A stretch of 64,000 nt of DNA from Planctomycetota bacterium. Lineage in GTDB: Bacteria; Planctomycetota; UBA8108; UBA1146. A program made the position numbers and the translations under genes. The stretch lies in assembly GCA_016776905.1 (NCBI GenBank), contig JADHSM010000004.1:62001-126000 (forward strand), given 5' to 3'. The notes below the pieces were generated by a model. It saw nothing but the letters and a program-made list of their open reading frames with translations, had not been told where the DNA came from and searched no databases. Shown here one piece after another: positions 1 to 64,000 of the stretch. Numbering within the stretch: the first letter of the stretch is position 1; each line of letters opens with the position of its first letter.

Positions 1-1128
1 TGCGCCATTTCGGATGGCCTGGCGTCGGATTGTGATTTGGATGGAGTTCCGGACGATTGTGAAATCGCTCAGGCTCAAGAACCCGATTGTGACCTCGATG
101 GAATTCCTGATGTTTGTTCTATTGATCTGGGATTAGTGTCTGATTGTAATCAAGATTTAGTACCCGATTCCTGCAACATTCAAGCGGGTGCAGCGGATTG
201 CGATCTCAATGGAATCTTAGATTCGTGCCAGATCGTTGCCGGTAATTCTTCCGATTGTGATTCAGATGGCGTCCTAGATACCTGCGCTATTGATCAAGGA
301 ATATCTTCGGATTGTGATTTGGATGCGGTTCCAGATGATTGCGAGATTGCTCAATCGGTAGAGGCTGATTGTGATCTCGATGGTGTCATCGACGGGTGTG
401 CGATAAGTCAGGGAATCGTTTTTGATTGTGACCAAGACTTGATTCCAGACTCCTGCAACATTCAGGCGGGAGCGCTCGATTGCGATCTCAATGGGATTTT
501 GGATACATGTCAATTGGCCAGTGGCTCAGCTTCTGATTGTGATCAAGACGGATCTTTGGACTCTTGTGAGATCAATACGGGCAATGTGCTCGATTGCGAT
601 TCTGATGGAGTTCCTGATCCTTGTGCTATCTCAAGCGGAGTCGTCAGTGATTGCGATTTCAATACCATCCCTGATGAATGTTCGATTACAGCCGATCCTA
701 CATTGGACTGTGATCTGGACGGTGGTCTCGATGTTTGCCAATTGAATAATGGAACAGCCGAGGACTGTAATCTCAATGGAGTACTCGACTCTTGTGATAT
801 TACAGGCGGTTTAGATCAGGATCAAAATGGTGTTCCTGATGACTGTCAAAATGCTGACTTCATCAGGGGTGATTGCTCAGCGAATATGTCTTTCAATATC
901 GCAGATGCAATTTTGAGCCTCAATTATCTCTTTGGTCAGACTACTGTTGAATGCCTTGATGCATGTGACGTGAATGATGATGAAGTCCTCAATATTGCAG
1001 ATGCTGTGTTCACTCTTGCCGCTCTCTTTAGTGGCGGGCCTATGCCTACAGCGCCATTTCCGAACTGTGGAGAAGATCTGGTCGGAAGTGGTTTGGGATG
1101 TGACGTCTTCAACCTCGGTTGCCCTTAA
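1..1128 (+). CDS. Secreted repeat protein (partial, 5' end outside window): tandem DCDxDGxxDxCxI repeats plus C-terminal dockerin-like module
   Basis: Frame 1 is open from base 1 (C A I S D G L A S D C D L D G...). About 17 Asp/Cys repeats, then RGDCSANMSFNIADAILSLNYLFG...DVNDDEVLNIADAVFTLAALFSGG; stop TAA 1126-1128. Confidence 0.8.
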   Translation, partial: CAISDGLASDCDLDGVPDDCEIAQAQEPDCDLDGIPDVCSIDLGLVSDCNQDLVPDSCNIQAGAADCDLNGILDSCQIVAGNSSDCDSDGVLDTCAIDQGISSDCDLDAVPDDCEIAQSVEADCDLDGVIDGCAISQGIVFDCDQDLIPDSCNIQAGALDCDLNGILDTCQLASGSASDCDQDGSLDSCEINTGNVLDCDSDGVPDPCAISSGVVSDCDFNTIPDECSITADPTLDCDLDGGLDVCQLNNGTAEDCNLNGVLDSCDITGGLDQDQNGVPDDCQNADFIRGDCSANMSFNIADAILSLNYLFGQTTVECLDACDVNDDEVLNIADAVFTLAALFSGGPMPTAPFPNCGEDLVGSGLGCDVFNLGCP

Positions 1129-2576
1129 CCTGTATTGCGTCTCCGATTATTAGGTTTACGAGGGGAAGCGGGTCTTGATCCTGCAGAGGTAGAAGTCGAC
1201 TTGCCAGGGCTGGCCTTGGGTCGTCTCTTCTTCTGTGCATGAGATTTAACCGGTTGCCCTGTTCCATCTCCATCTGCGGATCGTTTTGGCCTTCGATTTC
1301 CTCGAGAACTGGAAGGGCGAGCTGAAGAACCGCTTCGTGAACTTCGACCCCTTCGTCCTGAAGGTCCTGGACCTCTGCGTGAGGGGCGACTGCTTTTTCC
1401 TTTGGAGCCTTTGGTGGAACGATCAAATTCTCCACCCTCAAATCCTGGTGTGGATATCGTCTCGATCTCTTTACCGATGATTTTTTCGATGGAAAGAATC
1501 ATGAGGAGGTCTTCTGCGGAGACAAAAGTACATGCTTTTCCCTCTCTCTCTGATCTCCCAGTTCTTCCGATTCTGTGTGTGTAGGCTTCGGCAGTGTTAG
1601 GAATGTCCAGATTGATCACATGGGAAACACTCTCAACATCGATGCCTCTAGCAGCGATGTCCGTTGCTACCAAAACATCAAATTTCCCTTTTCTGAAACC
1701 CTGCATAGCACGGTCTCTTTGATTTTGAGACATATTGCCTTGGAGGGCGACTGCGCGATGGCCGTCTTTGTCGAGCTTCTCCGCGATTTGTCGTGCTCTT
1801 CGTTTTGTACGAGTAAAGACGATGGCAGAGGCAATCTTCTCTTCCTTGAGCATGTGTCGTAGAAGGTCGATCTTCTTTTTCTCAGGAACGGTATAGAGTG
1901 CGTGGTCGATAGTTTTTGCTGGGGTCGAATGATTGATTTCTGCAACAAAAGGATCAACAAGGATCTTCTGTGCCAACCTTCTAATTTCAGGGGGCATAGT
2001 TGCCGCGAACAAAAGATTCTGCCGATGTTCAGGAAGCTCATCAAGGATTCGATTAATGTCTGGAAGGAATCCCATGTCGAACATGTGGTCGGCTTCATCC
2101 AGAACCAATTTCTCAACACGGCTCAAGTTGACATGACCTTGACGCATGAGATCTAAGAGGCGACCTGGGCATGCACAAATGATGTCTGGATTTCTTTTGA
2201 GTTTCTCAATCTGAGGATTCTCTGAGACACCACCATAGATCGTCATCGATTTGATTTTTGTTCCGATGGTCAACTTTCGGAATTCGTCTTCAATCTGTGA
2301 AACAAGTTCTCTAGTAGGTGCGATCACCAATATTCGTGGCCCTTTTGCTTTTCTTCTGAGAAGAGACTCGATAGCAGGGATGGCGAATGCTGCTGTTTTT
2401 CCTGTACCCGTTTGTGCGAGGCCCAGAATGTCTTTGCCATCGAGGGCCGGAGAAATAGATTGGGCCTGAATGGGGCGAGGGCTCGAATAGCCCGCTTTTT
2501 CAATGGCTTTCCCCAGCAAAGTGTTCAGTTCAAGTTCTGAGAACTGCTCTAATACACGGTAAGTATCGGGTGACAT
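1125..2576 (-). CDS. DEAD-box ATP-dependent RNA helicase, RhlE-like, with basic S/R-rich C-terminal tail
   Basis: Q-motif region PRPIQAQSI, AQTGTGKT, PTRELV, DEAD, ATMPPEI (SAT-like motif), ARGIDVESV, HRIGRTGR. Confidence 0.95.
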   Translation of the reverse strand: MSPDTYRVLEQFSELELNTLLGKAIEKAGYSSPRPIQAQSISPALDGKDILGLAQTGTGKTAAFAIPAIESLLRRKAKGPRILVIAPTRELVSQIEDEFRKLTIGTKIKSMTIYGGVSENPQIEKLKRNPDIICACPGRLLDLMRQGHVNLSRVEKLVLDEADHMFDMGFLPDINRILDELPEHRQNLLFAATMPPEIRRLAQKILVDPFVAEINHSTPAKTIDHALYTVPEKKKIDLLRHMLKEEKIASAIVFTRTKRRARQIAEKLDKDGHRAVALQGNMSQNQRDRAMQGFRKGKFDVLVATDIAARGIDVESVSHVINLDIPNTAEAYTHRIGRTGRSEREGKACTFVSAEDLLMILSIEKIIGKEIETISTPGFEGGEFDRSTKGSKGKSSRPSRRGPGPSGRRGRSSRSGSSARPSSSRGNRRPKRSADGDGTGQPVKSHAQKKRRPKASPGKSTSTSAGSRPASPRKPNNRRRNTG

Positions 2577-2722
2577 ATTTGTGATTTGGCTTCCTGACAG
2601 AGTGAGTCTTCCGCTTAATTTGATCTATCTGGGCGGAAAACGCATGCAATTCCACTCGGCTCATACAAAAAACCGACCTGATTCTGATTATATCTGTAGC
2701 GAAAGTAGATGTTTCTGAATCC

Positions 2723-3418
2723 ATGGATTTATATTCAAGTAGTGTTAGAGAGAGGTTTGCCCTTGTTGAAAGGCCTTTAATGAACTCCTCTTACCCTCCA
2801 CGAGTGGATTATGACAATGACGAGAACTCGATCAGATCTTCATCCGTACACCCTGATCCGTTTGAACAGTTCAAGTTGTGGTATTCAGAGGAAGAGATCG
2901 AAGGGGTTGAAGAGCCTCATCGGATTTCTTTGGCCACGTGTACACCCGATGGAATTCCTTCCCTCAGAATGGTGTTGCTGAAAATATTCGGTCCTGAAGG
3001 TTTCTTCTTTTTCACAGATTATCAGTCTCGGAAAGCTCAAGAACTCTCTTTGAATCCTAAAGCCGCTATTCTCTCACATTGGCCTAGATTACAGCGTCAG
3101 GTCAGAATCGAAGGAAGCGTAAAAAAAGCCTCGAGAGAAGTATCTGAAAAGTATTTTGATGATCGCCCTCGATTGTCCCAAGCCGCAGCTTCGGTCTCTT
3201 CACAAAGTTCCGAAATGCTGGATCGCGACGAATTTGAATCACGGTTGAAGGGATTGGCGACCGGTTCGAGTACCCTCTCCTGCCCGGAGAATTGGGGAGG
3301 GTATTGCTTGGTTCCCGAACTCTTTGAGTTTTGGCAAGGTCAGCGAGGTAGGGTCCACGATAGAGTGATTTACGAGAAGACGCCGGCTGGGTGGATTTTG
3401 AAGGAACTCCAACCCTAA
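2723..3418 (+). CDS. pdxH: Pyridoxamine 5'-phosphate oxidase (true start possibly internal, MNSSYPPRVDYD...)
   Basis: PDGIPSLRMVLLKIFGPEGFFFFTDYQSRKAQEL, AILSHWPRLQRQVRIEGSV, PELFEFWQGQRGRVHDRVIY: PNPOx family signatures. Confidence 0.92.
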   Translation: MDLYSSSVRERFALVERPLMNSSYPPRVDYDNDENSIRSSSVHPDPFEQFKLWYSEEEIEGVEEPHRISLATCTPDGIPSLRMVLLKIFGPEGFFFFTDYQSRKAQELSLNPKAAILSHWPRLQRQVRIEGSVKKASREVSEKYFDDRPRLSQAAASVSSQSSEMLDRDEFESRLKGLATGSSTLSCPENWGGYCLVPELFEFWQGQRGRVHDRVIYEKTPAGWILKELQP

Positions 3419-3428
3419 TATCTCTTCC

Positions 3429-3472
3429 AAGGTGCGATTGTATTCATCAAAAGGTGCGATTGTATTAATCAA
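3429..3472. repeat. 22-bp tandem duplication (2 copies, 1 mismatch)
   Basis: aaggtgcgattgtattcatcaa / aaggtgcgattgtattaatcaa directly adjacent. Confidence 0.9.
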
Positions 3473-3518
3473 GATGCTTTGCACTTTTCCCGTGAAGGTG
3501 TAAATTCCTTGCTTCGGT

Positions 3519-3595
3519 GCGCTCGTAGCTCAACTGGATAGAGCATCGGATTTCTAATCCGAAGGTTCCAGGTTCGAGTCCTGGCGGGCGTACCA
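3519..3595 (+). tRNA. tRNA-Arg(TCT), CCA encoded
   Basis: Cloverleaf: acceptor GCGCTCG/CGGGCGT, anticodon loop TTTCTAA, T-arm CCAGG-TTCGAGT-CCTGG, 3' ACCA. Confidence 0.95.
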
Positions 3596-3690
3596 TTTTT
3601 TATACTCGTTGCTTCCCCCAATGTTTTCCACCATTCTGATTCTCAAGAGCCCATTCGTTGACGGGTCATCTTGAGGAAGGTGAGTGTGAT

Positions 3691-4956
3691 ATGTGGATAA
3701 CAACAATTCTTCTATTGGTTACAGCATGTGTACAGACTGATACTCCGAAGGAAGCTCCCCAGTTCGAAAAACCGGTTCGTATTGAATCAAACGGGATTCC
3801 TATCGATGTGACCGTCGGGCATGCCGCTCCTTATATGCATGACTTTGATGGCGATGGAATAACCGATCTACTCGTCGGTGAATATGGTGATGTCGATTTC
3901 CCTGTCGAAAGATTGCCGAAAAGAATTCGAGATGAATCCGATAGTAAGGGAGCCTTCTCCCAGGGGAGGCTGCGGATATATAAAAACCATGGTTCTGATA
4001 CCCAGCCTAAATTTAATGGATTCGAATATCTCCGAGCTGGAGCTGGATTCGCATCCATACCTTCAACCTGATGCATTTGTTTTTGTCCGCAGTTTGTGGA
4101 CTACGACAATGACGGAGATCTAGATATATTGAGCGGATCCTATACAGGAGAGATTTATTACTTTGAGTGTCAAGATGACGGAAAATTTTTGCAGGGTAAA
4201 TGTCTGGTTGATAAAGATAACGTCGATCTCAAAGCACAGTCATATTCGATCACTGTAGAAGCATGGGATTTCGATGCTGATGGCGATCTCGATTTGATTC
4301 TGGGTACTCGCGTCTCTTCCGTAGAGTTATTCGAAAATATCGGAACCCGAGAAGCTCCTATCTACGCGGCTAAATCGAAGAAACTCAAAACCCAAGGCGG
4401 AAAACCGATAAAAGGTAGCAATGCCCATAGGGCCGATTGGGATGGTGACGGTGTACTGGATCTTGTTTTGGGCGCTGAATATGGGGGAGTGCACTGGTAT
4501 CGGAATGTCGGGAGTACTGACAAACCGTTATACGGAGATCGTCAGGTCATAGTGGAGCAGCCTGAGTTCAAGCAAAGAACTGAGGCTGAAGGCCCTGAGT
4601 TTTCAGGCTCTCGAAGCAAGGTGTTCGTGACGGATTGGGATAAGGATGGGATGAACGATCTCTTGGTAGGAGACGTTCAATGGCTCAACTACACTCTACC
4701 GCCATTAACTGCGGAAGAGGAATCTGAAAAAATGAAGTTACAACCAGAGTATGAAAAATTAGATAAGGTTCTGGAAGAACTGAATGATGAAAAGATCCGT
4801 TACCAGCGAAAAAAGGTTGAGGTTCCAGAAGAAGTGAACAGTAGGTATGACGCCGCTTATGAAGCTTGGCTTCCCGTGTATCGCAGGATGTCAAAGTTTG
4901 ATCGAGAGAAGTCTAAAACTCATGGTTGGGTATGGCTCTACAGGCAAATCCCCTAG
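3691..4956 (+). CDS. VCBS/FG-GAP repeat lipoprotein with in-frame UGA at 4069-4071 (codon 127): putative selenoprotein
   Basis: ORFs 3658..4071 and 4096..4956 are in the same frame, separated only by one TGA. Signal/lipobox MWITTILLLVTAC with upstream gaggaagg; repeats HDFDGDGITDLLVG, VDYDNDGDLDILSGSYTGEIYYF, DFDADGDLDLILG, DWDGDGVLDLVLG lie on both sides of the UGA. Confidence 0.75.
4072..4113 (+). promoter_or_regulatory. Putative bacterial SECIS element directly downstream of in-frame UGA
   Basis: Upper stem 85-91 GUCCGCA / 95-101 UGUGGAC (7 bp, one G-U), apical loop GUU starting 20 nt after the UGA. Lower stem CAU(U)UGU 4074-4080 / ACAAUG 4106-4111, separated by a UUUU/UACG internal loop. 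Confidence 0.6.
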
Positions 4957-4968
4957 TTCTTGTCTGAT

Positions 4969-5643
4969 TCAAGAGTCCTTGGTGTAGTCTTCCGGTTGAT
5001 GTCGAATCACCGCTCCTTCGACGAGGAAAGCCACGTCTTCGGCAATGTTTGTTGCAAGATCTGCGATACGCTCAAGATGACGAGATGCTGAAAGCATATG
5101 GATGGCTCTTGTGATAACTGCGGGGTTCTCGAACATGAGTGCTTCAAGAATAACAAACATTTGTTTATTGATATCGTCAACTTCATCGTCCATCGCTAGA
5201 ACTTCTCGAGCAGTCATGACATCGAGGTTGATCAGTGAGTTCAAACTTTGTTTGACCATCGTTCGTACAACCTCAAGCATGCGGTGGAAATCAAGTGGTA
5301 CACCAATATCGTCGTGAGTGGCGAGGTACGCGGCACGTTCAGCAATATTGATGGCGAGGTCGCCCATTCTTTCGAGGTCGTTGTTCACTTTCATCACGCA
5401 TACTACGAATCGTAGGTCCGTTGCCACCGGCTGATGAAGTGCAAGAATCTTCAGGCAATCTTCTTCGATCACAACTTCTCTTCGATCGATCGTGACATCT
5501 AACTCATGAACCTCTGAGCAGAGATCCGCTCTACGCTCCTGTAATGCACTGATGGCGAGGTTGGTCGCTTTCTCCACTAGGCTTCCCATGTCGAGAAGCT
5601 TCTTCTTTAAATCTTCGAGGTCACGTTGAAGGTGCATAGTCAT
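4969..5643 (-). CDS. phoU: Phosphate signalling complex protein PhoU
   Basis: Two PhoU repeats: DRREVVIEEDCLKILALHQPVATDLRFVVCVMKVNNDLERMGDLAINIAER ... SASRHLERIADLATNIAEDVAFL. Confidence 0.95.
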   Translation of the reverse strand: MTMHLQRDLEDLKKKLLDMGSLVEKATNLAISALQERRADLCSEVHELDVTIDRREVVIEEDCLKILALHQPVATDLRFVVCVMKVNNDLERMGDLAINIAERAAYLATHDDIGVPLDFHRMLEVVRTMVKQSLNSLINLDVMTAREVLAMDDEVDDINKQMFVILEALMFENPAVITRAIHMLSASRHLERIADLATNIAEDVAFLVEGAVIRHQPEDYTKDS

Positions 5644-5722
5644 GGTTTGTGATACCCATCATTTGTTCTAGTAGCAGTTGGCAAAGGCACTCGTTATCGA
5701 TCAGGTGACAGCAAAATGGAAT

Positions 5723-6586
5723 TTATCCGAACCGCCCAGAAACATAGTCTTCTGTTCGCTGTTCCTTGGGGTTCGTGAAAATCGTACTTGTTTCGTCAAA
5801 TTCGACCAGGTTACCGGAATCCATGAAAGCCGTGTAATCTGAGACTCTGGCAGCCTGTTGCATATTGTGGGTGACGATCACGATGGTGTATTGCTCTTTG
5901 AGTTCAAGCATCAGATCTTCAATGTGACTGGTCGAAACCGGGTCGAGTGCTGAACAAGGTTCGTCCATGAGCAACACTTCAGGTTTCATTGCTAGAGATC
6001 TGGCGATGCAAAGTCTCTGCTGTTGTCCTCCGGAAAGACCGAGAGCGGAATCATGCAATCGATCAGAGACTTCATTCCAAAGAGCAGCTCTCTTGAGCGA
6101 AGTTTCTACAAGCTCTGCGATGTCACCCGTATAGCCATTAATTTGTGGTGCCCAAGCAATGTTTTTGAAAATCGTTTTTGGAAATGGATTTGGCTTCTGA
6201 AAGACCATTCCAATTCGTAAGCGTACTTCGACGGGATCGATGTTCTTGTCATAAAGATCCATATCCTTGTACATCAGTGAACCCTCTACCTTTGCACCTA
6301 GAATGAAATCATTCATACGATTGAATGCTCTCAGTAAGGTGCTTTTTCCGCAGCCAGAGGGGCCAATCACCGCGGTGATCTTGTTGCTTGGGAAGACGAT
6401 GTCTACACCTTTGACAGCTTGCTCAGAGCCGTAGCTAATGACCACACCTTCGCCTTTGAGTTCAGCATTGCGAAGATCGTTTTCTTTGTCTCCGCCACTG
6501 ATATTAGATTCGGGTTTGGTACTCTTCGGACGTTTGTTCATCGGTTCTTCCTCGGAGAGTTTTTTGGCTTCATCAACAGGGGTCAT
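5723..6586 (-). CDS. pstB: Phosphate ABC transporter ATP-binding protein
   Basis: [51 protein letters not shown]. Confidence 0.96.
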
Positions 6587-7473
6587 GATTGAGCCTTTTG
6601 TGTTTTATTTCGTATTAGGATTGCAACGCTATTCATCATGAACAGGGCTAGAAGTAATACTATTATCCCGCCTGCTGCGAGGCCTTCGAATTCGACTTTT
6701 GCTTCTCGGGCCCAGTTGTAGATCTGGATCGGCAGTGCTGTAAAGCCGTCCATGATTCCATGAGGAGCTTTGCTCACATACGCGACTGCTCCAACCATAA
6801 GAATGGGGGCGGTTTCTCCGATGGCTCTGGAAAGGGCCAAGATTACGCCCGTCATTATTCCCGGCATGGCCGCTGGAAGAACATGGTGGAATACCGTCTG
6901 GAATCGGGTCGCTCCCAGGGCAAATGCAGAGAGGCGAATCGAATTCGGAACGGCTTTGATGGCTTCTCTTGAGGCAATGATGATGACCGGAAGTATCAAT
7001 AAGCTGAGAGTGAGAGCTCCGGAAAGGACGCTCGGCCCCAACTTCATGAATCGAACAAAAAGAGTTAATCCCAAAATCCCGTAAACGATTGAGGGAACTC
7101 CAGCAAGATTGGAAATGTTGATTTCAATGAATGAATTTAAACGATTCTTTTTTGCATATTCTTCGAGATAAAGGGCTGAGGAAACTCCGACAGGAATCGC
7201 GATTGCTGCTGTCGTGACGATGATCCAAATCGTTCCCATTAAGGCAGAGAAGAGACCTGCTTTATGAGGCATCCGGGATGGAGCATTTTTTATGAAATCA
7301 AAACTGATCCATTCCCAACCCGAGGAGAAGATATGGACCAATAGGAAACCCAAAACTCCGATACACAACCAAGAGAGGATTGCGCAGCAATTTTTAAAGA
7401 TCATCGAGAAAGCTCTTCTGCGTTCAAGTCTTGAATTGAACTCTGGTGCAGAAGAATGTTCGGAGGAACTCAT
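6583..7473 (-). CDS. pstA: Phosphate ABC transporter permease PstA
   Basis: Permease with [12 protein letters not shown] and [17 protein letters not shown]; pst synteny. Confidence 0.95.
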
Positions 7474-8390
7474 TCGTATTCCTCCCGGTACTTTTTGAGG
7501 ATTTTGTAACTCAGAAGATTGGCGGCTAAAGTAATCAGAAACAGGAGACCGCCCACCGCATAGAGTGAATGGTAGGAAATGGATCCGTGTTCAATATCGC
7601 CGGTGGCGACCTGAACAATGAAAGCCGTCATCGTTTGAATACTCTCTAGGGGGTTCAGCGTCATTTTTGGTGTTCCACCTGCAGCGAGAGTCACGGCCAT
7701 TGTTTCTCCTATCGCTCTGGAGAAAGCCAGAACAAAGGAGGCCACGATTCCCGACAATGCCGCTGGAACTACGATTTTGAGAGATACCTCAGTTTTAGTG
7801 CTACCGAGTGCATATCCACCATCTCGAAGTGATCTTGGCACAGCCTTGAGTGCATCGTCACAAAGTGATGCGACCATTGGCAAAATCATCACTGCGACGA
7901 CGATGGAGGCTGACAATGCATTGAACACTGGGATCTCATCATTAAATGATTTGAGTATTGGGGTGATACCTGTCAGAGCAAAGTAACCGTAAACAACTGT
8001 AGGAATCCCTGCGAGGATCTCTAGAACCGGCTTAACAGTTTGACGAACTCTTTGGCTTGCAAACTCACTTAAGTAAATCGCACTTGCGAGTCCTACAGGT
8101 AGAGCGATAAGACCTGCTCCCAGCACGATCAGAATAGTCCCCATTAACAAGGGGAGGACACCAAAGGATCGAGGCAATATCAGAGCGTTCCATTTTGTTC
8201 CGAAAAGAAAATCTACTACTGAGACTTCTCTAAAGAATGGAATCGCTTCTTTGGCGAGGACGAAAATAATTCCGAATGTGGTCAAGACAGAGGCGAGTGC
8301 GCAGAGGAATATTCCCCAGCGCACTCCCTCTTCTATCCACTTCGATTTTTTTGTCTTCTGCCTAAAAGCTGCAGCGACTATATCAGTCAT
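7470..8390 (-). CDS. pstC: Phosphate ABC transporter permease PstC
   Basis: [30 protein letters not shown]; pst synteny. Confidence 0.95.
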
Positions 8391-8401
8391 TCCTACCTTA
8401 T

Positions 8402-9349
8402 TTATTCTGCTGAAGAGTTGTTTTTCGACTGCTCAACGAATGCTTCAAATTTGAGTAATTGTTTGTCGTATTCATTTTTGGGGAGCGGGACGTAGCCTAC
8501 TTCAGAGACGAGTGTTTCGGCATTCGCAAGGTAGAATTTCACAAACTCCTGAACCTCGGGTCTCACTACCGATTTGCTACTCAGGTAGATGAAAATTGGT
8601 CGAGAAAGTGGTTTGTAGGTGCCGTCATTGATGCTGGATTCATTTGGAGTAACAGCGGGTTCGCCATTGACACTCACTGGAACAATCTTCAACTTGGCTT
8701 CATTTTCTTTGTAGTAGACGTAGCCGAAAAATGCCAAAGCATTTTTATCTCCTGAAACGCCTTTTACCAGTACGTTGTCATCTTCACTTTGCATGTAATC
8801 GGATCGACACAACTGCTCTTTACCATTGACGACCTTTGTGAAGTAATCAAATGTGCCAGAATCGGATCCTGGCCCAAATAGTTCAATTTCAGTGTCTGGC
8901 CAACCCTCACGAACTTGACTCCAAGTGTTTACAGCTGAATCCGGGTGCCAAATCTTTCTCAATTCTTCGATCGAGATCTGGTCAACGAAATCGTTGTCAG
9001 GGTGAGTGACGACTGAAAGCCCATCGTAGGCGACTGGGATCTCCAAGAACTCTATTCCAAGTTCCTTACACTTGGCGATCTCTTTTTCTTTAATAGGGCG
9101 GGAAGCGTCATTGATATCACATTCACCGATAGAGAACTTCTTGAAGCCTCCACCTGTTCCTGAAACTCCAACCGGCACGTTTACATTTGGATAAGCCTTT
9201 TGGAATTCCTCCGCGACCGCCATCGTAATCGGGAATACTGTACTGGAACCGTCGATCCGTACTGTCCCATTTAGGCCGTCTGTATTCGGAGCTTCACAGC
9301 CACATAGGGTTACTAAGAAAACAAAGACCAATATCCAATTTGTTTTCAT
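8402..9349 (-). CDS. pstS: Phosphate-binding lipoprotein PstS
   Basis: Lipobox [61 protein letters not shown]. Confidence 0.95.
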
Positions 9350-9425
9350 TTTTTCCTCTACTTTCTGTTCTTCAAGTTTTTTATCGACATGTTAAATCTA
9401 CTTACAGTGTGAACGTTTTGGTGTG

Positions 9426-10610
9426 TTAAAAATTAACAGCAAACCTGGTGACGAAACTCGTGACATCATTTCCATATGCTGAGTTCTCGCTGGGAGCAGC
9501 ATTTACCAAATTGAACATGACTCGTGCATTTGGATTCAAGTGCCAGTTCACGCCGATCGAAACGGCTTCTGCGCTTTCACCGGCGAGCATCTCTTCCAGA
9601 TCCATTTCCTGGATACGAAGTGCCACCTCGATCGCGCCTGCGCCATCAGGACCATAATTATTGTTGGGTTTTACTCTTGAGAATATTCCCGAAGAAGTCT
9701 TGTAGGCACGGCTTTCGCCGGTGAGGAAGTAACTGCCCTGAAGATACCAACTGGTTGCTTCAGCTTCGTCTAGGCTGGACTGAACAAACTCTGCTTGAAA
9801 CGATAGGGGGCCTTGAACATAAGCTGCTTCAAGTCCAAGAAGGTCTACGTTTTCAGTCGCCATACTCGCGGAGATGATGTCTTCGCTGAGGTGCGCAAGA
9901 GCATCTGACTTGTACTGAACTGAATCATTAGAAGCAGTCCTGCTGCTGACCCCGAGTCCGAAGTGAAGGAATTGTTGGGTTTCCTTGTTTTGAATAGGGG
10001 CGGCTGTGATTCTTCCTGTAAGAGCGTACTGATCGTCCTCTTGCCCGATTCCGTAGCCATTTGCATCTCTAAAGTACCCGAAAGACAGGGTTCCGAAGTC
10101 CGATTCACCCAGACTCTGCATAGATAGAATCCCCATGTTTCTTCCGGGTGCGATTGCGGAGGTGAAGCTGCGCTCTGCAAATGTGATGTACTTGCTACTT
10201 GTCAGAGTTTCGAGTCCGAAAGGTTCGTATTGCTGACCAACCCTTACTTTTCCGAATACGCCTGCTTCTAAGAGACCGACATATGCATCTTTGAAATCTG
10301 CGTCTCCTCCAGCAAAGTCATACTGTGTTTTGAATTCCACATTATTTCCAATGACACCTGCAAATGCGATTCTTGCTCTTCTAATTTCTGAGCCGTCTGA
10401 TTCTACGTCTACACCGTCTTGCTCAGAGAAAAATCCGTAATCGACCTGGACACGCCCTCCAATAGATAATTTTAAATCACCATCGGGACTTGAGATTCTT
10501 AGACCGTTCTTCCAGTTCACGTTCATGTCTTGCATCGAAAGTGCTTCTTCCGAGACAAAGGTAGAAGAAAGCAGCACGGTGATCATCGTCATTCTTAAAA
10601 ACAAATCCAT
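9426..10610 (-). CDS. OprP/OprO-like porin (phosphate-selective porin family)
   Basis: GLRISSPDGDLKLSIGGRVQVDYGFF...SEIRRARIAFAGVIGNNVEFKTQYDFAGGDADFKDAYVGL...GKVRVGQQYEPFGLE; upstream of pstSCAB. Confidence 0.9.
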   Translation of the reverse strand: MDLFLRMTMITVLLSSTFVSEEALSMQDMNVNWKNGLRISSPDGDLKLSIGGRVQVDYGFFSEQDGVDVESDGSEIRRARIAFAGVIGNNVEFKTQYDFAGGDADFKDAYVGLLEAGVFGKVRVGQQYEPFGLETLTSSKYITFAERSFTSAIAPGRNMGILSMQSLGESDFGTLSFGYFRDANGYGIGQEDDQYALTGRITAAPIQNKETQQFLHFGLGVSSRTASNDSVQYKSDALAHLSEDIISASMATENVDLLGLEAAYVQGPLSFQAEFVQSSLDEAEATSWYLQGSYFLTGESRAYKTSSGIFSRVKPNNNYGPDGAGAIEVALRIQEMDLEEMLAGESAEAVSIGVNWHLNPNARVMFNLVNAAPSENSAYGNDVTSFVTRFAVNF

Positions 10611-10663
10611 AATTGGCTCCTTTAGAACATGGTGAAGGTAAATTGGGAATCGTAGAGTTAGAG

Positions 10664-10722
10664 TGTACTTTATGTGAGGATTACGTAAGGCTTCGCATGT
10701 ACTTTATGTGAGGATTACGTAA
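10664..10722. repeat. Two direct 25-bp repeats (34-bp period) in the porin/OYE divergent intergenic region
   Basis: tgtactttatgtgaggattacgtaa at 10664-10688 and 10698-10722, each ending in the palindrome TTACGTAA. Confidence 0.9.
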
Positions 10723-10762
10723 AGAGGGTTCTTTTATCCGTATTTCCCGGATATTGCCCATC

Positions 10763-10806
10763 TAAGACTCTTTTTGTCGGGATATAAGACTCTTTTTGTC
10801 GGGATA
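10763..10806. repeat. 22-bp perfect tandem duplication just upstream of the OYE gene
   Basis: taagactctttttgtcgggata twice, head-to-tail. Confidence 0.92.
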
Positions 10807-10821
10807 TTTCAGGAGATTTTC

Positions 10822-11922
10822 ATGGTGAATCAGCAATGGCCTATCTGGATGGCCCCCTTGACGCGCTCCAGAGCAATGCAACCCGGTAATATTCCAACTG
10901 AAATCCACGCCGAATATTACGCACAGCGTGCACATCCTAGAAATGGTGCTGTCGCTATTATCTCTGAAGCAACTCCGGTGTGTCCTGAAGGTCATGGTTA
11001 CTTTGCCACACCGGGCATACATACTGACGAACAAGTGGACGGGTGGAAAAAAACGACACGAGCTGTCCATGAAGTAGGGGGCAAAATTTATTGCCAACTC
11101 TGGCATGTTGGAAGAGTGAGCCATGTCAGCTTACAGCCGAATGGAAAAGCTCCAGTTTCATCTACAACAACTCTTGGTGGCGGAAAAACTTACATCGATG
11201 CAAAGGGAACGAGAGTCAAGACGTCAGCTCCACGAGCTTTAGAGACAGCGGAAGTACATGATGTTATTGAGAAGTTTCGAATAGCAGCCGGTCGCTGTAT
11301 GGAAGCCGGTTTCGACGGTGTTGAGATTCATGGAGCTAACGGATATCTCCTCGAGCAATTTCTTCGATCAGGTATTAATGATAGGTCTGATGAGTTTGGC
11401 GGCTCACTGGAGAATCGACTCAAAGTTTGTCTTGAGGTCGCCAAGTCGATTTCGTCTGAGATCGGTCCCGATCGAACAGGTTATAGGATTTCTCCTATAT
11501 CAGGTGAACTCGAGGGCGGGCGATTCGATGAAAACATGGAAGAGACTTACGCGTCCTTAGCCATAGGGCTTGCTGATTTGGATATCGCTTTTATCGATGT
11601 TGTTGAAAGTTTTTCAGTGGGAGTAAGAGAAGAGGGCTTGGACGCCATCTGTGCTCGAATTCGCAAAGCGTTTTCAGGCGGCGACTCCAAACTCTATCTT
11701 GCAGGCGGGGGATACACCCGAGAATCCGCAAGAGAGGCTCTCGATTCCAAGAGATGTGATGGAGTTATTTTTGGAAGAGATTTCATTTCAAATCCTGATC
11801 TTCAAAAGAGACTGCGCGAGAATTTGCCTCTAACGCCTTGGGAGAGAAGATCCTTCTATCTTGGAGGAGCTGAGGGATATGTGGATTGGCCCACCTTTGA
11901 AGACGAATCTGAAGGTGCCTAA
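10822..11922 (+). CDS. NADH:flavin oxidoreductase, Old Yellow Enzyme family
   Basis: APLTRSRA, EYYAQRA, GGKIYCQLWHVGRVSH, GFDGVEIHGANGYLLEQFLRSGINDRSDEFGGSLENR. Start taken at ATG 10822 preceded by aggaga. Confidence 0.93.
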   Translation: MVNQQWPIWMAPLTRSRAMQPGNIPTEIHAEYYAQRAHPRNGAVAIISEATPVCPEGHGYFATPGIHTDEQVDGWKKTTRAVHEVGGKIYCQLWHVGRVSHVSLQPNGKAPVSSTTTLGGGKTYIDAKGTRVKTSAPRALETAEVHDVIEKFRIAAGRCMEAGFDGVEIHGANGYLLEQFLRSGINDRSDEFGGSLENRLKVCLEVAKSISSEIGPDRTGYRISPISGELEGGRFDENMEETYASLAIGLADLDIAFIDVVESFSVGVREEGLDAICARIRKAFSGGDSKLYLAGGGYTRESAREALDSKRCDGVIFGRDFISNPDLQKRLRENLPLTPWERRSFYLGGAEGYVDWPTFEDESEGA

Positions 11923-13034
11923 TGCCAGAATTTTATGCTTCAGCGATACAAAATACTGAGTCAGCCCTCTGTGATGAGTTACGAGAATTGGGGTTCCGAA
12001 GTGTCCGTCTCAATCGAGGTGGCATACCATTTCGGGGAGAATGGAGCGAAGGGTGGCGAGCCTGCCTTGAAAGCAGAATCGCGCAGAGAATCCTCGTTGT
12101 TATGGGACGTAATCCTGTCTCAGATGCGGATCAATTATATGAAGCCGCTAGAGAGATTCCTTGGACAGACTTTTTGACTTCTCAGCAAACGCTTTCTGTG
12201 AACTGCGTGGCAGTGGGAAGCGCATTGAGGCATAGCGGCTTCGTTGCCTTGCGGGTGAAAGATGCCATTGTTGATCAGGTCAGAGATTTGGAGGGAGAGC
12301 GACCTTCCATCGATCGAGAAGATCCTGATGTTCGAGTCTTTGTCTATCTTGCCAACAACAAGGCGACCTTTTATCTAGATATGTCAGGGCAGCCGCTTCA
12401 TCTGAGGGGCTATCGTGAAAAATCGGGAGATGCTCCGTTGAGGGAGAATCTCGCTGCAGCAATATTGCGAATGTCCGGTTGGGATCAAAAAACACCTCTT
12501 ATCGATCCTATGTGCGGATCAGGAACATTGGCGATTGAAGCGGCTCAATGGGCCGCGCGTCTCGCCCCTGGACTCTCTCGTGATCGATTTGGATTTGAGA
12601 GGTGGAACAATTTCGACGAAGAAATGATGCAGTCTCTACGCCAGCTCAGAGGTGAATTGAGAGCGGCGGCGACAGGACAAAAACCATCAATTGTTGCGAG
12701 AGATAACGATGGAGAAGTTCTGGATATCGCCAAAGCCAATTCCAGAATCGCAGGAGTTCAATTGTCATTCAAAAACCAGTCGATTCTGGATCTTCAATCG
12801 GACGGACCTGCACGAACGCTTGTGACAAATCCTCCCTATGGAAAACGACTCTCTTCAGATGACGAGTTTTTGGGAAAAATGGGTGCCGTGATAAGGCGGT
12901 TACACGGCTGGAGAGTTGCCATATTGTCCGGTAGCTCCAACATTGAGCGAGCAATAAAGATCCCACCAATAAATAGTATCCCATTGGTCAACGGGGATCT
13001 GGATTGCCAGCTTCTCATTTATCAGATCGACTGA
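11922..13034 (+). CDS. THUMP-domain class I SAM rRNA methyltransferase (RlmL/YcbY N-terminal-like)
   Basis: LIDPMCGSGTLAIEAAQWAARLAPGL, FGFERW, TNPPYGKRL. Confidence 0.9.
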   Translation: MPEFYASAIQNTESALCDELRELGFRSVRLNRGGIPFRGEWSEGWRACLESRIAQRILVVMGRNPVSDADQLYEAAREIPWTDFLTSQQTLSVNCVAVGSALRHSGFVALRVKDAIVDQVRDLEGERPSIDREDPDVRVFVYLANNKATFYLDMSGQPLHLRGYREKSGDAPLRENLAAAILRMSGWDQKTPLIDPMCGSGTLAIEAAQWAARLAPGLSRDRFGFERWNNFDEEMMQSLRQLRGELRAAATGQKPSIVARDNDGEVLDIAKANSRIAGVQLSFKNQSILDLQSDGPARTLVTNPPYGKRLSSDDEFLGKMGAVIRRLHGWRVAILSGSSNIERAIKIPPINSIPLVNGDLDCQLLIYQID

Positions 13035-13040
13035 TGAAAC

Positions 13041-13844
13041 TCAGCGCTTCTGCTTTGAGAGTAGTTTTTTCCATTGAAGATTGGATTCCTTCGCAACATT
13101 TCGTAGGAATTTTCGTCCATCCGAATTCAGGGTATCGAGATTCTTGATGGGGAGATTTTTAGGTGCTCTAGAGCGAGGATCTTTTCCAGAAATAGTCGCT
13201 TCTATCACAATCAATGAGAGGTACATGCCAGCCACACTGGGGTGTTCGGCATCTTTGTCGTACATGTTTAGAGCGGGCTGCCTCTTTTTTGAGAGACTCC
13301 AGGCGAACCCTACTGGGGCGACTTCAACCTTTAGCGACTTTGATATTTCCAAATGAGCTGCCATGATCTGTTCCATTGAAATCCAGTTCAATCTCTCGTA
13401 GTCCCAAGCCATGAAAAGGATGGGGCGAGCTCCTGATTTACGAACAAGTTCGACGAACTTCTGGGAATATTCTTTAAACGATTTCACGGATGTTTCTGGA
13501 ATGTCTTCTTGAAGAATGACGATATCAAACTTGCCGTTTTTGATTTTTTCTACAGCCTTGGTTTTGTTCCACATCACCTCGAGAGAAGCGCCTCCTCTGA
13601 CAACGGATTCTGTTTGATATCCGAGTGAGGGTGTCATCGAATCAGAGAGAATCTTGAGATGTTTATCGAGACCACCATTCCAGAACGTGAAACTGTTTCC
13701 GACAAATAGAACTTTGATAGTGGTGGCGGTCTCCGGATCTTGGGGAGTCTTGTCATCTCCGAGAAGCGGAGTTGCGAGACACATGGATTGAATCACTGCG
13801 ATGAAGAACAGTGTGGTTGTGAGCAATAACGTAGATTTAGACAT
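13041..13844 (-). CDS. Secreted SGNH/GDSL-like hydrolase-fold protein
   Basis: N-terminal signal peptide; KVLFVGNSFTFWNGGLDKHLK block I-like motif, DIVILQEDIPE, AEHPSVAGMYL. Confidence 0.7.
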   Translation of the reverse strand: MSKSTLLLTTTLFFIAVIQSMCLATPLLGDDKTPQDPETATTIKVLFVGNSFTFWNGGLDKHLKILSDSMTPSLGYQTESVVRGGASLEVMWNKTKAVEKIKNGKFDIVILQEDIPETSVKSFKEYSQKFVELVRKSGARPILFMAWDYERLNWISMEQIMAAHLEISKSLKVEVAPVGFAWSLSKKRQPALNMYDKDAEHPSVAGMYLSLIVIEATISGKDPRSRAPKNLPIKNLDTLNSDGRKFLRNVAKESNLQWKKLLSKQKR

Positions 13845-14025
13845 GTTGACCTTTCAGCATTCCCGAGGTTTCCATTAATGGACCCTGAGGACACAATTTA
13901 CGGGCGTGAAAGGAAATATTCGAACTCATTCCGGAAGAGTTTTATTCGAAAGGGTGACAAAATAGACCTATTGGTCCACTAGGTGGTGAGAAACATTTGA
14001 AACACCCCAAGGAAACGGAGATCCC

Positions 14026-14514
14026 ATGCCTAGCATTCATACATTAGAGAAAGAGTTGGTTCTTCCTACAGATCTAGAGACGGCTTGGAAGTTCATCAGT
14101 ACTCCGAGAAACCTCGATGCGATCACTCCCGATGATATGTCGTTTTCAATTATGACCGATGTCCCTGATGAGATGTATGACGGTTTGTTGATCGAGTACC
14201 GGGTGGGAATTCCATTTATTGGATCTCAGAAATGGCTGACAGAGATCAAGTACATCAAAGACCGACACTCATTTGTGGATGAGCAGCGAATCGGTCCTTA
14301 CAGCCTTTGGTTTCATTATCACGAGATTACTGAGGTTCCTGACGGAGTTCGGTTTGTGGATAAAGTCACCTATACTCTTCCGTTTGGTCCTCTTGGGGCG
14401 ATTGCTCACGCGGTCTATGTGAAGTCTGAGTTGGCAAGAATTTTCAAGTATCGACAAGAAGCCATGAATCGAATTTTTAATGGTCAGGAAAAGGATTCCA
14501 ATTCCTCTAGCTGA
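14026..14514 (+). CDS. SRPBCC family ligand-binding protein
   Basis: LVLPTDLETAWKFISTPRNLDAITPDDMSF...TLPFGPLGAIAHAVYVKSELARIFKYR. Confidence 0.82.
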   Translation: MPSIHTLEKELVLPTDLETAWKFISTPRNLDAITPDDMSFSIMTDVPDEMYDGLLIEYRVGIPFIGSQKWLTEIKYIKDRHSFVDEQRIGPYSLWFHYHEITEVPDGVRFVDKVTYTLPFGPLGAIAHAVYVKSELARIFKYRQEAMNRIFNGQEKDSNSSS

Positions 14515-14535
14515 CGAACGACTTCAACGTCACAG

Positions 14536-14574
14536 AAAAAAGGCCCCGTCGTTGAAACGACGGGGCCTTTTTTT
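14536..14574. terminator. Bidirectional rho-independent terminator
   Basis: aaaaaaggccccgtcg-ttgaaa-cgacggggccttttttt between convergent genes. Confidence 0.95.
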
Positions 14575-14610
14575 AAGACTTCAGAGGCAAATGGAATTTG
14601 CCTTTAGAAA

Positions 14611-16431
14611 TCAAAGTTGAAATCCTGCTCTGAGGTCGCTACCCGGTACTTGACTTTCTAAGTATTCGAAGAAATCGGAGAGTCCGAACAGGTTAGGTTC
14701 TGTCTGCTCTGGGTCTGGTCCGATTTCTTCGAAGGGTGCAGAGGGTGCCGCGCCACCGCTGAAGAGGTAACTTAATGTGAAGATCACGTCACTGATATCG
14801 TGAGCACCGTCACCATTTGCATCTGCTGCGGAGGCGGGGATTGCTTCGGGCCCTCCGCTGAACAACTTACCCAAACTACCAATGGCGTCTGCGACGTTAA
14901 TCTGTTGATCACGGGTAAAGTCTGCTCTGCGGAACCAGTCCCAAGGTACGTCAATGACGATGGGGCCAGGACAGATTCTTCTCTTGATGGTATCGGGGGT
15001 CACGTCGAGCACTTCATGGTTTAAGTTGAGATCGACCAAGATGGTTACCATATCCGTGACTCGAGGAGGATCTTGAGGAGTCGATCTGTCAATGTTTAAT
15101 GAGTGAACAGGGCATCCTGGAAGTGTTCCGTCGGGTAAGGTTCTGACGATATATTCGTCTGCTGGACCATAGCACCAGGTGGTCGTTACTCCGCTGGAGA
15201 AGATTGTTCCGTCGAACAACTCATGAACATCTGTGAGAATCTCAACATTGGTCGATCCATATCCATAATAGAAGACGATATTACCGTTGTTTTTGACTCT
15301 AAGAACTGCACCTTCGTTATCGAAGGCTCCTCTACCAGCAAGAATGAAATCACCGTTCATGGTTTCCCGGATGTCCCCATAAGAGATGAACCCGTGGTAG
15401 CGATCTTGCTGGATCAAGTTCAGGTTGACCGGTTCCAGAGTGAAAATCTGAGTTGAAATGGGAGCTCCTGTCGCTTCGACGACATGGCTGACAACCTTGA
15501 CAAGGCCGGTAGAGGTGAACTCTATTGCTCGTCCTTTGGAATCTGTGAATGTTGGACCGTAAAGGCCAGACTTCAGTGGGTTTCCTCCCAGGTCGGTCCG
15601 GACAACGAGTGTCTCCGCAATTCCTGGTGGGTTCACTTGCTTTGTTCCACCGGTGACGAGGTAACCCTCCGGCAAGAATGCACCTGTTTGCGGGTCATCT
15701 ACGGGAGGGGCGACCACGATATCGTCAAAGCTTGCTCCAGATCCAAATCCAAAGAGGTTGTTGAAAAATCTCACGTCATGGTAGAGCCTCATGAAGTTCA
15801 AACTGAGGTCAGTGTTGACGTTTAGCATATAAGGAACGACACCGACATTATCTGTCAACGATATCGAACCCACGACAACAAGCTCACCTTGATGGTTTTG
15901 TATGATCTTGTTTCCCACGCCTCTCTCAGGAGCGATGGTTGCTCCAGGAGTTGGAATGACTCCACCATATGTCCTGAATTGAAGGGCATGACCATTGAGA
16001 TCTGTAGTTACGATAAAGATAGGATCAGTAGTGTTCACATGGAGGTTATGCCCTGTGACGGCATAGCCAATAGCTGCACCTGAATCGTCATGCATCTCCA
16101 CGACTGATAGAGGGAATTGATGACCCGGTTGGTTATTACTCGGCATCTGTCCGATTTTTCTCGACCAGATGATGTCACTGTTGCCATCGATCTTATTGAG
16201 ATAGATTTTCACCTGAGGACCCGTCGTCGTGTTGAATCGAATGACTGGGGAAACAGTGACGTAGTTGCCATCTGAAGTGGGCGTCATCTCCATGGATATT
16301 TCAAATCCAGAAGTTCCAAAGTTGGACATGTGCTCTTGTGCACTGATCGGTAACGCCAGTCCCAGAACTAATAATAAGAAGCCCAAAAGACGTGAGGCAG
16401 GCACAAACCTCTGTAGATTGCTGGAGGACAT
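14611..16431 (-). CDS. Secreted protein with C-terminal dockerin-like module
   Basis: Signal peptide LLGFLLLVLGLALPISAQ; C-terminal RADFTRDQQINVADAIGSLGKLFSGG...DANGDGAHDISDVIFTLSYLFSGG. Confidence 0.8.
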   Translation of the reverse strand: MSSSNLQRFVPASRLLGFLLLVLGLALPISAQEHMSNFGTSGFEISMEMTPTSDGNYVTVSPVIRFNTTTGPQVKIYLNKIDGNSDIIWSRKIGQMPSNNQPGHQFPLSVVEMHDDSGAAIGYAVTGHNLHVNTTDPIFIVTTDLNGHALQFRTYGGVIPTPGATIAPERGVGNKIIQNHQGELVVVGSISLTDNVGVVPYMLNVNTDLSLNFMRLYHDVRFFNNLFGFGSGASFDDIVVAPPVDDPQTGAFLPEGYLVTGGTKQVNPPGIAETLVVRTDLGGNPLKSGLYGPTFTDSKGRAIEFTSTGLVKVVSHVVEATGAPISTQIFTLEPVNLNLIQQDRYHGFISYGDIRETMNGDFILAGRGAFDNEGAVLRVKNNGNIVFYYGYGSTNVEILTDVHELFDGTIFSSGVTTTWCYGPADEYIVRTLPDGTLPGCPVHSLNIDRSTPQDPPRVTDMVTILVDLNLNHEVLDVTPDTIKRRICPGPIVIDVPWDWFRRADFTRDQQINVADAIGSLGKLFSGGPEAIPASAADANGDGAHDISDVIFTLSYLFSGGAAPSAPFEEIGPDPEQTEPNLFGLSDFFEYLESQVPGSDLRAGFQL

Positions 16432-16668
16432 GGGGTCCCCTTTCGGCGGGTATGTGGTGAGGAGCTACGACTCCTATTTCCGCCTGACGACATGCCAGGT
16501 AGGTTTCATCCGGGATTGGCGAGGGATCGGACAAAAAATATATCCCCTCGGCGGGTTGTGTTTATCGGCCCCGTTGCGGGTTCGTTTGACAATAAATTCG
16601 TGATTCGATTACCGTATGGGGGTTCCGACACGGTCGCCGCGGTGTACGGAACAGGGATTGAGGGAATA

Positions 16669-16854
16669 ATGGGGAACTGGACAAACTCCGTGATTTGCGG
16701 ACTCATTGGTGCAGTGGTGGGTTGTCTTGCTTACTTCGTGGTCAACAAGATCGTTGCTGATATCGATCTGTTCGCCGCTGTGGGTATTGCATCCTTCTTC
16801 GGTGCGTTCTTCTCGAACGTATTCACCGCCAACAAGGAGCAGATCACAGCCTAA
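16669..16854 (+). CDS. Small (61 aa) predicted membrane protein
   Basis: MGNWTNSVICGLIGAVVGCLAYFVVNKIVADIDLFAAVGIASFFGAFFSNVFTANKEQITA; agggaat upstream, strong terminator downstream. Confidence 0.65.
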   Translation: MGNWTNSVICGLIGAVVGCLAYFVVNKIVADIDLFAAVGIASFFGAFFSNVFTANKEQITA

Positions 16855-16876
16855 ATGGTTTGAACTTGCTAACTTG

Positions 16877-16911
16877 AAGCCCTTCCGGTTTTCCGGGAGG
16901 GCTTTTTTTTG
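16877..16911 (+). terminator. Rho-independent terminator
   Basis: agcccttccgg-ttt-tccgggagggcttttttttg. Confidence 0.92.
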
Positions 16912-16970
16912 TCTGAATCTTTCGTGACGAGTGATCTTGTAAGCAGAGGTATTCTTGGAGGGATCCGGAA

Positions 16971-19256
16971 GTGATACTGATGCTGTGGATTCCTGATTTT
17001 GGAATCCTAAGAAACCGGATAGAAATTGGAAGAAAGATGGTTCCCTTGATGATCATGACTCTTCTCAGTGCGGCGCTGCCTGGGGATGAACAGGATGCGG
17101 AAGCGGGTGTGGGCGGTTGGAGATTGGCGAACAGTCCCAGTGCATATCTTCGAGAGCATAGTGAAAATCCTGTGGAGTGGCATCCTTGGGGCGATGCGGC
17201 TTTCGAGGAAGCCCGAAAACTTGACCGTCCCGTTTTCCTTTCCATTGGGTATTCCAGTTGTCACTGGTGTCACGTGATGAGGAGAGAGTCCTTCTCTGAC
17301 GAGGCGATTGCTGCCTATCTCAACGCGAATTTCATTTCAATAAAAGTGGACCGTGAAGACCTTCCGCATGTGGATGAAGTCTACATGGATGCAGTGAGAG
17401 CGATGACGGGAGGAGGCGGGTGGCCTCTTTCTGTATTTTTGTTTCCAGATGGAAAACCTTTCTATGGGGGAACATATTTCCCTCCGCGTCAACGATTCAA
17501 TCGACCCGGTTTTCTTGAAATCAGTGGTTCTATTATCAAAGCATGGAATACAGATCGCGGAAAAATGCGTGAGAGTGCGACAGGTCTCCTCGATCATTTA
17601 TCGAAAAGAGACCAGCGGCAGCACGAGGGACAATCGATGGAGTTGTTTCTCGGTGGAGGAATACAGTCCGCTGCCAGTAGCTATACATTAGATCCTCCGG
17701 GATTTGGGGCAGCACCCCGATTCCCATCCCCACGATTCTTGCAGTTTCTGGTAGGAGAGGGATCTCTTTCAGGGGATGAGACATCGGTGAAAAGAGCCGT
17801 GTCTGTTCTTCGGGAGATGGCAGCGGGCGGAATCTATGATCAGGTGGCGGGTGGATTCCACCGATATAGTGTCGATGCCCAATGGCAGGTCCCGCACTTC
17901 GAAAAAATGCTCTATAACCAGGGGTCATTGGCCGAAAGTTATCTGGAGGCTGGAAGAATCACGAGTGACGAGTCTCTTCTTCAAATAGGGCGGGCAACTC
18001 TGGATGCCATGCTTTCCCAGTTTCAACTTCAAGACGGATCATTTGCAGGCTCTTGGGATGCTGATTCTGGAGGTGTTGAAGGATCGTATTATGTATGGAC
18101 TCCTGAGCAGGTGAAGGAAACAGTCGCTCCAGAATCTGTCGAGTTGGTCTGCGATCATTTTGGCATCGAAGAAGAAGGTAACTTTGAGGGTGGTGAAGCC
18201 AGCGTTCCTCGTATCGCCATGAGCTTAGAGACCGCTGCTAAAAAGCATGGTCTTTCCGTTGAGGAGGCCCAGAAGCGACTGGATCAAGCCGTTTCCAAGA
18301 TGCTCAAAGTACGGGATACAAGGGTGGCTCCCAAACGTGATGATAAGGTGGTCTTGGGGTGGAATGCTCTGGCGATATCGGGTCTGGCCCGAGGGGCTAC
18401 AATTTTAGACGAGTCTCGTTTTCGTGAGGCCGCTGTTCGTGCCTATGGAGCATTAAAAGGATCTCTTGTTGAAGAAGAGAGATTCCTTCGGAGACGAGAT
18501 CGCCATGTCTCTGAAAAGGGAGAGGCTCATGTCGTCGAGGGAAATCCTGCGACTCTTCAGGATGCCGCCCTTTGGATGAAATCGGTTCTCGACCTGTACG
18601 AGGCCACATTTCGACCTGAATTTATTCTGGAAGCGCGGCGTTGTTGGGAAGTGATTCTCAAGAATTTTGGCCCGCTGGAGACGGGTGAGGCCCTGTATGA
18701 AGCTCCTGAGGGGGCCGAGATCCTCATGGGGCGTCGTAAGGATTACTTCGACGGTGCCATTCCTTCCGGGAATGCGACGACGGCACGCAACCTTCTCCGT
18801 CTTTATGAGCTTACGGGTGAGTCGGTGTATTTGGAATCTTCGATGAACATCGTCGAGGCGGCATTGAGCAGAGTGGGACCTTATCCCATGGGGGCTTCAG
18901 AGTTACTACTCGCTGTTCAGGCGCTCCAGCGTCGGGTTCCCGTCATTGTGATTGCGGGTGATCCTTCAAAAGAAACCACTCAACGGATGTTGGAATCTGC
19001 TCTTCAGTCGAAGGTCCCATTTTCTGTGGTGGCATTACGACCTGAAGGAGAAGCTGGAGAGTCTGCAGAAAAAGCGATACCTCTTCTTGAAGGTAGAAGT
19101 TCAGGAGAAGTTGAAGCGCGTGCTTTCGTTTGTATCGATCAGGTTTGTGAAGTCCCACTCGAAAAAGTTGAAAACCTTGTATTGCGCATGGATCAACTCT
19201 CAAAAGAGATTCGTACTGCCAATGATAGCAACAGCAGCGAATCCAAGTCAGAGTAG
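16971..19256 (+). CDS. Thioredoxin-like DUF255 (YyaL/SSP411 family) protein
   Basis: NSPSAYLREHSENPVEWHPWG, IGYSSCHWCHVMRRESF, GGGGWPLSVFLFPDGKPFYGGTYFPP. Confidence 0.95.
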   Translation: MILMLWIPDFGILRNRIEIGRKMVPLMIMTLLSAALPGDEQDAEAGVGGWRLANSPSAYLREHSENPVEWHPWGDAAFEEARKLDRPVFLSIGYSSCHWCHVMRRESFSDEAIAAYLNANFISIKVDREDLPHVDEVYMDAVRAMTGGGGWPLSVFLFPDGKPFYGGTYFPPRQRFNRPGFLEISGSIIKAWNTDRGKMRESATGLLDHLSKRDQRQHEGQSMELFLGGGIQSAASSYTLDPPGFGAAPRFPSPRFLQFLVGEGSLSGDETSVKRAVSVLREMAAGGIYDQVAGGFHRYSVDAQWQVPHFEKMLYNQGSLAESYLEAGRITSDESLLQIGRATLDAMLSQFQLQDGSFAGSWDADSGGVEGSYYVWTPEQVKETVAPESVELVCDHFGIEEEGNFEGGEASVPRIAMSLETAAKKHGLSVEEAQKRLDQAVSKMLKVRDTRVAPKRDDKVVLGWNALAISGLARGATILDESRFREAAVRAYGALKGSLVEEERFLRRRDRHVSEKGEAHVVEGNPATLQDAALWMKSVLDLYEATFRPEFILEARRCWEVILKNFGPLETGEALYEAPEGAEILMGRRKDYFDGAIPSGNATTARNLLRLYELTGESVYLESSMNIVEAALSRVGPYPMGASELLLAVQALQRRVPVIVIAGDPSKETTQRMLESALQSKVPFSVVALRPEGEAGESAEKAIPLLEGRSSGEVEARAFVCIDQVCEVPLEKVENLVLRMDQLSKEIRTANDSNSSESKSE

Positions 19257-19294
19257 GTCACTGAGACATTGAACAACACAGGAATGGGAATCTG

Positions 19295-19804
19295 ATGAAT
19301 TCGGGAAATCAGAAAAAAGATTCTGATCATGACAAAGAAGGAAAAAAGAGAATCCGAATCGTCGTGGATTCCGATGGGTGCCCCGTCAAAGACGAGGTCG
19401 CCCGGGTGGCAAAACGTCTTCAACTACCGGTTGTTTTTGTTGCCAATCGGTTTATGAAAATTCCATCGGGTTCTGATTTCAGGCTTGAAGTCGTCCCTGA
19501 ATTGTTTGATGCCGCAGATGACTGGATCGCAGAAAACTGTGATGAGTTTACGGTGGTGGTTTGCGGAGATATTCCGTTGGCTTCTCGTTGTGTTGCTGCA
19601 GGTTCACAGGTCGTTGATCCCAGAGGTCGTATCCTTGATGAGGAGACGGTCGGAGAAGCGTTAGCTCGAAGAGATTTAGCGACCCATCTGAGGGATCTGG
19701 GATTGCCCACGAGCGGGCCTGCGCCTTTTGAACAAAGGGACCGATCCGCATTCTTACAAGCGATGGATCGGGTGCTTCAAATAGTGATGCGTCAACAACC
19801 TTGA
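19295..19804 (+). CDS. YaiI/YqxD (DUF188) family protein
   Basis: VDSDGCPVKDEVARVAKR, VVCGDIPLASRCVAAGSQVVDPRGRILDEETVGEALARRDL. Confidence 0.93.
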   Translation: MNSGNQKKDSDHDKEGKKRIRIVVDSDGCPVKDEVARVAKRLQLPVVFVANRFMKIPSGSDFRLEVVPELFDAADDWIAENCDEFTVVVCGDIPLASRCVAAGSQVVDPRGRILDEETVGEALARRDLATHLRDLGLPTSGPAPFEQRDRSAFLQAMDRVLQIVMRQQP

Positions 19805-20784
19805 GGGGGGCTGAGGCATTCTAACGGATCATCTGTCGGGTCTGGCCCACATATGTCATTCGGGGCAGCCGGAGGTGATCCTCCCGTGAAAAGGTGACCC
19901 AGAAGAAGGATGGCATCTCCCAAATTGACGTCCCCATTGTCATCGTTATCGCAACTGTCCATGCAGCCGGGTGCAGCGCCACTTGTGAACATATATCCCA
20001 AGAGGTTTACAGCGTCACTGATATCTAATGCGCTATCGCCATTGAAGTCTCCTCTGATAAATGAGGATCCTCCAATCACAGGGTAAGAGAGTTGGCATGA
20101 AATGAATTCGAGTGAGAACTCGATGCTAAAAGCGTCAAAGACGCCGTCTCCGTCAATATCAGTATCCGGGACGATGCCTAGGAAAGCGAAAACCTCTGTC
20201 ATTGTCGTGTAGTTGAAGGGGAATCCATCGAAGGGGAACGGTGCAGGGATCGCATCAATGATCAGAACAGGAATAGCCGTGGGGATTGATGGAGAGATCG
20301 CAGAGGATCCTCCGGGCTCAATCGTAAGTTCTAGAAGCACGTTAGGAACTGGGATTCCTCCGGGGAGTGTCAAGTCTGCCGGACCCGCAGAGAGTAAGCC
20401 CCCTGTGATGGATCCGGGAGTAAAGATCACAAGCGGGTTTCCCAAATCGTCGAGGCTTTCTGGGGTCACTTCAAAGAGGTTGTTTCCAGAGAAGTTGTTG
20501 GAAGTATCTCCGTCGAGGTCAATGCCCAGAAGAGAAGCGACTTCAACCTCGGGGTCATCTTGCATCGTTGGATCGTCCAAAGACCGAACTTCAAGTAGAT
20601 TAAACTGCGGACTATTTGCCAATTGATCCTGGAGTATGGGATCGATGAGATCAGAAGCGATCGCTAGAGACCCTCCGGTTATCGTGATTCCAGAATTGAC
20701 AAATGCTGTCTCGATGGGTTCTCCGGCACCAAGAGAAGGTGCAAGGAATAGAAACAGGCATGTAATTGTCAGTAACATTTTCAC
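19792..20784 (-). CDS. Secreted protein with C-terminal dockerin-like module
   Basis: Signal peptide; FIRGDFNGDSALDISDAVNLLGYMFTSGAAPGCMDSCDNDDNGDVNLGDAILLLGHLFTGG...CGPDPTDDPLECLSPPQGC end. Confidence 0.82.
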   Translation of the reverse strand: MKMLLTITCLFLFLAPSLGAGEPIETAFVNSGITITGGSLAIASDLIDPILQDQLANSPQFNLLEVRSLDDPTMQDDPEVEVASLLGIDLDGDTSNNFSGNNLFEVTPESLDDLGNPLVIFTPGSITGGLLSAGPADLTLPGGIPVPNVLLELTIEPGGSSAISPSIPTAIPVLIIDAIPAPFPFDGFPFNYTTMTEVFAFLGIVPDTDIDGDGVFDAFSIEFSLEFISCQLSYPVIGGSSFIRGDFNGDSALDISDAVNLLGYMFTSGAAPGCMDSCDNDDNGDVNLGDAILLLGHLFTGGSPPAAPNDICGPDPTDDPLECLSPPQGC

Positions 20785-20983
20785 GATAAAGCCTCTCGCT
20801 GACGGAGCGTATGTGCGATTTTTTTAGCAGGAACGAGGCCGGCGCATCTATGCCAGCCAGTGTCTGTATCGACTGATTTATTGTACAGGCTCTTCCTGTT
20901 ATGAGATACGGGGGGTCGAGTTGGCACGTAACCTAGATAAGATAGACTGTCTGGAGTGGGATTATTTCCCGGGAGGGGCCGAA

Positions 20984-23668
20984 ATGAGTTTGAACTTGTC
21001 CAAAATTTCTCCACTGATTTTATTGTTCACAGCGGTGATGCTTTTATCTGGATCCGTTTTTTCATCCGCAGCGGATATTCCATTTGTCCGTGGAGATGCC
21101 AATACGGATGGAGTCGTCAATCTCTCGGATGGGATTTGGTTACTGCAGTATTTGTTTCTTTCGACTCCGGAAGGCGAATGCGCTGCTGCCAGAGATTTCA
21201 ATTCAGATGGGCAAGTCGATTTGGCCGATGCCTTAGGAGTGATTTCTTTTCGCCTCCTCGATGGTGCGCCTCCAGCGCATCCATATCCTTACTGTGGTGA
21301 TTCAAGCATCGGTGAATGTGCCAGCTATCCCATATGCCCGCCTGTGCCAGATGTTCAAGTGAACCGCGATGAACTAGGGGTCTGGTTTATTGAAGGCGGA
21401 TCCATTTTTGATCTCTACGAAGCTTTCGGTTACGAAGTGGCCGTTGATCGACTTTGGCAAGCAGAATATTTCCGGCGATTGTGTCGTGGAAGATTAGCAG
21501 AAATCTACGGAGTCGATCAGGCTCAGACCGATATCAGTATTCGATTGTTGGGGTATTCGGATGAGGAATACCTTGCTGGATTTGAGAACATCTCCGAACG
21601 AGCCAAGGAATTGGTTTTAGGATACATTGCGGGATTCAATCGGCGTATCGAAGAGTTGGGTGCTGACCCTACCGACTTACCTTTTGAATTTACTGATTTC
21701 GGATTCTTTCCGGAGCCGTGGACCGTCGTGGATGTGATGGCTCTACAAGTGACACTGTTGAGAAATTTTGACTCTGAGGCACTCTCTACTCATCAGTTGG
21801 ATAATGCAGTGCTTCTGGCAGAACTGGAGGACGAGCATCCCCAAGATGCCTTAGCGATGTTCGATGACCTTCGTTGGCTCGATGACCCCGATGCTCCGAC
21901 GATGATTCCTCCGACAGCACCGTTTCAGGAACTTCAGTCAGCACAAGGCTTGCCTACGCCTGTAGCGGGACAATATCAGGTAGAAAATCTCCGATTGTTA
22001 CGCGATAGGGCTCATGAGGTTTTTGAAGGAACGCGGGATCGCCTTCAAGGAATTGGGACGCCTCTCAGAATGGGGAGTTATGCATGGGTGGTAGGAGGGG
22101 ATCTGACCGATTCTGGAAACCCCATCATCTACGCGGGTCCTCAAATGGGATTCACTGCACCGGCGATTATCGTCGAAGGTTCACTTCGTGGTGCGGGTAT
22201 CGATGTTTCAGGGATGGCTGTTCCCGGGCTTCCAGGGATGATCATTGGACGTACCCCGCGCCATGCATGGTCGGGGCAGGTTGCACATGCTCATACCGTA
22301 GATTTGTATCTTGATGCCGTGGAAGACATCTCGTTGCACAGGATTGAAACCATCCCGTTGGGGAAAGATCAATTTTTCAATCTTCCGGTCTATAGATCTG
22401 TACATGGTCCAGTGATTTCACCCATAGTGATCAGCACTGAAAATCTTGAAGGTCCAGTGGTGACTTGGAAATATTCACACTGGGGAAATGAACTGCGAAC
22501 TGTGGATGTCAACCTCGACATGGTCATGGCAAGAAATCTTCAAGAGTTCAGTTCGGCTATGGATGAGTTTTCTGTCAGCCTGCACGTCTGTTACGCAGAT
22601 CGTCGGCAAAATATTGCATACTGGATGGCTGGATTAGATCCGGTTCGAGTTCCTGGTGCTGATCCACGACTTCCTCAACTTGGGGATGGTTCGATGGAAT
22701 GGACGCAGCCTGTCACTTACAAACCCAGAAAGACAGTGACGAATCCCTCAAGGGGCTGGATTGGCGGTTGGAATAACAAGGCGGGGTCAGGAGAAGCCGG
22801 TGGTGCCAATCCTAATCATGCCTATGGAAAGTTCCATAGAGCACACGCCATGCAAGATCGACTGACCTCTGCGGTGGCTGAAGGTCCACTGGACTTCGAA
22901 TTCGTCCGCGATCTTGCTCTCGAGGTCAGTGCGACTGACTGTTGCGATCTCGGAAAAAATGGCGGCAATAAGTGGTTCTTTGTTTCCGAAAGCTTTACTG
23001 AAGCAGTCGAAGCGGATTTGACACCAGAGAGACTCGAAGCTCTACAACTCCTGGAATCCTGGGATGGCTACTTTGTCGAGGGTGGAGAAGAAGCATGGGT
23101 ATCAAGTACTGTAAATTCAGACGCCTGGGAGTTACAGGATCGCTGGATTCGTAGAGTTCTCGAGTTGGTTTTTGAAGATGAACTTGAAACAGAAACTCTG
23201 ACGTGGCGTCGGCAAGGTGAAAACTTGCTGTTCAATATTCTTCTTCGTGGGTTACCCGGATCTGATCTTACTCTTCAAAATAGTATTAACTGGTTTGAGA
23301 ACCGAAGTTCTGTGGCCAAGCCTTCTGATCCTTTCGAACTGATCGTCTGGGCTTTGGATGACACCTTGGCGTCTTTAGGGCCGCGTCCTTGGGATATGGA
23401 TCGAGCGACCATCGATTATCAGGCGGATTCTCTTGGAGTCGTTTGGTCGGCTCCTTGGCTGGATCGGTCGACGTATGCACAAGTTGTGGAAGTGGGACCA
23501 GAAGGTCCGACTCGTATCGAATCGATGATCCCATTGGGGCAATCGGGTGCGATTTATGTCAATGGACAAGATCCCGAATTCGATCCCCAATACTTTGGGT
23601 TTACGGAAATCTTCGATGGATTTTTACACCGAGACTTCCCTGTGTTCCATGAGAGCCCTCAGGATTGA
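20984..23668 (+). CDS. Penicillin acylase family hydrolase with N-terminal dockerin-like module
   Basis: PFVRGDANTDGVVNLSDGIWLLQYLF...DFNSDGQVDLADALGVISF near N-terminus; then EAFGYEVAVDRLWQAEYFRRLCRGRLAEIYG, LRMGSYAWVVGGDLTDSGNPIIYAGPQMGFTAPA, WSGQVAHAHTVDLY. Confidence 0.87.
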   Translation: MSLNLSKISPLILLFTAVMLLSGSVFSSAADIPFVRGDANTDGVVNLSDGIWLLQYLFLSTPEGECAAARDFNSDGQVDLADALGVISFRLLDGAPPAHPYPYCGDSSIGECASYPICPPVPDVQVNRDELGVWFIEGGSIFDLYEAFGYEVAVDRLWQAEYFRRLCRGRLAEIYGVDQAQTDISIRLLGYSDEEYLAGFENISERAKELVLGYIAGFNRRIEELGADPTDLPFEFTDFGFFPEPWTVVDVMALQVTLLRNFDSEALSTHQLDNAVLLAELEDEHPQDALAMFDDLRWLDDPDAPTMIPPTAPFQELQSAQGLPTPVAGQYQVENLRLLRDRAHEVFEGTRDRLQGIGTPLRMGSYAWVVGGDLTDSGNPIIYAGPQMGFTAPAIIVEGSLRGAGIDVSGMAVPGLPGMIIGRTPRHAWSGQVAHAHTVDLYLDAVEDISLHRIETIPLGKDQFFNLPVYRSVHGPVISPIVISTENLEGPVVTWKYSHWGNELRTVDVNLDMVMARNLQEFSSAMDEFSVSLHVCYADRRQNIAYWMAGLDPVRVPGADPRLPQLGDGSMEWTQPVTYKPRKTVTNPSRGWIGGWNNKAGSGEAGGANPNHAYGKFHRAHAMQDRLTSAVAEGPLDFEFVRDLALEVSATDCCDLGKNGGNKWFFVSESFTEAVEADLTPERLEALQLLESWDGYFVEGGEEAWVSSTVNSDAWELQDRWIRRVLELVFEDELETETLTWRRQGENLLFNILLRGLPGSDLTLQNSINWFENRSSVAKPSDPFELIVWALDDTLASLGPRPWDMDRATIDYQADSLGVVWSAPWLDRSTYAQVVEVGPEGPTRIESMIPLGQSGAIYVNGQDPEFDPQYFGFTEIFDGFLHRDFPVFHESPQD

Positions 23669-24618
23669 AAGCCTTTCTTCTGCTGGTGTTCGTGTTGTGT
23701 GCTTCGGGGTGTCAGATTCCGTGGTATGCGTCCAATGCGAGTGGAATAGTTGAGCGTATCGCCAATTCCAAAACCAGTGATCAATTATTGGCGGAACTGC
23801 CCCAGGAAGCTCCTCATCGAAAAGCACTGGAAGATCTTCCAGAGGTATTGGAGTTTGCTCGAGATAAGGGCCTGAATGTTGGGGGCGCATATCAACGTAT
23901 AGACGTCATGCCTGACCCGGTCAGCTTTATCGTTATCGCCGCGCAACCCGAATCATTGACTCTCCATCAGTGGGATTTCCCCATCGTCGGTTTGGCTCCT
24001 TATAAAGGATACCGGTTCCTGAAACATGCACAGAGAGAGGCTCAGGCTTTGCAGTCTCAAGGTCTCATCTCTTGCGTTTATCCTGTCGAGGCTTTCAGTA
24101 GTCTCGGATGGTTTCCTGAAGCCTTACCCGGTGCGATTCTGTCTCTCTCTGAGCCACGTAGGGTGCGAATCATATTTCACGAGTTGGTTCATCGAACCAT
24201 CTTCTTTCCCGGTAAGGCCGATTTGAATGAGAGTTTGGCGAACTATCTTGGAGACGAGTTTGCGAAAGAATGGATCGAGAAGAGATACGGGCGAGCGAGC
24301 GTTCAATTCGTTGATCTGCACGATGAAATTCAAGATCAGGAGCGTCTCCGCCAGCGGGTCCTTCGATTGAAGGAACAGTGGTCTGCTCCCACGTTGCAGG
24401 ACGATCTGGAGCAATTTCAGGAAGAATTGCGATCTGAGACATGGATGTCGCAAATGGGGCGAGAACAATCTGTCCGAATCTGGACCCTACCCATGATACT
24501 GATGTTACAGGTCTACGATTCCGGGGCTTGGCCTTGGAAGGAAGTCTGGGAAAAGTGCCAAGGGGACGTCGATGTCCTCCAGTGGCTGATCCAGCGGGAA
24601 TTTCTTGGAACTCCGTGA
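23665..24618 (+). CDS. Predicted aminopeptidase (COG4324-like), lipoprotein
   Basis: CASGC lipobox-like; GWFPEALPGAILSLSEPRRVRIIFHELVHRTIFFPGKADLNESLANYLGDE (HELVH zinc site). TTG start overlaps the previous stop. Confidence 0.8.
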   Translation: MKAFLLLVFVLCASGCQIPWYASNASGIVERIANSKTSDQLLAELPQEAPHRKALEDLPEVLEFARDKGLNVGGAYQRIDVMPDPVSFIVIAAQPESLTLHQWDFPIVGLAPYKGYRFLKHAQREAQALQSQGLISCVYPVEAFSSLGWFPEALPGAILSLSEPRRVRIIFHELVHRTIFFPGKADLNESLANYLGDEFAKEWIEKRYGRASVQFVDLHDEIQDQERLRQRVLRLKEQWSAPTLQDDLEQFQEELRSETWMSQMGREQSVRIWTLPMILMLQVYDSGAWPWKEVWEKCQGDVDVLQWLIQREFLGTP

Positions 24619-24708
24619 TCATGACCCTCGTTACATTTTGTAGACACTCTGGGAATCGTTCTTTAGAGACGATTTCAGAGCTTTCTAGGCCCGCTAGAAG
24701 GGAATCTC

Positions 24709-25284
24709 ATGGATATGGGAGCCGAAGACAAGAAGTTGGCGTTCGAGGAGGTATTCATGCCTTTTATCGACGACGTCTTCCGCTTTTCCCTGGGATTGAC
24801 TCGCAATAGAACCCAGGCAGAAGATCTGGTTCAAGATACATTCTTGAAGGCATTTAAGGCGTTTGGTTCATTCCGCGCCGGGAGCAATGCAAAATCATGG
24901 ATCTTCAGGATCTGCAAAAATCACTTTATCGACAAATACAGAGTGAAAGCCCGCAGGCCTGTACATCAGACTCTTGTAGATGGTGTTTCCTCAGTCTCTC
25001 CTCGACGCTCGATTGAAGTGTTCGAAAGAGAAGGGATCGAGAATGAAGACACCTTTTTGGATCTCTTTGGGGATGAGGTGAATCGATTTCTGAGGGAACT
25101 GCCCGAAGATTTTCGAAAAGCTCTCCTCCTCTGTGATCTCGACGGATTAAGGTATGATGAAATCGCAGACGTTCTGGATGTCCCGGTCGGTACCGTCCGA
25201 TCGAGAATCTCTCGAGCGCGTGCATTTCTGAGAGAAAGACTGGAATCTTACGCAACAGAACTCGGCTACGGTCGAGATCAATAA
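24709..25284 (+). CDS. ECF-type RNA polymerase sigma factor
   Basis: Sigma-70 region 2 NRTQAEDLVQDTFLKAFKAFGSFRAGSNAKSWIFRICKNHFID; region 4 LPEDFRKALLLCDLDGLRYDEIADVLDVPVGTVRSRISRARAFLRERL. Confidence 0.94.
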   Translation: MDMGAEDKKLAFEEVFMPFIDDVFRFSLGLTRNRTQAEDLVQDTFLKAFKAFGSFRAGSNAKSWIFRICKNHFIDKYRVKARRPVHQTLVDGVSSVSPRRSIEVFEREGIENEDTFLDLFGDEVNRFLRELPEDFRKALLLCDLDGLRYDEIADVLDVPVGTVRSRISRARAFLRERLESYATELGYGRDQ

Positions 25285-25301
25285 GCGGGAAGTCAAGGCT
25301 C

Positions 25302-26105
25302 ATGGACGATTGTATTCGATATCAAGAAAAACTTCATGAGTGGGTTGATCAAGAATTAGATCTTCCTATCAGTGAAGACATCGATCTTCATGTGAGCCGT
25401 TGTCCTCATTGTGCGGATACCGCCAAAGGCATCCGGCATATGAAGGAGTTGGTGAAGTGTAAGGCATTCCGGCCTGAGGTTCCCCAACGGCTAAGAGGTA
25501 ATATCGAGCAAATGATCAACTTGGAGTCTCGTCGGAAGATCGTCTCTCGCTGGTCAGGAAGATCGATTTTACCTCTCGCCTCGACGGCGGCATTGATCCT
25601 TGTTTTTGTTTTCCCAATACTTTTCGATAATTTTTCCAAGCCTTCCTCGCTCGATGCCAGTGTTATCAGTGATTACGTTTTCAATTCACACTTGAGGTCA
25701 CTGAATGGAGACGATAAGCCCAGTGCGCTCTTTGAATGTCCCATTCAAGCGGGACAGTTTATCTCCGGGGTTTTTGATCGGCAGGTCAAACTCCCCGTGT
25801 TGGATACTTTCAGTATTTGGGGCGTTTCTATGGAGACGATCGATGGGAGCGAAATCCCGAAAGTCTTCTATCGAGGTGAAGAGCAGCACATATCTCTATT
25901 CCTAGTTTGTATGCCTCATGTCCCCTCGAAGGGGATCCATCTCTTGAAACAAGGTTCCAATTTCGGGATCTATTGCTTCCCTGGGAGTGATTTCTGCTGC
26001 CTTCTCGCCACGTCAGAACAACCGGCTCAATATCACAATGTCATCTCTTCCTGCCACTGCGAGGTCGAGAATTGCACGTCACAATGTGAGTGTCATTCCA
26101 AATAA
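25302..26105 (+). CDS. Anti-sigma factor with zinc finger, one TM helix and Cys-rich C-terminal tail
   Basis: HVSRCPHC zinc motif, TM ILPLASTAALILVFVFPIL, C-terminus SSCHCEVENCTSQCECHSK; adjacent to ECF sigma. Confidence 0.8.
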   Translation: MDDCIRYQEKLHEWVDQELDLPISEDIDLHVSRCPHCADTAKGIRHMKELVKCKAFRPEVPQRLRGNIEQMINLESRRKIVSRWSGRSILPLASTAALILVFVFPILFDNFSKPSSLDASVISDYVFNSHLRSLNGDDKPSALFECPIQAGQFISGVFDRQVKLPVLDTFSIWGVSMETIDGSEIPKVFYRGEEQHISLFLVCMPHVPSKGIHLLKQGSNFGIYCFPGSDFCCLLATSEQPAQYHNVISSCHCEVENCTSQCECHSK

Positions 26106-26256
26106 TTCTAAGAGGATCGAAATCCCCAAATTTGGCTTTTCAGGGCTTTTCTCCTCCACAAAACACATCTTTTCATGAATTTAAAATTACAAACTGCTCA
26201 TCTAATGAAGCAAGAGGGCTTGCCTCTTTCCTTCTGGGCGAGCATTCTCTCATTGA

Positions 26257-26340
26257 GGGCGAGTGGCGGAACTGGCAGACGCGGGGGACTTAAAATCCCC
26301 TCCCCGTTCGGGGGTCCGGGTTCGATTCCCGGCTCGCCCA
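26257..26340 (+). tRNA. tRNA-Leu(TAA)
   Basis: Acceptor GGGCGAG/CTCGCCC, long variable arm, anticodon stem GGGGA-CTTAAAA-TCCCC, T-arm CCGGG-TTCGATT-CCCGG. Confidence 0.94.
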
Positions 26341-26364
26341 AATTTAGAATCTGAAAAGAGGCTC

Positions 26365-27180
26365 ATGTTTAGAATCCAAAGATTATCGCAGCTTTGTATC
26401 TGTGGGATGTGTTTGCTACTTCTCGGTCTCGTGGGTTGCCAAGCAGGAGGAGCCGGAACTGTTCGCCTTCGTGCAGAGAACTGGAACCCCACTCCAGGAG
26501 GATCGATACAGGCTTCTGATTTAGGATCTATTGGCGATATCATAGATTTGGAATCAGACCTTGGACTTGGTGAAGAAAAAGGCCTGTGGGTTTATGGAGT
26601 TGAGGCCGACTTAGGTATTGGAACTCTCGAGTTAACCAACATCGAATTCTCAACTCTCGGTTCACGTGTCGTTTCCTCTGCCATCGACTTTGGAGGTTCC
26701 AGTTTCGAAGCGGGTACTATCGGTACCAACTTTGAGGTGGAAGTGACAAAGGTTCGTAATAAGGGCTCACTCTTTGGGTTTGGACCTGTGGGTTTGAAGT
26801 ACCTTTGGGGACTCGACAATCTCATTGTCGATACCACTCTCAGTGGAGCCTTAGTAGGAGGCGGTGGACAAGCTTCTGTCTCTCGAACTCTCGACGAGTG
26901 GATACCGACGATTGGAGTCGGGGCCTACTCAAGTATTCCGATTGGAAATGACTGGAGCTTCGAACTCGATGCGGAAATCGCAGGCCTTTGGGTCAGTGTC
27001 GGTGATATCGATGGCACCTACCAAGGAACGACTCTTCGTGCCGGCATTCGCCAGGGATCAGGGATCCTCCTCGGTGTGGGTCATAGATCTCTCATACTCG
27101 ATATCAAGGATGATGGCAGTGGCACAGGTGCTGACTTTGACCTTGGAGGCACATTTCTATTCTTAGAGTGGGCCATTTGA
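26365..27180 (+). CDS. Outer-membrane beta-barrel-like lipoprotein
   Basis: Lipobox LLGLVGC; amphipathic beta pattern with terminal aromatic strand GGTFLFLEWAI. ATG at 26365, because the longer ORF overlaps the tRNA. Confidence 0.6.
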   Translation: MFRIQRLSQLCICGMCLLLLGLVGCQAGGAGTVRLRAENWNPTPGGSIQASDLGSIGDIIDLESDLGLGEEKGLWVYGVEADLGIGTLELTNIEFSTLGSRVVSSAIDFGGSSFEAGTIGTNFEVEVTKVRNKGSLFGFGPVGLKYLWGLDNLIVDTTLSGALVGGGGQASVSRTLDEWIPTIGVGAYSSIPIGNDWSFELDAEIAGLWVSVGDIDGTYQGTTLRAGIRQGSGILLGVGHRSLILDIKDDGSGTGADFDLGGTFLFLEWAI

Positions 27181-27195
27181 TGCGCTGTTCGGTTT

Positions 27196-27236
27196 AAAAA
27201 AAAAGGAAGTGTCCCAGTGGGACACTTCCTTTTTTT
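27196..27236. terminator. Bidirectional rho-independent terminator
   Basis: aaaaaaaaaggaagtgtccca-gt-gggacacttccttttttt. Confidence 0.95.
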
Positions 27237-27252
27237 AATTTGTGATCCTGTT

Positions 27253-29013
27253 TTAGGGACAACTGTTCGGTGACAGACAGTCGAGTCCATCCGGAGTGGG
27301 GTCCTGACCGCATGATTGTGCACCAGGAGCAGGGATTTCGGTCCCCGAAGAGAACAGGAACGACAACAGGAATATGGCGTCACCGATATCCAGTGCACCA
27401 TCATCATTGCAGTCGCTGGCGTCGAAACAACTCGGTGGAGCATTGCCACTGAAGAGCGCTCCAAGGAGTGAGACGGCATCACTGATGTCTACGGTCGAGT
27501 CTAGGTTACTATCTGCTCTGCGGAAGAGTGGGCTCTCACAGGCGTCTAGCACCCCATTACCATCTATATCTCCACCTTGGGTGAGGATTTCGATCAGGTC
27601 CCAAGTTCCATTGAGGTCACAGTCTTCCACTGTTCCAAGGAAGACCTGTTCCAGTCCTTCCAAATCGATACTGTCCACGTCTCCATCTTGATCGAGATCA
27701 TGAATGGCACAGGGAGAATCGGCGTCAAAGCTACCCGGGGCATCACCCGTCCAGCATGCTGAGAAACCATTCAAGTCACTCTCGTCGATGAAGTTATTTC
27801 CATCCGTGTCATATTCGGCGCGACCGAGAGAGTCTAAAAATGCGACGACCTTGTCTTGCTCACCTTTTGTGAGGTTGTTCCAAGCCTGTGAGGAAGCAAA
27901 TGCTTCTCCGAAGTGCCAGTTGACAGAATCGTTCACACCCTGGTAAAGGGTTTGAACCAAAACTCTTCCGTCGTGCAGTAACTGGCCACGAATGCGTAAT
28001 CCCCAGAGTGGTGGAGTTTTCATTTCGACCTCGAGCGCATCGCCTTGAGCGATGCCGTCTCCGAGGGCACCCATATCGTGCAAAAGAAAATCGCTGTAAG
28101 GCTTGAGATCTATTCCCGTCAACCCCGGCTCAGCGGAAACACCTGTAGTGAACTGGGGGTGGTGACAATCGGCACAGCCAATGTCGTTGAAGATCGTTTC
28201 CCCAGCCATCCCGGAACGGGGAGTTTGTGGGGCGGGAGCCAGAAACTTTTGAAAGTCCGTAATCCTATCGAGGTAGGGGACTCCATTGTCCATCGGCTCT
28301 TCAGGATCTGCGACGGAGTCGCATAACGGGAGAAGCGTGGTATCTCCATTGGGTGCGTTTTCCAGAGGGAGAATACTATTGGTGATGCCCATCTCCATGA
28401 GTGTGGCGTCTCCGCTGAAAGACATCAGTGTTGCCAACTGTGCTTTCCAGCCAAAGCGGCCCACCGTCAATGGAGCCGTTGGATCTTCCAGTACCGGTAC
28501 CCAATGAACGGTTCCACCCGAGGCTTGAAGTGCTTCGATGTCGGCATTGTCGATCGCCTCTACGAGTCCTGCTCCGAGAATAGATGGTGTGATTCTGTCG
28601 GCGATGATGGTGGCGGTCGCTGGAACCACTTCGAGGCATTCTGTCGAAATGGCGTTGGCCTGGAGTAAAGAGCCTCCCTCAGCATCCATAGGATCGAAGG
28701 GTGCTCCTTTATCTGCTGTACCAAAGCGGGTGACTGTAATCGGGCTGGTTCCACCGATGGGCACGGCATGACACGACGCACAAGAGTCCTGATTGAAGCC
28801 AGGGCCGAGACCTTCCGGCTCACTGAAGGAGCGCAGGAACTGCGTCTTCCCTAACAGAAAGCGTTCCAGTTGAGATGCGTTCAAAGTATTGAGAGGGTCT
28901 CCTGCTTTCGGCTGAGGGACCACCTGGGCCTCTAGGGAGAGCCCCCATACGGTCCCCATCAACAGAACAAGAATGAAATGAATCGCCGTCCATCGACATC
29001 TGGATTGCTGCAT
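27253..29013 (-). CDS. Di-heme oxidoreductase (COG3488-like) with DCDxNG/EF-hand-like region and C-terminal dockerin-like module
   Basis: DSCASCHAVPIGG and IGCADCHHPQF CxxCH motifs; DTDGNNFIDESDLNG; DCDLNGTWDLIEI...DIDGNGVLDACE; RADSNLDSTVDISDAVSLLGALFSGN...CGQDPTPDGLDCLSPNSCP. Confidence 0.88.
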   Translation of the reverse strand: MQQSRCRWTAIHFILVLLMGTVWGLSLEAQVVPQPKAGDPLNTLNASQLERFLLGKTQFLRSFSEPEGLGPGFNQDSCASCHAVPIGGTSPITVTRFGTADKGAPFDPMDAEGGSLLQANAISTECLEVVPATATIIADRITPSILGAGLVEAIDNADIEALQASGGTVHWVPVLEDPTAPLTVGRFGWKAQLATLMSFSGDATLMEMGITNSILPLENAPNGDTTLLPLCDSVADPEEPMDNGVPYLDRITDFQKFLAPAPQTPRSGMAGETIFNDIGCADCHHPQFTTGVSAEPGLTGIDLKPYSDFLLHDMGALGDGIAQGDALEVEMKTPPLWGLRIRGQLLHDGRVLVQTLYQGVNDSVNWHFGEAFASSQAWNNLTKGEQDKVVAFLDSLGRAEYDTDGNNFIDESDLNGFSACWTGDAPGSFDADSPCAIHDLDQDGDVDSIDLEGLEQVFLGTVEDCDLNGTWDLIEILTQGGDIDGNGVLDACESPLFRRADSNLDSTVDISDAVSLLGALFSGNAPPSCFDASDCNDDGALDIGDAIFLLSFLFSSGTEIPAPGAQSCGQDPTPDGLDCLSPNSCP

Positions 29014-29190
29014 GAAATCTTCCCTTTCTTCTCCCCAAAGTAGAGAATCCCAACCGGTTTACCGGATTTGAAACGGCTCTATTTTGTAAATGTCCCGTCA
29101 TCCCGTCTGAGGGGATGAAGTTTCATAATGCCCGGTGTTTTCCCCAACCCGGCAGTTCACTCATACTTCCCGCACAATAAAACACTCGAT

Positions 29191-29232
29191 AAAAATCGGG
29201 GTACTCCCAACATGCTTGTTGGACGTACCCCG
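29191..29232 (-). terminator. Rho-independent terminator for minus-strand gene 29316..31886
   Basis: Minus strand CGGGGTAC-GTCCAACAAGCATGTTGGGA-GTACCCCGATTTTT: 8-bp stem, nested CCAACA/TGTTGG, T-run. Confidence 0.8.
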
Positions 29233-29240
29233 AGTCGATC

Positions 29241-29287
29241 TTCCGACCTCTCCGGAACTCTTTAAAGAGTTTACAGAGAGGTCGGAA
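29241..29287 (-). other. Strong 12-bp stem hairpin with nested 16-nt palindrome
   Basis: ttccgacctctc ... gagaggtcggaa, enclosing aactctttaaagagtt. Confidence 0.8.
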
Positions 29288-29315
29288 TCATCCTGTCGTC
29301 AGACAGGAATATGGA

Positions 29316-31886
29316 TCATGGACAACCGGTGGTGCAATCAAGACCGTCTGTTGTCGGATCCTCTCCACAGTTGATCGGCTCTGGGAGAACGCCTCCTCCA
29401 AAGAGGAAACTCAAGGCAGCAACAGCGTCTGCAATGTCAAGATTACCGTCGTCATTGGCGTCGGCAGCGTCTTGGCAACTCACAGGAGTGCTGTTGAAAA
29501 GTAGTTGTAAGATATTCACAGGGTCACTGATGTCCCTGCTTCCGTCGAGGTTGGTGTCACCTCTCTGGAACTGGGTTCCACCGGTTCCTGCACAAGCTGC
29601 GATCTCTACCGTAAAGTCATCGATACCCGCCTCACAGAGTGAGTTATTGGGGGCATCCGTGGCAGTAAATCGAACCATGGTGTTGACGGAAGGAGTCACG
29701 ATACTGCTGACCGGGAACTCGAAGCTCTGCCATGTCGCGTTCGTTCCGAGCGCTCCACCTACCACGAGAGCGGTGTTCCAAGTGACACCTCCGTCGTTGG
29801 AAACAGAGACTACGAAATCATCCAACTGAGTGGGGTCGGTCTCGATATTCGCGTACCAGAGATTGAATCGGATGACGGCGTTGGTTCCGGCAAGATTCAT
29901 ACTGGGACTGATCAGGTGGGTAGGACCCCCGTCGATGTCGGCGGCACCCGCGGTTCCTCCGACCGCACCATTACCGGTGATCCAGCACAGGTTTCCGCTG
30001 GCTGAATTTTCGGGTTGGGAAGGTGTGGCACCACTCGAGGTTCCGATTGGATTGACCAGTTCCCATGCACCCGCGGTCAAACTGACATCACTACTGACGG
30101 TCCAGCCGTCGGCCAGGCCTGATTCGAAGTCATTGATATCCAAGGTGAGATTATCAGCCACAGTCAGTGTCGTCGTGGCCGATGTCTCTGTGACTCCATT
30201 GGTGAGGGAGGCAGAGGCGAACCATGCAATACTGGAACTGGCACTGTTTCCGTCGAGGATGCCTTCGAATGTCGAATTTCCCAATGCCATCATGGGAGTC
30301 TCGACAAAAGCAGCTCCATCAGCGGAGGTGTGAAGGACGACAGTGGCTTGATCAAGAATGCCACCCCCGAAGGCTTCAACGAGGACATTGACCTCGACCG
30401 TGTCGGTACAAGGCACCTGACCCGGATTCGTTTGCGGAAGGGTCATATTCAGACCAATCGGCGCTTCGTTCATGAAGATCTGAGTGCCGGTGCAGGTTCC
30501 GATGACCATATCTTTCCAACCGTCACCATTGATGTCAAAGACCGCGACATCGTGAACACCATTGGGTCTCCACAATCCGCCGTCATTCTCCTGACGAAGA
30601 GTCACATTCGGGGCATTCCCCAGATTGTGGTAGATGTGCATTCGACGATTACAACCGGCAATGTCGACGTCGACATCAGTGATGATCACGTCATTCCAAC
30701 CATCGTTATCGAGGTCTGCAATGATCGAGTTTCCACCGAAACCGTCGTCTCCCGTAGCTCCGGTTCCACCCGCAAAGTCGTAGAGGAACCTGTTAAAGTT
30801 TGCCAAGCCGTTGGCATCGTTTCCTGAGTTGAGGAGGAAAGAGTCGGCGGCGTCATCAGTGACGACGACGTCGTTCGCACCGTCATTGTTGAGATCACCA
30901 ATGGTGACATGGTACGGAGCCATGCTGGGGAAACTCTCTTTGTGGGCACTGAATGAGCCCACGTTACCAGGTGTATTGTAAGCCACTCCGACGTATTGCG
31001 GAGGGTTCAAGGCCGTATCCTTGACGATGTCGAGGATGTTGTCCCCGTTCATGTCAACGATCGCAGAAGCCATTCCGAACGCGGATTGCTGGAAAGGGAA
31101 GGGGCTACCACCCACGACAATGTTTCCAGAAAAGACGATCGCTGTTCCATCTGTGAAGAAACCTGTGCCGTCGTTGAGAAGCAGGCGATCATTGAAATCG
31201 AGGGTTTGAGCACCGCCGCTGTCATAATCACCGATGTAAATGTCCACGTCCCCATCGCCATCGATATCTCCGACATCAACGGAGCAGAAACGAGGTGCAT
31301 GGGGAGTTCCGTTGGGGGCATTGCCCTCAAACTGTTCCATACGTGCATCTTCGTGTAAGAAGCCGCCCCAGTTCCCGTTGACCAAACCCAAGTTCATGTA
31401 GATTCTTGGGTAAGAGATATGCTTGGGTTGACCATCAGCGAGGGTGACAGCAGTGACGAAGTCGAGCCAACCGTCATTGTTAAAGTCGCCGAGCATGACG
31501 TCGCGGTCATTGGTCGGGGTTAAGAATCCGTTATCTCCGGCGACGTCGGATGCACTGGCATATTCCGCCGTACGATCCACGAGTGTTCCACCTTCATTCA
31601 TGAACAGAACGTTGGTTCTGAATGCCTGGATTCCTCCAGAGGTGAAGGGTTGCTTTCTGACACAGATTAAATCGATGTCTCCATCGTTATCGATATCTCC
31701 CCAGATGTAATCTTTCTCGGCAGTATCCGAGATGGACACATCTGCAGAAGCTGTGATGCGAGAAGCGGTTTCATCCGTAAATTGAACCCAGTCTGGCTGG
31801 GCGAAAACATCTGTCGACACGAAGAAGACAGAGACAACCAAGAGTACGCAGACTCCGGCGATGGAGGTAAATGGCTTTTGGCGCAT
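29316..31886 (-). CDS. Secreted FG-GAP/VCBS repeat protein with C-terminal dockerin-like module
   Basis: DIDNDGDIDLICV, DFNNDGWLDFVTA, DIDGDGDVDIYIGDYDSGG; RGDTNLDGSRDISDPVNILQLLFNSTP...CGEDPTTDGLDCTTGCP. Confidence 0.88.
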   Translation of the reverse strand: MRQKPFTSIAGVCVLLVVSVFFVSTDVFAQPDWVQFTDETASRITASADVSISDTAEKDYIWGDIDNDGDIDLICVRKQPFTSGGIQAFRTNVLFMNEGGTLVDRTAEYASASDVAGDNGFLTPTNDRDVMLGDFNNDGWLDFVTAVTLADGQPKHISYPRIYMNLGLVNGNWGGFLHEDARMEQFEGNAPNGTPHAPRFCSVDVGDIDGDGDVDIYIGDYDSGGAQTLDFNDRLLLNDGTGFFTDGTAIVFSGNIVVGGSPFPFQQSAFGMASAIVDMNGDNILDIVKDTALNPPQYVGVAYNTPGNVGSFSAHKESFPSMAPYHVTIGDLNNDGANDVVVTDDAADSFLLNSGNDANGLANFNRFLYDFAGGTGATGDDGFGGNSIIADLDNDGWNDVIITDVDVDIAGCNRRMHIYHNLGNAPNVTLRQENDGGLWRPNGVHDVAVFDINGDGWKDMVIGTCTGTQIFMNEAPIGLNMTLPQTNPGQVPCTDTVEVNVLVEAFGGGILDQATVVLHTSADGAAFVETPMMALGNSTFEGILDGNSASSSIAWFASASLTNGVTETSATTTLTVADNLTLDINDFESGLADGWTVSSDVSLTAGAWELVNPIGTSSGATPSQPENSASGNLCWITGNGAVGGTAGAADIDGGPTHLISPSMNLAGTNAVIRFNLWYANIETDPTQLDDFVVSVSNDGGVTWNTALVVGGALGTNATWQSFEFPVSSIVTPSVNTMVRFTATDAPNNSLCEAGIDDFTVEIAACAGTGGTQFQRGDTNLDGSRDISDPVNILQLLFNSTPVSCQDAADANDDGNLDIADAVAALSFLFGGGVLPEPINCGEDPTTDGLDCTTGCP

Positions 31887-32619
31887 TTCGGGGACACTCC
31901 CTTTCCCTAGTCAAAAATGTTCATCTCGCTTTACCGTTTCACCACTCCAGTGAAAAGGTTTCAGACTTTGGGAGTGACCGAATCCCTCAACACAAATAGG
32001 GGACGGATCGGAAGCACCTCGAAGTCTGTCAAGTGTCGATGAACGTGAACCACCCCCCCGGGCAGCTCAATAACCACTGAAATCAGTTCTTCAAATCAAA
32101 AACTAGTTCGGGCGCAAAGTGCACCACGAACCTCATTATAGGGGCCCAGACCCATGTTTGGGACAGGGTAGATCCTAATTAGACCGCCTCCGGCTGACTG
32201 GATTTATGGATTTCAGGGTCGACATTTGAACTCCGTGTGTCGGACCGTCTGGAAATCGATAATTGACAGGTTCGGGTTCGGTATCCATTTCCTGAAATCC
32301 CTCCAAATTTCCTATGTATTCCATAATTTCTATTTCCCTACGTATCCGAAAAAAAATCGCCTTCGGACCGGGTATTTAGGGAATTTCTACCGATTTGAGC
32401 ACCTCGGGAGGCTGATAAGGGGCAGAAGGGCTCTCCGCTGGAAAGAAATATGAAGAAGACCCACTCCATTCGACAGGTATCGATCGTTGACTGACGACGG
32501 TGAAGCGGCGATCCCCAAAGTCCTTGAGTGGGGCTGAATTCCCCGGGGTAAAGGTCCATATCTCTTGGAGATGCTACTCTTCACTGAAGGGACCCGGTTT
32601 ACGCCGGGATTTGAACCAC

Positions 32620-35202
32620 ATGCCCCGATCCAGAAAAAATACTCCGCCCAGATCCAGAGTCAGCGTAGAGGTGCCGTGTACATCGCACCCTGGTGATGCT
32701 GCTCGATCACTCATCGAGGCTGTCTTGAGTCATGGTGAGGGGACATGGGTCCTCCAACCTCGTGACCCTGAGGCACCCTCCATCAGTGTCGAAGTGAAAT
32801 CAGGGTGGCTCGTGGACATCGAGCAACCGGGACGTCGCTCTATCCTTCATCGGGCATTATTGAAATCTCCACTGCTTCGAGACAAAGACATTTCAAGACT
32901 GGAACGACTGGGTCTTGAAAAACAGGCATGTCCTGGTTCTCTCTGTCTCGATGAAGGAATCATAGATCCGGATCTTGCCGGAAATGAGATCCTCAAGGCG
33001 ATGGACTGTGACCTCCTCCTGATTCACGGAGCCGGTGAAGGATCTTGGCACGGCCCTTTATCTCACTCGATAAACTCCGGACTTCGCGAGCGAGTCGAAT
33101 TGGGAATGAATCTTGAACAGGCTTTGCTGAGGAGTGCAAGAGAGCATCAACTGTGGGAGACGATCGTGGACTTGCCTCTCATGAGAGAGGTTGTCTCGGC
33201 AGCCCCTACGGCGATGACATTGTTCGCAGATCCCAGTGCTTCCGCTGAAAAAAAGGCCCTGATCGAGTCTGCGGACGGTCAGAATGATATTGCTGCACTG
33301 ACGACACCACGACCCGATCCATGGAGAGCTCTGGATAGAGTTCTCGAGTTGCTCGATGAAGGTCATCTTCAATTTCAAAGTGCCATGTCTCTGTTTCACC
33401 TTGGTGAGCAGAAGAAAGAGTCTGGAGATTTTACTGCTGCATTGCGTCACTGGAGAAGAGCAGAAGAAAAAGGTCTCGACGATTTTGATCTGGGAGGTCG
33501 AATCGGAGAGCTCTGTGCTGAAACCGGAAGAGTTTCAGAAGGTCTCCAGCGTCTGAGAGTCCATGCTAAAAGATGTACCGAGCAGTTGAGATGGGATGCG
33601 GCAAGAACCGCTTGGACTCATCTCGTTCAATTTGATCCCTCAGATAAAGAAGCGTGTGATCGCGCCATCCAGCTCTGGAAAAAAGAGCCCGCAGAAGATT
33701 TGTCAGAAGGGCTCAAAATGGCCCAGGTCTTGATCGATTCGAAGCAATGGCAAGAAGCCTGCGATCTCCTCGATGGTGTCGGTGCCCGAGTACCTGATGC
33801 CCGAGTATACGAGTTGCATGAGATTGCGGCTCAGGCCTTTGGAGATATAGATTCGGCTTATAAAGCTCGTTGGCGTAGAGCCGAGTGTCTTCGAACGGGA
33901 GCCCGTCCAGAACAAGCCCTCGAACATTATCAATATCTGGAGGATCACAATCCAGGGTCCACAATTCTTCGTGTTCGATTAGCGGAGGCATTGCTTCGCA
34001 ACGGCAACATTGAAGCCGCAGGAGAAATCCTCCAGTCAGAGTTTGTGGACTCGGGACAGCACCGAGGAAATATTGACGAAGAACTGTTCGGTGCTCTGCA
34101 CTCTTGTGAACAGCAACCAGAGGTTCCCGGTATCGTTCGTGAAGTGTTGTTTGTCGAAGCACTTCAGTCGGATTGCATTCCTCGAGCAAGGAACCTCCTC
34201 AGAAAACTGTGTGCTTCGGCGATCAGTCACGCCGACTTCCTTGCGGGGGAGCGCGTCTCACAACGTTGGTTGAATCTTGAGCCTTCCGATATCGAAGTGC
34301 GTTCTGATCTTTTGGAGCTCTATCTTCGAAACGGTAAGGAAGATCGTTACAAAATCCTGCTCGAAGAATCGATGAATCTGGAGATTCTTACTCATGATCA
34401 ACGCCAGAAAATGGCATTAGATCTTTTAGAGTTAGATCCCAGTCATCCGAAAGCCGTCACAAGATTACTCCATGAACCCATTCCTGAAAGTCTGGATCGA
34501 GAAGACCTCTACAGAAGAGCTCTTTTGCGTGCGACTGCGGATGGGAGCACTCTCCCGAAAATGAACGAGTTTGGGCTAAGCGCCTCGCAGGATGGACGCT
34601 GGGATGTCTTGACGGCTTTGTTCAGTGGACACGGAACTTCACTGGAGGACGTCAAGCCGGTCGTCGACAGATTGAAAACACAGCCGAATCTGTTGCAGGA
34701 CCTGCTCAGCGATCTCCTGGAATCGGTGACGTCAGGAGAGGAATTGTCGGAGACTTTGGGCCAACTGAGCTCCACTCCGGAAGCGGTTCCTGCCCGTCAG
34801 CAAAGAGTCGCTGTCGTTCGTTCCGGCGTGACTGGAATCACCGAAAAGTTGAAAAACCTCGGTCAAAGCGTCTCAGACTCGCCGTCACCGCGTGCTGAAG
34901 AAGCTGATTTCTTGGCGGGGGAGACTGTGAATTCGACCCCAGAACCCGCTAAGGCCGCAGCCGGGGTACAATCTTCACTGGATCGATTGAAGGCTATGCG
35001 AGGTGCCTCTGAACCGGTTCGAACGGTCCCTGAGCTGCCTTCTACGCCTGAAAATGAGGATCAGGAACCCTTTTCTGTACGACCTGCTCCACCCCCAGTA
35101 GCCCCCCAGCCCAAGGTTTCCAATGCGATTGCTAGGCTTGGAGCACTCAGAAGTGCAGGGAAGTTAACGAGCGACGTTGACGTGGAACACGAGGATCCCT
35201 AG
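32620..35202 (+). CDS. Large TPR-like protein with N-terminal DUF4388-like domain
   Basis: N-terminal segment resembles DUF4388/PATAN-type (VEVKSGWLVDIEQPGRRSILHRALLKS...ILKAMDCDLLLIHGAGEGSW), then helical TPR-like repeats (ALRHWRRAEEKGLDD, ALEHYQYLEDHNPGSTILRVRLAEALLRNGNIEAAGEIL). ATG at 32620. Confidence 0.6.
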   Translation: MPRSRKNTPPRSRVSVEVPCTSHPGDAARSLIEAVLSHGEGTWVLQPRDPEAPSISVEVKSGWLVDIEQPGRRSILHRALLKSPLLRDKDISRLERLGLEKQACPGSLCLDEGIIDPDLAGNEILKAMDCDLLLIHGAGEGSWHGPLSHSINSGLRERVELGMNLEQALLRSAREHQLWETIVDLPLMREVVSAAPTAMTLFADPSASAEKKALIESADGQNDIAALTTPRPDPWRALDRVLELLDEGHLQFQSAMSLFHLGEQKKESGDFTAALRHWRRAEEKGLDDFDLGGRIGELCAETGRVSEGLQRLRVHAKRCTEQLRWDAARTAWTHLVQFDPSDKEACDRAIQLWKKEPAEDLSEGLKMAQVLIDSKQWQEACDLLDGVGARVPDARVYELHEIAAQAFGDIDSAYKARWRRAECLRTGARPEQALEHYQYLEDHNPGSTILRVRLAEALLRNGNIEAAGEILQSEFVDSGQHRGNIDEELFGALHSCEQQPEVPGIVREVLFVEALQSDCIPRARNLLRKLCASAISHADFLAGERVSQRWLNLEPSDIEVRSDLLELYLRNGKEDRYKILLEESMNLEILTHDQRQKMALDLLELDPSHPKAVTRLLHEPIPESLDREDLYRRALLRATADGSTLPKMNEFGLSASQDGRWDVLTALFSGHGTSLEDVKPVVDRLKTQPNLLQDLLSDLLESVTSGEELSETLGQLSSTPEAVPARQQRVAVVRSGVTGITEKLKNLGQSVSDSPSPRAEEADFLAGETVNSTPEPAKAAAGVQSSLDRLKAMRGASEPVRTVPELPSTPENEDQEPFSVRPAPPPVAPQPKVSNAIARLGALRSAGKLTSDVDVEHEDP

Positions 35203-35228
35203 GATCCTTTACTTGGAATGATTCAAGA

Positions 35229-35302
35229 GGCGGCATCGCCAAGTGGTAAGGCACGGGTTTGCAAAACCCGCATCCCCGGTTCGAATCCGGGTGCCGCCTC
35301 CA
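35229..35302 (+). tRNA. tRNA-Cys(GCA), CCA encoded
   Basis: Acceptor GGCGGCA/TGCCGCC, anticodon stem CGGGT-TTGCAAA-ACCCG, T-arm CCCGG-TTCGAAT-CCGGG, TCCA. Confidence 0.94.
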
Positions 35303-35568
35303 TTCCAAATGCGATGAGCAGTTCTTGCTGATCGTGCCTATGTGTTCAGCAACGTCTGGCGCCCTCGGCTGCGAGAGTTTCCCACCCCGTTTTTGTCCGG
35401 TCTACATTCTCTCTGAGAGGTGTGGGCATACGATCTAGGTTTCTCTGACGGTGTTTCACTTTTCTAAAGTCAGAATGACCGAAGACAAGCTCATGCCGGC
35501 AGGATATTGGATATTGCAGGCGTGGATTTGAAGATGCTCTAAGCTCGACTGAGGGAGCGGTCGGAATC

Positions 35569-37062
35569 TTAGATCTTCTTTAAAAGTTCTTCGAAGCGTG
35601 GGTCTGAACGAAGCGATTCGAGGTCGAGATCATTTCGGACATGATCGACTCGGTCGTATCCATTTTTGAAAGCGTTATTTAAACTGTTGAAAGCCGCATC
35701 TTTATCGCCGGATAGCGCATAAGCACAAGCAAGATTGTAATGTGCCGTCGTGTTCGTCGGATCCAGCTCTAGGCACCCTATGAATTCGGTGATCGCTTTC
35801 GGTAGTTGTCTTAATCTCAAGAAAATGAGACCCGAAGTTTGTCGCACTTCAGAGTCGAGAGGAAATCTTGCCAGTAAATCTTCGAGAAGGGACCTCGCCC
35901 CAGCCAAATCCTGCGTGCTCATTAGATTTTTAGCGGCTCTCAGAATGGCGTCACGACTGGCTTCTTCTAAACGGTCAGAACCAAATCGTCGATCGATGAG
36001 CATGATTCTCGCTCCTCGACTGTCTCCGAGCAGTGTGAGTAATTCTGCGCACCGACGCCTCAATCGAAGGTCGGCTGCGACAGTCGCTACATGTACAAGA
36101 GTGGGGTTGATGCGATCACCATGAACAGCCTTTAGGCGGAGGAGAAGATCTAGCTTTTCTTTGCCCTGAAGTGCATTCCAATTTGCGAGAGAGATCGTCT
36201 GATTAAAATCGAGATTTGCGGGTAAGCGGATTTGATTTCGAGCTCGCCATTCTGCCAGTAGGTTTTCTGGAATATTGAGGGTCTGTTGTTCAGCTGAGAG
36301 ACGAGTGAGATAGTCATGACCCATATCACCCATATCTAGGAAATATCTTCGACCCCGTTCGATCCTGAGAGGGATAAAACTAGTGAGATCTTTGGTCGCT
36401 TCCACACCAGCCTTTTCGACAATGTTTTTCCAGAATGGATCGGAATCATCGGCTGCCAAATGGGGTGACAAAGCGGCTAGCCAACGAAGTTCTCCTGCAG
36501 AAATTGAATCTTGATTTTGCGGGGCTCTCGAAAGGCTCCAGTTCTCAAATATATTTTCTCGAAGTCGGGTTCTGATCCGCTCGACGAAGGGGTCAATGAC
36601 CTCTGAGGATTCTGCGTGCCCTGATAGAGAAATGGCAAGGAAAGGCCCGGCAGAGTTCAACTTTTCATTCAGTTGAGTGAAGCGAGTACGAATATCATCG
36701 GATTCTTCAAGCCACTCGACGATGGGCTTTTCAGAATCGATTTCTCGTAGTTGAGATAGCTCCACTGCGAGATTGTCCACTTCGGACAGTATTGCGATTA
36801 ATAAAGCATCCAGTTTGAGTTCGAGTCGAGCTCTGATCACTGGAGAGAGTGGACTTTCAAGGGCTTGAGCCAGTTCACCGATAGAAGTGCTATCGAGCTG
36901 CTGGAGTGTTTTTACAGCCATCGTCGAGACCAAGATGTCTTCAGATTCTAGTTGCTGAATCAGGTCGGACAAATCTCCAGATGCGTTCCGCTCGATAGGA
37001 ACTCCCGAGAGTGCGGGACTGCACAGCAGGTAACAGGAGAGTAGCCATGGAATCAGATTCAT
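35569..37062 (-). CDS. Secreted TPR-repeat protein
   Basis: Signal-like MNLIPWLLSCYLLCSPALSG; C-terminal TPR GCLELDPTNTTAHYNLACAYALSGDKDAAFNSLNNAFKNGYD. Confidence 0.7.
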   Translation of the reverse strand: MNLIPWLLSCYLLCSPALSGVPIERNASGDLSDLIQQLESEDILVSTMAVKTLQQLDSTSIGELAQALESPLSPVIRARLELKLDALLIAILSEVDNLAVELSQLREIDSEKPIVEWLEESDDIRTRFTQLNEKLNSAGPFLAISLSGHAESSEVIDPFVERIRTRLRENIFENWSLSRAPQNQDSISAGELRWLAALSPHLAADDSDPFWKNIVEKAGVEATKDLTSFIPLRIERGRRYFLDMGDMGHDYLTRLSAEQQTLNIPENLLAEWRARNQIRLPANLDFNQTISLANWNALQGKEKLDLLLRLKAVHGDRINPTLVHVATVAADLRLRRRCAELLTLLGDSRGARIMLIDRRFGSDRLEEASRDAILRAAKNLMSTQDLAGARSLLEDLLARFPLDSEVRQTSGLIFLRLRQLPKAITEFIGCLELDPTNTTAHYNLACAYALSGDKDAAFNSLNNAFKNGYDRVDHVRNDLDLESLRSDPRFEELLKKI

Positions 37063-38486
37063 CGAATCAGAATGGGCCCTTCGTTCGGGATGGTGATCTG
37101 ATCGAGGACTTTCTTCAACTGAGCGACATTGCAGGCCAAGCGCGGCGAAATCTCTAGGGTTCTCTTCGGCTGGCCTTGGTCATCCATATCGAGTTCGATT
37201 CCCGCCTCGAGGAGCCATTGTGCCCAAAGTTTTTGAAGGGCCGCTCGAGACGATTCGGGTGAATCATTCCCAGAGCTATTTTTGACGGGTGCAAATTCAA
37301 GGTCTCTGGATGCTTCCACAACAAGTGCATGGGGGGCTTGAGACAAGACGTCGAAAATGAAGGTTTCGAAGCGGATAGAATTGGGTGAATCGCTTTCATG
37401 CCACTCACTTCCATACCAATGCCGAACAGATTTATTGGCCATATGAAAAGGCATGGGTAATGCTGGGATTTCTCCGGATTCGTCACCGAGAATGAATTCC
37501 AGATCGATCATATGCATGGCGACATTGCCCGCTCTGAAGGAGAGTTCACCTTCAGCATTTCTTCGATGGCGTTCTTCTTCCCCAAGCTCGCTGTATTCAA
37601 TGACACGGAGATGCTCACCGGTTTGACAGAAAACTCCCACTTTTTCCTCGGGGTTTGTTTTGGCGACGGCTTTGGAAGAGAACACTGAATTGTCGAGCAA
37701 GTGAAGCCCTAGGAATTCAGGGTCGCCAAGAATCGCGAGGGGATTGTCGACCTGATGGGTGTAGACGTGCTTGATTCCTCGACTGCGAAACCAGTTGGCG
37801 TTTCGCTGAAGGAGACGTATCGCTCCGCCATGACCATCCGGACTGAAGAGGATCTCTCCGGGGCCACTTCGAAGGATTCTTCCTCTTCTTGCATCGATAA
37901 CAGGGAGTTCCTCCTGCGGTTCGATGATGACGTCGGAAGAATTTAAGCCGTGATAGTTATTGTCCCGGAAGTATTGAACCGTTTCCTGGTGATTCGAGGG
38001 GCTCGTCATGATCCACCAGGGAATCGTCGTACCCATCTCTTTTTGAAGCTTCCACAGAGACTCTGCGAAAAGTTGGAAGAGGGTCCCCTGAGATACGGGA
38101 AGTAAGGGGTAGCTTCCTTTGGGACCGGGATGACCCAATCGTGTTCCCACGCCTCCTGCAAGAAGCATGATCGCGAGTTCCCCGTTGCGAATAGCCTCGA
38201 GGCCTTTTTCCCGAGCGAGTTCTCTTTTGGGATCATCGAGTGAGATCAAGGGTGGTGGAGTGGGAGTTGCGATCGGTGGATGGTCGGGATCAGAGACCAT
38301 GTGGTCTCGGATCAGTTGTTGAATGAATCCGAGGTCTATTTTTTGAAGGGCATCGAGAAGGCCTCTTCGTTGAGAAGAATCGAGATCTTCCCAATCATCA
38401 AAAATGTGGTGCTGCCCTGATTCCTGATACTTTGCGACGAGGGCTTGATCAGCGGCGTCTTCAACATGAATTCTCAATAGAGTCAT
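37059..38486 (-). CDS. UDPGP-family nucleotidyltransferase (UTP--hexose-1-phosphate / UDP-GlcNAc pyrophosphorylase-like)
   Basis: ELAIMLLAGGVGTRLGHPGPKGSYPLLPVSQGTLFQL, FSPDGHGGAIRLL, KHVYTHQVDNPLA, KTNPEEKVGVF. Confidence 0.9.
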   Translation of the reverse strand: MTLLRIHVEDAADQALVAKYQESGQHHIFDDWEDLDSSQRRGLLDALQKIDLGFIQQLIRDHMVSDPDHPPIATPTPPPLISLDDPKRELAREKGLEAIRNGELAIMLLAGGVGTRLGHPGPKGSYPLLPVSQGTLFQLFAESLWKLQKEMGTTIPWWIMTSPSNHQETVQYFRDNNYHGLNSSDVIIEPQEELPVIDARRGRILRSGPGEILFSPDGHGGAIRLLQRNANWFRSRGIKHVYTHQVDNPLAILGDPEFLGLHLLDNSVFSSKAVAKTNPEEKVGVFCQTGEHLRVIEYSELGEEERHRRNAEGELSFRAGNVAMHMIDLEFILGDESGEIPALPMPFHMANKSVRHWYGSEWHESDSPNSIRFETFIFDVLSQAPHALVVEASRDLEFAPVKNSSGNDSPESSRAALQKLWAQWLLEAGIELDMDDQGQPKRTLEISPRLACNVAQLKKVLDQITIPNEGPILIR

Positions 38487-38831
38487 CCTCCTGCAGTGTC
38501 CTGATCTGTTCTGGTCCTTCGGACCGGACTGAGGATCGGATGTTACGGGAATGGAGACGAGGTGCCACCGTTCAATGGCATGTGATCGTCTTTCCTTTCA
38601 AATTTTTTGCTGCGTCCACCCGAGGTCTCATTCGGATCTTGTTCTGCTGTGGTCTGGGAGGTCCACTCTGTGAAAGGGATTGGAGGCATATTGGGTGGAA
38701 TATGGGCCCTCAGACCTGATTTAAACCTTTTGCGAAGAAATAAGGAGAACTACGGAGAAGTAGAGGGAGATCATCGGCTGGAGATCATTCGAGGTGGGGT
38801 TGAGGAGCTTCGTCATTGGATTCTGCCTTAC

Positions 38832-38876
38832 ATGCTGGATGCTTCCTTGAATGCTGGATGCTTCCTTGAATGTTGG
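38832..38876. repeat. 19-bp tandem repeat, about 2.3 copies
   Basis: atgctggatgcttccttga twice, followed by partial atgttgg. Confidence 0.85.
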
Positions 38877-39162
38877 ATTTGGAGCTTCAGGGGATATTTC
38901 AGCTCGAATCCTTCGGAAAAGCAGTTCATTGCGTTTTATGAAGTTCTCTGAAGTTCTGTGAGGTTGCGAGGAATTCTGTCATTCACGCAGGAGAGTGAAA
39001 ATCGAACCGATTCCGTAAATCGGGAGGACAGAAATTTGAAATCTGATTTTTTTTGGCGGACAATCACTATTCTCGGTAGCAGTGAACCTCTCGAAGGCTG
39101 AGGGAGCTCTCTTTGGTGAGAACTGGTGGCATGAATCACTGCCAGTGGCATCACCGTCATGA

Positions 39163-40164
39163 TTGGAAAAGACCCTGACTGATTTCTCCGGATTCTGGCA
39201 AAGAAAAGAGACTCAAGTCCATTTGAGTTCTTGGATCCAGTCTGCACTTGAAGAAGATGCGGCTACGAGAGATCTGACAGCAGCCCTCCTCAAAAATGGG
39301 AATGAATCCTCTCGGGCTCGTGCTGTGATCATCGCGAAAGCTCCCGGAGTCCTCTGTGGAGTCGAAGCGGTAGTTCAAACTTTAAAAGCACTGGATCCTC
39401 ACCTCGTGATTCGGCACTGCGCTGAGGACGGGTCACATGTGTCGGTTGGAGAAAAGGTTTTCGAAGCGGATTCCCAAGCGCATTTATTGTTAGCGGGCGA
39501 GAGAACGGCCTTGAATATTTGCGGCCATCTTTCCGGGATTTCGACAGCGACCGCTGAAATGGTCTCCCAGGCAGGGTCGGTCTCGATTCTTGATACCCGA
39601 AAAACGATGCCGGGAATTCGAAGATTCCAAAAGCACGCTGTGCTCGTGGGTGGAGGAGTCAACCATCGATTCGATCTCGCAGATTTTCCGATGTTTAAAG
39701 AAAACCATAGGGCTCTCATTCAGCAGGAGAGGCCAGAACTGAAGCAAAAGCCCGATGCCGAAATGAGTTGGATTCGCCAGCGTTTACTGGAAGAGGGTTA
39801 CACCGGGACGATCGCCATCGAGGTTGAGGACGAGGCCAGTATGAGAGCATGCCTGAATGAGGGGATCGAAATCATATTAGTCGACAATATTCCTCCAGCT
39901 CAATTGAGTGAGTGGTTGGGAAGAGCAAAAAAGGATGGTTTGCCCGTAGATGCTTCACGCTTGGAAGCCAGTGGCGGCATCGATCAAGGATCCTTGGAGG
40001 AGCATGCCAGCAGTGGAGTCGGCAGGATTTCTGTCGGAGCGATCACCCATTCTTCTCCGATATTGGATTTGAGCATGTCCGTCGAAGCGATCTCAGGAAA
40101 CGATCTACGGTCGAGAAGAGAGAGTGGATCCCCAGCGGCAGAGGCCGCGGGTGATACCGAATGA
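39163..40164 (+). CDS. nadC: Nicotinate-nucleotide pyrophosphorylase (quinolinate phosphoribosyltransferase)
   Basis: EEDAATRDLTAALL, LLAGERTALNICGHLSGISTATAEMV, ILDTRKTMPGIRRFQKHAVLVGGGVNHRFDL, IEVEDEASMRACLNEGIEIILVDN. Start (TTG) uncertain. Confidence 0.95.
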   Translation: MEKTLTDFSGFWQRKETQVHLSSWIQSALEEDAATRDLTAALLKNGNESSRARAVIIAKAPGVLCGVEAVVQTLKALDPHLVIRHCAEDGSHVSVGEKVFEADSQAHLLLAGERTALNICGHLSGISTATAEMVSQAGSVSILDTRKTMPGIRRFQKHAVLVGGGVNHRFDLADFPMFKENHRALIQQERPELKQKPDAEMSWIRQRLLEEGYTGTIAIEVEDEASMRACLNEGIEIILVDNIPPAQLSEWLGRAKKDGLPVDASRLEASGGIDQGSLEEHASSGVGRISVGAITHSSPILDLSMSVEAISGNDLRSRRESGSPAAEAAGDTE

Positions 40165-40739
40165 CGGAAGAAATGAATCCTACGAATGAGAGAGAGCCAA
40201 ACGCGGCAGGACAAGGTCCACAGCCGAAAGAGAAACTCTCATTTCGACAAATGTACCGCAAATTGTTGCAACTGGATGATACTCCGCATTCGATAGCACT
40301 CGGAGCTGCACTAGGAATGTTCATCACTTTCACTCCTACCGTGGGGATTCAAGTCCTCATCGTTTTGATATTGTCGATGGTCGTGAGGTTCAATCGATTC
40401 GCTGCGATTGTGCTCATCTATCTCTCGAATCCGGTGACGATAATTCCGATTTACTACGCGGATTACGTTATTGGCTTGTTCGTTCAGGGAGAATCAGGTC
40501 TGTCATTGGAAGAATTCGTGCTCCTGTGGGATCAATCGGTCATTACGGCAGGTGAAGTCGGTTTCTGGGGCGCTACACAAGTCCTTTTTAAATCTCTCGG
40601 AACCGATGTGATCATCCCGATGTTCATTGGAGGAGGGGTTTTGGGGGGATTTGTTGGAGTTGTGACCTACCCACTCACGTTGAGTTGGGTTCAGCGTTAC
40701 CGTGAAGGTCGGCAAGGCGATAATCATCAGGATTCATGA
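40161..40739 (+). CDS. DUF2062 domain membrane protein
   Basis: DTPHSIALGAALGMFITFTPTVGIQVLIVL...NRFAAIVLIYLSNPVTIIPIYY. ATGA overlap with nadC. Confidence 0.88.
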   Translation: MTEEMNPTNEREPNAAGQGPQPKEKLSFRQMYRKLLQLDDTPHSIALGAALGMFITFTPTVGIQVLIVLILSMVVRFNRFAAIVLIYLSNPVTIIPIYYADYVIGLFVQGESGLSLEEFVLLWDQSVITAGEVGFWGATQVLFKSLGTDVIIPMFIGGGVLGGFVGVVTYPLTLSWVQRYREGRQGDNHQDS

Positions 40740-40754
40740 ATCTCTTCGGGATCC

Positions 40755-41375
40755 ATGCTCCAGTTCCGCACGTCATCGTTTGAAGAGAGAGGAAATAAAA
40801 TCATGATCAATAACAGCAATGAGTCTTCTTTAGAGTCGCGAGAATCCGGGATAACAACTAGTTCGGTTTGTGCTCCGGCAGTATTCAGAGGATTCGGTTC
40901 GCCGTTTCTCTTCTTATTGATGCTGGCGATTTTTCTTCCCGGTTGTTCTTCTGACAAAGCCGTCAAATTACAGAATCGCCCGGGTAAGCATCTTGTGGAG
41001 ATCCAGGGACAAAAAGTGTGGTGCCTGGTTGCGGACGACGCATCTTCTCGTGCCCGAGGATTGATGTACCGAAAGAATATGCCTGAGGACGAAGGCATGC
41101 TCTTTCTCTTTCCGGCAGCCAGTTCACAGGGATTCTGGATGAAGAATTGCATGATGGATTTGGATATTGCTTACATCGACGATGACGGAATTATTGTGGA
41201 CGTGCTGACGATGAAAGCTCCGGAACCTGGGGCTGTTCTCTATCCGCGATATCGCTCTAGTCAGCCCGTCAGGTATGTCCTGGAGACCAATGCCGGTTGG
41301 TTTGAGAAGCACGGGATTATTGCTGGGGAGTCTGTTCAGGGGTTTCGTGGGCCCGCAGGAAGTAATCCTCGCTAA
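40755..41375 (+). CDS. DUF192 family lipoprotein
   Basis: Lipobox IFLPGC; RARGLMYRKNMPEDEGMLFLFPAASSQGFWMKNCMMDLDIAYIDDDGIIVDV. True start probably ATG 40804. Confidence 0.92.
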   Translation: MLQFRTSSFEERGNKIMINNSNESSLESRESGITTSSVCAPAVFRGFGSPFLFLLMLAIFLPGCSSDKAVKLQNRPGKHLVEIQGQKVWCLVADDASSRARGLMYRKNMPEDEGMLFLFPAASSQGFWMKNCMMDLDIAYIDDDGIIVDVLTMKAPEPGAVLYPRYRSSQPVRYVLETNAGWFEKHGIIAGESVQGFRGPAGSNPR

Positions 41376-41408
41376 GTTCAATGTCTTCGTCCGCAGAAGG
41401 GGAGCCGC

Positions 41409-41861
41409 ATGACCTCGACCAGGACAGCCGGTGAGGCTGAGGTGCTTCGAGCACATTTGCTCCTGTGGTTCTTATTCTTGATCATCCCTGCAGTACTGGG
41501 AAGATCTTCTCTCTCTGGTGAAGAGGTCTCTCTCGAAAAATCGAACTCTCTGGAGTCGACTCCGCCTTTGTTCCATGTGGATCTTCGTAAAGATTCGATA
41601 CAGAGGCTTGTTCTCATTGAGGGTGTCGGGCCTGCGCTCGCGGGAAAAATCATTCGTGCGAGACAGGAATTGCAATCGTCAGGAAAACAGACATTTTCGT
41701 GTCGGTGTGTCGTGACGAGAATCGCTGGAGTTCCTAATCGAGTCATCATGGATGCAGGAGCATGGTTGTTACCCTTACCTTGTCCAAAGTCGGCATGTCG
41801 ATATGAAGACACCTCTTCTCAAACTTCTGTGGTGAAATCATCGAAGAAGGGTGAGAGATGA
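41409..41861 (+). CDS. ComEA-like helix-hairpin-helix protein
   Basis: FHVDLRKDSIQRLVLIEGVGPALAGKIIRAR HhH motif after an N-terminal TM segment. Overlaps uvrB start by ATGA. Confidence 0.7.
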   Translation: MTSTRTAGEAEVLRAHLLLWFLFLIIPAVLGRSSLSGEEVSLEKSNSLESTPPLFHVDLRKDSIQRLVLIEGVGPALAGKIIRARQELQSSGKQTFSCRCVVTRIAGVPNRVIMDAGAWLLPLPCPKSACRYEDTSSQTSVVKSSKKGER

Positions 41862-43900
41862 AGACTTTTAGGTATCCCGATTCTCCTTTTGTCATTCATT
41901 CCGAGTTTGGTCCTGCGGGAGATCAGCCGGAAGCCATCGACAAGCTGACTGAAGGCCTTCAAGTCAACGCCGATGAGCAGATTTTGATGGGAGTGACAGG
42001 TTCAGGGAAAACCTACATGATGGCACATGTCATCGCTCGTTCAGGTCGCCCTGCAATCGTAATTTCTCACAATAAAACACTGGCAGCACAGCTGTACTCA
42101 GAGTTGAAAAAGTTTCTCCCGGAAAATGCCGTGGAATACTTTGTTTCATATTACGACTACTACCAACCCGAGGCCTATGTGGCCTCTCGGGATCTCTACA
42201 TCGAAAAAGATGCGGCCGTCAATGCGGATCTCGACAGATTAAGATTGGCCACTACTGCCAGTTTGATCAGCCGTCCTGATGTGGTCATCGTCTCTTCCGT
42301 TTCATGTATCTATGGACTGGGTTCTCCCGAAGCTTTTAAAGGAAAGATGATTTTCTTGGCTGAGGGTCAAGAGATGGATCGTGAAGAGTTGCTCAGAAAG
42401 TTAATCGATATCCAATATGAGCGAAATGATATCGATCCGATTCGAGGTTCATTCAGGGCTCGTGGCGATGTGGTTGAAATCCACGCAGCCAATGAAGAAA
42501 TCGCCTATCGAGTGGATCTCTTTGGCGACACCATCGACAGAATCGAAGAATTCCATCCGGTGAGCGGAGTCATATTAGGTCAACTCGATCAGTTAACCAT
42601 TTTTCCTGCCAAGCATTACGTGATCAATGAGCGTGATTTGGACAGGGGAGTTGCCGGTATACAGGTAGAGTTGGGGAAGCGGCTCGCTGAACTGCGGGCA
42701 GCGGGTAAAGAATTGGAAGCACACCGATTACAGTCGAGAACCCGTTACGACCTTGAACTCTTATCTGAGGCGGGTTACTGCCCAGGCATTGAAAATTATT
42801 CACGTCATTTCAGTGGCTTAGAACCCGGAGAAAGACCTCCGAACCTTCTTGATTATTTCCCGGAAGGTTTCCTGACGATGGTGGATGAATCCCACGTCAC
42901 ATTACCCCAGTTGAGAGGGATGCATGAAGGGGACCGTTCCAGAAAACAGAATCTTGTCGATCACGGATTCCGGCTTCCTAGCGCCCTCGACAACCGGCCG
43001 ATGCGATTTGATGAATGGCGGGAAGTTGCGGGGCAAACTGTTTTCTTATCTGCCACTCCTGGACCTTTTGAATTGGAGTGTACGCAGGGCGAAGTGATCG
43101 AGGTGATCAATCGACCGACAGGGCTTCTCGATCCGGAGGTTGAAGTCAAACCTGCCACTGGACAAGTCCCTGATTTGTTGGAGCAGATACGCGAGACGGT
43201 TTCTATGGGGGACCGTGTTTTGGTGACCACTTTGACGAAGAGGATGTCAGAAGATCTGAGTGATTTCTTCCAAGAGACAGAAATCAAAGCGAGATATTTA
43301 CATTCGGATATCGATACTCTTGAACGAGTTGAGATTCTTCAGGAACTTCGTCGTGGAATCTACGATGTTCTCGTGGGTGTTAACTTGTTACGTGAGGGAC
43401 TGGATCTTCCGGAAGTCTCTCTTGTGGCCATCATGGATGCTGATAAAGAAGGCTTTCTTCGTAGCGAAACTGCTTTGATACAAACGATTGGTCGAGCTGC
43501 GAGAAATGAAAATTCGCGAGTGATATTGTACGGAGATGTTATTACGGGATCGATGCAACGTGCGATTGACGAGACTAATCGAAGAAGATCGATTCAGGCC
43601 GCTCATAATGAGGAGTTCGGTATTACACCGAAAACTGTAAGTCGTGATTTGGGGACTACCGTTGAGGAAGAAGTGCGTGAGCGAGTGGAAGCTGTTCAAG
43701 CGCAAGATGAAAATGTGGAAGCTGCAGGGCAAGAAGATCTTGCTGTGAAACTTGAAGCCGAAATGTTGAAAGCCGCTCAAGATCTCGACTTTGAAAAAGC
43801 AGCTCTCCTGAGGGACAGAGTGATGCGATTGCGTGGAGAAACCCCGGAACCATCATCTTCACCTCGCCCCAAGGGGAGACAGAAGAGAAAGCGCCACTGA
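41858..43900 (+). CDS. uvrB: Excinuclease ABC subunit B
   Basis: MGVTGSGKTYMMAHVI, YFVSYYDYYQPEAYV, VDESHVTLPQLRGM, GVNLLREGLDLPEVSLVAIMDADKEGFLRS, C-terminal UVR LEAEMLKAAQDLDFEKAALLRDRVM. Confidence 0.97.
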   Translation: MKTFRYPDSPFVIHSEFGPAGDQPEAIDKLTEGLQVNADEQILMGVTGSGKTYMMAHVIARSGRPAIVISHNKTLAAQLYSELKKFLPENAVEYFVSYYDYYQPEAYVASRDLYIEKDAAVNADLDRLRLATTASLISRPDVVIVSSVSCIYGLGSPEAFKGKMIFLAEGQEMDREELLRKLIDIQYERNDIDPIRGSFRARGDVVEIHAANEEIAYRVDLFGDTIDRIEEFHPVSGVILGQLDQLTIFPAKHYVINERDLDRGVAGIQVELGKRLAELRAAGKELEAHRLQSRTRYDLELLSEAGYCPGIENYSRHFSGLEPGERPPNLLDYFPEGFLTMVDESHVTLPQLRGMHEGDRSRKQNLVDHGFRLPSALDNRPMRFDEWREVAGQTVFLSATPGPFELECTQGEVIEVINRPTGLLDPEVEVKPATGQVPDLLEQIRETVSMGDRVLVTTLTKRMSEDLSDFFQETEIKARYLHSDIDTLERVEILQELRRGIYDVLVGVNLLREGLDLPEVSLVAIMDADKEGFLRSETALIQTIGRAARNENSRVILYGDVITGSMQRAIDETNRRRSIQAAHNEEFGITPKTVSRDLGTTVEEEVRERVEAVQAQDENVEAAGQEDLAVKLEAEMLKAAQDLDFEKAALLRDRVMRLRGETPEPSSSPRPKGRQKRKRH

Positions 43901-43901
43901 T

Positions 43902-46613
43902 ATGTCAGGAGGCTCAGCACCCGAGATTCCCGGATTTCAACCTCTGCATATTCGCGGGGGTGGAGATCTCGGAATTTGGATAGAGGCTCGTCAGGTTCGG
44001 CTCGACAGAAAAGTGCTCCTAAAAGTACTCCCCGCCAGCGAAACTCATCTCGAGGAAGAATTCTCACGTGAAGTCCGTTGCATGGTGGAACTGGATGGCA
44101 CCGGAGTCTTGAGAGTTATCGATGAAGGTCGCGCGGGGAGTGCGAGGTATGTGGCTCTCGACGAAGCGGGCGGGAAACGTTTGTCTCCGGGTGATCTCGA
44201 TGAAGCTGAAGCCCGGTCGTTGGTTTTGGACATGTACCGACTCTTCAGGAAGTCTGCTTCAAAGGGGTGGTTACCGGGACAGATCCCAGTGGAATCCATC
44301 AGAAGTCTTCCTGGGGGCGTTTTTGCCGTTACGGAGTTAGGCCGAATTCAGAAAAACTCCACCCCGAGTGACGGACAAAAAAAATTGATAGAGTCATTAC
44401 GTCGCTGGGGGCGTCACCTCGAAATTTACGATGTGATTTCTCCCATGATTGAAGAATTGCGTTCTGCTTCGGGAGCGGATGGTCGCTGGCCGGAGAACTG
44501 GGACAGAGCCTCGGGAGCGGTGGATTCACCCGCTCACAAAGTAGGTCCTTTCAACTATCTGCTGATGAGTTTCATCGTCTTGGCCCTTGCTCTCGGAGTC
44601 TGGTGGTCAAGCACGAATGATATGACGAGAGAGACCCCAGAAGAGGGATTTTCCCATTCGAATTCCGGAAGCACCGGTGAAACAAGGGAATCAGAGCGTG
44701 GAGAAGATTCTCGCTCGAAGACTCCTTTAGATAGCGAAGATCTCCTTGTTGGCGAGGTCGACTCTCGTGACGTGGATTCTGATATCGAACTCGTGCAGCC
44801 CACCTCCGAAGAGGAAACTCTGACGCTTTATACGTGGTCTGAGCAAGAGAAGAAGCGGGAACTGAACCTGTTACGTTGGCTTGAACAGAGGTCGGAGTTC
44901 CTTGAAGTTCTCACTGGCTCCGGTGCTGGACTTGCTGAAGCGGTTCAGATGTTGGAGGAACTCGAGAGAGATCCCGATCACTTATTATCACTGGAAAAAG
45001 ATCATGAAATCCATGCGTTGATCATGGCACTCAAGTACCAGTATCAATTGCATGAGGGAGAAATCCTTCGGGGGGCTCGTGAATATGTAGCCTCTGACGA
45101 TCACCAACAAGCGACGCAACTCTTGAGGCAAGGGATAGCGCAATTGGGATCTTCCGATTTGTTACAAGAGAGTCTTGACCACGTCGAAAGTTTGCTTCAG
45201 CAGAAAGAGGAAGTGGCGGGTCTATTAGACGAGGGTTTCCTGAGAGTGTTGCGGAATTGTTTGGCAAACCCACTGAATGTTGATCTCACGATTTCTGTGC
45301 CGGGAATCGAAAACTTCTCTGCTCTGCTTGAGAGGCAGACTGCTTTTCTCGCGGAAGTTGAGGAGGTCCTGCACGTACACTCCAAAATCGTATCGATGTT
45401 GTCGATGTTAGAAAGTGATCGTGGCTACGTCTCTCTAGGGATGGGACTTGAGAAATCTCTGGAGGTGCGAGTTGACGAGTTGGACAGCACCGGCATGAGA
45501 GTGACTCGCAGGGGAAGAAGAGATAGTGAAAAACTGGAATGGAATCAGTTATCTGCGGAGACTCGCAAAAGACTGTTCAGAGATGCTGACCCTACCGGAT
45601 TCGCTGAAAATCCTGATCGCTGGCAACAACTGTCGGTCTTGTGGGACGGTGAATCAGGTTGGCTTTCGCATTCAGATCTTACCTCCTTTCAGGTTATTCC
45701 AGAGGTTCTCGATCGATTTGTTCTTCGACGCAAAATAGAAGACCTTGAAAAAGCACGGAATCTCGAAGCTGTGGGAGATCGCTCTTCACTTCAACTTTGG
45801 GTGAGTCAGATGGTTGAGAAATTCCCTGTCGAGATCTGGTCACCAGAAGAAAAGTTCCAACTTGAAAAGTGGTGGTCTTTACAACTGGGTGATCGAGGTC
45901 TGGAGAATTGGGACATCTTTGGTGGCGCTGAGATGACGGGATGGGCAAAAGCGGATTCTTTCAGGGAGATCGAACTCTCTTGGAGCGATGGGGAAAAGAT
46001 TCTGCTGGATTGGATTCCAGGGGATGAAAGCCAGGTTCGTCTCTTAGGAAGAAGCGAAGTCGTTCTGAGTGGTTCCGCTCGTTTGAATTCCCCATTGGAA
46101 TTTGTCGATGCGTTGGAAGTCTCGATCGTCGGAGCAGTGACGATGAGAGAGAGACCCAACTTGAATATTGTTCTTTGGCTGGATCGCGCTCCTCTTCTTT
46201 TTGGAGCAGGGATACGTCCACAGGGCCGATCTTCTTTTACCTCTTCCGGGGAGACTGTTTTGTTGCCCGCTCACGGAATAATGCCTCTTGAAGGACTCGA
46301 GATTCGGGATTCGAAAAAAGGTGAAGATCCTCTCCCATTTCCCTTACCCGTCATGTCTCCTCGCCTCAATCCTGGCAACGTCATACAGATGGTGGCCTCT
46401 GATTCCAGAGAGGGGGCGAAATTGTCTCTCAATGGGCGGGAAATCCTCGATTATTCAGCGAAGAAGGCCGAAAGATCGGGAGGCGTCGGTATTGAAACGT
46501 TCGGAAGTTCGGTCGTGATCCGATCGATCTCCCTGAAGGGACGGTGGGACGAAGCCTCGTGGAATCAGTTTTTGCTCAAAAAGGCCTCCAGTGCCCTCTG
46601 GATGGATAAATAG
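43902..46613 (+). CDS. Membrane protein with degenerate Ser/Thr kinase-like (pseudokinase) N-terminus
   Basis: FQPLHIRGGGDLGIWIEARQVRLDRKVLLKVLPASETHLEEEFSREVRCMVELDGTGVLRVIDEG (N-lobe-like, VxxK and alphaC E). No HRD or DFG seen; single TM YLLMSFIVLALALGVWW. Confidence 0.55.
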   Translation: MSGGSAPEIPGFQPLHIRGGGDLGIWIEARQVRLDRKVLLKVLPASETHLEEEFSREVRCMVELDGTGVLRVIDEGRAGSARYVALDEAGGKRLSPGDLDEAEARSLVLDMYRLFRKSASKGWLPGQIPVESIRSLPGGVFAVTELGRIQKNSTPSDGQKKLIESLRRWGRHLEIYDVISPMIEELRSASGADGRWPENWDRASGAVDSPAHKVGPFNYLLMSFIVLALALGVWWSSTNDMTRETPEEGFSHSNSGSTGETRESERGEDSRSKTPLDSEDLLVGEVDSRDVDSDIELVQPTSEEETLTLYTWSEQEKKRELNLLRWLEQRSEFLEVLTGSGAGLAEAVQMLEELERDPDHLLSLEKDHEIHALIMALKYQYQLHEGEILRGAREYVASDDHQQATQLLRQGIAQLGSSDLLQESLDHVESLLQQKEEVAGLLDEGFLRVLRNCLANPLNVDLTISVPGIENFSALLERQTAFLAEVEEVLHVHSKIVSMLSMLESDRGYVSLGMGLEKSLEVRVDELDSTGMRVTRRGRRDSEKLEWNQLSAETRKRLFRDADPTGFAENPDRWQQLSVLWDGESGWLSHSDLTSFQVIPEVLDRFVLRRKIEDLEKARNLEAVGDRSSLQLWVSQMVEKFPVEIWSPEEKFQLEKWWSLQLGDRGLENWDIFGGAEMTGWAKADSFREIELSWSDGEKILLDWIPGDESQVRLLGRSEVVLSGSARLNSPLEFVDALEVSIVGAVTMRERPNLNIVLWLDRAPLLFGAGIRPQGRSSFTSSGETVLLPAHGIMPLEGLEIRDSKKGEDPLPFPLPVMSPRLNPGNVIQMVASDSREGAKLSLNGREILDYSAKKAERSGGVGIETFGSSVVIRSISLKGRWDEASWNQFLLKKASSALWMDK

Positions 46614-46824
46614 TCAGGCTTCGAAACCGTCGCCTGACTTGCTCTCAAGGCCCACCTCACCTAGACTCTTGGAAGTACGACGAACCTTTTGAGCAGCCGG
46701 GCGAGGCGATTTGGGCATGATTCATGCACAGACCGTTCGCCAGTCATCAGGATGCATAGATGCATGGACTCCTTTTGGGTCGATGGCTGAGAAGAGTTCG
46801 ACCCAGGATTCCCGAGGAGAAATC

Positions 46825-48822
46825 ATGCGTAACTCAAAATCTTCAACCCTCTCTTTGAGACCACGATCTCTGTTCATGGTCTCTCTGTTTATGGTCTCTC
46901 TGATACTGACTCTTTTATGTCCTGCTTTCGTATCTTCAACACCCTTATCCTCATCGGCTCTTGAAGCCGCAGAATCAAAGGATGAGTTTTCAGCCTTGAA
47001 GGTTGGAGATCGCGTTCGAGTGGTTCTTCGCCGAGGTGGCCGATACGAGGGAGAAGTTGTCGAGAAGAGTGGAGAGTCTATCTCCATTAAGCACAAATTC
47101 GGAACGGCTAAAGTGACTCGACAAGAATGCTTGGAGTGGGAACGATTCAAAACGATTCCTGAGCAGTACGAAGAACGATCCGAAAGTTGTAAGACTGCCA
47201 ACGACTGGTGTGATTTGGGCGATTGGGCTTTGGAGCAGGGAGAGGTCGACCTCTCAAAGCAAGCTTTCAGAAAAGCAACCGAAGTACAATCGAACAATTC
47301 TAGGGCCCGCAAGGCTTTGGGTGAAATTGAGTATGAGGGAAAATGGATGCCTCTCGAAGAGGCGATGAAAGCGCAAGGGAAAGAACTTTACGGCGGAGAA
47401 TGGTTAACTGCCGAAGAGATTGCCCAGCGTGAGGAAGACGATTCCGCTGCCCAGAGAGCGGGGTCTCTCAAGGGGCGAGATGCCTATGTTGAGGAATTGC
47501 GGGGCAGAGCGTGGGCGGAAGTCGAGCCGCTTGTGACGCCTCATTACGTGGTGTTCTGTAATTCGACCGAAGAAAATGCTCAGTACTACGCAGATGTCAT
47601 GGAGTCGCTCTACAAAGCCTACGACAAGGTGTTCATCGAAAAGTTTTGGCCCCGCAAGTTTCGGAAAAGCCCCCGAAGCGAAGTCTTTATTCATGCCAAC
47701 CATCAGCAGTTTATGGACTGGACCGGAAACGGCCCAGGAATCGGTGGCTTCTACAATCTTCTTCGTCAGGACGTGACCGGATACCACGGCTCCTTTGGAT
47801 CGACAGGAAGCACAGAGGAAGTGTTGGCCCATGAGGGAACGCACCAGTTCGAAGGCATGATCTTCCGATCATTACGTTACCTGCCGATCTGGTTTGTAGA
47901 GGGGCTTGCCGTTTACTTCGGAGATGGATCCAAAATCAGTCGCCGAAAGGTTGAGATCAATCAGATTCCCCGAGATCGACTTGTTGGACTTCAGCAGGCG
48001 ATTGAAGACGGATCATACTGTGATCTAAAGAAGTTGCTTCGAGTTCCTCAGCAACGTTTTGGAGGATTCTTCTACGGACATGCTTGGGGAATCCTTTACT
48101 GGTGTATCTACGGTAACCAAGCACCTGTGAAGGCATGGACGACCAAAGAAAACACCGGGGGCAAGATTCTTGAAGATTGGCTGTATCACGTTCAAGACAT
48201 GGACAGCAATTGTGACTACGAAAAAGAGGCACTGTTTTTTGAGGAGTTAATTACCCGTCATACGGGACAAACCATCGAAGAATGGGAAGAAGAATATAAA
48301 GCCTGGATATTGAAGTTGCCTGTCGAGGAGATCGGCAGAAAGCGCGGGCGCGAATTCTCCAGTGAAGCGATCAAAATTGAAACGACCAAGCCCGCAGGGT
48401 GGCGTTGGGAAAAGTCCGGTGGGCTTTTCTCTGACGAAGTCGTAGCCTCACTGAGTACTGGATCCAAGAAGCGCAGAGTTTCCACTTATGCATGGCCTAA
48501 TTGGCAGCATGCGGAACTCAATGAAGAATATGCTCGTTCCCTGATTGGAAATATCTTTAGGGATACAGAATACATAGAAGTTTTGGCTGAAAAGCAGATG
48601 GGTGGAAATCCCATGTTGGTGGCTGTCTTCGATGGGAAACGGGTCCTGGGTGTGGGTGAAAACAACACTCCAGAGTTGGGTGAGATAAGACGATACGCCG
48701 TGGGCTTCTTTGGCTCACCTGACAAGATTTACGGAAATGTTTTTGAATGCGATGCCGCAGATTGGGATGAAGCTCGAAAGTACTTCGAAGAGTACACCGC
48801 AAAATTTAAGTACACGGGCTGA
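46825..48822 (+). CDS. Secreted gluzincin-like (peptidase MA/DUF1570-like) protein with Sm/SH3-like and TPR segments
   Basis: LKVGDRVRVVLRRGGRYEGEVVEKSGESISIKHKFGTAKV; EEVLAHEGTHQFEGMIFRSLRYLPIWFVEGLAVYFGDGSK (HExxH plus downstream E). Confidence 0.72.
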   Translation: MRNSKSSTLSLRPRSLFMVSLFMVSLILTLLCPAFVSSTPLSSSALEAAESKDEFSALKVGDRVRVVLRRGGRYEGEVVEKSGESISIKHKFGTAKVTRQECLEWERFKTIPEQYEERSESCKTANDWCDLGDWALEQGEVDLSKQAFRKATEVQSNNSRARKALGEIEYEGKWMPLEEAMKAQGKELYGGEWLTAEEIAQREEDDSAAQRAGSLKGRDAYVEELRGRAWAEVEPLVTPHYVVFCNSTEENAQYYADVMESLYKAYDKVFIEKFWPRKFRKSPRSEVFIHANHQQFMDWTGNGPGIGGFYNLLRQDVTGYHGSFGSTGSTEEVLAHEGTHQFEGMIFRSLRYLPIWFVEGLAVYFGDGSKISRRKVEINQIPRDRLVGLQQAIEDGSYCDLKKLLRVPQQRFGGFFYGHAWGILYWCIYGNQAPVKAWTTKENTGGKILEDWLYHVQDMDSNCDYEKEALFFEELITRHTGQTIEEWEEEYKAWILKLPVEEIGRKRGREFSSEAIKIETTKPAGWRWEKSGGLFSDEVVASLSTGSKKRRVSTYAWPNWQHAELNEEYARSLIGNIFRDTEYIEVLAEKQMGGNPMLVAVFDGKRVLGVGENNTPELGEIRRYAVGFFGSPDKIYGNVFECDAADWDEARKYFEEYTAKFKYTG

Positions 48823-48868
48823 GAACTTGACTCAGAGATCTCGATACATCCGTCAACGAAAGCAAACT

Positions 48869-51013
48869 ATGTATAAACTTACGTGTGCACACTTTTTAAC
48901 TCTTGTGCTAGTCCTTGGGCTTCTGGCTCCATTCTCGTCTTCTATGGCGGGGACATCCCGGATCAGTTCTCACAGCAGTACTCGCAGCGTCGGTTCCAAT
49001 TCGTCTTTTGCATTGGAATTGGGTGAAAGAGTCATTGTCGTTCTCAAGGATGGCAGTGAAGTGATTGGCGAACTCATCGAGGAAGATGATGACAGCATTT
49101 CAGTGAAAAGTGTTTTCGGTGTCACCAGTATTGAGACTTCGCGTATCGAGAGTGTCATTCGCGGTCCTGAAGTGGATCGTAGAGAGTTCGCAAAAAGAGA
49201 AAAAAGCGCAAATCGCAGGGGATCAGCAAAAGCTTTTATTGATCTGGGAAAGTGGGCCACCCAGCGGGGGCTTGCAGACCGAGCGCGAGAGGCTTTCGAA
49301 AGAGCTTTGGCACTTGAACCTGGAAATGAAGAAGCACGTATCGGCTTGGGCTGGGGGCAGACTTCAGAGGGCGAGTGGAAAACCCCATCAGATGTGGCCA
49401 GCCTTATGATTAAAGGTTGGAGTCTCGACGCAGGGAAACTGTCGCCTCCCTCGCAAGGTAGATCAGGTAATCCGCCTGTGAGGCCACCGGTGACTCCTCC
49501 CGTAGTAAAAAAACCACAACCTCCTCAGGGAGGAACTCCTGAGTCTGTACTTGAGCGGCTCTCTCCTGAGCAGTTGGAACGTCGAAAGCGTGAACTGGAG
49601 CGTCGGAAGAAGGGCCGGGAGAAATTTGAAGAAAAGAAGAGACGAGAGTACGAAGGAGTGCCTTGGTCTCAAAGGAGTGTGATCAAATCACGAAATTGGA
49701 TCATTGAGTGTAATAGTACTCCTGAGGTTGCTCGGACTTATCAATGGATCATGGAAGCCCTCTCCAGCACCTTGAATAAGTTTTTTAAATCCAAGGAAGT
49801 TCGAAGTCAGAAACCACTCGTGAAGATCTACAGGAACCATGAAGAGTTCATGCTGAAGACCGGCATGGGTGGTGGAGTGGGGGGCTTTTATCAGCCTTCG
49901 TCGCAGAACGTGACCGCATATCACGGCACCTTTGGACTGACGGGGACCACCTACACCGTTCTCGCTCATGAAGGAACTCATGCATTCCAGGGTAAGAAGA
50001 TGCCCAATATGGGGAACTATCCGAATTGGTACATAGAGGGAATGGCGGTCTACTTCGGCGATGGATCGAAGTTGGATTACAAAAAGAAAAAGCTCGTCAC
50101 TGGTCTTATTCCTCGGGATAGGCTTTTTCATATTCAGGAAAAAATTCGGGATAATAAGCACACACCACTTTCAAAGTTGGATGGGCTTGAACGGAATAGA
50201 TTCAGCGGAACTCACTACGCAGATTCTTGGGCTGTCATGCACTTCCTGATCAATGGTCCGGAAAGTAAAAAGGGGCAACGCTTTCTGGCGGAATACTGGG
50301 TCATGGGCGAAAAAAGACCTGTCGAGCAAGGACAATTTAATATGTTGGCCGAAAAGTATTTTGATAGTGTGAGTGAGATGGAAAAAGTTTGGCAAGAGTA
50401 TGTACTCGGCCTCAAGCCAGATCCTGCAGGCGAAGTGGATGGCGATCGATTTTCTTCCATGGATTTCATGTTCTCCATCGAACGACCGGGTAAAGACTGG
50501 AAATATCTTCTTGTGGATATCGAGGACAGAGATCTGGTTCTTCTTCGTAAGGGTGATACCAGAAATGAGATTCGTGTTCGTTTGCTTTCCAAGTCTGACG
50601 AGACGCAGTCCCCTCAGGATTGGATCGATAACGATCTCTTACCCTCGATGCGTAAGAAGTATGACAAAGTTCAGCAGACAAAAGGTGAACTGGGTGGCCT
50701 TGCGGCATATGTTCTAGAGTTTGAAGATCGAGCACCTGCTCCTCCTGCTGAAAAAGAGGAAGAAGAAGCAAAGAAAGAAGGCGACGCTGGATCACGGAAG
50801 ATACAGGATCCTCCGAAGTCTCCAGATGACGTCAAAAAGCAGCCAGAAAAAGAGCCCTTCAAACCTTTGAAGTACAGGTCTTACATTCTCGTTGGAGTGA
50901 GTAACGCCTATGAACTGAGAGGGTCTTTCGAAGCGGCGGAGTTCGCGTCGTTGATCCAAGATTTGGAGTGGGTGGCTTTTTCTTTCGAAAAGATTTTGAG
51001 GAACCGCTGGTAG
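48869..51013 (+). CDS. Paralogous secreted gluzincin-like (peptidase MA/DUF1570-like) protein
   Basis: LGERVIVVLKDGSEVIGELIEEDDDSISVKSVFGVTSIE; TVLAHEGTHAFQGKKMPNMGNYPNWYIEGMAVYFGDGSKLDYKKK; same architecture as the upstream gene. Confidence 0.72.
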   Translation: MYKLTCAHFLTLVLVLGLLAPFSSSMAGTSRISSHSSTRSVGSNSSFALELGERVIVVLKDGSEVIGELIEEDDDSISVKSVFGVTSIETSRIESVIRGPEVDRREFAKREKSANRRGSAKAFIDLGKWATQRGLADRAREAFERALALEPGNEEARIGLGWGQTSEGEWKTPSDVASLMIKGWSLDAGKLSPPSQGRSGNPPVRPPVTPPVVKKPQPPQGGTPESVLERLSPEQLERRKRELERRKKGREKFEEKKRREYEGVPWSQRSVIKSRNWIIECNSTPEVARTYQWIMEALSSTLNKFFKSKEVRSQKPLVKIYRNHEEFMLKTGMGGGVGGFYQPSSQNVTAYHGTFGLTGTTYTVLAHEGTHAFQGKKMPNMGNYPNWYIEGMAVYFGDGSKLDYKKKKLVTGLIPRDRLFHIQEKIRDNKHTPLSKLDGLERNRFSGTHYADSWAVMHFLINGPESKKGQRFLAEYWVMGEKRPVEQGQFNMLAEKYFDSVSEMEKVWQEYVLGLKPDPAGEVDGDRFSSMDFMFSIERPGKDWKYLLVDIEDRDLVLLRKGDTRNEIRVRLLSKSDETQSPQDWIDNDLLPSMRKKYDKVQQTKGELGGLAAYVLEFEDRAPAPPAEKEEEEAKKEGDAGSRKIQDPPKSPDDVKKQPEKEPFKPLKYRSYILVGVSNAYELRGSFEAAEFASLIQDLEWVAFSFEKILRNRW

Positions 51014-51031
51014 CAGCCTTCCTTTTTAAAA

Positions 51032-51742
51032 TCAGTCTTTTTCAAGCTGCAGAGTCAGTTTCGAGTTTTCGTACTTGAGGGTTTTGACCCGTCTCTTCAT
51101 AAAGTGATAACTGATCAGTTCATCAATGAGCCTTGATACGACAGTTTTCGCCATGCTCTCCTTGATATATTCGCCTTCTTGTTGGGTGTAGATGAATCCC
51201 CATGTGTAGCTGTCCAATCTAATAGAGGCTACTTCTCCGTTTTCAATATGAAGATCTCCAGTCAACTTGAAGTTGAGGAATCTTCCACGTTGAAGAAATG
51301 AATGATTCTCACTTTCCTCAGGGACTCCTAGACTGGCTTGAATCAGAATCGAATTGTCAGGGAACCCGGCCCACCGTATACCACTGTTGGCTGCCAGGTC
51401 GCCCCGAGCGATCGCATCCAGAGTGAGTTTCTGGAAAGCCCAATTCCATTCTTCGGGGGTCATTGATATCGCTTCCTCACCCTTGAACCATGAGTCGGGA
51501 AGTTTGAATTCTTCCTTGGTGTCTGGCAGTGGTGGAAGAGGAATCGGCTCAGTAGGGAGTCCCCCCGACACGACCATCCATAAAGAGATCAAGAGGCCGA
51601 CACCCATCGTCAAAAACAGGACGGTCAGGCATCCCAGCACCTTGAAAATGGGGCGGGAGACTTTCTCCAGTGGATCAGGGACGCGATCAGGTTGATTTTC
51701 CATGAGGTGATAGACTTTCCAAAATCGGGGTTTAGAGGACAT
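51032..51742 (-). CDS. Hypothetical membrane-anchored protein
   Basis: One TM segment VLGCLTVLFLTMGVGLLISLWMVV; full-length ORF with no competing ORF of similar quality. Confidence 0.55.
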   Translation of the reverse strand: MSSKPRFWKVYHLMENQPDRVPDPLEKVSRPIFKVLGCLTVLFLTMGVGLLISLWMVVSGGLPTEPIPLPPLPDTKEEFKLPDSWFKGEEAISMTPEEWNWAFQKLTLDAIARGDLAANSGIRWAGFPDNSILIQASLGVPEESENHSFLQRGRFLNFKLTGDLHIENGEVASIRLDSYTWGFIYTQQEGEYIKESMAKTVVSRLIDELISYHFMKRRVKTLKYENSKLTLQLEKD

Positions 51743-51926
51743 GATGTGCCCTGAAATGGCCTAGTTGGAGGAAAAGTATCGAGTTTACATGGGAATTATC
51801 TCCTGAATGGCTCCCAGTAAAGGCCCGAAATCGATATAAGCACATCTATGGCCGGAGAACCCGACCTGTTGGGCGTCAGCGATCAGCGGGCTATCTCGCT
51901 GATTCGATCGGATCACGGGGGACTCA

Positions 51927-54900
51927 ATGCAAAACGGCGAGACTAACAATCGTTTTCAGGGGCGACTGGCAGGACTCGTAGATCCTGCTGATTCACAGAT
52001 TGTGGATGAGCACTTAGCACCGTTGCTCAGAGATTTTCTTGAGCAATATGATGCTGTATTGGATGAGTTGGATGATGAGAGCGTTCTCCGTCGATTAGCC
52101 GGAGATCTTCTCGCAACATTTAACCTGTTTTTGGATCGTTCCCGGGATCAGATTCTTGTGCGGATTTCTTCTGAGAAGAAAAGTGGACGAAAGTCTACGA
52201 GCACTTTTATCGATGTCGTATGCCAAGATCAGCCCTTTGTCGTAGATACCATTCAACTCATCTTGGAATGTAACTCTCTGGACGTAGTGAGCAAGCACTC
52301 TGCTAGTGCTCCAGTTGTTCGCGACGAGAATGGGCGTGTTGTCTCTATCGATGGGACTGCAACGGGTGCGGTTGACGAAATCATTTGTCACTTTGAAGTC
52401 GCACATACAAAAAAGACAACTGATTTGAGTGTTCTTCAGGGTGAGGTGCAGAACAGACTAGAGAAAGCATTCCTGGTCGTTCGAGATTACAAGAGAATGA
52501 AAGGTGTCCTTCTTGACTCCATCAGGAATATCAGGAAGTCGCCTTCGTTGGAATCGCAACCAGACCTTTTGGAAACTCGCGAGTTACTGGAATGGTTACT
52601 CCAAGATAATTTCGTCTTTTTCGGTGTCGAAAGAATGTCTCAAAGTGAGGATTCCGAATCAAATGTTTCACTACAGTTGGGTATTGCTTCTGAAGACGAG
52701 ACTGACAACGAATTGATCAAAAAGGCTGCGATCGGCCTGAAATCAGATGCTGCACCAGAAGGAATGCTCGTGTCCTTCAAGGGCTTTGGAGAGTCCCTCG
52801 TCCACCGGAAGGGAAAGATTGACCATTTCCTTCTTCGGGAAATCGGAGATGACGGCCAAGAGCAGTTCGTACACATCTGGGGACTCTTTACCTTTAAAGC
52901 TCTTCAGGTTCCAGGGAATCAAATTCCTTCGGTTCGTGGAAAGTTGGACTTGGTCGTTTCTCAGCATCCATTTCCACGGGGTGGGTTGCGTTTCAAATCC
53001 TACGAGACTGCCTTTAACTCGATTCCGGTAGAATTTCTGTTTGAAGCGGGAATCGCGAAAATCGAAGGCGTGATTCAGGCTATTCACTACGTGGAACGAT
53101 CGAGAGAAATCCACGGGCATATGGTGATAGAAGCTGATCGACGTAAAGGGCTCTACTTTCTGATAACACCTCGTGAGGGATATTCAGAAGAGCAGAGATC
53201 TCAAATCGAATCTATTCTCGTGGACATCACAGGAGCCAATTATTCTGATTCTCGATTCCATGTGGGTAAGCATGGAACTGTACTTCTCTCGTTCTTTCTG
53301 ACAGCCGCAAAAGCTTTGAAAGTTACGGAAGAAAATGAGATTCAGGAGAAGGTTCGTTTGCTCACCGGAACATGGTCAGAAAGATTACACCGTCATCTGG
53401 AAAAGGTAGAGGGTGTTGATTCCGAAGAGTTATTCTTACGATACAGAGATGCATTCCCTCGGGAATACCAAGTCTCTCACTCCCCGGAAGAAGCGTTTCT
53501 GGACGTGGAGTGTCTTGAAAAAGTACGAGCCCATTCCGGCCCAGAAGTGGCATTCAGTCTTTTTCGAAATGAAGGCGATGTCGAACGGAATTCGGCACGA
53601 ATCAGAATCTATCAACGAAAAAATCTACTGCTCTCTAAGACTCTGCCGATTCTCGATAAATTTGGCTTAAGCATCGTCGATCAAAATGCATACAAGGTGC
53701 GTCCAAATACAGGAGATGCCTTCACGATTGACACCTTTCAGGTTTACGGCATTTACGAGAACGATCATCCCCTCATTAAAAATAGGGACAACTTCCTTGA
53801 AGCGCTCTTGGCCATCTTTGAGGGAGAATCCAGTAGTGACGGTCTCGATCGCCTTGTGATAGAGGCTGGGTTGAACTATCGCGATGTTGACCTGATCCGT
53901 AATCAACTGCATTACATGCACCAACTTGGTCTTTCTACAACGGTTGCATTTGCTTCCGATACTCTTTGCCAACATACCGGTATTGCAGAGAGGCTTCTGG
54001 AATACTACTCCACCCGTTTTAATCACGGATTAGATTTATCTCTGGCTCAACGGAAGAGTAATTCGGAAGAGATTCTGGAGGATATCCAGAGAAGATTGAT
54101 TGAGGTGAGATCGAGTGCACAGGATCAGTTCCTTCGGAAAATCGTTGGAATCTTTGAATCCACTTTACGAACAACTCGATATTTGAATAACGACGTTGCC
54201 TTGCAGTCCTACAAATACGATTCCTCGCGTCTTCCGATGGGGCCACAGCCCCGGCCATGGAGAGAAATCTATGTGCATCACCCGGAAGTCGAGGGCGTTC
54301 ACCTTCGAGGTGGCCCCCTCGCTCGAGGCGGACTCCGCTGGTCTGATCGAGTGACCGATTTCAGGACGGAAGTTTATGGTCTGCAGCAGACCCAAATGGT
54401 CAAAAATGTTTTGATCGTACCGGTGGGGGCTAAGGGTGGATTTATTCTTCGACAGCCCGAAGCCAATCGTCAGCAACGTCGAGACCAAGCCGATCGCGTC
54501 TACCGTATCTTTATTGAAGGATTATTGAAGATCACGGATAACGTCGTCGACGCAGCCGTGAAGCATCCTGAAAATGTTATTTGCTGGGATGGTGAGGATC
54601 CTTACCTGGTAGTTGCTGCTGATAAAGGCACTGCTCACCTCTCCGATACTGCAAATGAGATATCAGAGAAGCATGGCTTTTGGCTAGAAGATGCTTTCGC
54701 CTCTGGAGGCAAGCATGGTTACGACCACAAAGAACTGGCCATTACGGCACGGGGAGCGTGGGAAGAAGCTAAAATCCATTTCCGCCACCTCGGAATTGAG
54801 CAAGAGAGTCAAGCCTACTCCGTCGTGGGTATCGGCGACATGAGTGGAGATGTATTCGGAAATGGATTGTTGTTAGCGCGTCGGGGAAAATTGCTCGCGG

Positions 54901-56714
54901 CCTTTAATCACCTCCATATTTTCATCGATCCTAATCCGGATGTGGAAATCGCTTACGAGGAGAGAAAAAGAGTCTTTGAGCTCGGGCGTTCGAATTGGTC
55001 AGACTATAATGCTGACCTTCTCTCCGAAGGGGGTGGGATTTTCGACCGCACCCAAAAGAGTCTCGAGCTGTCGGAACTTTCACGAGAGCTTCTTCAGCTT
55101 CCTGTCAAAGGCGATTTCAATCCAGAACAAGTCATCCAGGCCATACTCAAAATGCCTGTCGATATGATTTTTAATGGTGGAATCGGAACCTACATCCGAG
55201 CAGACCAAGAGCGCGATCAGGATGTCGGTGATCCTGCGAATAGCGCATGCCGAATACCGGCTTCAGCTGTTCGTTCCAAGATGGTGGTCGAAGGTGGAAA
55301 CCTAGGAGTCACCCCACAAGGTCGTATTCAAATATCTCGTCAAGGAACTTTGATCAACACCGACTTTGTTGATAACTCTGGCGGTGTTGACTGCTCTGAC
55401 CATGAAGTGAACCTGAAGACACTACTTTCCCAAGAAGTTCGATCTCGTCGAATCGGTTTTGATGAACGAAATCAGATTCTCGAAAATGTTCAGGAAGATG
55501 TTTGTGAACTCGTCCTCTCTAACAATAGAGATCAGGGTTTGCTCCTTGGCCTAGACGAAATAAGAAGTCACTCTGATCCATTCTCATTCGAAAGAATCAT
55601 TTCGGTTCTCGAAGATCGTGGCTTCATTAATCGTGTTGAGCAGTCACTTCCTACTCCTGAAGAGTTGGCTCAACGTCATGCTGAGGGACACTCCTTGACG
55701 CGCCCTGAGCTGGCCGTGATCGCCGCACACTCTAAAATGGATGTTTATCAGCGATTACTGCAACAACCAGAAGGCAGGGTTGCTGAAGAGAGAATGCTCT
55801 TTGAGTATTTCCCAGAACAGATTCGTCAGCGCTTCCCAGAAGCGATTCGAAGTCACCAATTGCGCAGAGAAATAGCGATGACTGTGATCACAAACAGAGT
55901 GATCAATCGCGCCGGTTCTTCCTTTTTCTTGGACATGGAGCGAGAAACGGGAAGATCCGTGGGACACGTGGCTCAGTCTTATCTCGTTGCGGATGATCTG
56001 GTGGGTGCGGAATCGATGCGAAAGGGAATCCACTCATTGACGCAGATCGACGCGGATGTGATCGACACCGCGCTCGTGAGGATCGAGGAGTGCCTCCGTA
56101 GGGCTGCTGCATGGTTGCTCAGTACTCATGACGACGATCGTCTCGGACGGATCGAATCATTGATCTCTGAAGGCGTGAGCCCCCTCCAGGAGTACGAGGA
56201 GTCGATCCCGGGTTGCCTCGCGGTTCCAGAGCAGGATCGTTTCAATAATTATGTGACACAGGCGATGGAGAGTGGATTTCCTCTCGACCTCGCGACTCGG
56301 TTGGCGAAATTCGAATATCTCACTGCAGGAGTTCGAATTCTCGACGTGAGCAATACTTCTGGGCTCAAAGTGGAAACTGTAGCCCGTGTGTATTACTTGC
56401 TCGGAAACGAGAGTGGCTTGCACCCGTTGGTCAGAAAGTGTGACGAATCGGTCTTCTCTGGCCGTTGGGATTCACTCTCAATGCGAATCCTCAGAAACAC
56501 GATCCTTGACGGCCTTTGGGCATTGGTGGCTAGAATATGTGAATCTTCGAAAGATTCTGACTCCATAAGCTGGATCGAAGAAAGCGTCGAAGCTCAAAGA
56601 TCGAGGCCTAGTTTCAGAGCGCTTGAATCAGATATTCGCAGGATTGGTTCAGAAGAGTTGAGTATCGCTTCAGTACAGGTACTGAGTGTGAGATTCCGTA
56701 GGTTGGTGGAGTAA
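51927..56714 (+). CDS. Large NAD-specific glutamate dehydrogenase (about 180 kDa bacterial type)
   Basis: GVHLRGGPLARGGLRWSDRVTDFRTEVYGLQQTQMVKNVLIVPVGAKGGF; SVVGIGDMSGDVFGNGLLLA; GGIGTYIRA; LINTDFVDNSGGVDCSDHEVNLKTLL. Confidence 0.95.
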   Translation: MQNGETNNRFQGRLAGLVDPADSQIVDEHLAPLLRDFLEQYDAVLDELDDESVLRRLAGDLLATFNLFLDRSRDQILVRISSEKKSGRKSTSTFIDVVCQDQPFVVDTIQLILECNSLDVVSKHSASAPVVRDENGRVVSIDGTATGAVDEIICHFEVAHTKKTTDLSVLQGEVQNRLEKAFLVVRDYKRMKGVLLDSIRNIRKSPSLESQPDLLETRELLEWLLQDNFVFFGVERMSQSEDSESNVSLQLGIASEDETDNELIKKAAIGLKSDAAPEGMLVSFKGFGESLVHRKGKIDHFLLREIGDDGQEQFVHIWGLFTFKALQVPGNQIPSVRGKLDLVVSQHPFPRGGLRFKSYETAFNSIPVEFLFEAGIAKIEGVIQAIHYVERSREIHGHMVIEADRRKGLYFLITPREGYSEEQRSQIESILVDITGANYSDSRFHVGKHGTVLLSFFLTAAKALKVTEENEIQEKVRLLTGTWSERLHRHLEKVEGVDSEELFLRYRDAFPREYQVSHSPEEAFLDVECLEKVRAHSGPEVAFSLFRNEGDVERNSARIRIYQRKNLLLSKTLPILDKFGLSIVDQNAYKVRPNTGDAFTIDTFQVYGIYENDHPLIKNRDNFLEALLAIFEGESSSDGLDRLVIEAGLNYRDVDLIRNQLHYMHQLGLSTTVAFASDTLCQHTGIAERLLEYYSTRFNHGLDLSLAQRKSNSEEILEDIQRRLIEVRSSAQDQFLRKIVGIFESTLRTTRYLNNDVALQSYKYDSSRLPMGPQPRPWREIYVHHPEVEGVHLRGGPLARGGLRWSDRVTDFRTEVYGLQQTQMVKNVLIVPVGAKGGFILRQPEANRQQRRDQADRVYRIFIEGLLKITDNVVDAAVKHPENVICWDGEDPYLVVAADKGTAHLSDTANEISEKHGFWLEDAFASGGKHGYDHKELAITARGAWEEAKIHFRHLGIEQESQAYSVVGIGDMSGDVFGNGLLLARRGKLLAAFNHLHIFIDPNPDVEIAYEERKRVFELGRSNWSDYNADLLSEGGGIFDRTQKSLELSELSRELLQLPVKGDFNPEQVIQAILKMPVDMIFNGGIGTYIRADQERDQDVGDPANSACRIPASAVRSKMVVEGGNLGVTPQGRIQISRQGTLINTDFVDNSGGVDCSDHEVNLKTLLSQEVRSRRIGFDERNQILENVQEDVCELVLSNNRDQGLLLGLDEIRSHSDPFSFERIISVLEDRGFINRVEQSLPTPEELAQRHAEGHSLTRPELAVIAAHSKMDVYQRLLQQPEGRVAEERMLFEYFPEQIRQRFPEAIRSHQLRREIAMTVITNRVINRAGSSFFLDMERETGRSVGHVAQSYLVADDLVGAESMRKGIHSLTQIDADVIDTALVRIEECLRRAAAWLLSTHDDDRLGRIESLISEGVSPLQEYEESIPGCLAVPEQDRFNNYVTQAMESGFPLDLATRLAKFEYLTAGVRILDVSNTSGLKVETVARVYYLLGNESGLHPLVRKCDESVFSGRWDSLSMRILRNTILDGLWALVARICESSKDSDSISWIEESVEAQRSRPSFRALESDIRRIGSEELSIASVQVLSVRFRRLVE

Positions 56715-56724
56715 GGGGACCGTT

Positions 56725-57618
56725 TTGTCTGCAAGTTCCAGGGAAGTCTCAAGAGTCCTCTGGGGAACACTATTGGCTAACCTTTTGGTGGCAATAGGCA
56801 AATTGGTCTATGGATATTCGAGTGGAATGTTGTCTGTGATAGCAGACGGCTATCACTCATTGTTGGATGCCTCTTCGAATATTGTGGGTTTGATAGGCTT
56901 TCGACTTTCCATCGCTCCTCCAGACGATGATCACCATTACGGACATCACAAGTTTGAGATTTTCTCTGCGATGGGGATCTCTTTATTGCTGTTTATTGCA
57001 GCATTTAACATTCTTCAAGCTTCTTTTCAGCGCTGGATGTCTCCAGAGCCTTTGGATCCGCACCCGTCCGGGTATTTGATTCTGGGTTTGACCATCTTCG
57101 TCACATTTTTTATCCACCGCTGGCAGAAGCGTAGAGCAGAAGTGCTCGATAGCGCCATCTTGCTGGCAGACAGTGAACATACGAAAGCCGACTTCTTAGG
57201 GTCTCTCGGGGCCATGATCGCTTTAGCCGCCGTTCGTCACGGCTTTCCTGAAGTCGATTTTTTGGTCGCACTTCTCATTGGGCTCGTGATTGCGCGATCA
57301 GGGTTTCGTATCGCGTTGCAATCCGCTGGAGTTCTTGCTGATCGAGCACCCATTTCTGCAGATTCATTGATCTCTATCGCTCAAGAGTTTTCTTCCGTGA
57401 AGCATGTGCACAGTGTGAGGAGTAGAGGTTTTGGTAGTGGGGTCTTTGTGGATATGAGTATTCAGTTAGATCCAGAACTCAGTCTCGATGCTGCCCATGA
57501 CATTGTTCACTTGGTCGAAGACCAAATCAGATCAAAAATCCCGGAGGTTCACGACCTCGTTATTCATGCCGAACCCTACTACAAACCTAAAGAGCGCAGA
57601 TCCAGCGAGCGATCCTAA
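56725..57618 (+). CDS. Cation diffusion facilitator (CDF) family transporter
   Basis: LLANLLVAIGKLVYGYSSGMLSVIADGYHSLLDASSNIVGLIGF, DDDHHYGHHKFEIFSAM, DSEHTKADFLGS; TTG start. Confidence 0.93.
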   Translation: MSASSREVSRVLWGTLLANLLVAIGKLVYGYSSGMLSVIADGYHSLLDASSNIVGLIGFRLSIAPPDDDHHYGHHKFEIFSAMGISLLLFIAAFNILQASFQRWMSPEPLDPHPSGYLILGLTIFVTFFIHRWQKRRAEVLDSAILLADSEHTKADFLGSLGAMIALAAVRHGFPEVDFLVALLIGLVIARSGFRIALQSAGVLADRAPISADSLISIAQEFSSVKHVHSVRSRGFGSGVFVDMSIQLDPELSLDAAHDIVHLVEDQIRSKIPEVHDLVIHAEPYYKPKERRSSERS

Positions 57619-58577
57619 ACCACTTCCCCCAAGAGCCAGGCACTGTAAACAAGAAGCAGCACTATTCCGTAGGTCCGAAGTGCTAGTTTCCCCTTCAGGA
57701 CTCCCTGCAGCAGGAGTAGCGACATCGTTAAGCCGGTCATTACCCACAAGTCGATGCGGAGGAGTTCGGTATCCATGGGGAGGGGGGCGATCAGTGTCGC
57801 AGCCCCCACGATTCCCAAGGTATTGAAAATATTTGATCCCAGTATATTTCCCAATGCGATATGAGTGGATCCTTTTCGCAGCGCTGATATGGAAGCGAAC
57901 AACTCGGGCGCTCCAGTTCCTGCAGCGACAACAGTGAGGCCTATCGTGGTTTCGCTAGCACCTAAGAGTCTCGCCAGATCACTTGCTCCCTGGACAAGAA
58001 ATTCAGCACCGATCCAAAGCCCGATCATGCCCGCGGAAAGTGTGAGGTAAGCCCAACGAGAATTTTTGGAGTCGATGAATTCTTCAAGATCCGAGTTTAC
58101 GGATTGGGAGCGCCCTCTTTTATAGTTAAGAACCATGACGAGCAGAAAGAGTGTTAGCAGAAACAAGCCATGTTGAATGGTCAGAATCGAAATCGAATTG
58201 TCTGATAATGCCCAATACAGCGTGCCAAGAAAAATGAAGGTGAGGAGATTAAGCACATAGGATTCTGCCTTTCCTCCGACGAGTCCTTTTTGATGTTTCC
58301 AGATAAAGATGACTCCGAGGACGACCCCGATATTGAAGATGTTACTTCCAAGTACGTTTCCGACCGTGAGTCCGGAACTATCTTCCATTTGCGCAAGGAC
58401 CGCAACTACGAGTTCTGGCAAGGAAGTGCCAGCAGCGACCACTGTCGTTCCGATGAAGAGAGGTGAGACTCGCCACCGAAGTCCGAGGTTTACGGCGGCT
58501 GAGATCAGTTTGTCTCCGGCGATCATAAGAATGAAAATGCCGAGAGCCAGACTGCCTGAAGAAGAGAGCCAGTCCAT
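57615..58577 (-). CDS. Calcium/sodium antiporter (CaCA family)
   Basis: GTTVVAAGTSLPELVVAVLAQ...GLTVGNVLGSNIFNIGVVLG and GLTVVAAGTGAPELFASISALRKGSTHIALGNILGSNIFNTLGIVG alpha repeats. Confidence 0.94.
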   Translation of the reverse strand: MDWLSSSGSLALGIFILMIAGDKLISAAVNLGLRWRVSPLFIGTTVVAAGTSLPELVVAVLAQMEDSSGLTVGNVLGSNIFNIGVVLGVIFIWKHQKGLVGGKAESYVLNLLTFIFLGTLYWALSDNSISILTIQHGLFLLTLFLLVMVLNYKRGRSQSVNSDLEEFIDSKNSRWAYLTLSAGMIGLWIGAEFLVQGASDLARLLGASETTIGLTVVAAGTGAPELFASISALRKGSTHIALGNILGSNIFNTLGIVGAATLIAPLPMDTELLRIDLWVMTGLTMSLLLLQGVLKGKLALRTYGIVLLLVYSAWLLGEVV

Positions 58578-58586
58578 CGTTAACCT

Positions 58587-59729
58587 TTAGAAGGGGGAGA
58601 AGAGAATACTGAAGAATGCGGTGACAGGTTCTTGTTCACGCAGATCTTCTGTTGAATCTCGCAGAAGTGTCAAAGTTTGACGGGCTTCATTGAACAGACT
58701 GGGATCCTTGATGAGATTGTAGAGAGTTCCGGGTCCTTCATTAATGTTGTTGCTGATGGTTTTTATAGCAGCAATAGAAGAAGACAAATCGTCAGCAAGA
58801 TTTTTACTGTGCAGTAACCTCGCCAAGAGACCCATGCCTTCAGGTCCTAGTTGCTCACTGGCATTTTTGAAGTCGCTTGAGATGTCGATCCATGCTTGAG
58901 CGAAATCTGGATCGTTAATCGCACGGCCTAGCAACCCTTTGGCTTGGTAGATGTTGTCCATGGATTCGGAGAGCTGTGTTATGAACGACCGCACTTCGGA
59001 ACGAGTTTTTTCGTCATTGAGAATCAAGCCGAGGGTTCCTTCCCCAGCAGATATTTTCCCCATTTCGGTATCCATATTAGTGAGGAGTCGATTGAATCGA
59101 ATCTGTTGATCAGACCCTTCACGGATGACGGACCCCATGATGCCTTCTCCGTCTCTCAGCGATTGGGTGAGAGACTCGAGGTTTTCAACGGTATTCAGGA
59201 ACTGCTTTTTTGCATCCGCACTCGTAAGAAGGCCTCCAAAGATTCCTTCACCAGAATCGAGCTTTTGGAGCAAGCTTGCGAGAGAATCGAGCCCGCTTTC
59301 AATACTTTCTTTGGTATTGTTGAGGAGATCCCCAACCTCTCCCAGAACGTCTCCTCCGGCAAGACCTCTGAGGTTGTCGATAGGAATGAGAGCTCCTGTA
59401 CCGGGTGTGTAGCGCAAGTAGGATCCACCTAGAGCACTCGCGGGAAGTACTTTAAATTCATATCCCTCGCGTGGATTCAGTTCTTGAGCGAGAATCACAG
59501 TGGCTACTGCGAGACCTCGCTTTTGATCGAGAACGATTTCGTCGACGACCCCTGCTCTGAGACCTCGGACTCTCACCGGATCACCAGATTTCATTCCGGA
59601 GACGTCTTCGAATCCCACTTGTAGTTCCAACGAGGATCCCGATGGGAACTCTTGCATGACAAAGGTGAGACCTCCGACGAGAGCCAGAGCGATGATGAAA
59701 ATACTACCAACGATGAAATCGCGAGTCAT
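58587..59729 (-). CDS. MCE/MlaD family lipid-transport protein
   Basis: N-terminal TM, LQVGFEDVSGMKSGDPVRVRGLRAGVVDEIVLDQKRGLAVATVIL MCE domain; helical C-terminus. Confidence 0.9.
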   Translation of the reverse strand: MTRDFIVGSIFIIALALVGGLTFVMQEFPSGSSLELQVGFEDVSGMKSGDPVRVRGLRAGVVDEIVLDQKRGLAVATVILAQELNPREGYEFKVLPASALGGSYLRYTPGTGALIPIDNLRGLAGGDVLGEVGDLLNNTKESIESGLDSLASLLQKLDSGEGIFGGLLTSADAKKQFLNTVENLESLTQSLRDGEGIMGSVIREGSDQQIRFNRLLTNMDTEMGKISAGEGTLGLILNDEKTRSEVRSFITQLSESMDNIYQAKGLLGRAINDPDFAQAWIDISSDFKNASEQLGPEGMGLLARLLHSKNLADDLSSSIAAIKTISNNINEGPGTLYNLIKDPSLFNEARQTLTLLRDSTEDLREQEPVTAFFSILFSPF

Positions 59730-60532
59730 GTTGCCTCGTTTCCGTTCTCTTCAGAATCACAAACACCATCGATAGCTCCCTGTGTGAGGGGGCCTTTGAT
59801 TTTTCCGTCAAGAAACTGTTGAACAGCTTCGTCTGCGGAATTCCGGATCTCTTCGACAGTACCGAGGGAACGTATTTTTCCCTCATGCAGCAGTGCGATT
59901 CGATCCGCTACTTCAAATGCGGAATGCATGTCATGTGTGACAAGTACTTGTGTAATGCCACTCGATTTTAAGCGATTAACGAGTCGATTGATGATGCTGG
60001 AGGAAATCGGGTCCAGCCCGGAGGTCGGTTCATCATGTAGGACGATCTCTGGGCGAGAAATTAAAGCTCTCGCTAGACCCGCTCGCTTTCTCATTCCGCC
60101 GGAAATCTCCGAGGGGAATTTGTCAGCGTGGAAATCCAATTCGACTTCTTTAAGAACTTCCTGGACTCGATCATTGATTTCAGAAGTTGGAGTTTTACCA
60201 AATTCCTTCAAGGGAAGTGCGACATTCTCTTCAACGGTGAGCCAATTGAGAAGTGCTCCATCTTGAAAGAGATAGCCTACTTTGCTTCGGACATATTTGA
60301 GCTCTTCTTCAGAATGTCCCGAGATCTCTTTCCCGAGAACCTCCACCCGTCCACCGTCTGGCGTCATCAGTCCTACGATATGTCGCAGTGTGACACTTTT
60401 TCCGGTCCCTGAGCGGCCGAGGAGAACCAGTGTCTCTCCTGTTTCAATTTGGAGATCGAGGCCATTGAGAATCGCCTTTCCGCCCAGAATCTTCGTGAGG
60501 TTTTCTAATATAATCATGAGAGGTATACCCAT
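59726..60532 (-). CDS. ABC transporter ATP-binding protein, MlaF-like
   Basis: LLGRSGTGKSVTLRHIVGL, GYLFQDGALLNWLTVEENVALPL, ISGGMRKRAGLARALISRPEIVLHDEPTSGLDP. Confidence 0.94.
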   Translation of the reverse strand: MGIPLMIILENLTKILGGKAILNGLDLQIETGETLVLLGRSGTGKSVTLRHIVGLMTPDGGRVEVLGKEISGHSEEELKYVRSKVGYLFQDGALLNWLTVEENVALPLKEFGKTPTSEINDRVQEVLKEVELDFHADKFPSEISGGMRKRAGLARALISRPEIVLHDEPTSGLDPISSSIINRLVNRLKSSGITQVLVTHDMHSAFEVADRIALLHEGKIRSLGTVEEIRNSADEAVQQFLDGKIKGPLTQGAIDGVCDSEENGNEAT

Positions 60533-61389
60533 GAGAGATAGTAGCCCTGAATGATCACGAGTAGGAATGTAATCACGACTGCACGACGTGCGGCTTCTCC
60601 GACTCCCGTCGCGCCTCCCTTTGTAAGGAGGCCTTGGGTGGCGCCTACCGTAGCGATCGTGATGCCGAATACGACCGATTTAATCAATCCGATATACACA
60701 TCTCCGGTCGAAAGGTTTTCCAGAGCATCATTCGAAAATGCGATCCAAGTCACACCGAAATTATTGGCGGCAACGATGCTGGCTCCGAGAATCCCGATGA
60801 ACCCGGCAAAGATTGTCATGACGGGGGTGATCAGAGTCAGTGCGACTAGGCGTGGAAGAACCAAAAACCTAATCGGAGAAATGGACATGATACGCAGCGC
60901 GTCGATTTCTTCTGAAACGCGCATGGTTCCGATCTCTGCGGCAATACCGCTACCAAGGCTCGCTGTGAGAATGAGAGCTGTCATAAACGGGCCCATCTCG
61001 CGAATCATAGAGATGGCCACGATTCTACCGATGAGATTTTCTTGGCCGAGTGAGGCGAGTGAATCTCCGCCGTTCAAGGCGAGTATCATTCCTGTAAACA
61101 ACGCGACGACCGCGGTGACAGTGAACGATCCTAAGCAGTAGGTGAAGCATAGGTCGAGACAATCCCTCAGTCTTCTTCGACTGAAGAGATGAGGGAGGCT
61201 GAGAATCGTTCTCGCGAGAAGAACGAGACCATATCCTGTGGTTTCGGCACTACGTCCGAGAAAGCCACCTAGGGCCTGTATCCAGCCCGTCATTATTCTC
61301 CATTTCCCACGACCCGATAGAGTCGGTTCCCCTTTGAACTCCCAAGCCTGAAGTGAGGTGTTCAGAAAGAAATGTACAGGAGTCGCCAC
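60514..61389 (-). CDS. MlaE-family ABC transporter permease (true start probably internal, e.g. MTGWIQALGG)
   Basis: TGMILALNGGDSLASLGQENLIGRIVAISMIREMGPFMTALILTASLGSGIAAEIGTMRVSEEIDALRIMSISPIRFLVLPRLVAL. Confidence 0.93.
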   Translation of the reverse strand: MATPVHFFLNTSLQAWEFKGEPTLSGRGKWRIMTGWIQALGGFLGRSAETTGYGLVLLARTILSLPHLFSRRRLRDCLDLCFTYCLGSFTVTAVVALFTGMILALNGGDSLASLGQENLIGRIVAISMIREMGPFMTALILTASLGSGIAAEIGTMRVSEEIDALRIMSISPIRFLVLPRLVALTLITPVMTIFAGFIGILGASIVAANNFGVTWIAFSNDALENLSTGDVYIGLIKSVVFGITIATVGATQGLLTKGGATGVGEAARRAVVITFLLVIIQGYYLSWVYLS

Positions 61390-62672
61390 CGGGTGTCATC
61401 TGATCGCTCGCTACGTTCTTTGGAGATAAGTCCTCCAAGTAGAGAGAATTCAGTGATTTTGCTCCGTTTTGACGAGGTGAAGAGACCCCAAAGAAGCTCA
61501 AAGTCCCATCCCTCGGAATCCTTATTCCAACGGGCCAGGCGTGTGGCTCTGCCGTGTGACCAGTTAAACCCTCGAGGTGCGTCAAAAGGAAGCAAAGCCG
61601 GGAAAGCGCCTTTGGTTTTGCCGTCGGCACTTTTTTGCCAACGTGCCAGCGGCCACAACAGTCTCTCTGAGGCGGATTCCCCATTCGATTTCGTTTCGTC
61701 GATCGATTTCCAGAATGGAAATAGCCTTCGGACCTCGCGGGTTTTTCTTCCCGTCTTCTGGGACTCCCATTGCCAAAAAGGCCATAGGGTGAATCCCTTT
61801 GAGATCCCGGCCCTCTCATGAAACCCCCAAAAGGGATAGAGCTCGACCCTGTTCCAGTTTCCTTTACGAGTTCCAATGGTCCATGGAAACAGCGACCAAC
61901 TGGAAGTCATCGTTCTTGAATCGTGCTCTTCGAGCCAAAGCGGGAAAGCGATGGAGCGCTGAATTCGATGATTGGATTCAATCAGGCCATAGAAGGGCCA
62001 GAGCCACCAAGCCGAAATGGGGTTATCCGTATCGAGTCGACTCATCTTCTCATTCCAGAAGGGCCACATGATGGTCCGAGAGCGGTCTCTGACGCGCCCA
62101 TCGAGAGTGGTTCCTTCCGATTCCCCATAAAAAGGGAAAATCCGCCAACCATTTCGTAGAGGGCCGTAATCCCTACCGGCGATGGGGAATAGGTAGTGCT
62201 CTGCGACTTGATCTCTGTCTTGAAGTCTTGCCCACAAGGGAAACAAGAGGTAATCGATACGGTCTTTTCCGAGCAAGCCCTTAATGGTTCCACCAAGGGG
62301 ACCGAGAGCGAGATAGTCACCCTCCTCAGGATCGGATCCCCAGAGCAGTATGGGCAGTAAAAATCCATCGATGTCTTTGCGGGTTTCTGAGTGGTTGTAG
62401 ACCGATCGATGATAGATAGGGATAATCCAGGTTTGGTTTCTGTTGGGTTCTGTTCGATCCATATACAGAGGCCAGAGGATTCGGGTCTCTTTCATATCTG
62501 AACTCTCAGCACTGGAGTAAAAAGGCCAGAAATGCTGGGATTTCAGTTTGTCGCCATCGGGAAGAGTCTCTTCTCGTTCGACGTAAAAGGGTGGAATTCC
62601 CCGGTCTCCATCGACTGGAGTGACGCACCCTGCAAAAAGCAGGCACAGGAACGGCCACCATCTGGAATCCAA
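61362..62672 (-). CDS. Lipoprotein of about sixteen W/F-P-F/L-W/Y repeats
   Basis: Lipobox LLFAGC; recurring FWPFYSS, LWPLYMD, LFPLWAR, IFPFYGE, MWPFWNE, LWPFYGL, LYPFWGF, LWPFWQW, LFPFWKS. Confidence 0.7.
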   Translation of the reverse strand: MDSRWWPFLCLLFAGCVTPVDGDRGIPPFYVEREETLPDGDKLKSQHFWPFYSSAESSDMKETRILWPLYMDRTEPNRNQTWIIPIYHRSVYNHSETRKDIDGFLLPILLWGSDPEEGDYLALGPLGGTIKGLLGKDRIDYLLFPLWARLQDRDQVAEHYLFPIAGRDYGPLRNGWRIFPFYGESEGTTLDGRVRDRSRTIMWPFWNEKMSRLDTDNPISAWWLWPFYGLIESNHRIQRSIAFPLWLEEHDSRTMTSSWSLFPWTIGTRKGNWNRVELYPFWGFHERAGISKGFTLWPFWQWESQKTGRKTREVRRLFPFWKSIDETKSNGESASERLLWPLARWQKSADGKTKGAFPALLPFDAPRGFNWSHGRATRLARWNKDSEGWDFELLWGLFTSSKRSKITEFSLLGGLISKERSERSDDTRWRLLYISF

Positions 62673-62740
62673 GATTATTCCCTACTTCCCCAGCAAAATT
62701 CGAAATCCCCGTGTCGCACTCAGTATGGGTATCAGTCTTC

Positions 62741-64000
62741 CTATTCGACCAGTCTTATCGGTAACAGTAGATCGGGGCAGCAGCCTTCCCACAACCGATC
62801 CATCTCTTTATGCAGAACAATGCCAGGTGTCAGGCCCAAATATTTGGTCGCTCCTGTACCGGTGTCATCATCTATCACCGCAATACCGAGCCCCATTTGG
62901 AGTCCCGGCCAAGGCTTCTCTGAGGCATTCTCTCTCGAAGCCAGAATCGTTGTCCACGGAATTGTCATCTCATAGGTCACGCCCATGCTATTGGCGCGCC
63001 TCATGACGACATGCTCTCCCTCAAGTTCCTCTTCCTCATCTTCTTCAGGAAATGGAGCATCCGGGGAATCTTCCGAATTCTCACCATTTTCGTCCTCTTC
63101 TGGATCGGGCTGCTTTTGAGGGGGGACGAAAGCAAGTGTGAGAACTTGGTCGTCCGAGCGAGGCCTTTGGCCTCCGTCTCCGAGAGTATCAAGGACCAAC
63201 AGAAGACAATCTCCCACCCAGAGCTTGGCATCTCGATCATGAGAGGTGACAAGGTCGTCATCCACTTCGATAGCCAAGTGCAGTCCAGCCTCGCTCCAGC
63301 CTAAAAAGACACGGCCAGAAAGGTCTGCACGGTCTCTATAGGGGATACGGATTTCGCCGATCCCTTGAAGAGCTCTGACGTGACGAGGTTTTTCAATAGG
63401 GATTCCTGCCATGATTCCCCAAGGTTCGGCGAGAGAGCCATCGATCAATGGCGGCACAGGCATGAAAGGAACGTCGACCACTTCGAGCGCTCTTTTTGCA
63501 CGAAGCCTCTCAGCGGATTCGAGTCTCCAACTGGCATCCAACCGATCAGGGATGATGGAAAGTGTGTCTTGGAGAATATTTTCCAATTCTGCGATTTCAA
63601 TATCGAGAGAATTGAGAGTCTTTGAGTCAGATCTTGGAGTACTTAGAGAATCGTCATTTAGAAATTTTTCGACTCTTTCCCATTCCTGTTGGTATGCGGT
63701 CTCACGATTGAGTGAACTGAATGCTGCGGTTCCTCGGGCAGAAACCGTGATCAGTTGATCATGAATAATTGAAGCATGGTGTAATCGACCTAGGGGACGA
63801 GTAAATCGAGTCATCTCCGATAATCCGTTTCTCTGACGAAGCGGAGTTCCTGTATGCCGATCAAGAATGGTTAAATCTCCGCGCAACTTGTCTACGACAA
63901 GAAGCCAGTCTCCATGCTCAGAAAGCTCAACAGTGTCGTATGCTTGAGCGAGATCTCGGTTCCACATCAATTCTGCTTCTGGAATGGAACTTAAGTCTTT
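62741..64000 (-). CDS. Partial: PQQ/beta-propeller-like region with C-terminal CBM9/DOMON-like domain (5' end beyond window)
   Basis: Frame open to base 64000 on the minus strand (KDLSSIPEAELMWNRD...); GDWLLVVDKLRGDLTILDRHTGTPL; SLAEPWG...DLSGRVFLGWSEAGLHLAIEVDDDLVTSHDRDAKLWVGDCLLLVLDT. Confidence 0.65.
   Translation of the reverse strand, partial: KDLSSIPEAELMWNRDLAQAYDTVELSEHGDWLLVVDKLRGDLTILDRHTGTPLRQRNGLSEMTRFTRPLGRLHHASIIHDQLITVSARGTAAFSSLNRETAYQQEWERVEKFLNDDSLSTPRSDSKTLNSLDIEIAELENILQDTLSIIPDRLDASWRLESAERLRAKRALEVVDVPFMPVPPLIDGSLAEPWGIMAGIPIEKPRHVRALQGIGEIRIPYRDRADLSGRVFLGWSEAGLHLAIEVDDDLVTSHDRDAKLWVGDCLLLVLDTLGDGGQRPRSDDQVLTLAFVPPQKQPDPEEDENGENSEDSPDAPFPEEDEEEELEGEHVVMRRANSMGVTYEMTIPWTTILASRENASEKPWPGLQMGLGIAVIDDDTGTGATKYLGLTPGIVLHKEMDRLWEGCCPDLLLPIRLVE

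Follow-up and report, generated by a model that had tools for sequence, protein, structure and literature searches.

Comparative evidence for an FG-GAP beta-propeller selenoprotein family with a vicinal Sec–Cys pair in Planctomycetota

Characterised selenoproteins are mostly thioredoxin-like in fold, and to our knowledge the functions of bacterial FG-GAP propellers are mostly unknown. A 2026 review of prokaryotic selenoproteins, which cites two Haft papers among the sources of its table, catalogues 119 families and subfamilies (PMC13188914); FG-GAP, VCBS or propeller selenoproteins are absent from both its text and its table. The deep-Sep paper does not mention FG-GAP, and full-text literature searches found no such selenoprotein; a listing in the supplementary tables of the Porphyra planctomycete paper (PMC4807772) is not excluded. 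Vicinal cysteines are known from quinoprotein alcohol dehydrogenases of the XoxF/MxaF type, in which an adjacent-cysteine disulfide ring has been implicated in electron transfer (PMC8546591). Here we analyse a 64,000-nt stretch of planctomycete DNA (the window) and conclude that it probably encodes an uncatalogued exported FG-GAP beta-propeller selenoprotein, in which a UGA codon is decoded as Sec and residues U127 and C128 form a redox-active pair.

On the forward strand of the window, ORFs 3658–4071 and 4096–4956 lie in one frame, and the TGA at 4069–4071 is the sole break between them, as the original prediction had stated. Read-through from the ATG at 3691 yields a 421-aa product (proposed coding sequence 3691–4956, 421 codons) with U at residue 127, in the context ...FASIPST-U-CICFCPQFVDYDNDGDLDIL... 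The next codon (4072–4074) encodes Cys128, the second half of the vicinal Sec–Cys pair, which is invariant in the alignments. The window protein has no match in NCBIfam 20.0 at E ≤ 1 and so matches none of the selenoprotein families modelled there, on which ground we reject assignment to any of them; the models matched by the other aligned members all lack a selenoprotein name, the best match being FusH (2e-7). Directly upstream, on the same strand, lies a tRNA-Arg(TCT) gene (3519–3595), which is context and no part of the protein; a read-through LN[WR]IEHRISNPKVPGSSPGG is shared in relatives. tRNA-derived sequence also precedes the gene in several relatives from two genera (L010–L019).

The read-through protein matches Pfam FG-GAP_3 above the cut-off (9e-19), and FG-GAP repeats flank the UGA on both sides, as had been predicted. 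An AlphaFold model built with nine homologues as input (pLDDT 89.7, pTM 0.83) consists mostly of beta structure, interrupted towards the C terminus by a long helical insertion, and places U127 in a loop between predicted strands 123–125 and 132–136. Together, the FG-GAP repeats, the confident mainly-beta model and the generic propeller fold matches meet the criteria for an FG-GAP beta-propeller. A fold search for an enzyme analogue returned generic propellers only, with low TM-score. The N terminus (3691–3765, forward strand) is hydrophobic and signal-peptide-like and carries a lipobox-like VTAC, an assignment made from the sequence and an alignment judged by eye, with no signal-peptide program. 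By the same inspection, both the window protein and the relative at 93% identity have the lipobox-like Cys, whereas several aligned homologues show signal-like N termini without a visible Cys of this kind. The label 'lipoprotein' in the original prediction rests on this lipobox-like motif and is to be read with that qualification.

We propose that the UGA at 4069–4071 would be decoded by SelB and Sec-tRNA(Sec) under the guidance of a hairpin at 4085–4101, and that the protein would be exported, with the U127–C128 pair sitting in a loop before a propeller strand. After export, itself inferred, Sec and Cys may form a redox-active selenenylsulfide/selenol–thiol pair. This pair could be the catalytic centre of a thiol-type oxidoreductase in the cell envelope, which a thioredoxin- or TlpA-like partner, again by inference, would recharge. 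That the cell-envelope chemistry is of the thiol redox type is inferred from the invariant Sec–Cys pair together with a natural fusion, and there is no direct test of an oxidoreductase role. In the fusion, a homologue from genome G035 (L028:55-2265) is joined to a Redoxin/AhpC-TSA-like, thioredoxin-like domain that has its own in-frame UGA, in the motif FWUGPC. It is known from one genome only: a search by motif for redox-domain fusions yielded this single real case, and the other long upstream frames resembled unrelated open frame. As for recurrent neighbours, beyond the family itself and antisense frames over the gene, no cluster was common to more than seven loci.

Alternatively, the protein may be a selenoprotein whose Sec–Cys pair is no redox catalyst: in an exported binding propeller, the two neighbouring residues would bind a metal or metalloid or be structural. 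Most FG-GAP propellers act in binding, and the solved relatives found by sequence profile are CRTAC1, the nearest (E 2e-8; PDB 9etn and others), ITFG2 and integrin alpha chains. A 2Fe-2S protein and a MerB-like lyase are among the Sec families known to have a CU motif (PMC13188914), and besides the Sec–Cys pair no other catalytic residue is conspicuous among the invariant alignment columns. However, the G035 fusion, in which the thioredoxin-like domain also contains a UGA in frame, fits thiol-redox chemistry, and functionally known selenoproteins are mostly redox enzymes (PMC13188914). We consider a purely binding or structural pair unlikely, though not so unlikely that it can be neglected, and favour the redox-active pair. 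A wider version of the redox-active reading would make these proteins widespread exported propeller selenoenzymes of Planctomycetota and Verrucomicrobiota, with a vicinal Sec–Cys selenenylsulfide redox centre in a non-thioredoxin fold, recharged by Sec-thioredoxin partners and analogous to the quinoprotein vicinal disulfide; we give this wider version slightly less than even odds.

Both the redox-active and the binding-pair readings take the protein to be a selenoprotein. That the UGA is decoded as Sec, with Cys replacing Sec in lineages without the machinery, we regard as close to certain on comparative grounds, in the absence of protein-level or selenium-labelling evidence. Among 40 relatives searched, the same in-frame TGA was present in homologues down to about 26–38% identity to the window protein, and it also occurs in a separate assembly, where identity is 93%. 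When 392 Planctomycetota genomes were searched with a profile, 148 gave matches at E ≤ 1e-10; the site residue was checked for a subset only, and many of the remaining matches were generic FG-GAP proteins, left out of the site-residue counts. Within the checked subset, 77 genomes have homologues with UGA at the site and seven have Cys there, and the next position is Cys in all checked UGA and Cys forms of the phylum. In the phylum, the homologues checked had neither TAA nor TAG at the site, nor any codon other than UGA or Cys. Two further UGA forms (L217 and L218), each with UGA followed by Cys and each from a genome with tRNA-Sec, were found among 338 genomes from the phylum to which a Limisphaerales (Verrucomicrobiota) relative belongs. 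Judged from these alignments, conservation of a UGA at the identical site far exceeds chance. Because divergent assemblies share the TGA, namely the separate 93%-identity assembly and dozens of divergent genomes, a sequencing error or a strain-specific or recent nonsense mutation is excluded.

Homologues thus carry an aligned UGA or Cys at position 127, save for one distant Gly. The 'Gly/Cys–Cys' pair named in the original prediction corresponds to a Cys–Cys minority and a single Gly–Cys outlier, whereas most members are Sec–Cys. The outlier, L219, is a distant homologue of another phylum with a 4513-aa open frame and Gly–Cys at the Sec–Cys position. Several family copies can lie close together: one locus (L130) holds a tandem pair with UGA in both copies, and a Rikenellaceae MAG (L140:1-8055) holds three nearby copies of the Cys–Cys form. 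A genome-wide scan for relatives with generic FG-GAP patterns returned mostly unrelated FG-GAP proteins and gave three Sec loci together with the Rikenellaceae Cys loci.

The Sec machinery on which the original prediction depended is present in the source genome, a 2.92-Mb draft in 26 contigs. Matches to selA (522 bits), selB (366 bits) and selD (323 bits) all exceed the curated NCBIfam cut-offs, and a tRNA-Sec with anticodon TCA, also above its curated cut-off, was identified (65 bits; ARAGORN SeC(tca)). The tRNA-Sec gene adjoins selD with selA beside it, and selB lies elsewhere on that same contig. By reading of the frame, selD (L009:14370-15433) itself carries an apparent in-frame UGA (SCAGUAAK), which precedes the ATG of the ORF list, and so serves as an internal control.

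Across the phylum, SelB was detected in 70 of the 77 Sec-form genomes versus 235 of all 392 (Fisher p = 5e-11; genomes not independent), and five of the seven Sec-form genomes without SelB have a tRNA-Sec scoring above 68 bits. Sec-form genome G228 (77% complete) has no convincing match to SelB or tRNA-Sec, and in G153 (82% complete), also Sec-form, the best tRNA-Sec score, 49.5 bits, is below the 51 bits that tRNA-Ser obtains with the same model; absence in at least these two genomes fits draft incompleteness, which remains unproven. Conversely, none of six Cys forms from one genus, in genomes 99–100% complete, is accompanied by SelB or tRNA-Sec, and the Rikenellaceae Cys-form genome has no SelB above the cut-off and no tRNA-Sec match. 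The expectation for a bacterial selenoprotein that Cys forms occur in machinery-free genomes is therefore met, with the exception of G206, which has the Cys form yet retains SelB and tRNA-Sec. In a FastTree phylogeny (branch support left out), Cys forms of the phylum fall inside Sec clades in two places, a nesting that suggests, from sequence relationships, that Sec-to-Cys replacement happened at least twice.

Bacterial SECIS (bSECIS) elements have been modelled as hairpins with an apical loop of 3–9 nt and an upper stem of 4–16 bp, a G within the first two loop positions that is usually followed by G or U, a UGA-to-loop distance of 16–37 nt, and a minimum free energy (MFE) of at most −7.5 kcal/mol (PMC13188914, Fig. 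2A). The hairpin GUCCGC-AGUUU-GUGGAC at 4085–4101 on the forward strand (6-bp stem, loop 4091–4095; −8.0 kcal/mol, z −4.3) meets all four criteria, so that the putative SECIS near the UGA for which the original prediction proposed a search was found. Drawn in this way the stem has 6 bp and the loop 5 nt, with a spacing of 19 nt from the UGA; the single-sequence MFE structure adds an A-U pair, giving 7 bp, 3 nt and a spacing of 20 nt. The loop in the window is AGUUU, and its G column is G in 76 of 78 sequences. Stem cells are paired in 94.5% of cases across 76 distinct sequences, four pairs vary on both sides, and sliding the partner strand lowers pairing to 31–46%. The covariation score was reached by none of 500 shuffles (uncorrected for shared ancestry) and is clearest at columns 21/29, with A-U in 53 sequences and G-C in 16. 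Codon usage in the stem is strongly skewed: Val is GTG in 59 of 59 cases versus a 40% background (binomial p = 2e-24), and Pro is CCA in 44 of 65 versus 6%, both uncorrected for shared ancestry. From this codon usage, the hairpin constrains synonymous codon choice. In all seven Cys forms of the phylum, at least two of the six stem pairs are broken. An Rfam search of the region gave nothing above the gathering score except tRNA. Because the compared relatives share ancestry, the p-values for association and for codon usage treat the data as more independent than they are.

As evidence on the inserted residue is comparative only, the UGA might in principle be read through with another residue, such as Trp, or might serve stop-codon regulation that yields short and long forms. 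However, Cys takes its place in checked homologues of the phylum, mostly in lineages without Sec machinery, the downstream hairpin both fits the bacterial SECIS model and covaries, and TGA is an ordinary stop elsewhere in the window; we give this explanation very little credence. Two genes or a pseudogene, with the TGA as a genuine stop or a nonsense mutation of recent origin, would agree with table 11, which gives two ORFs and by which automatic annotation would split the gene, but is scarcely credible given the same TGA in homologues of 77 genomes and in two more from another phylum, neither TAA nor TAG being seen at the site, repeats continuous across the codon, a Cys codon in relatives, and purifying selection downstream of the UGA as upstream (dN/dS 0.07–0.24, three close pairs), and UGA conservation together with selection on both sides rules out two separate genes. 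The selenoprotein reading that had been proposed is supported by the machinery, the aligned UGA and Cys codons and the covarying SECIS, and none of the refutations named in advance was found.

If Sec decoding and a redox-active pair are correct, the locus would represent a large uncatalogued selenoprotein family present in about one-fifth of the sampled genomes of the phylum (77/392, checked by sequence), and would place Sec in a fold where it has not been catalogued before. Standard annotation would then cut part of the exported proteome of the phylum at Sec codons, and FG-GAP propellers would contain a testable redox site. Cys forms that lie within groups of Sec forms would be natural Sec-to-Cys replacement experiments.

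Nothing in the decoding departs from ordinary Sec insertion in bacteria; the novelty lies in the protein family, in its fold and in its U–C site. Like catalogued bSECIS selenoproteins (PMC13188914), the family has a UGA for Sec, a hairpin just after the UGA and Cys homologues in machinery-free genomes, whereas the catalogued motifs include CU and GxUC and no U-C-[IVT] propeller motif. The TonB-dependent receptors of the FCYXU type and the MtrB/PioB-like outer-membrane selenoproteins (PMC13188914) are likewise exported, mainly beta proteins of the cell envelope, but they are outer-membrane barrels with another Sec motif or none listed, according to the review table and general knowledge. CRTAC1- and integrin-alpha-like FG-GAP propellers, to which the sequence profile is closest among solved structures, have no known Sec–Cys motif and are binding proteins, not known redox enzymes. 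Quinoprotein alcohol dehydrogenases share an exported beta-propeller with an adjacent-Cys pair, a functional analogy only, with no homology shown; in contrast to the family described here, they are eight-bladed, depend on PQQ with a lanthanide or Ca cofactor, and carry Cys–Cys in place of Sec–Cys.
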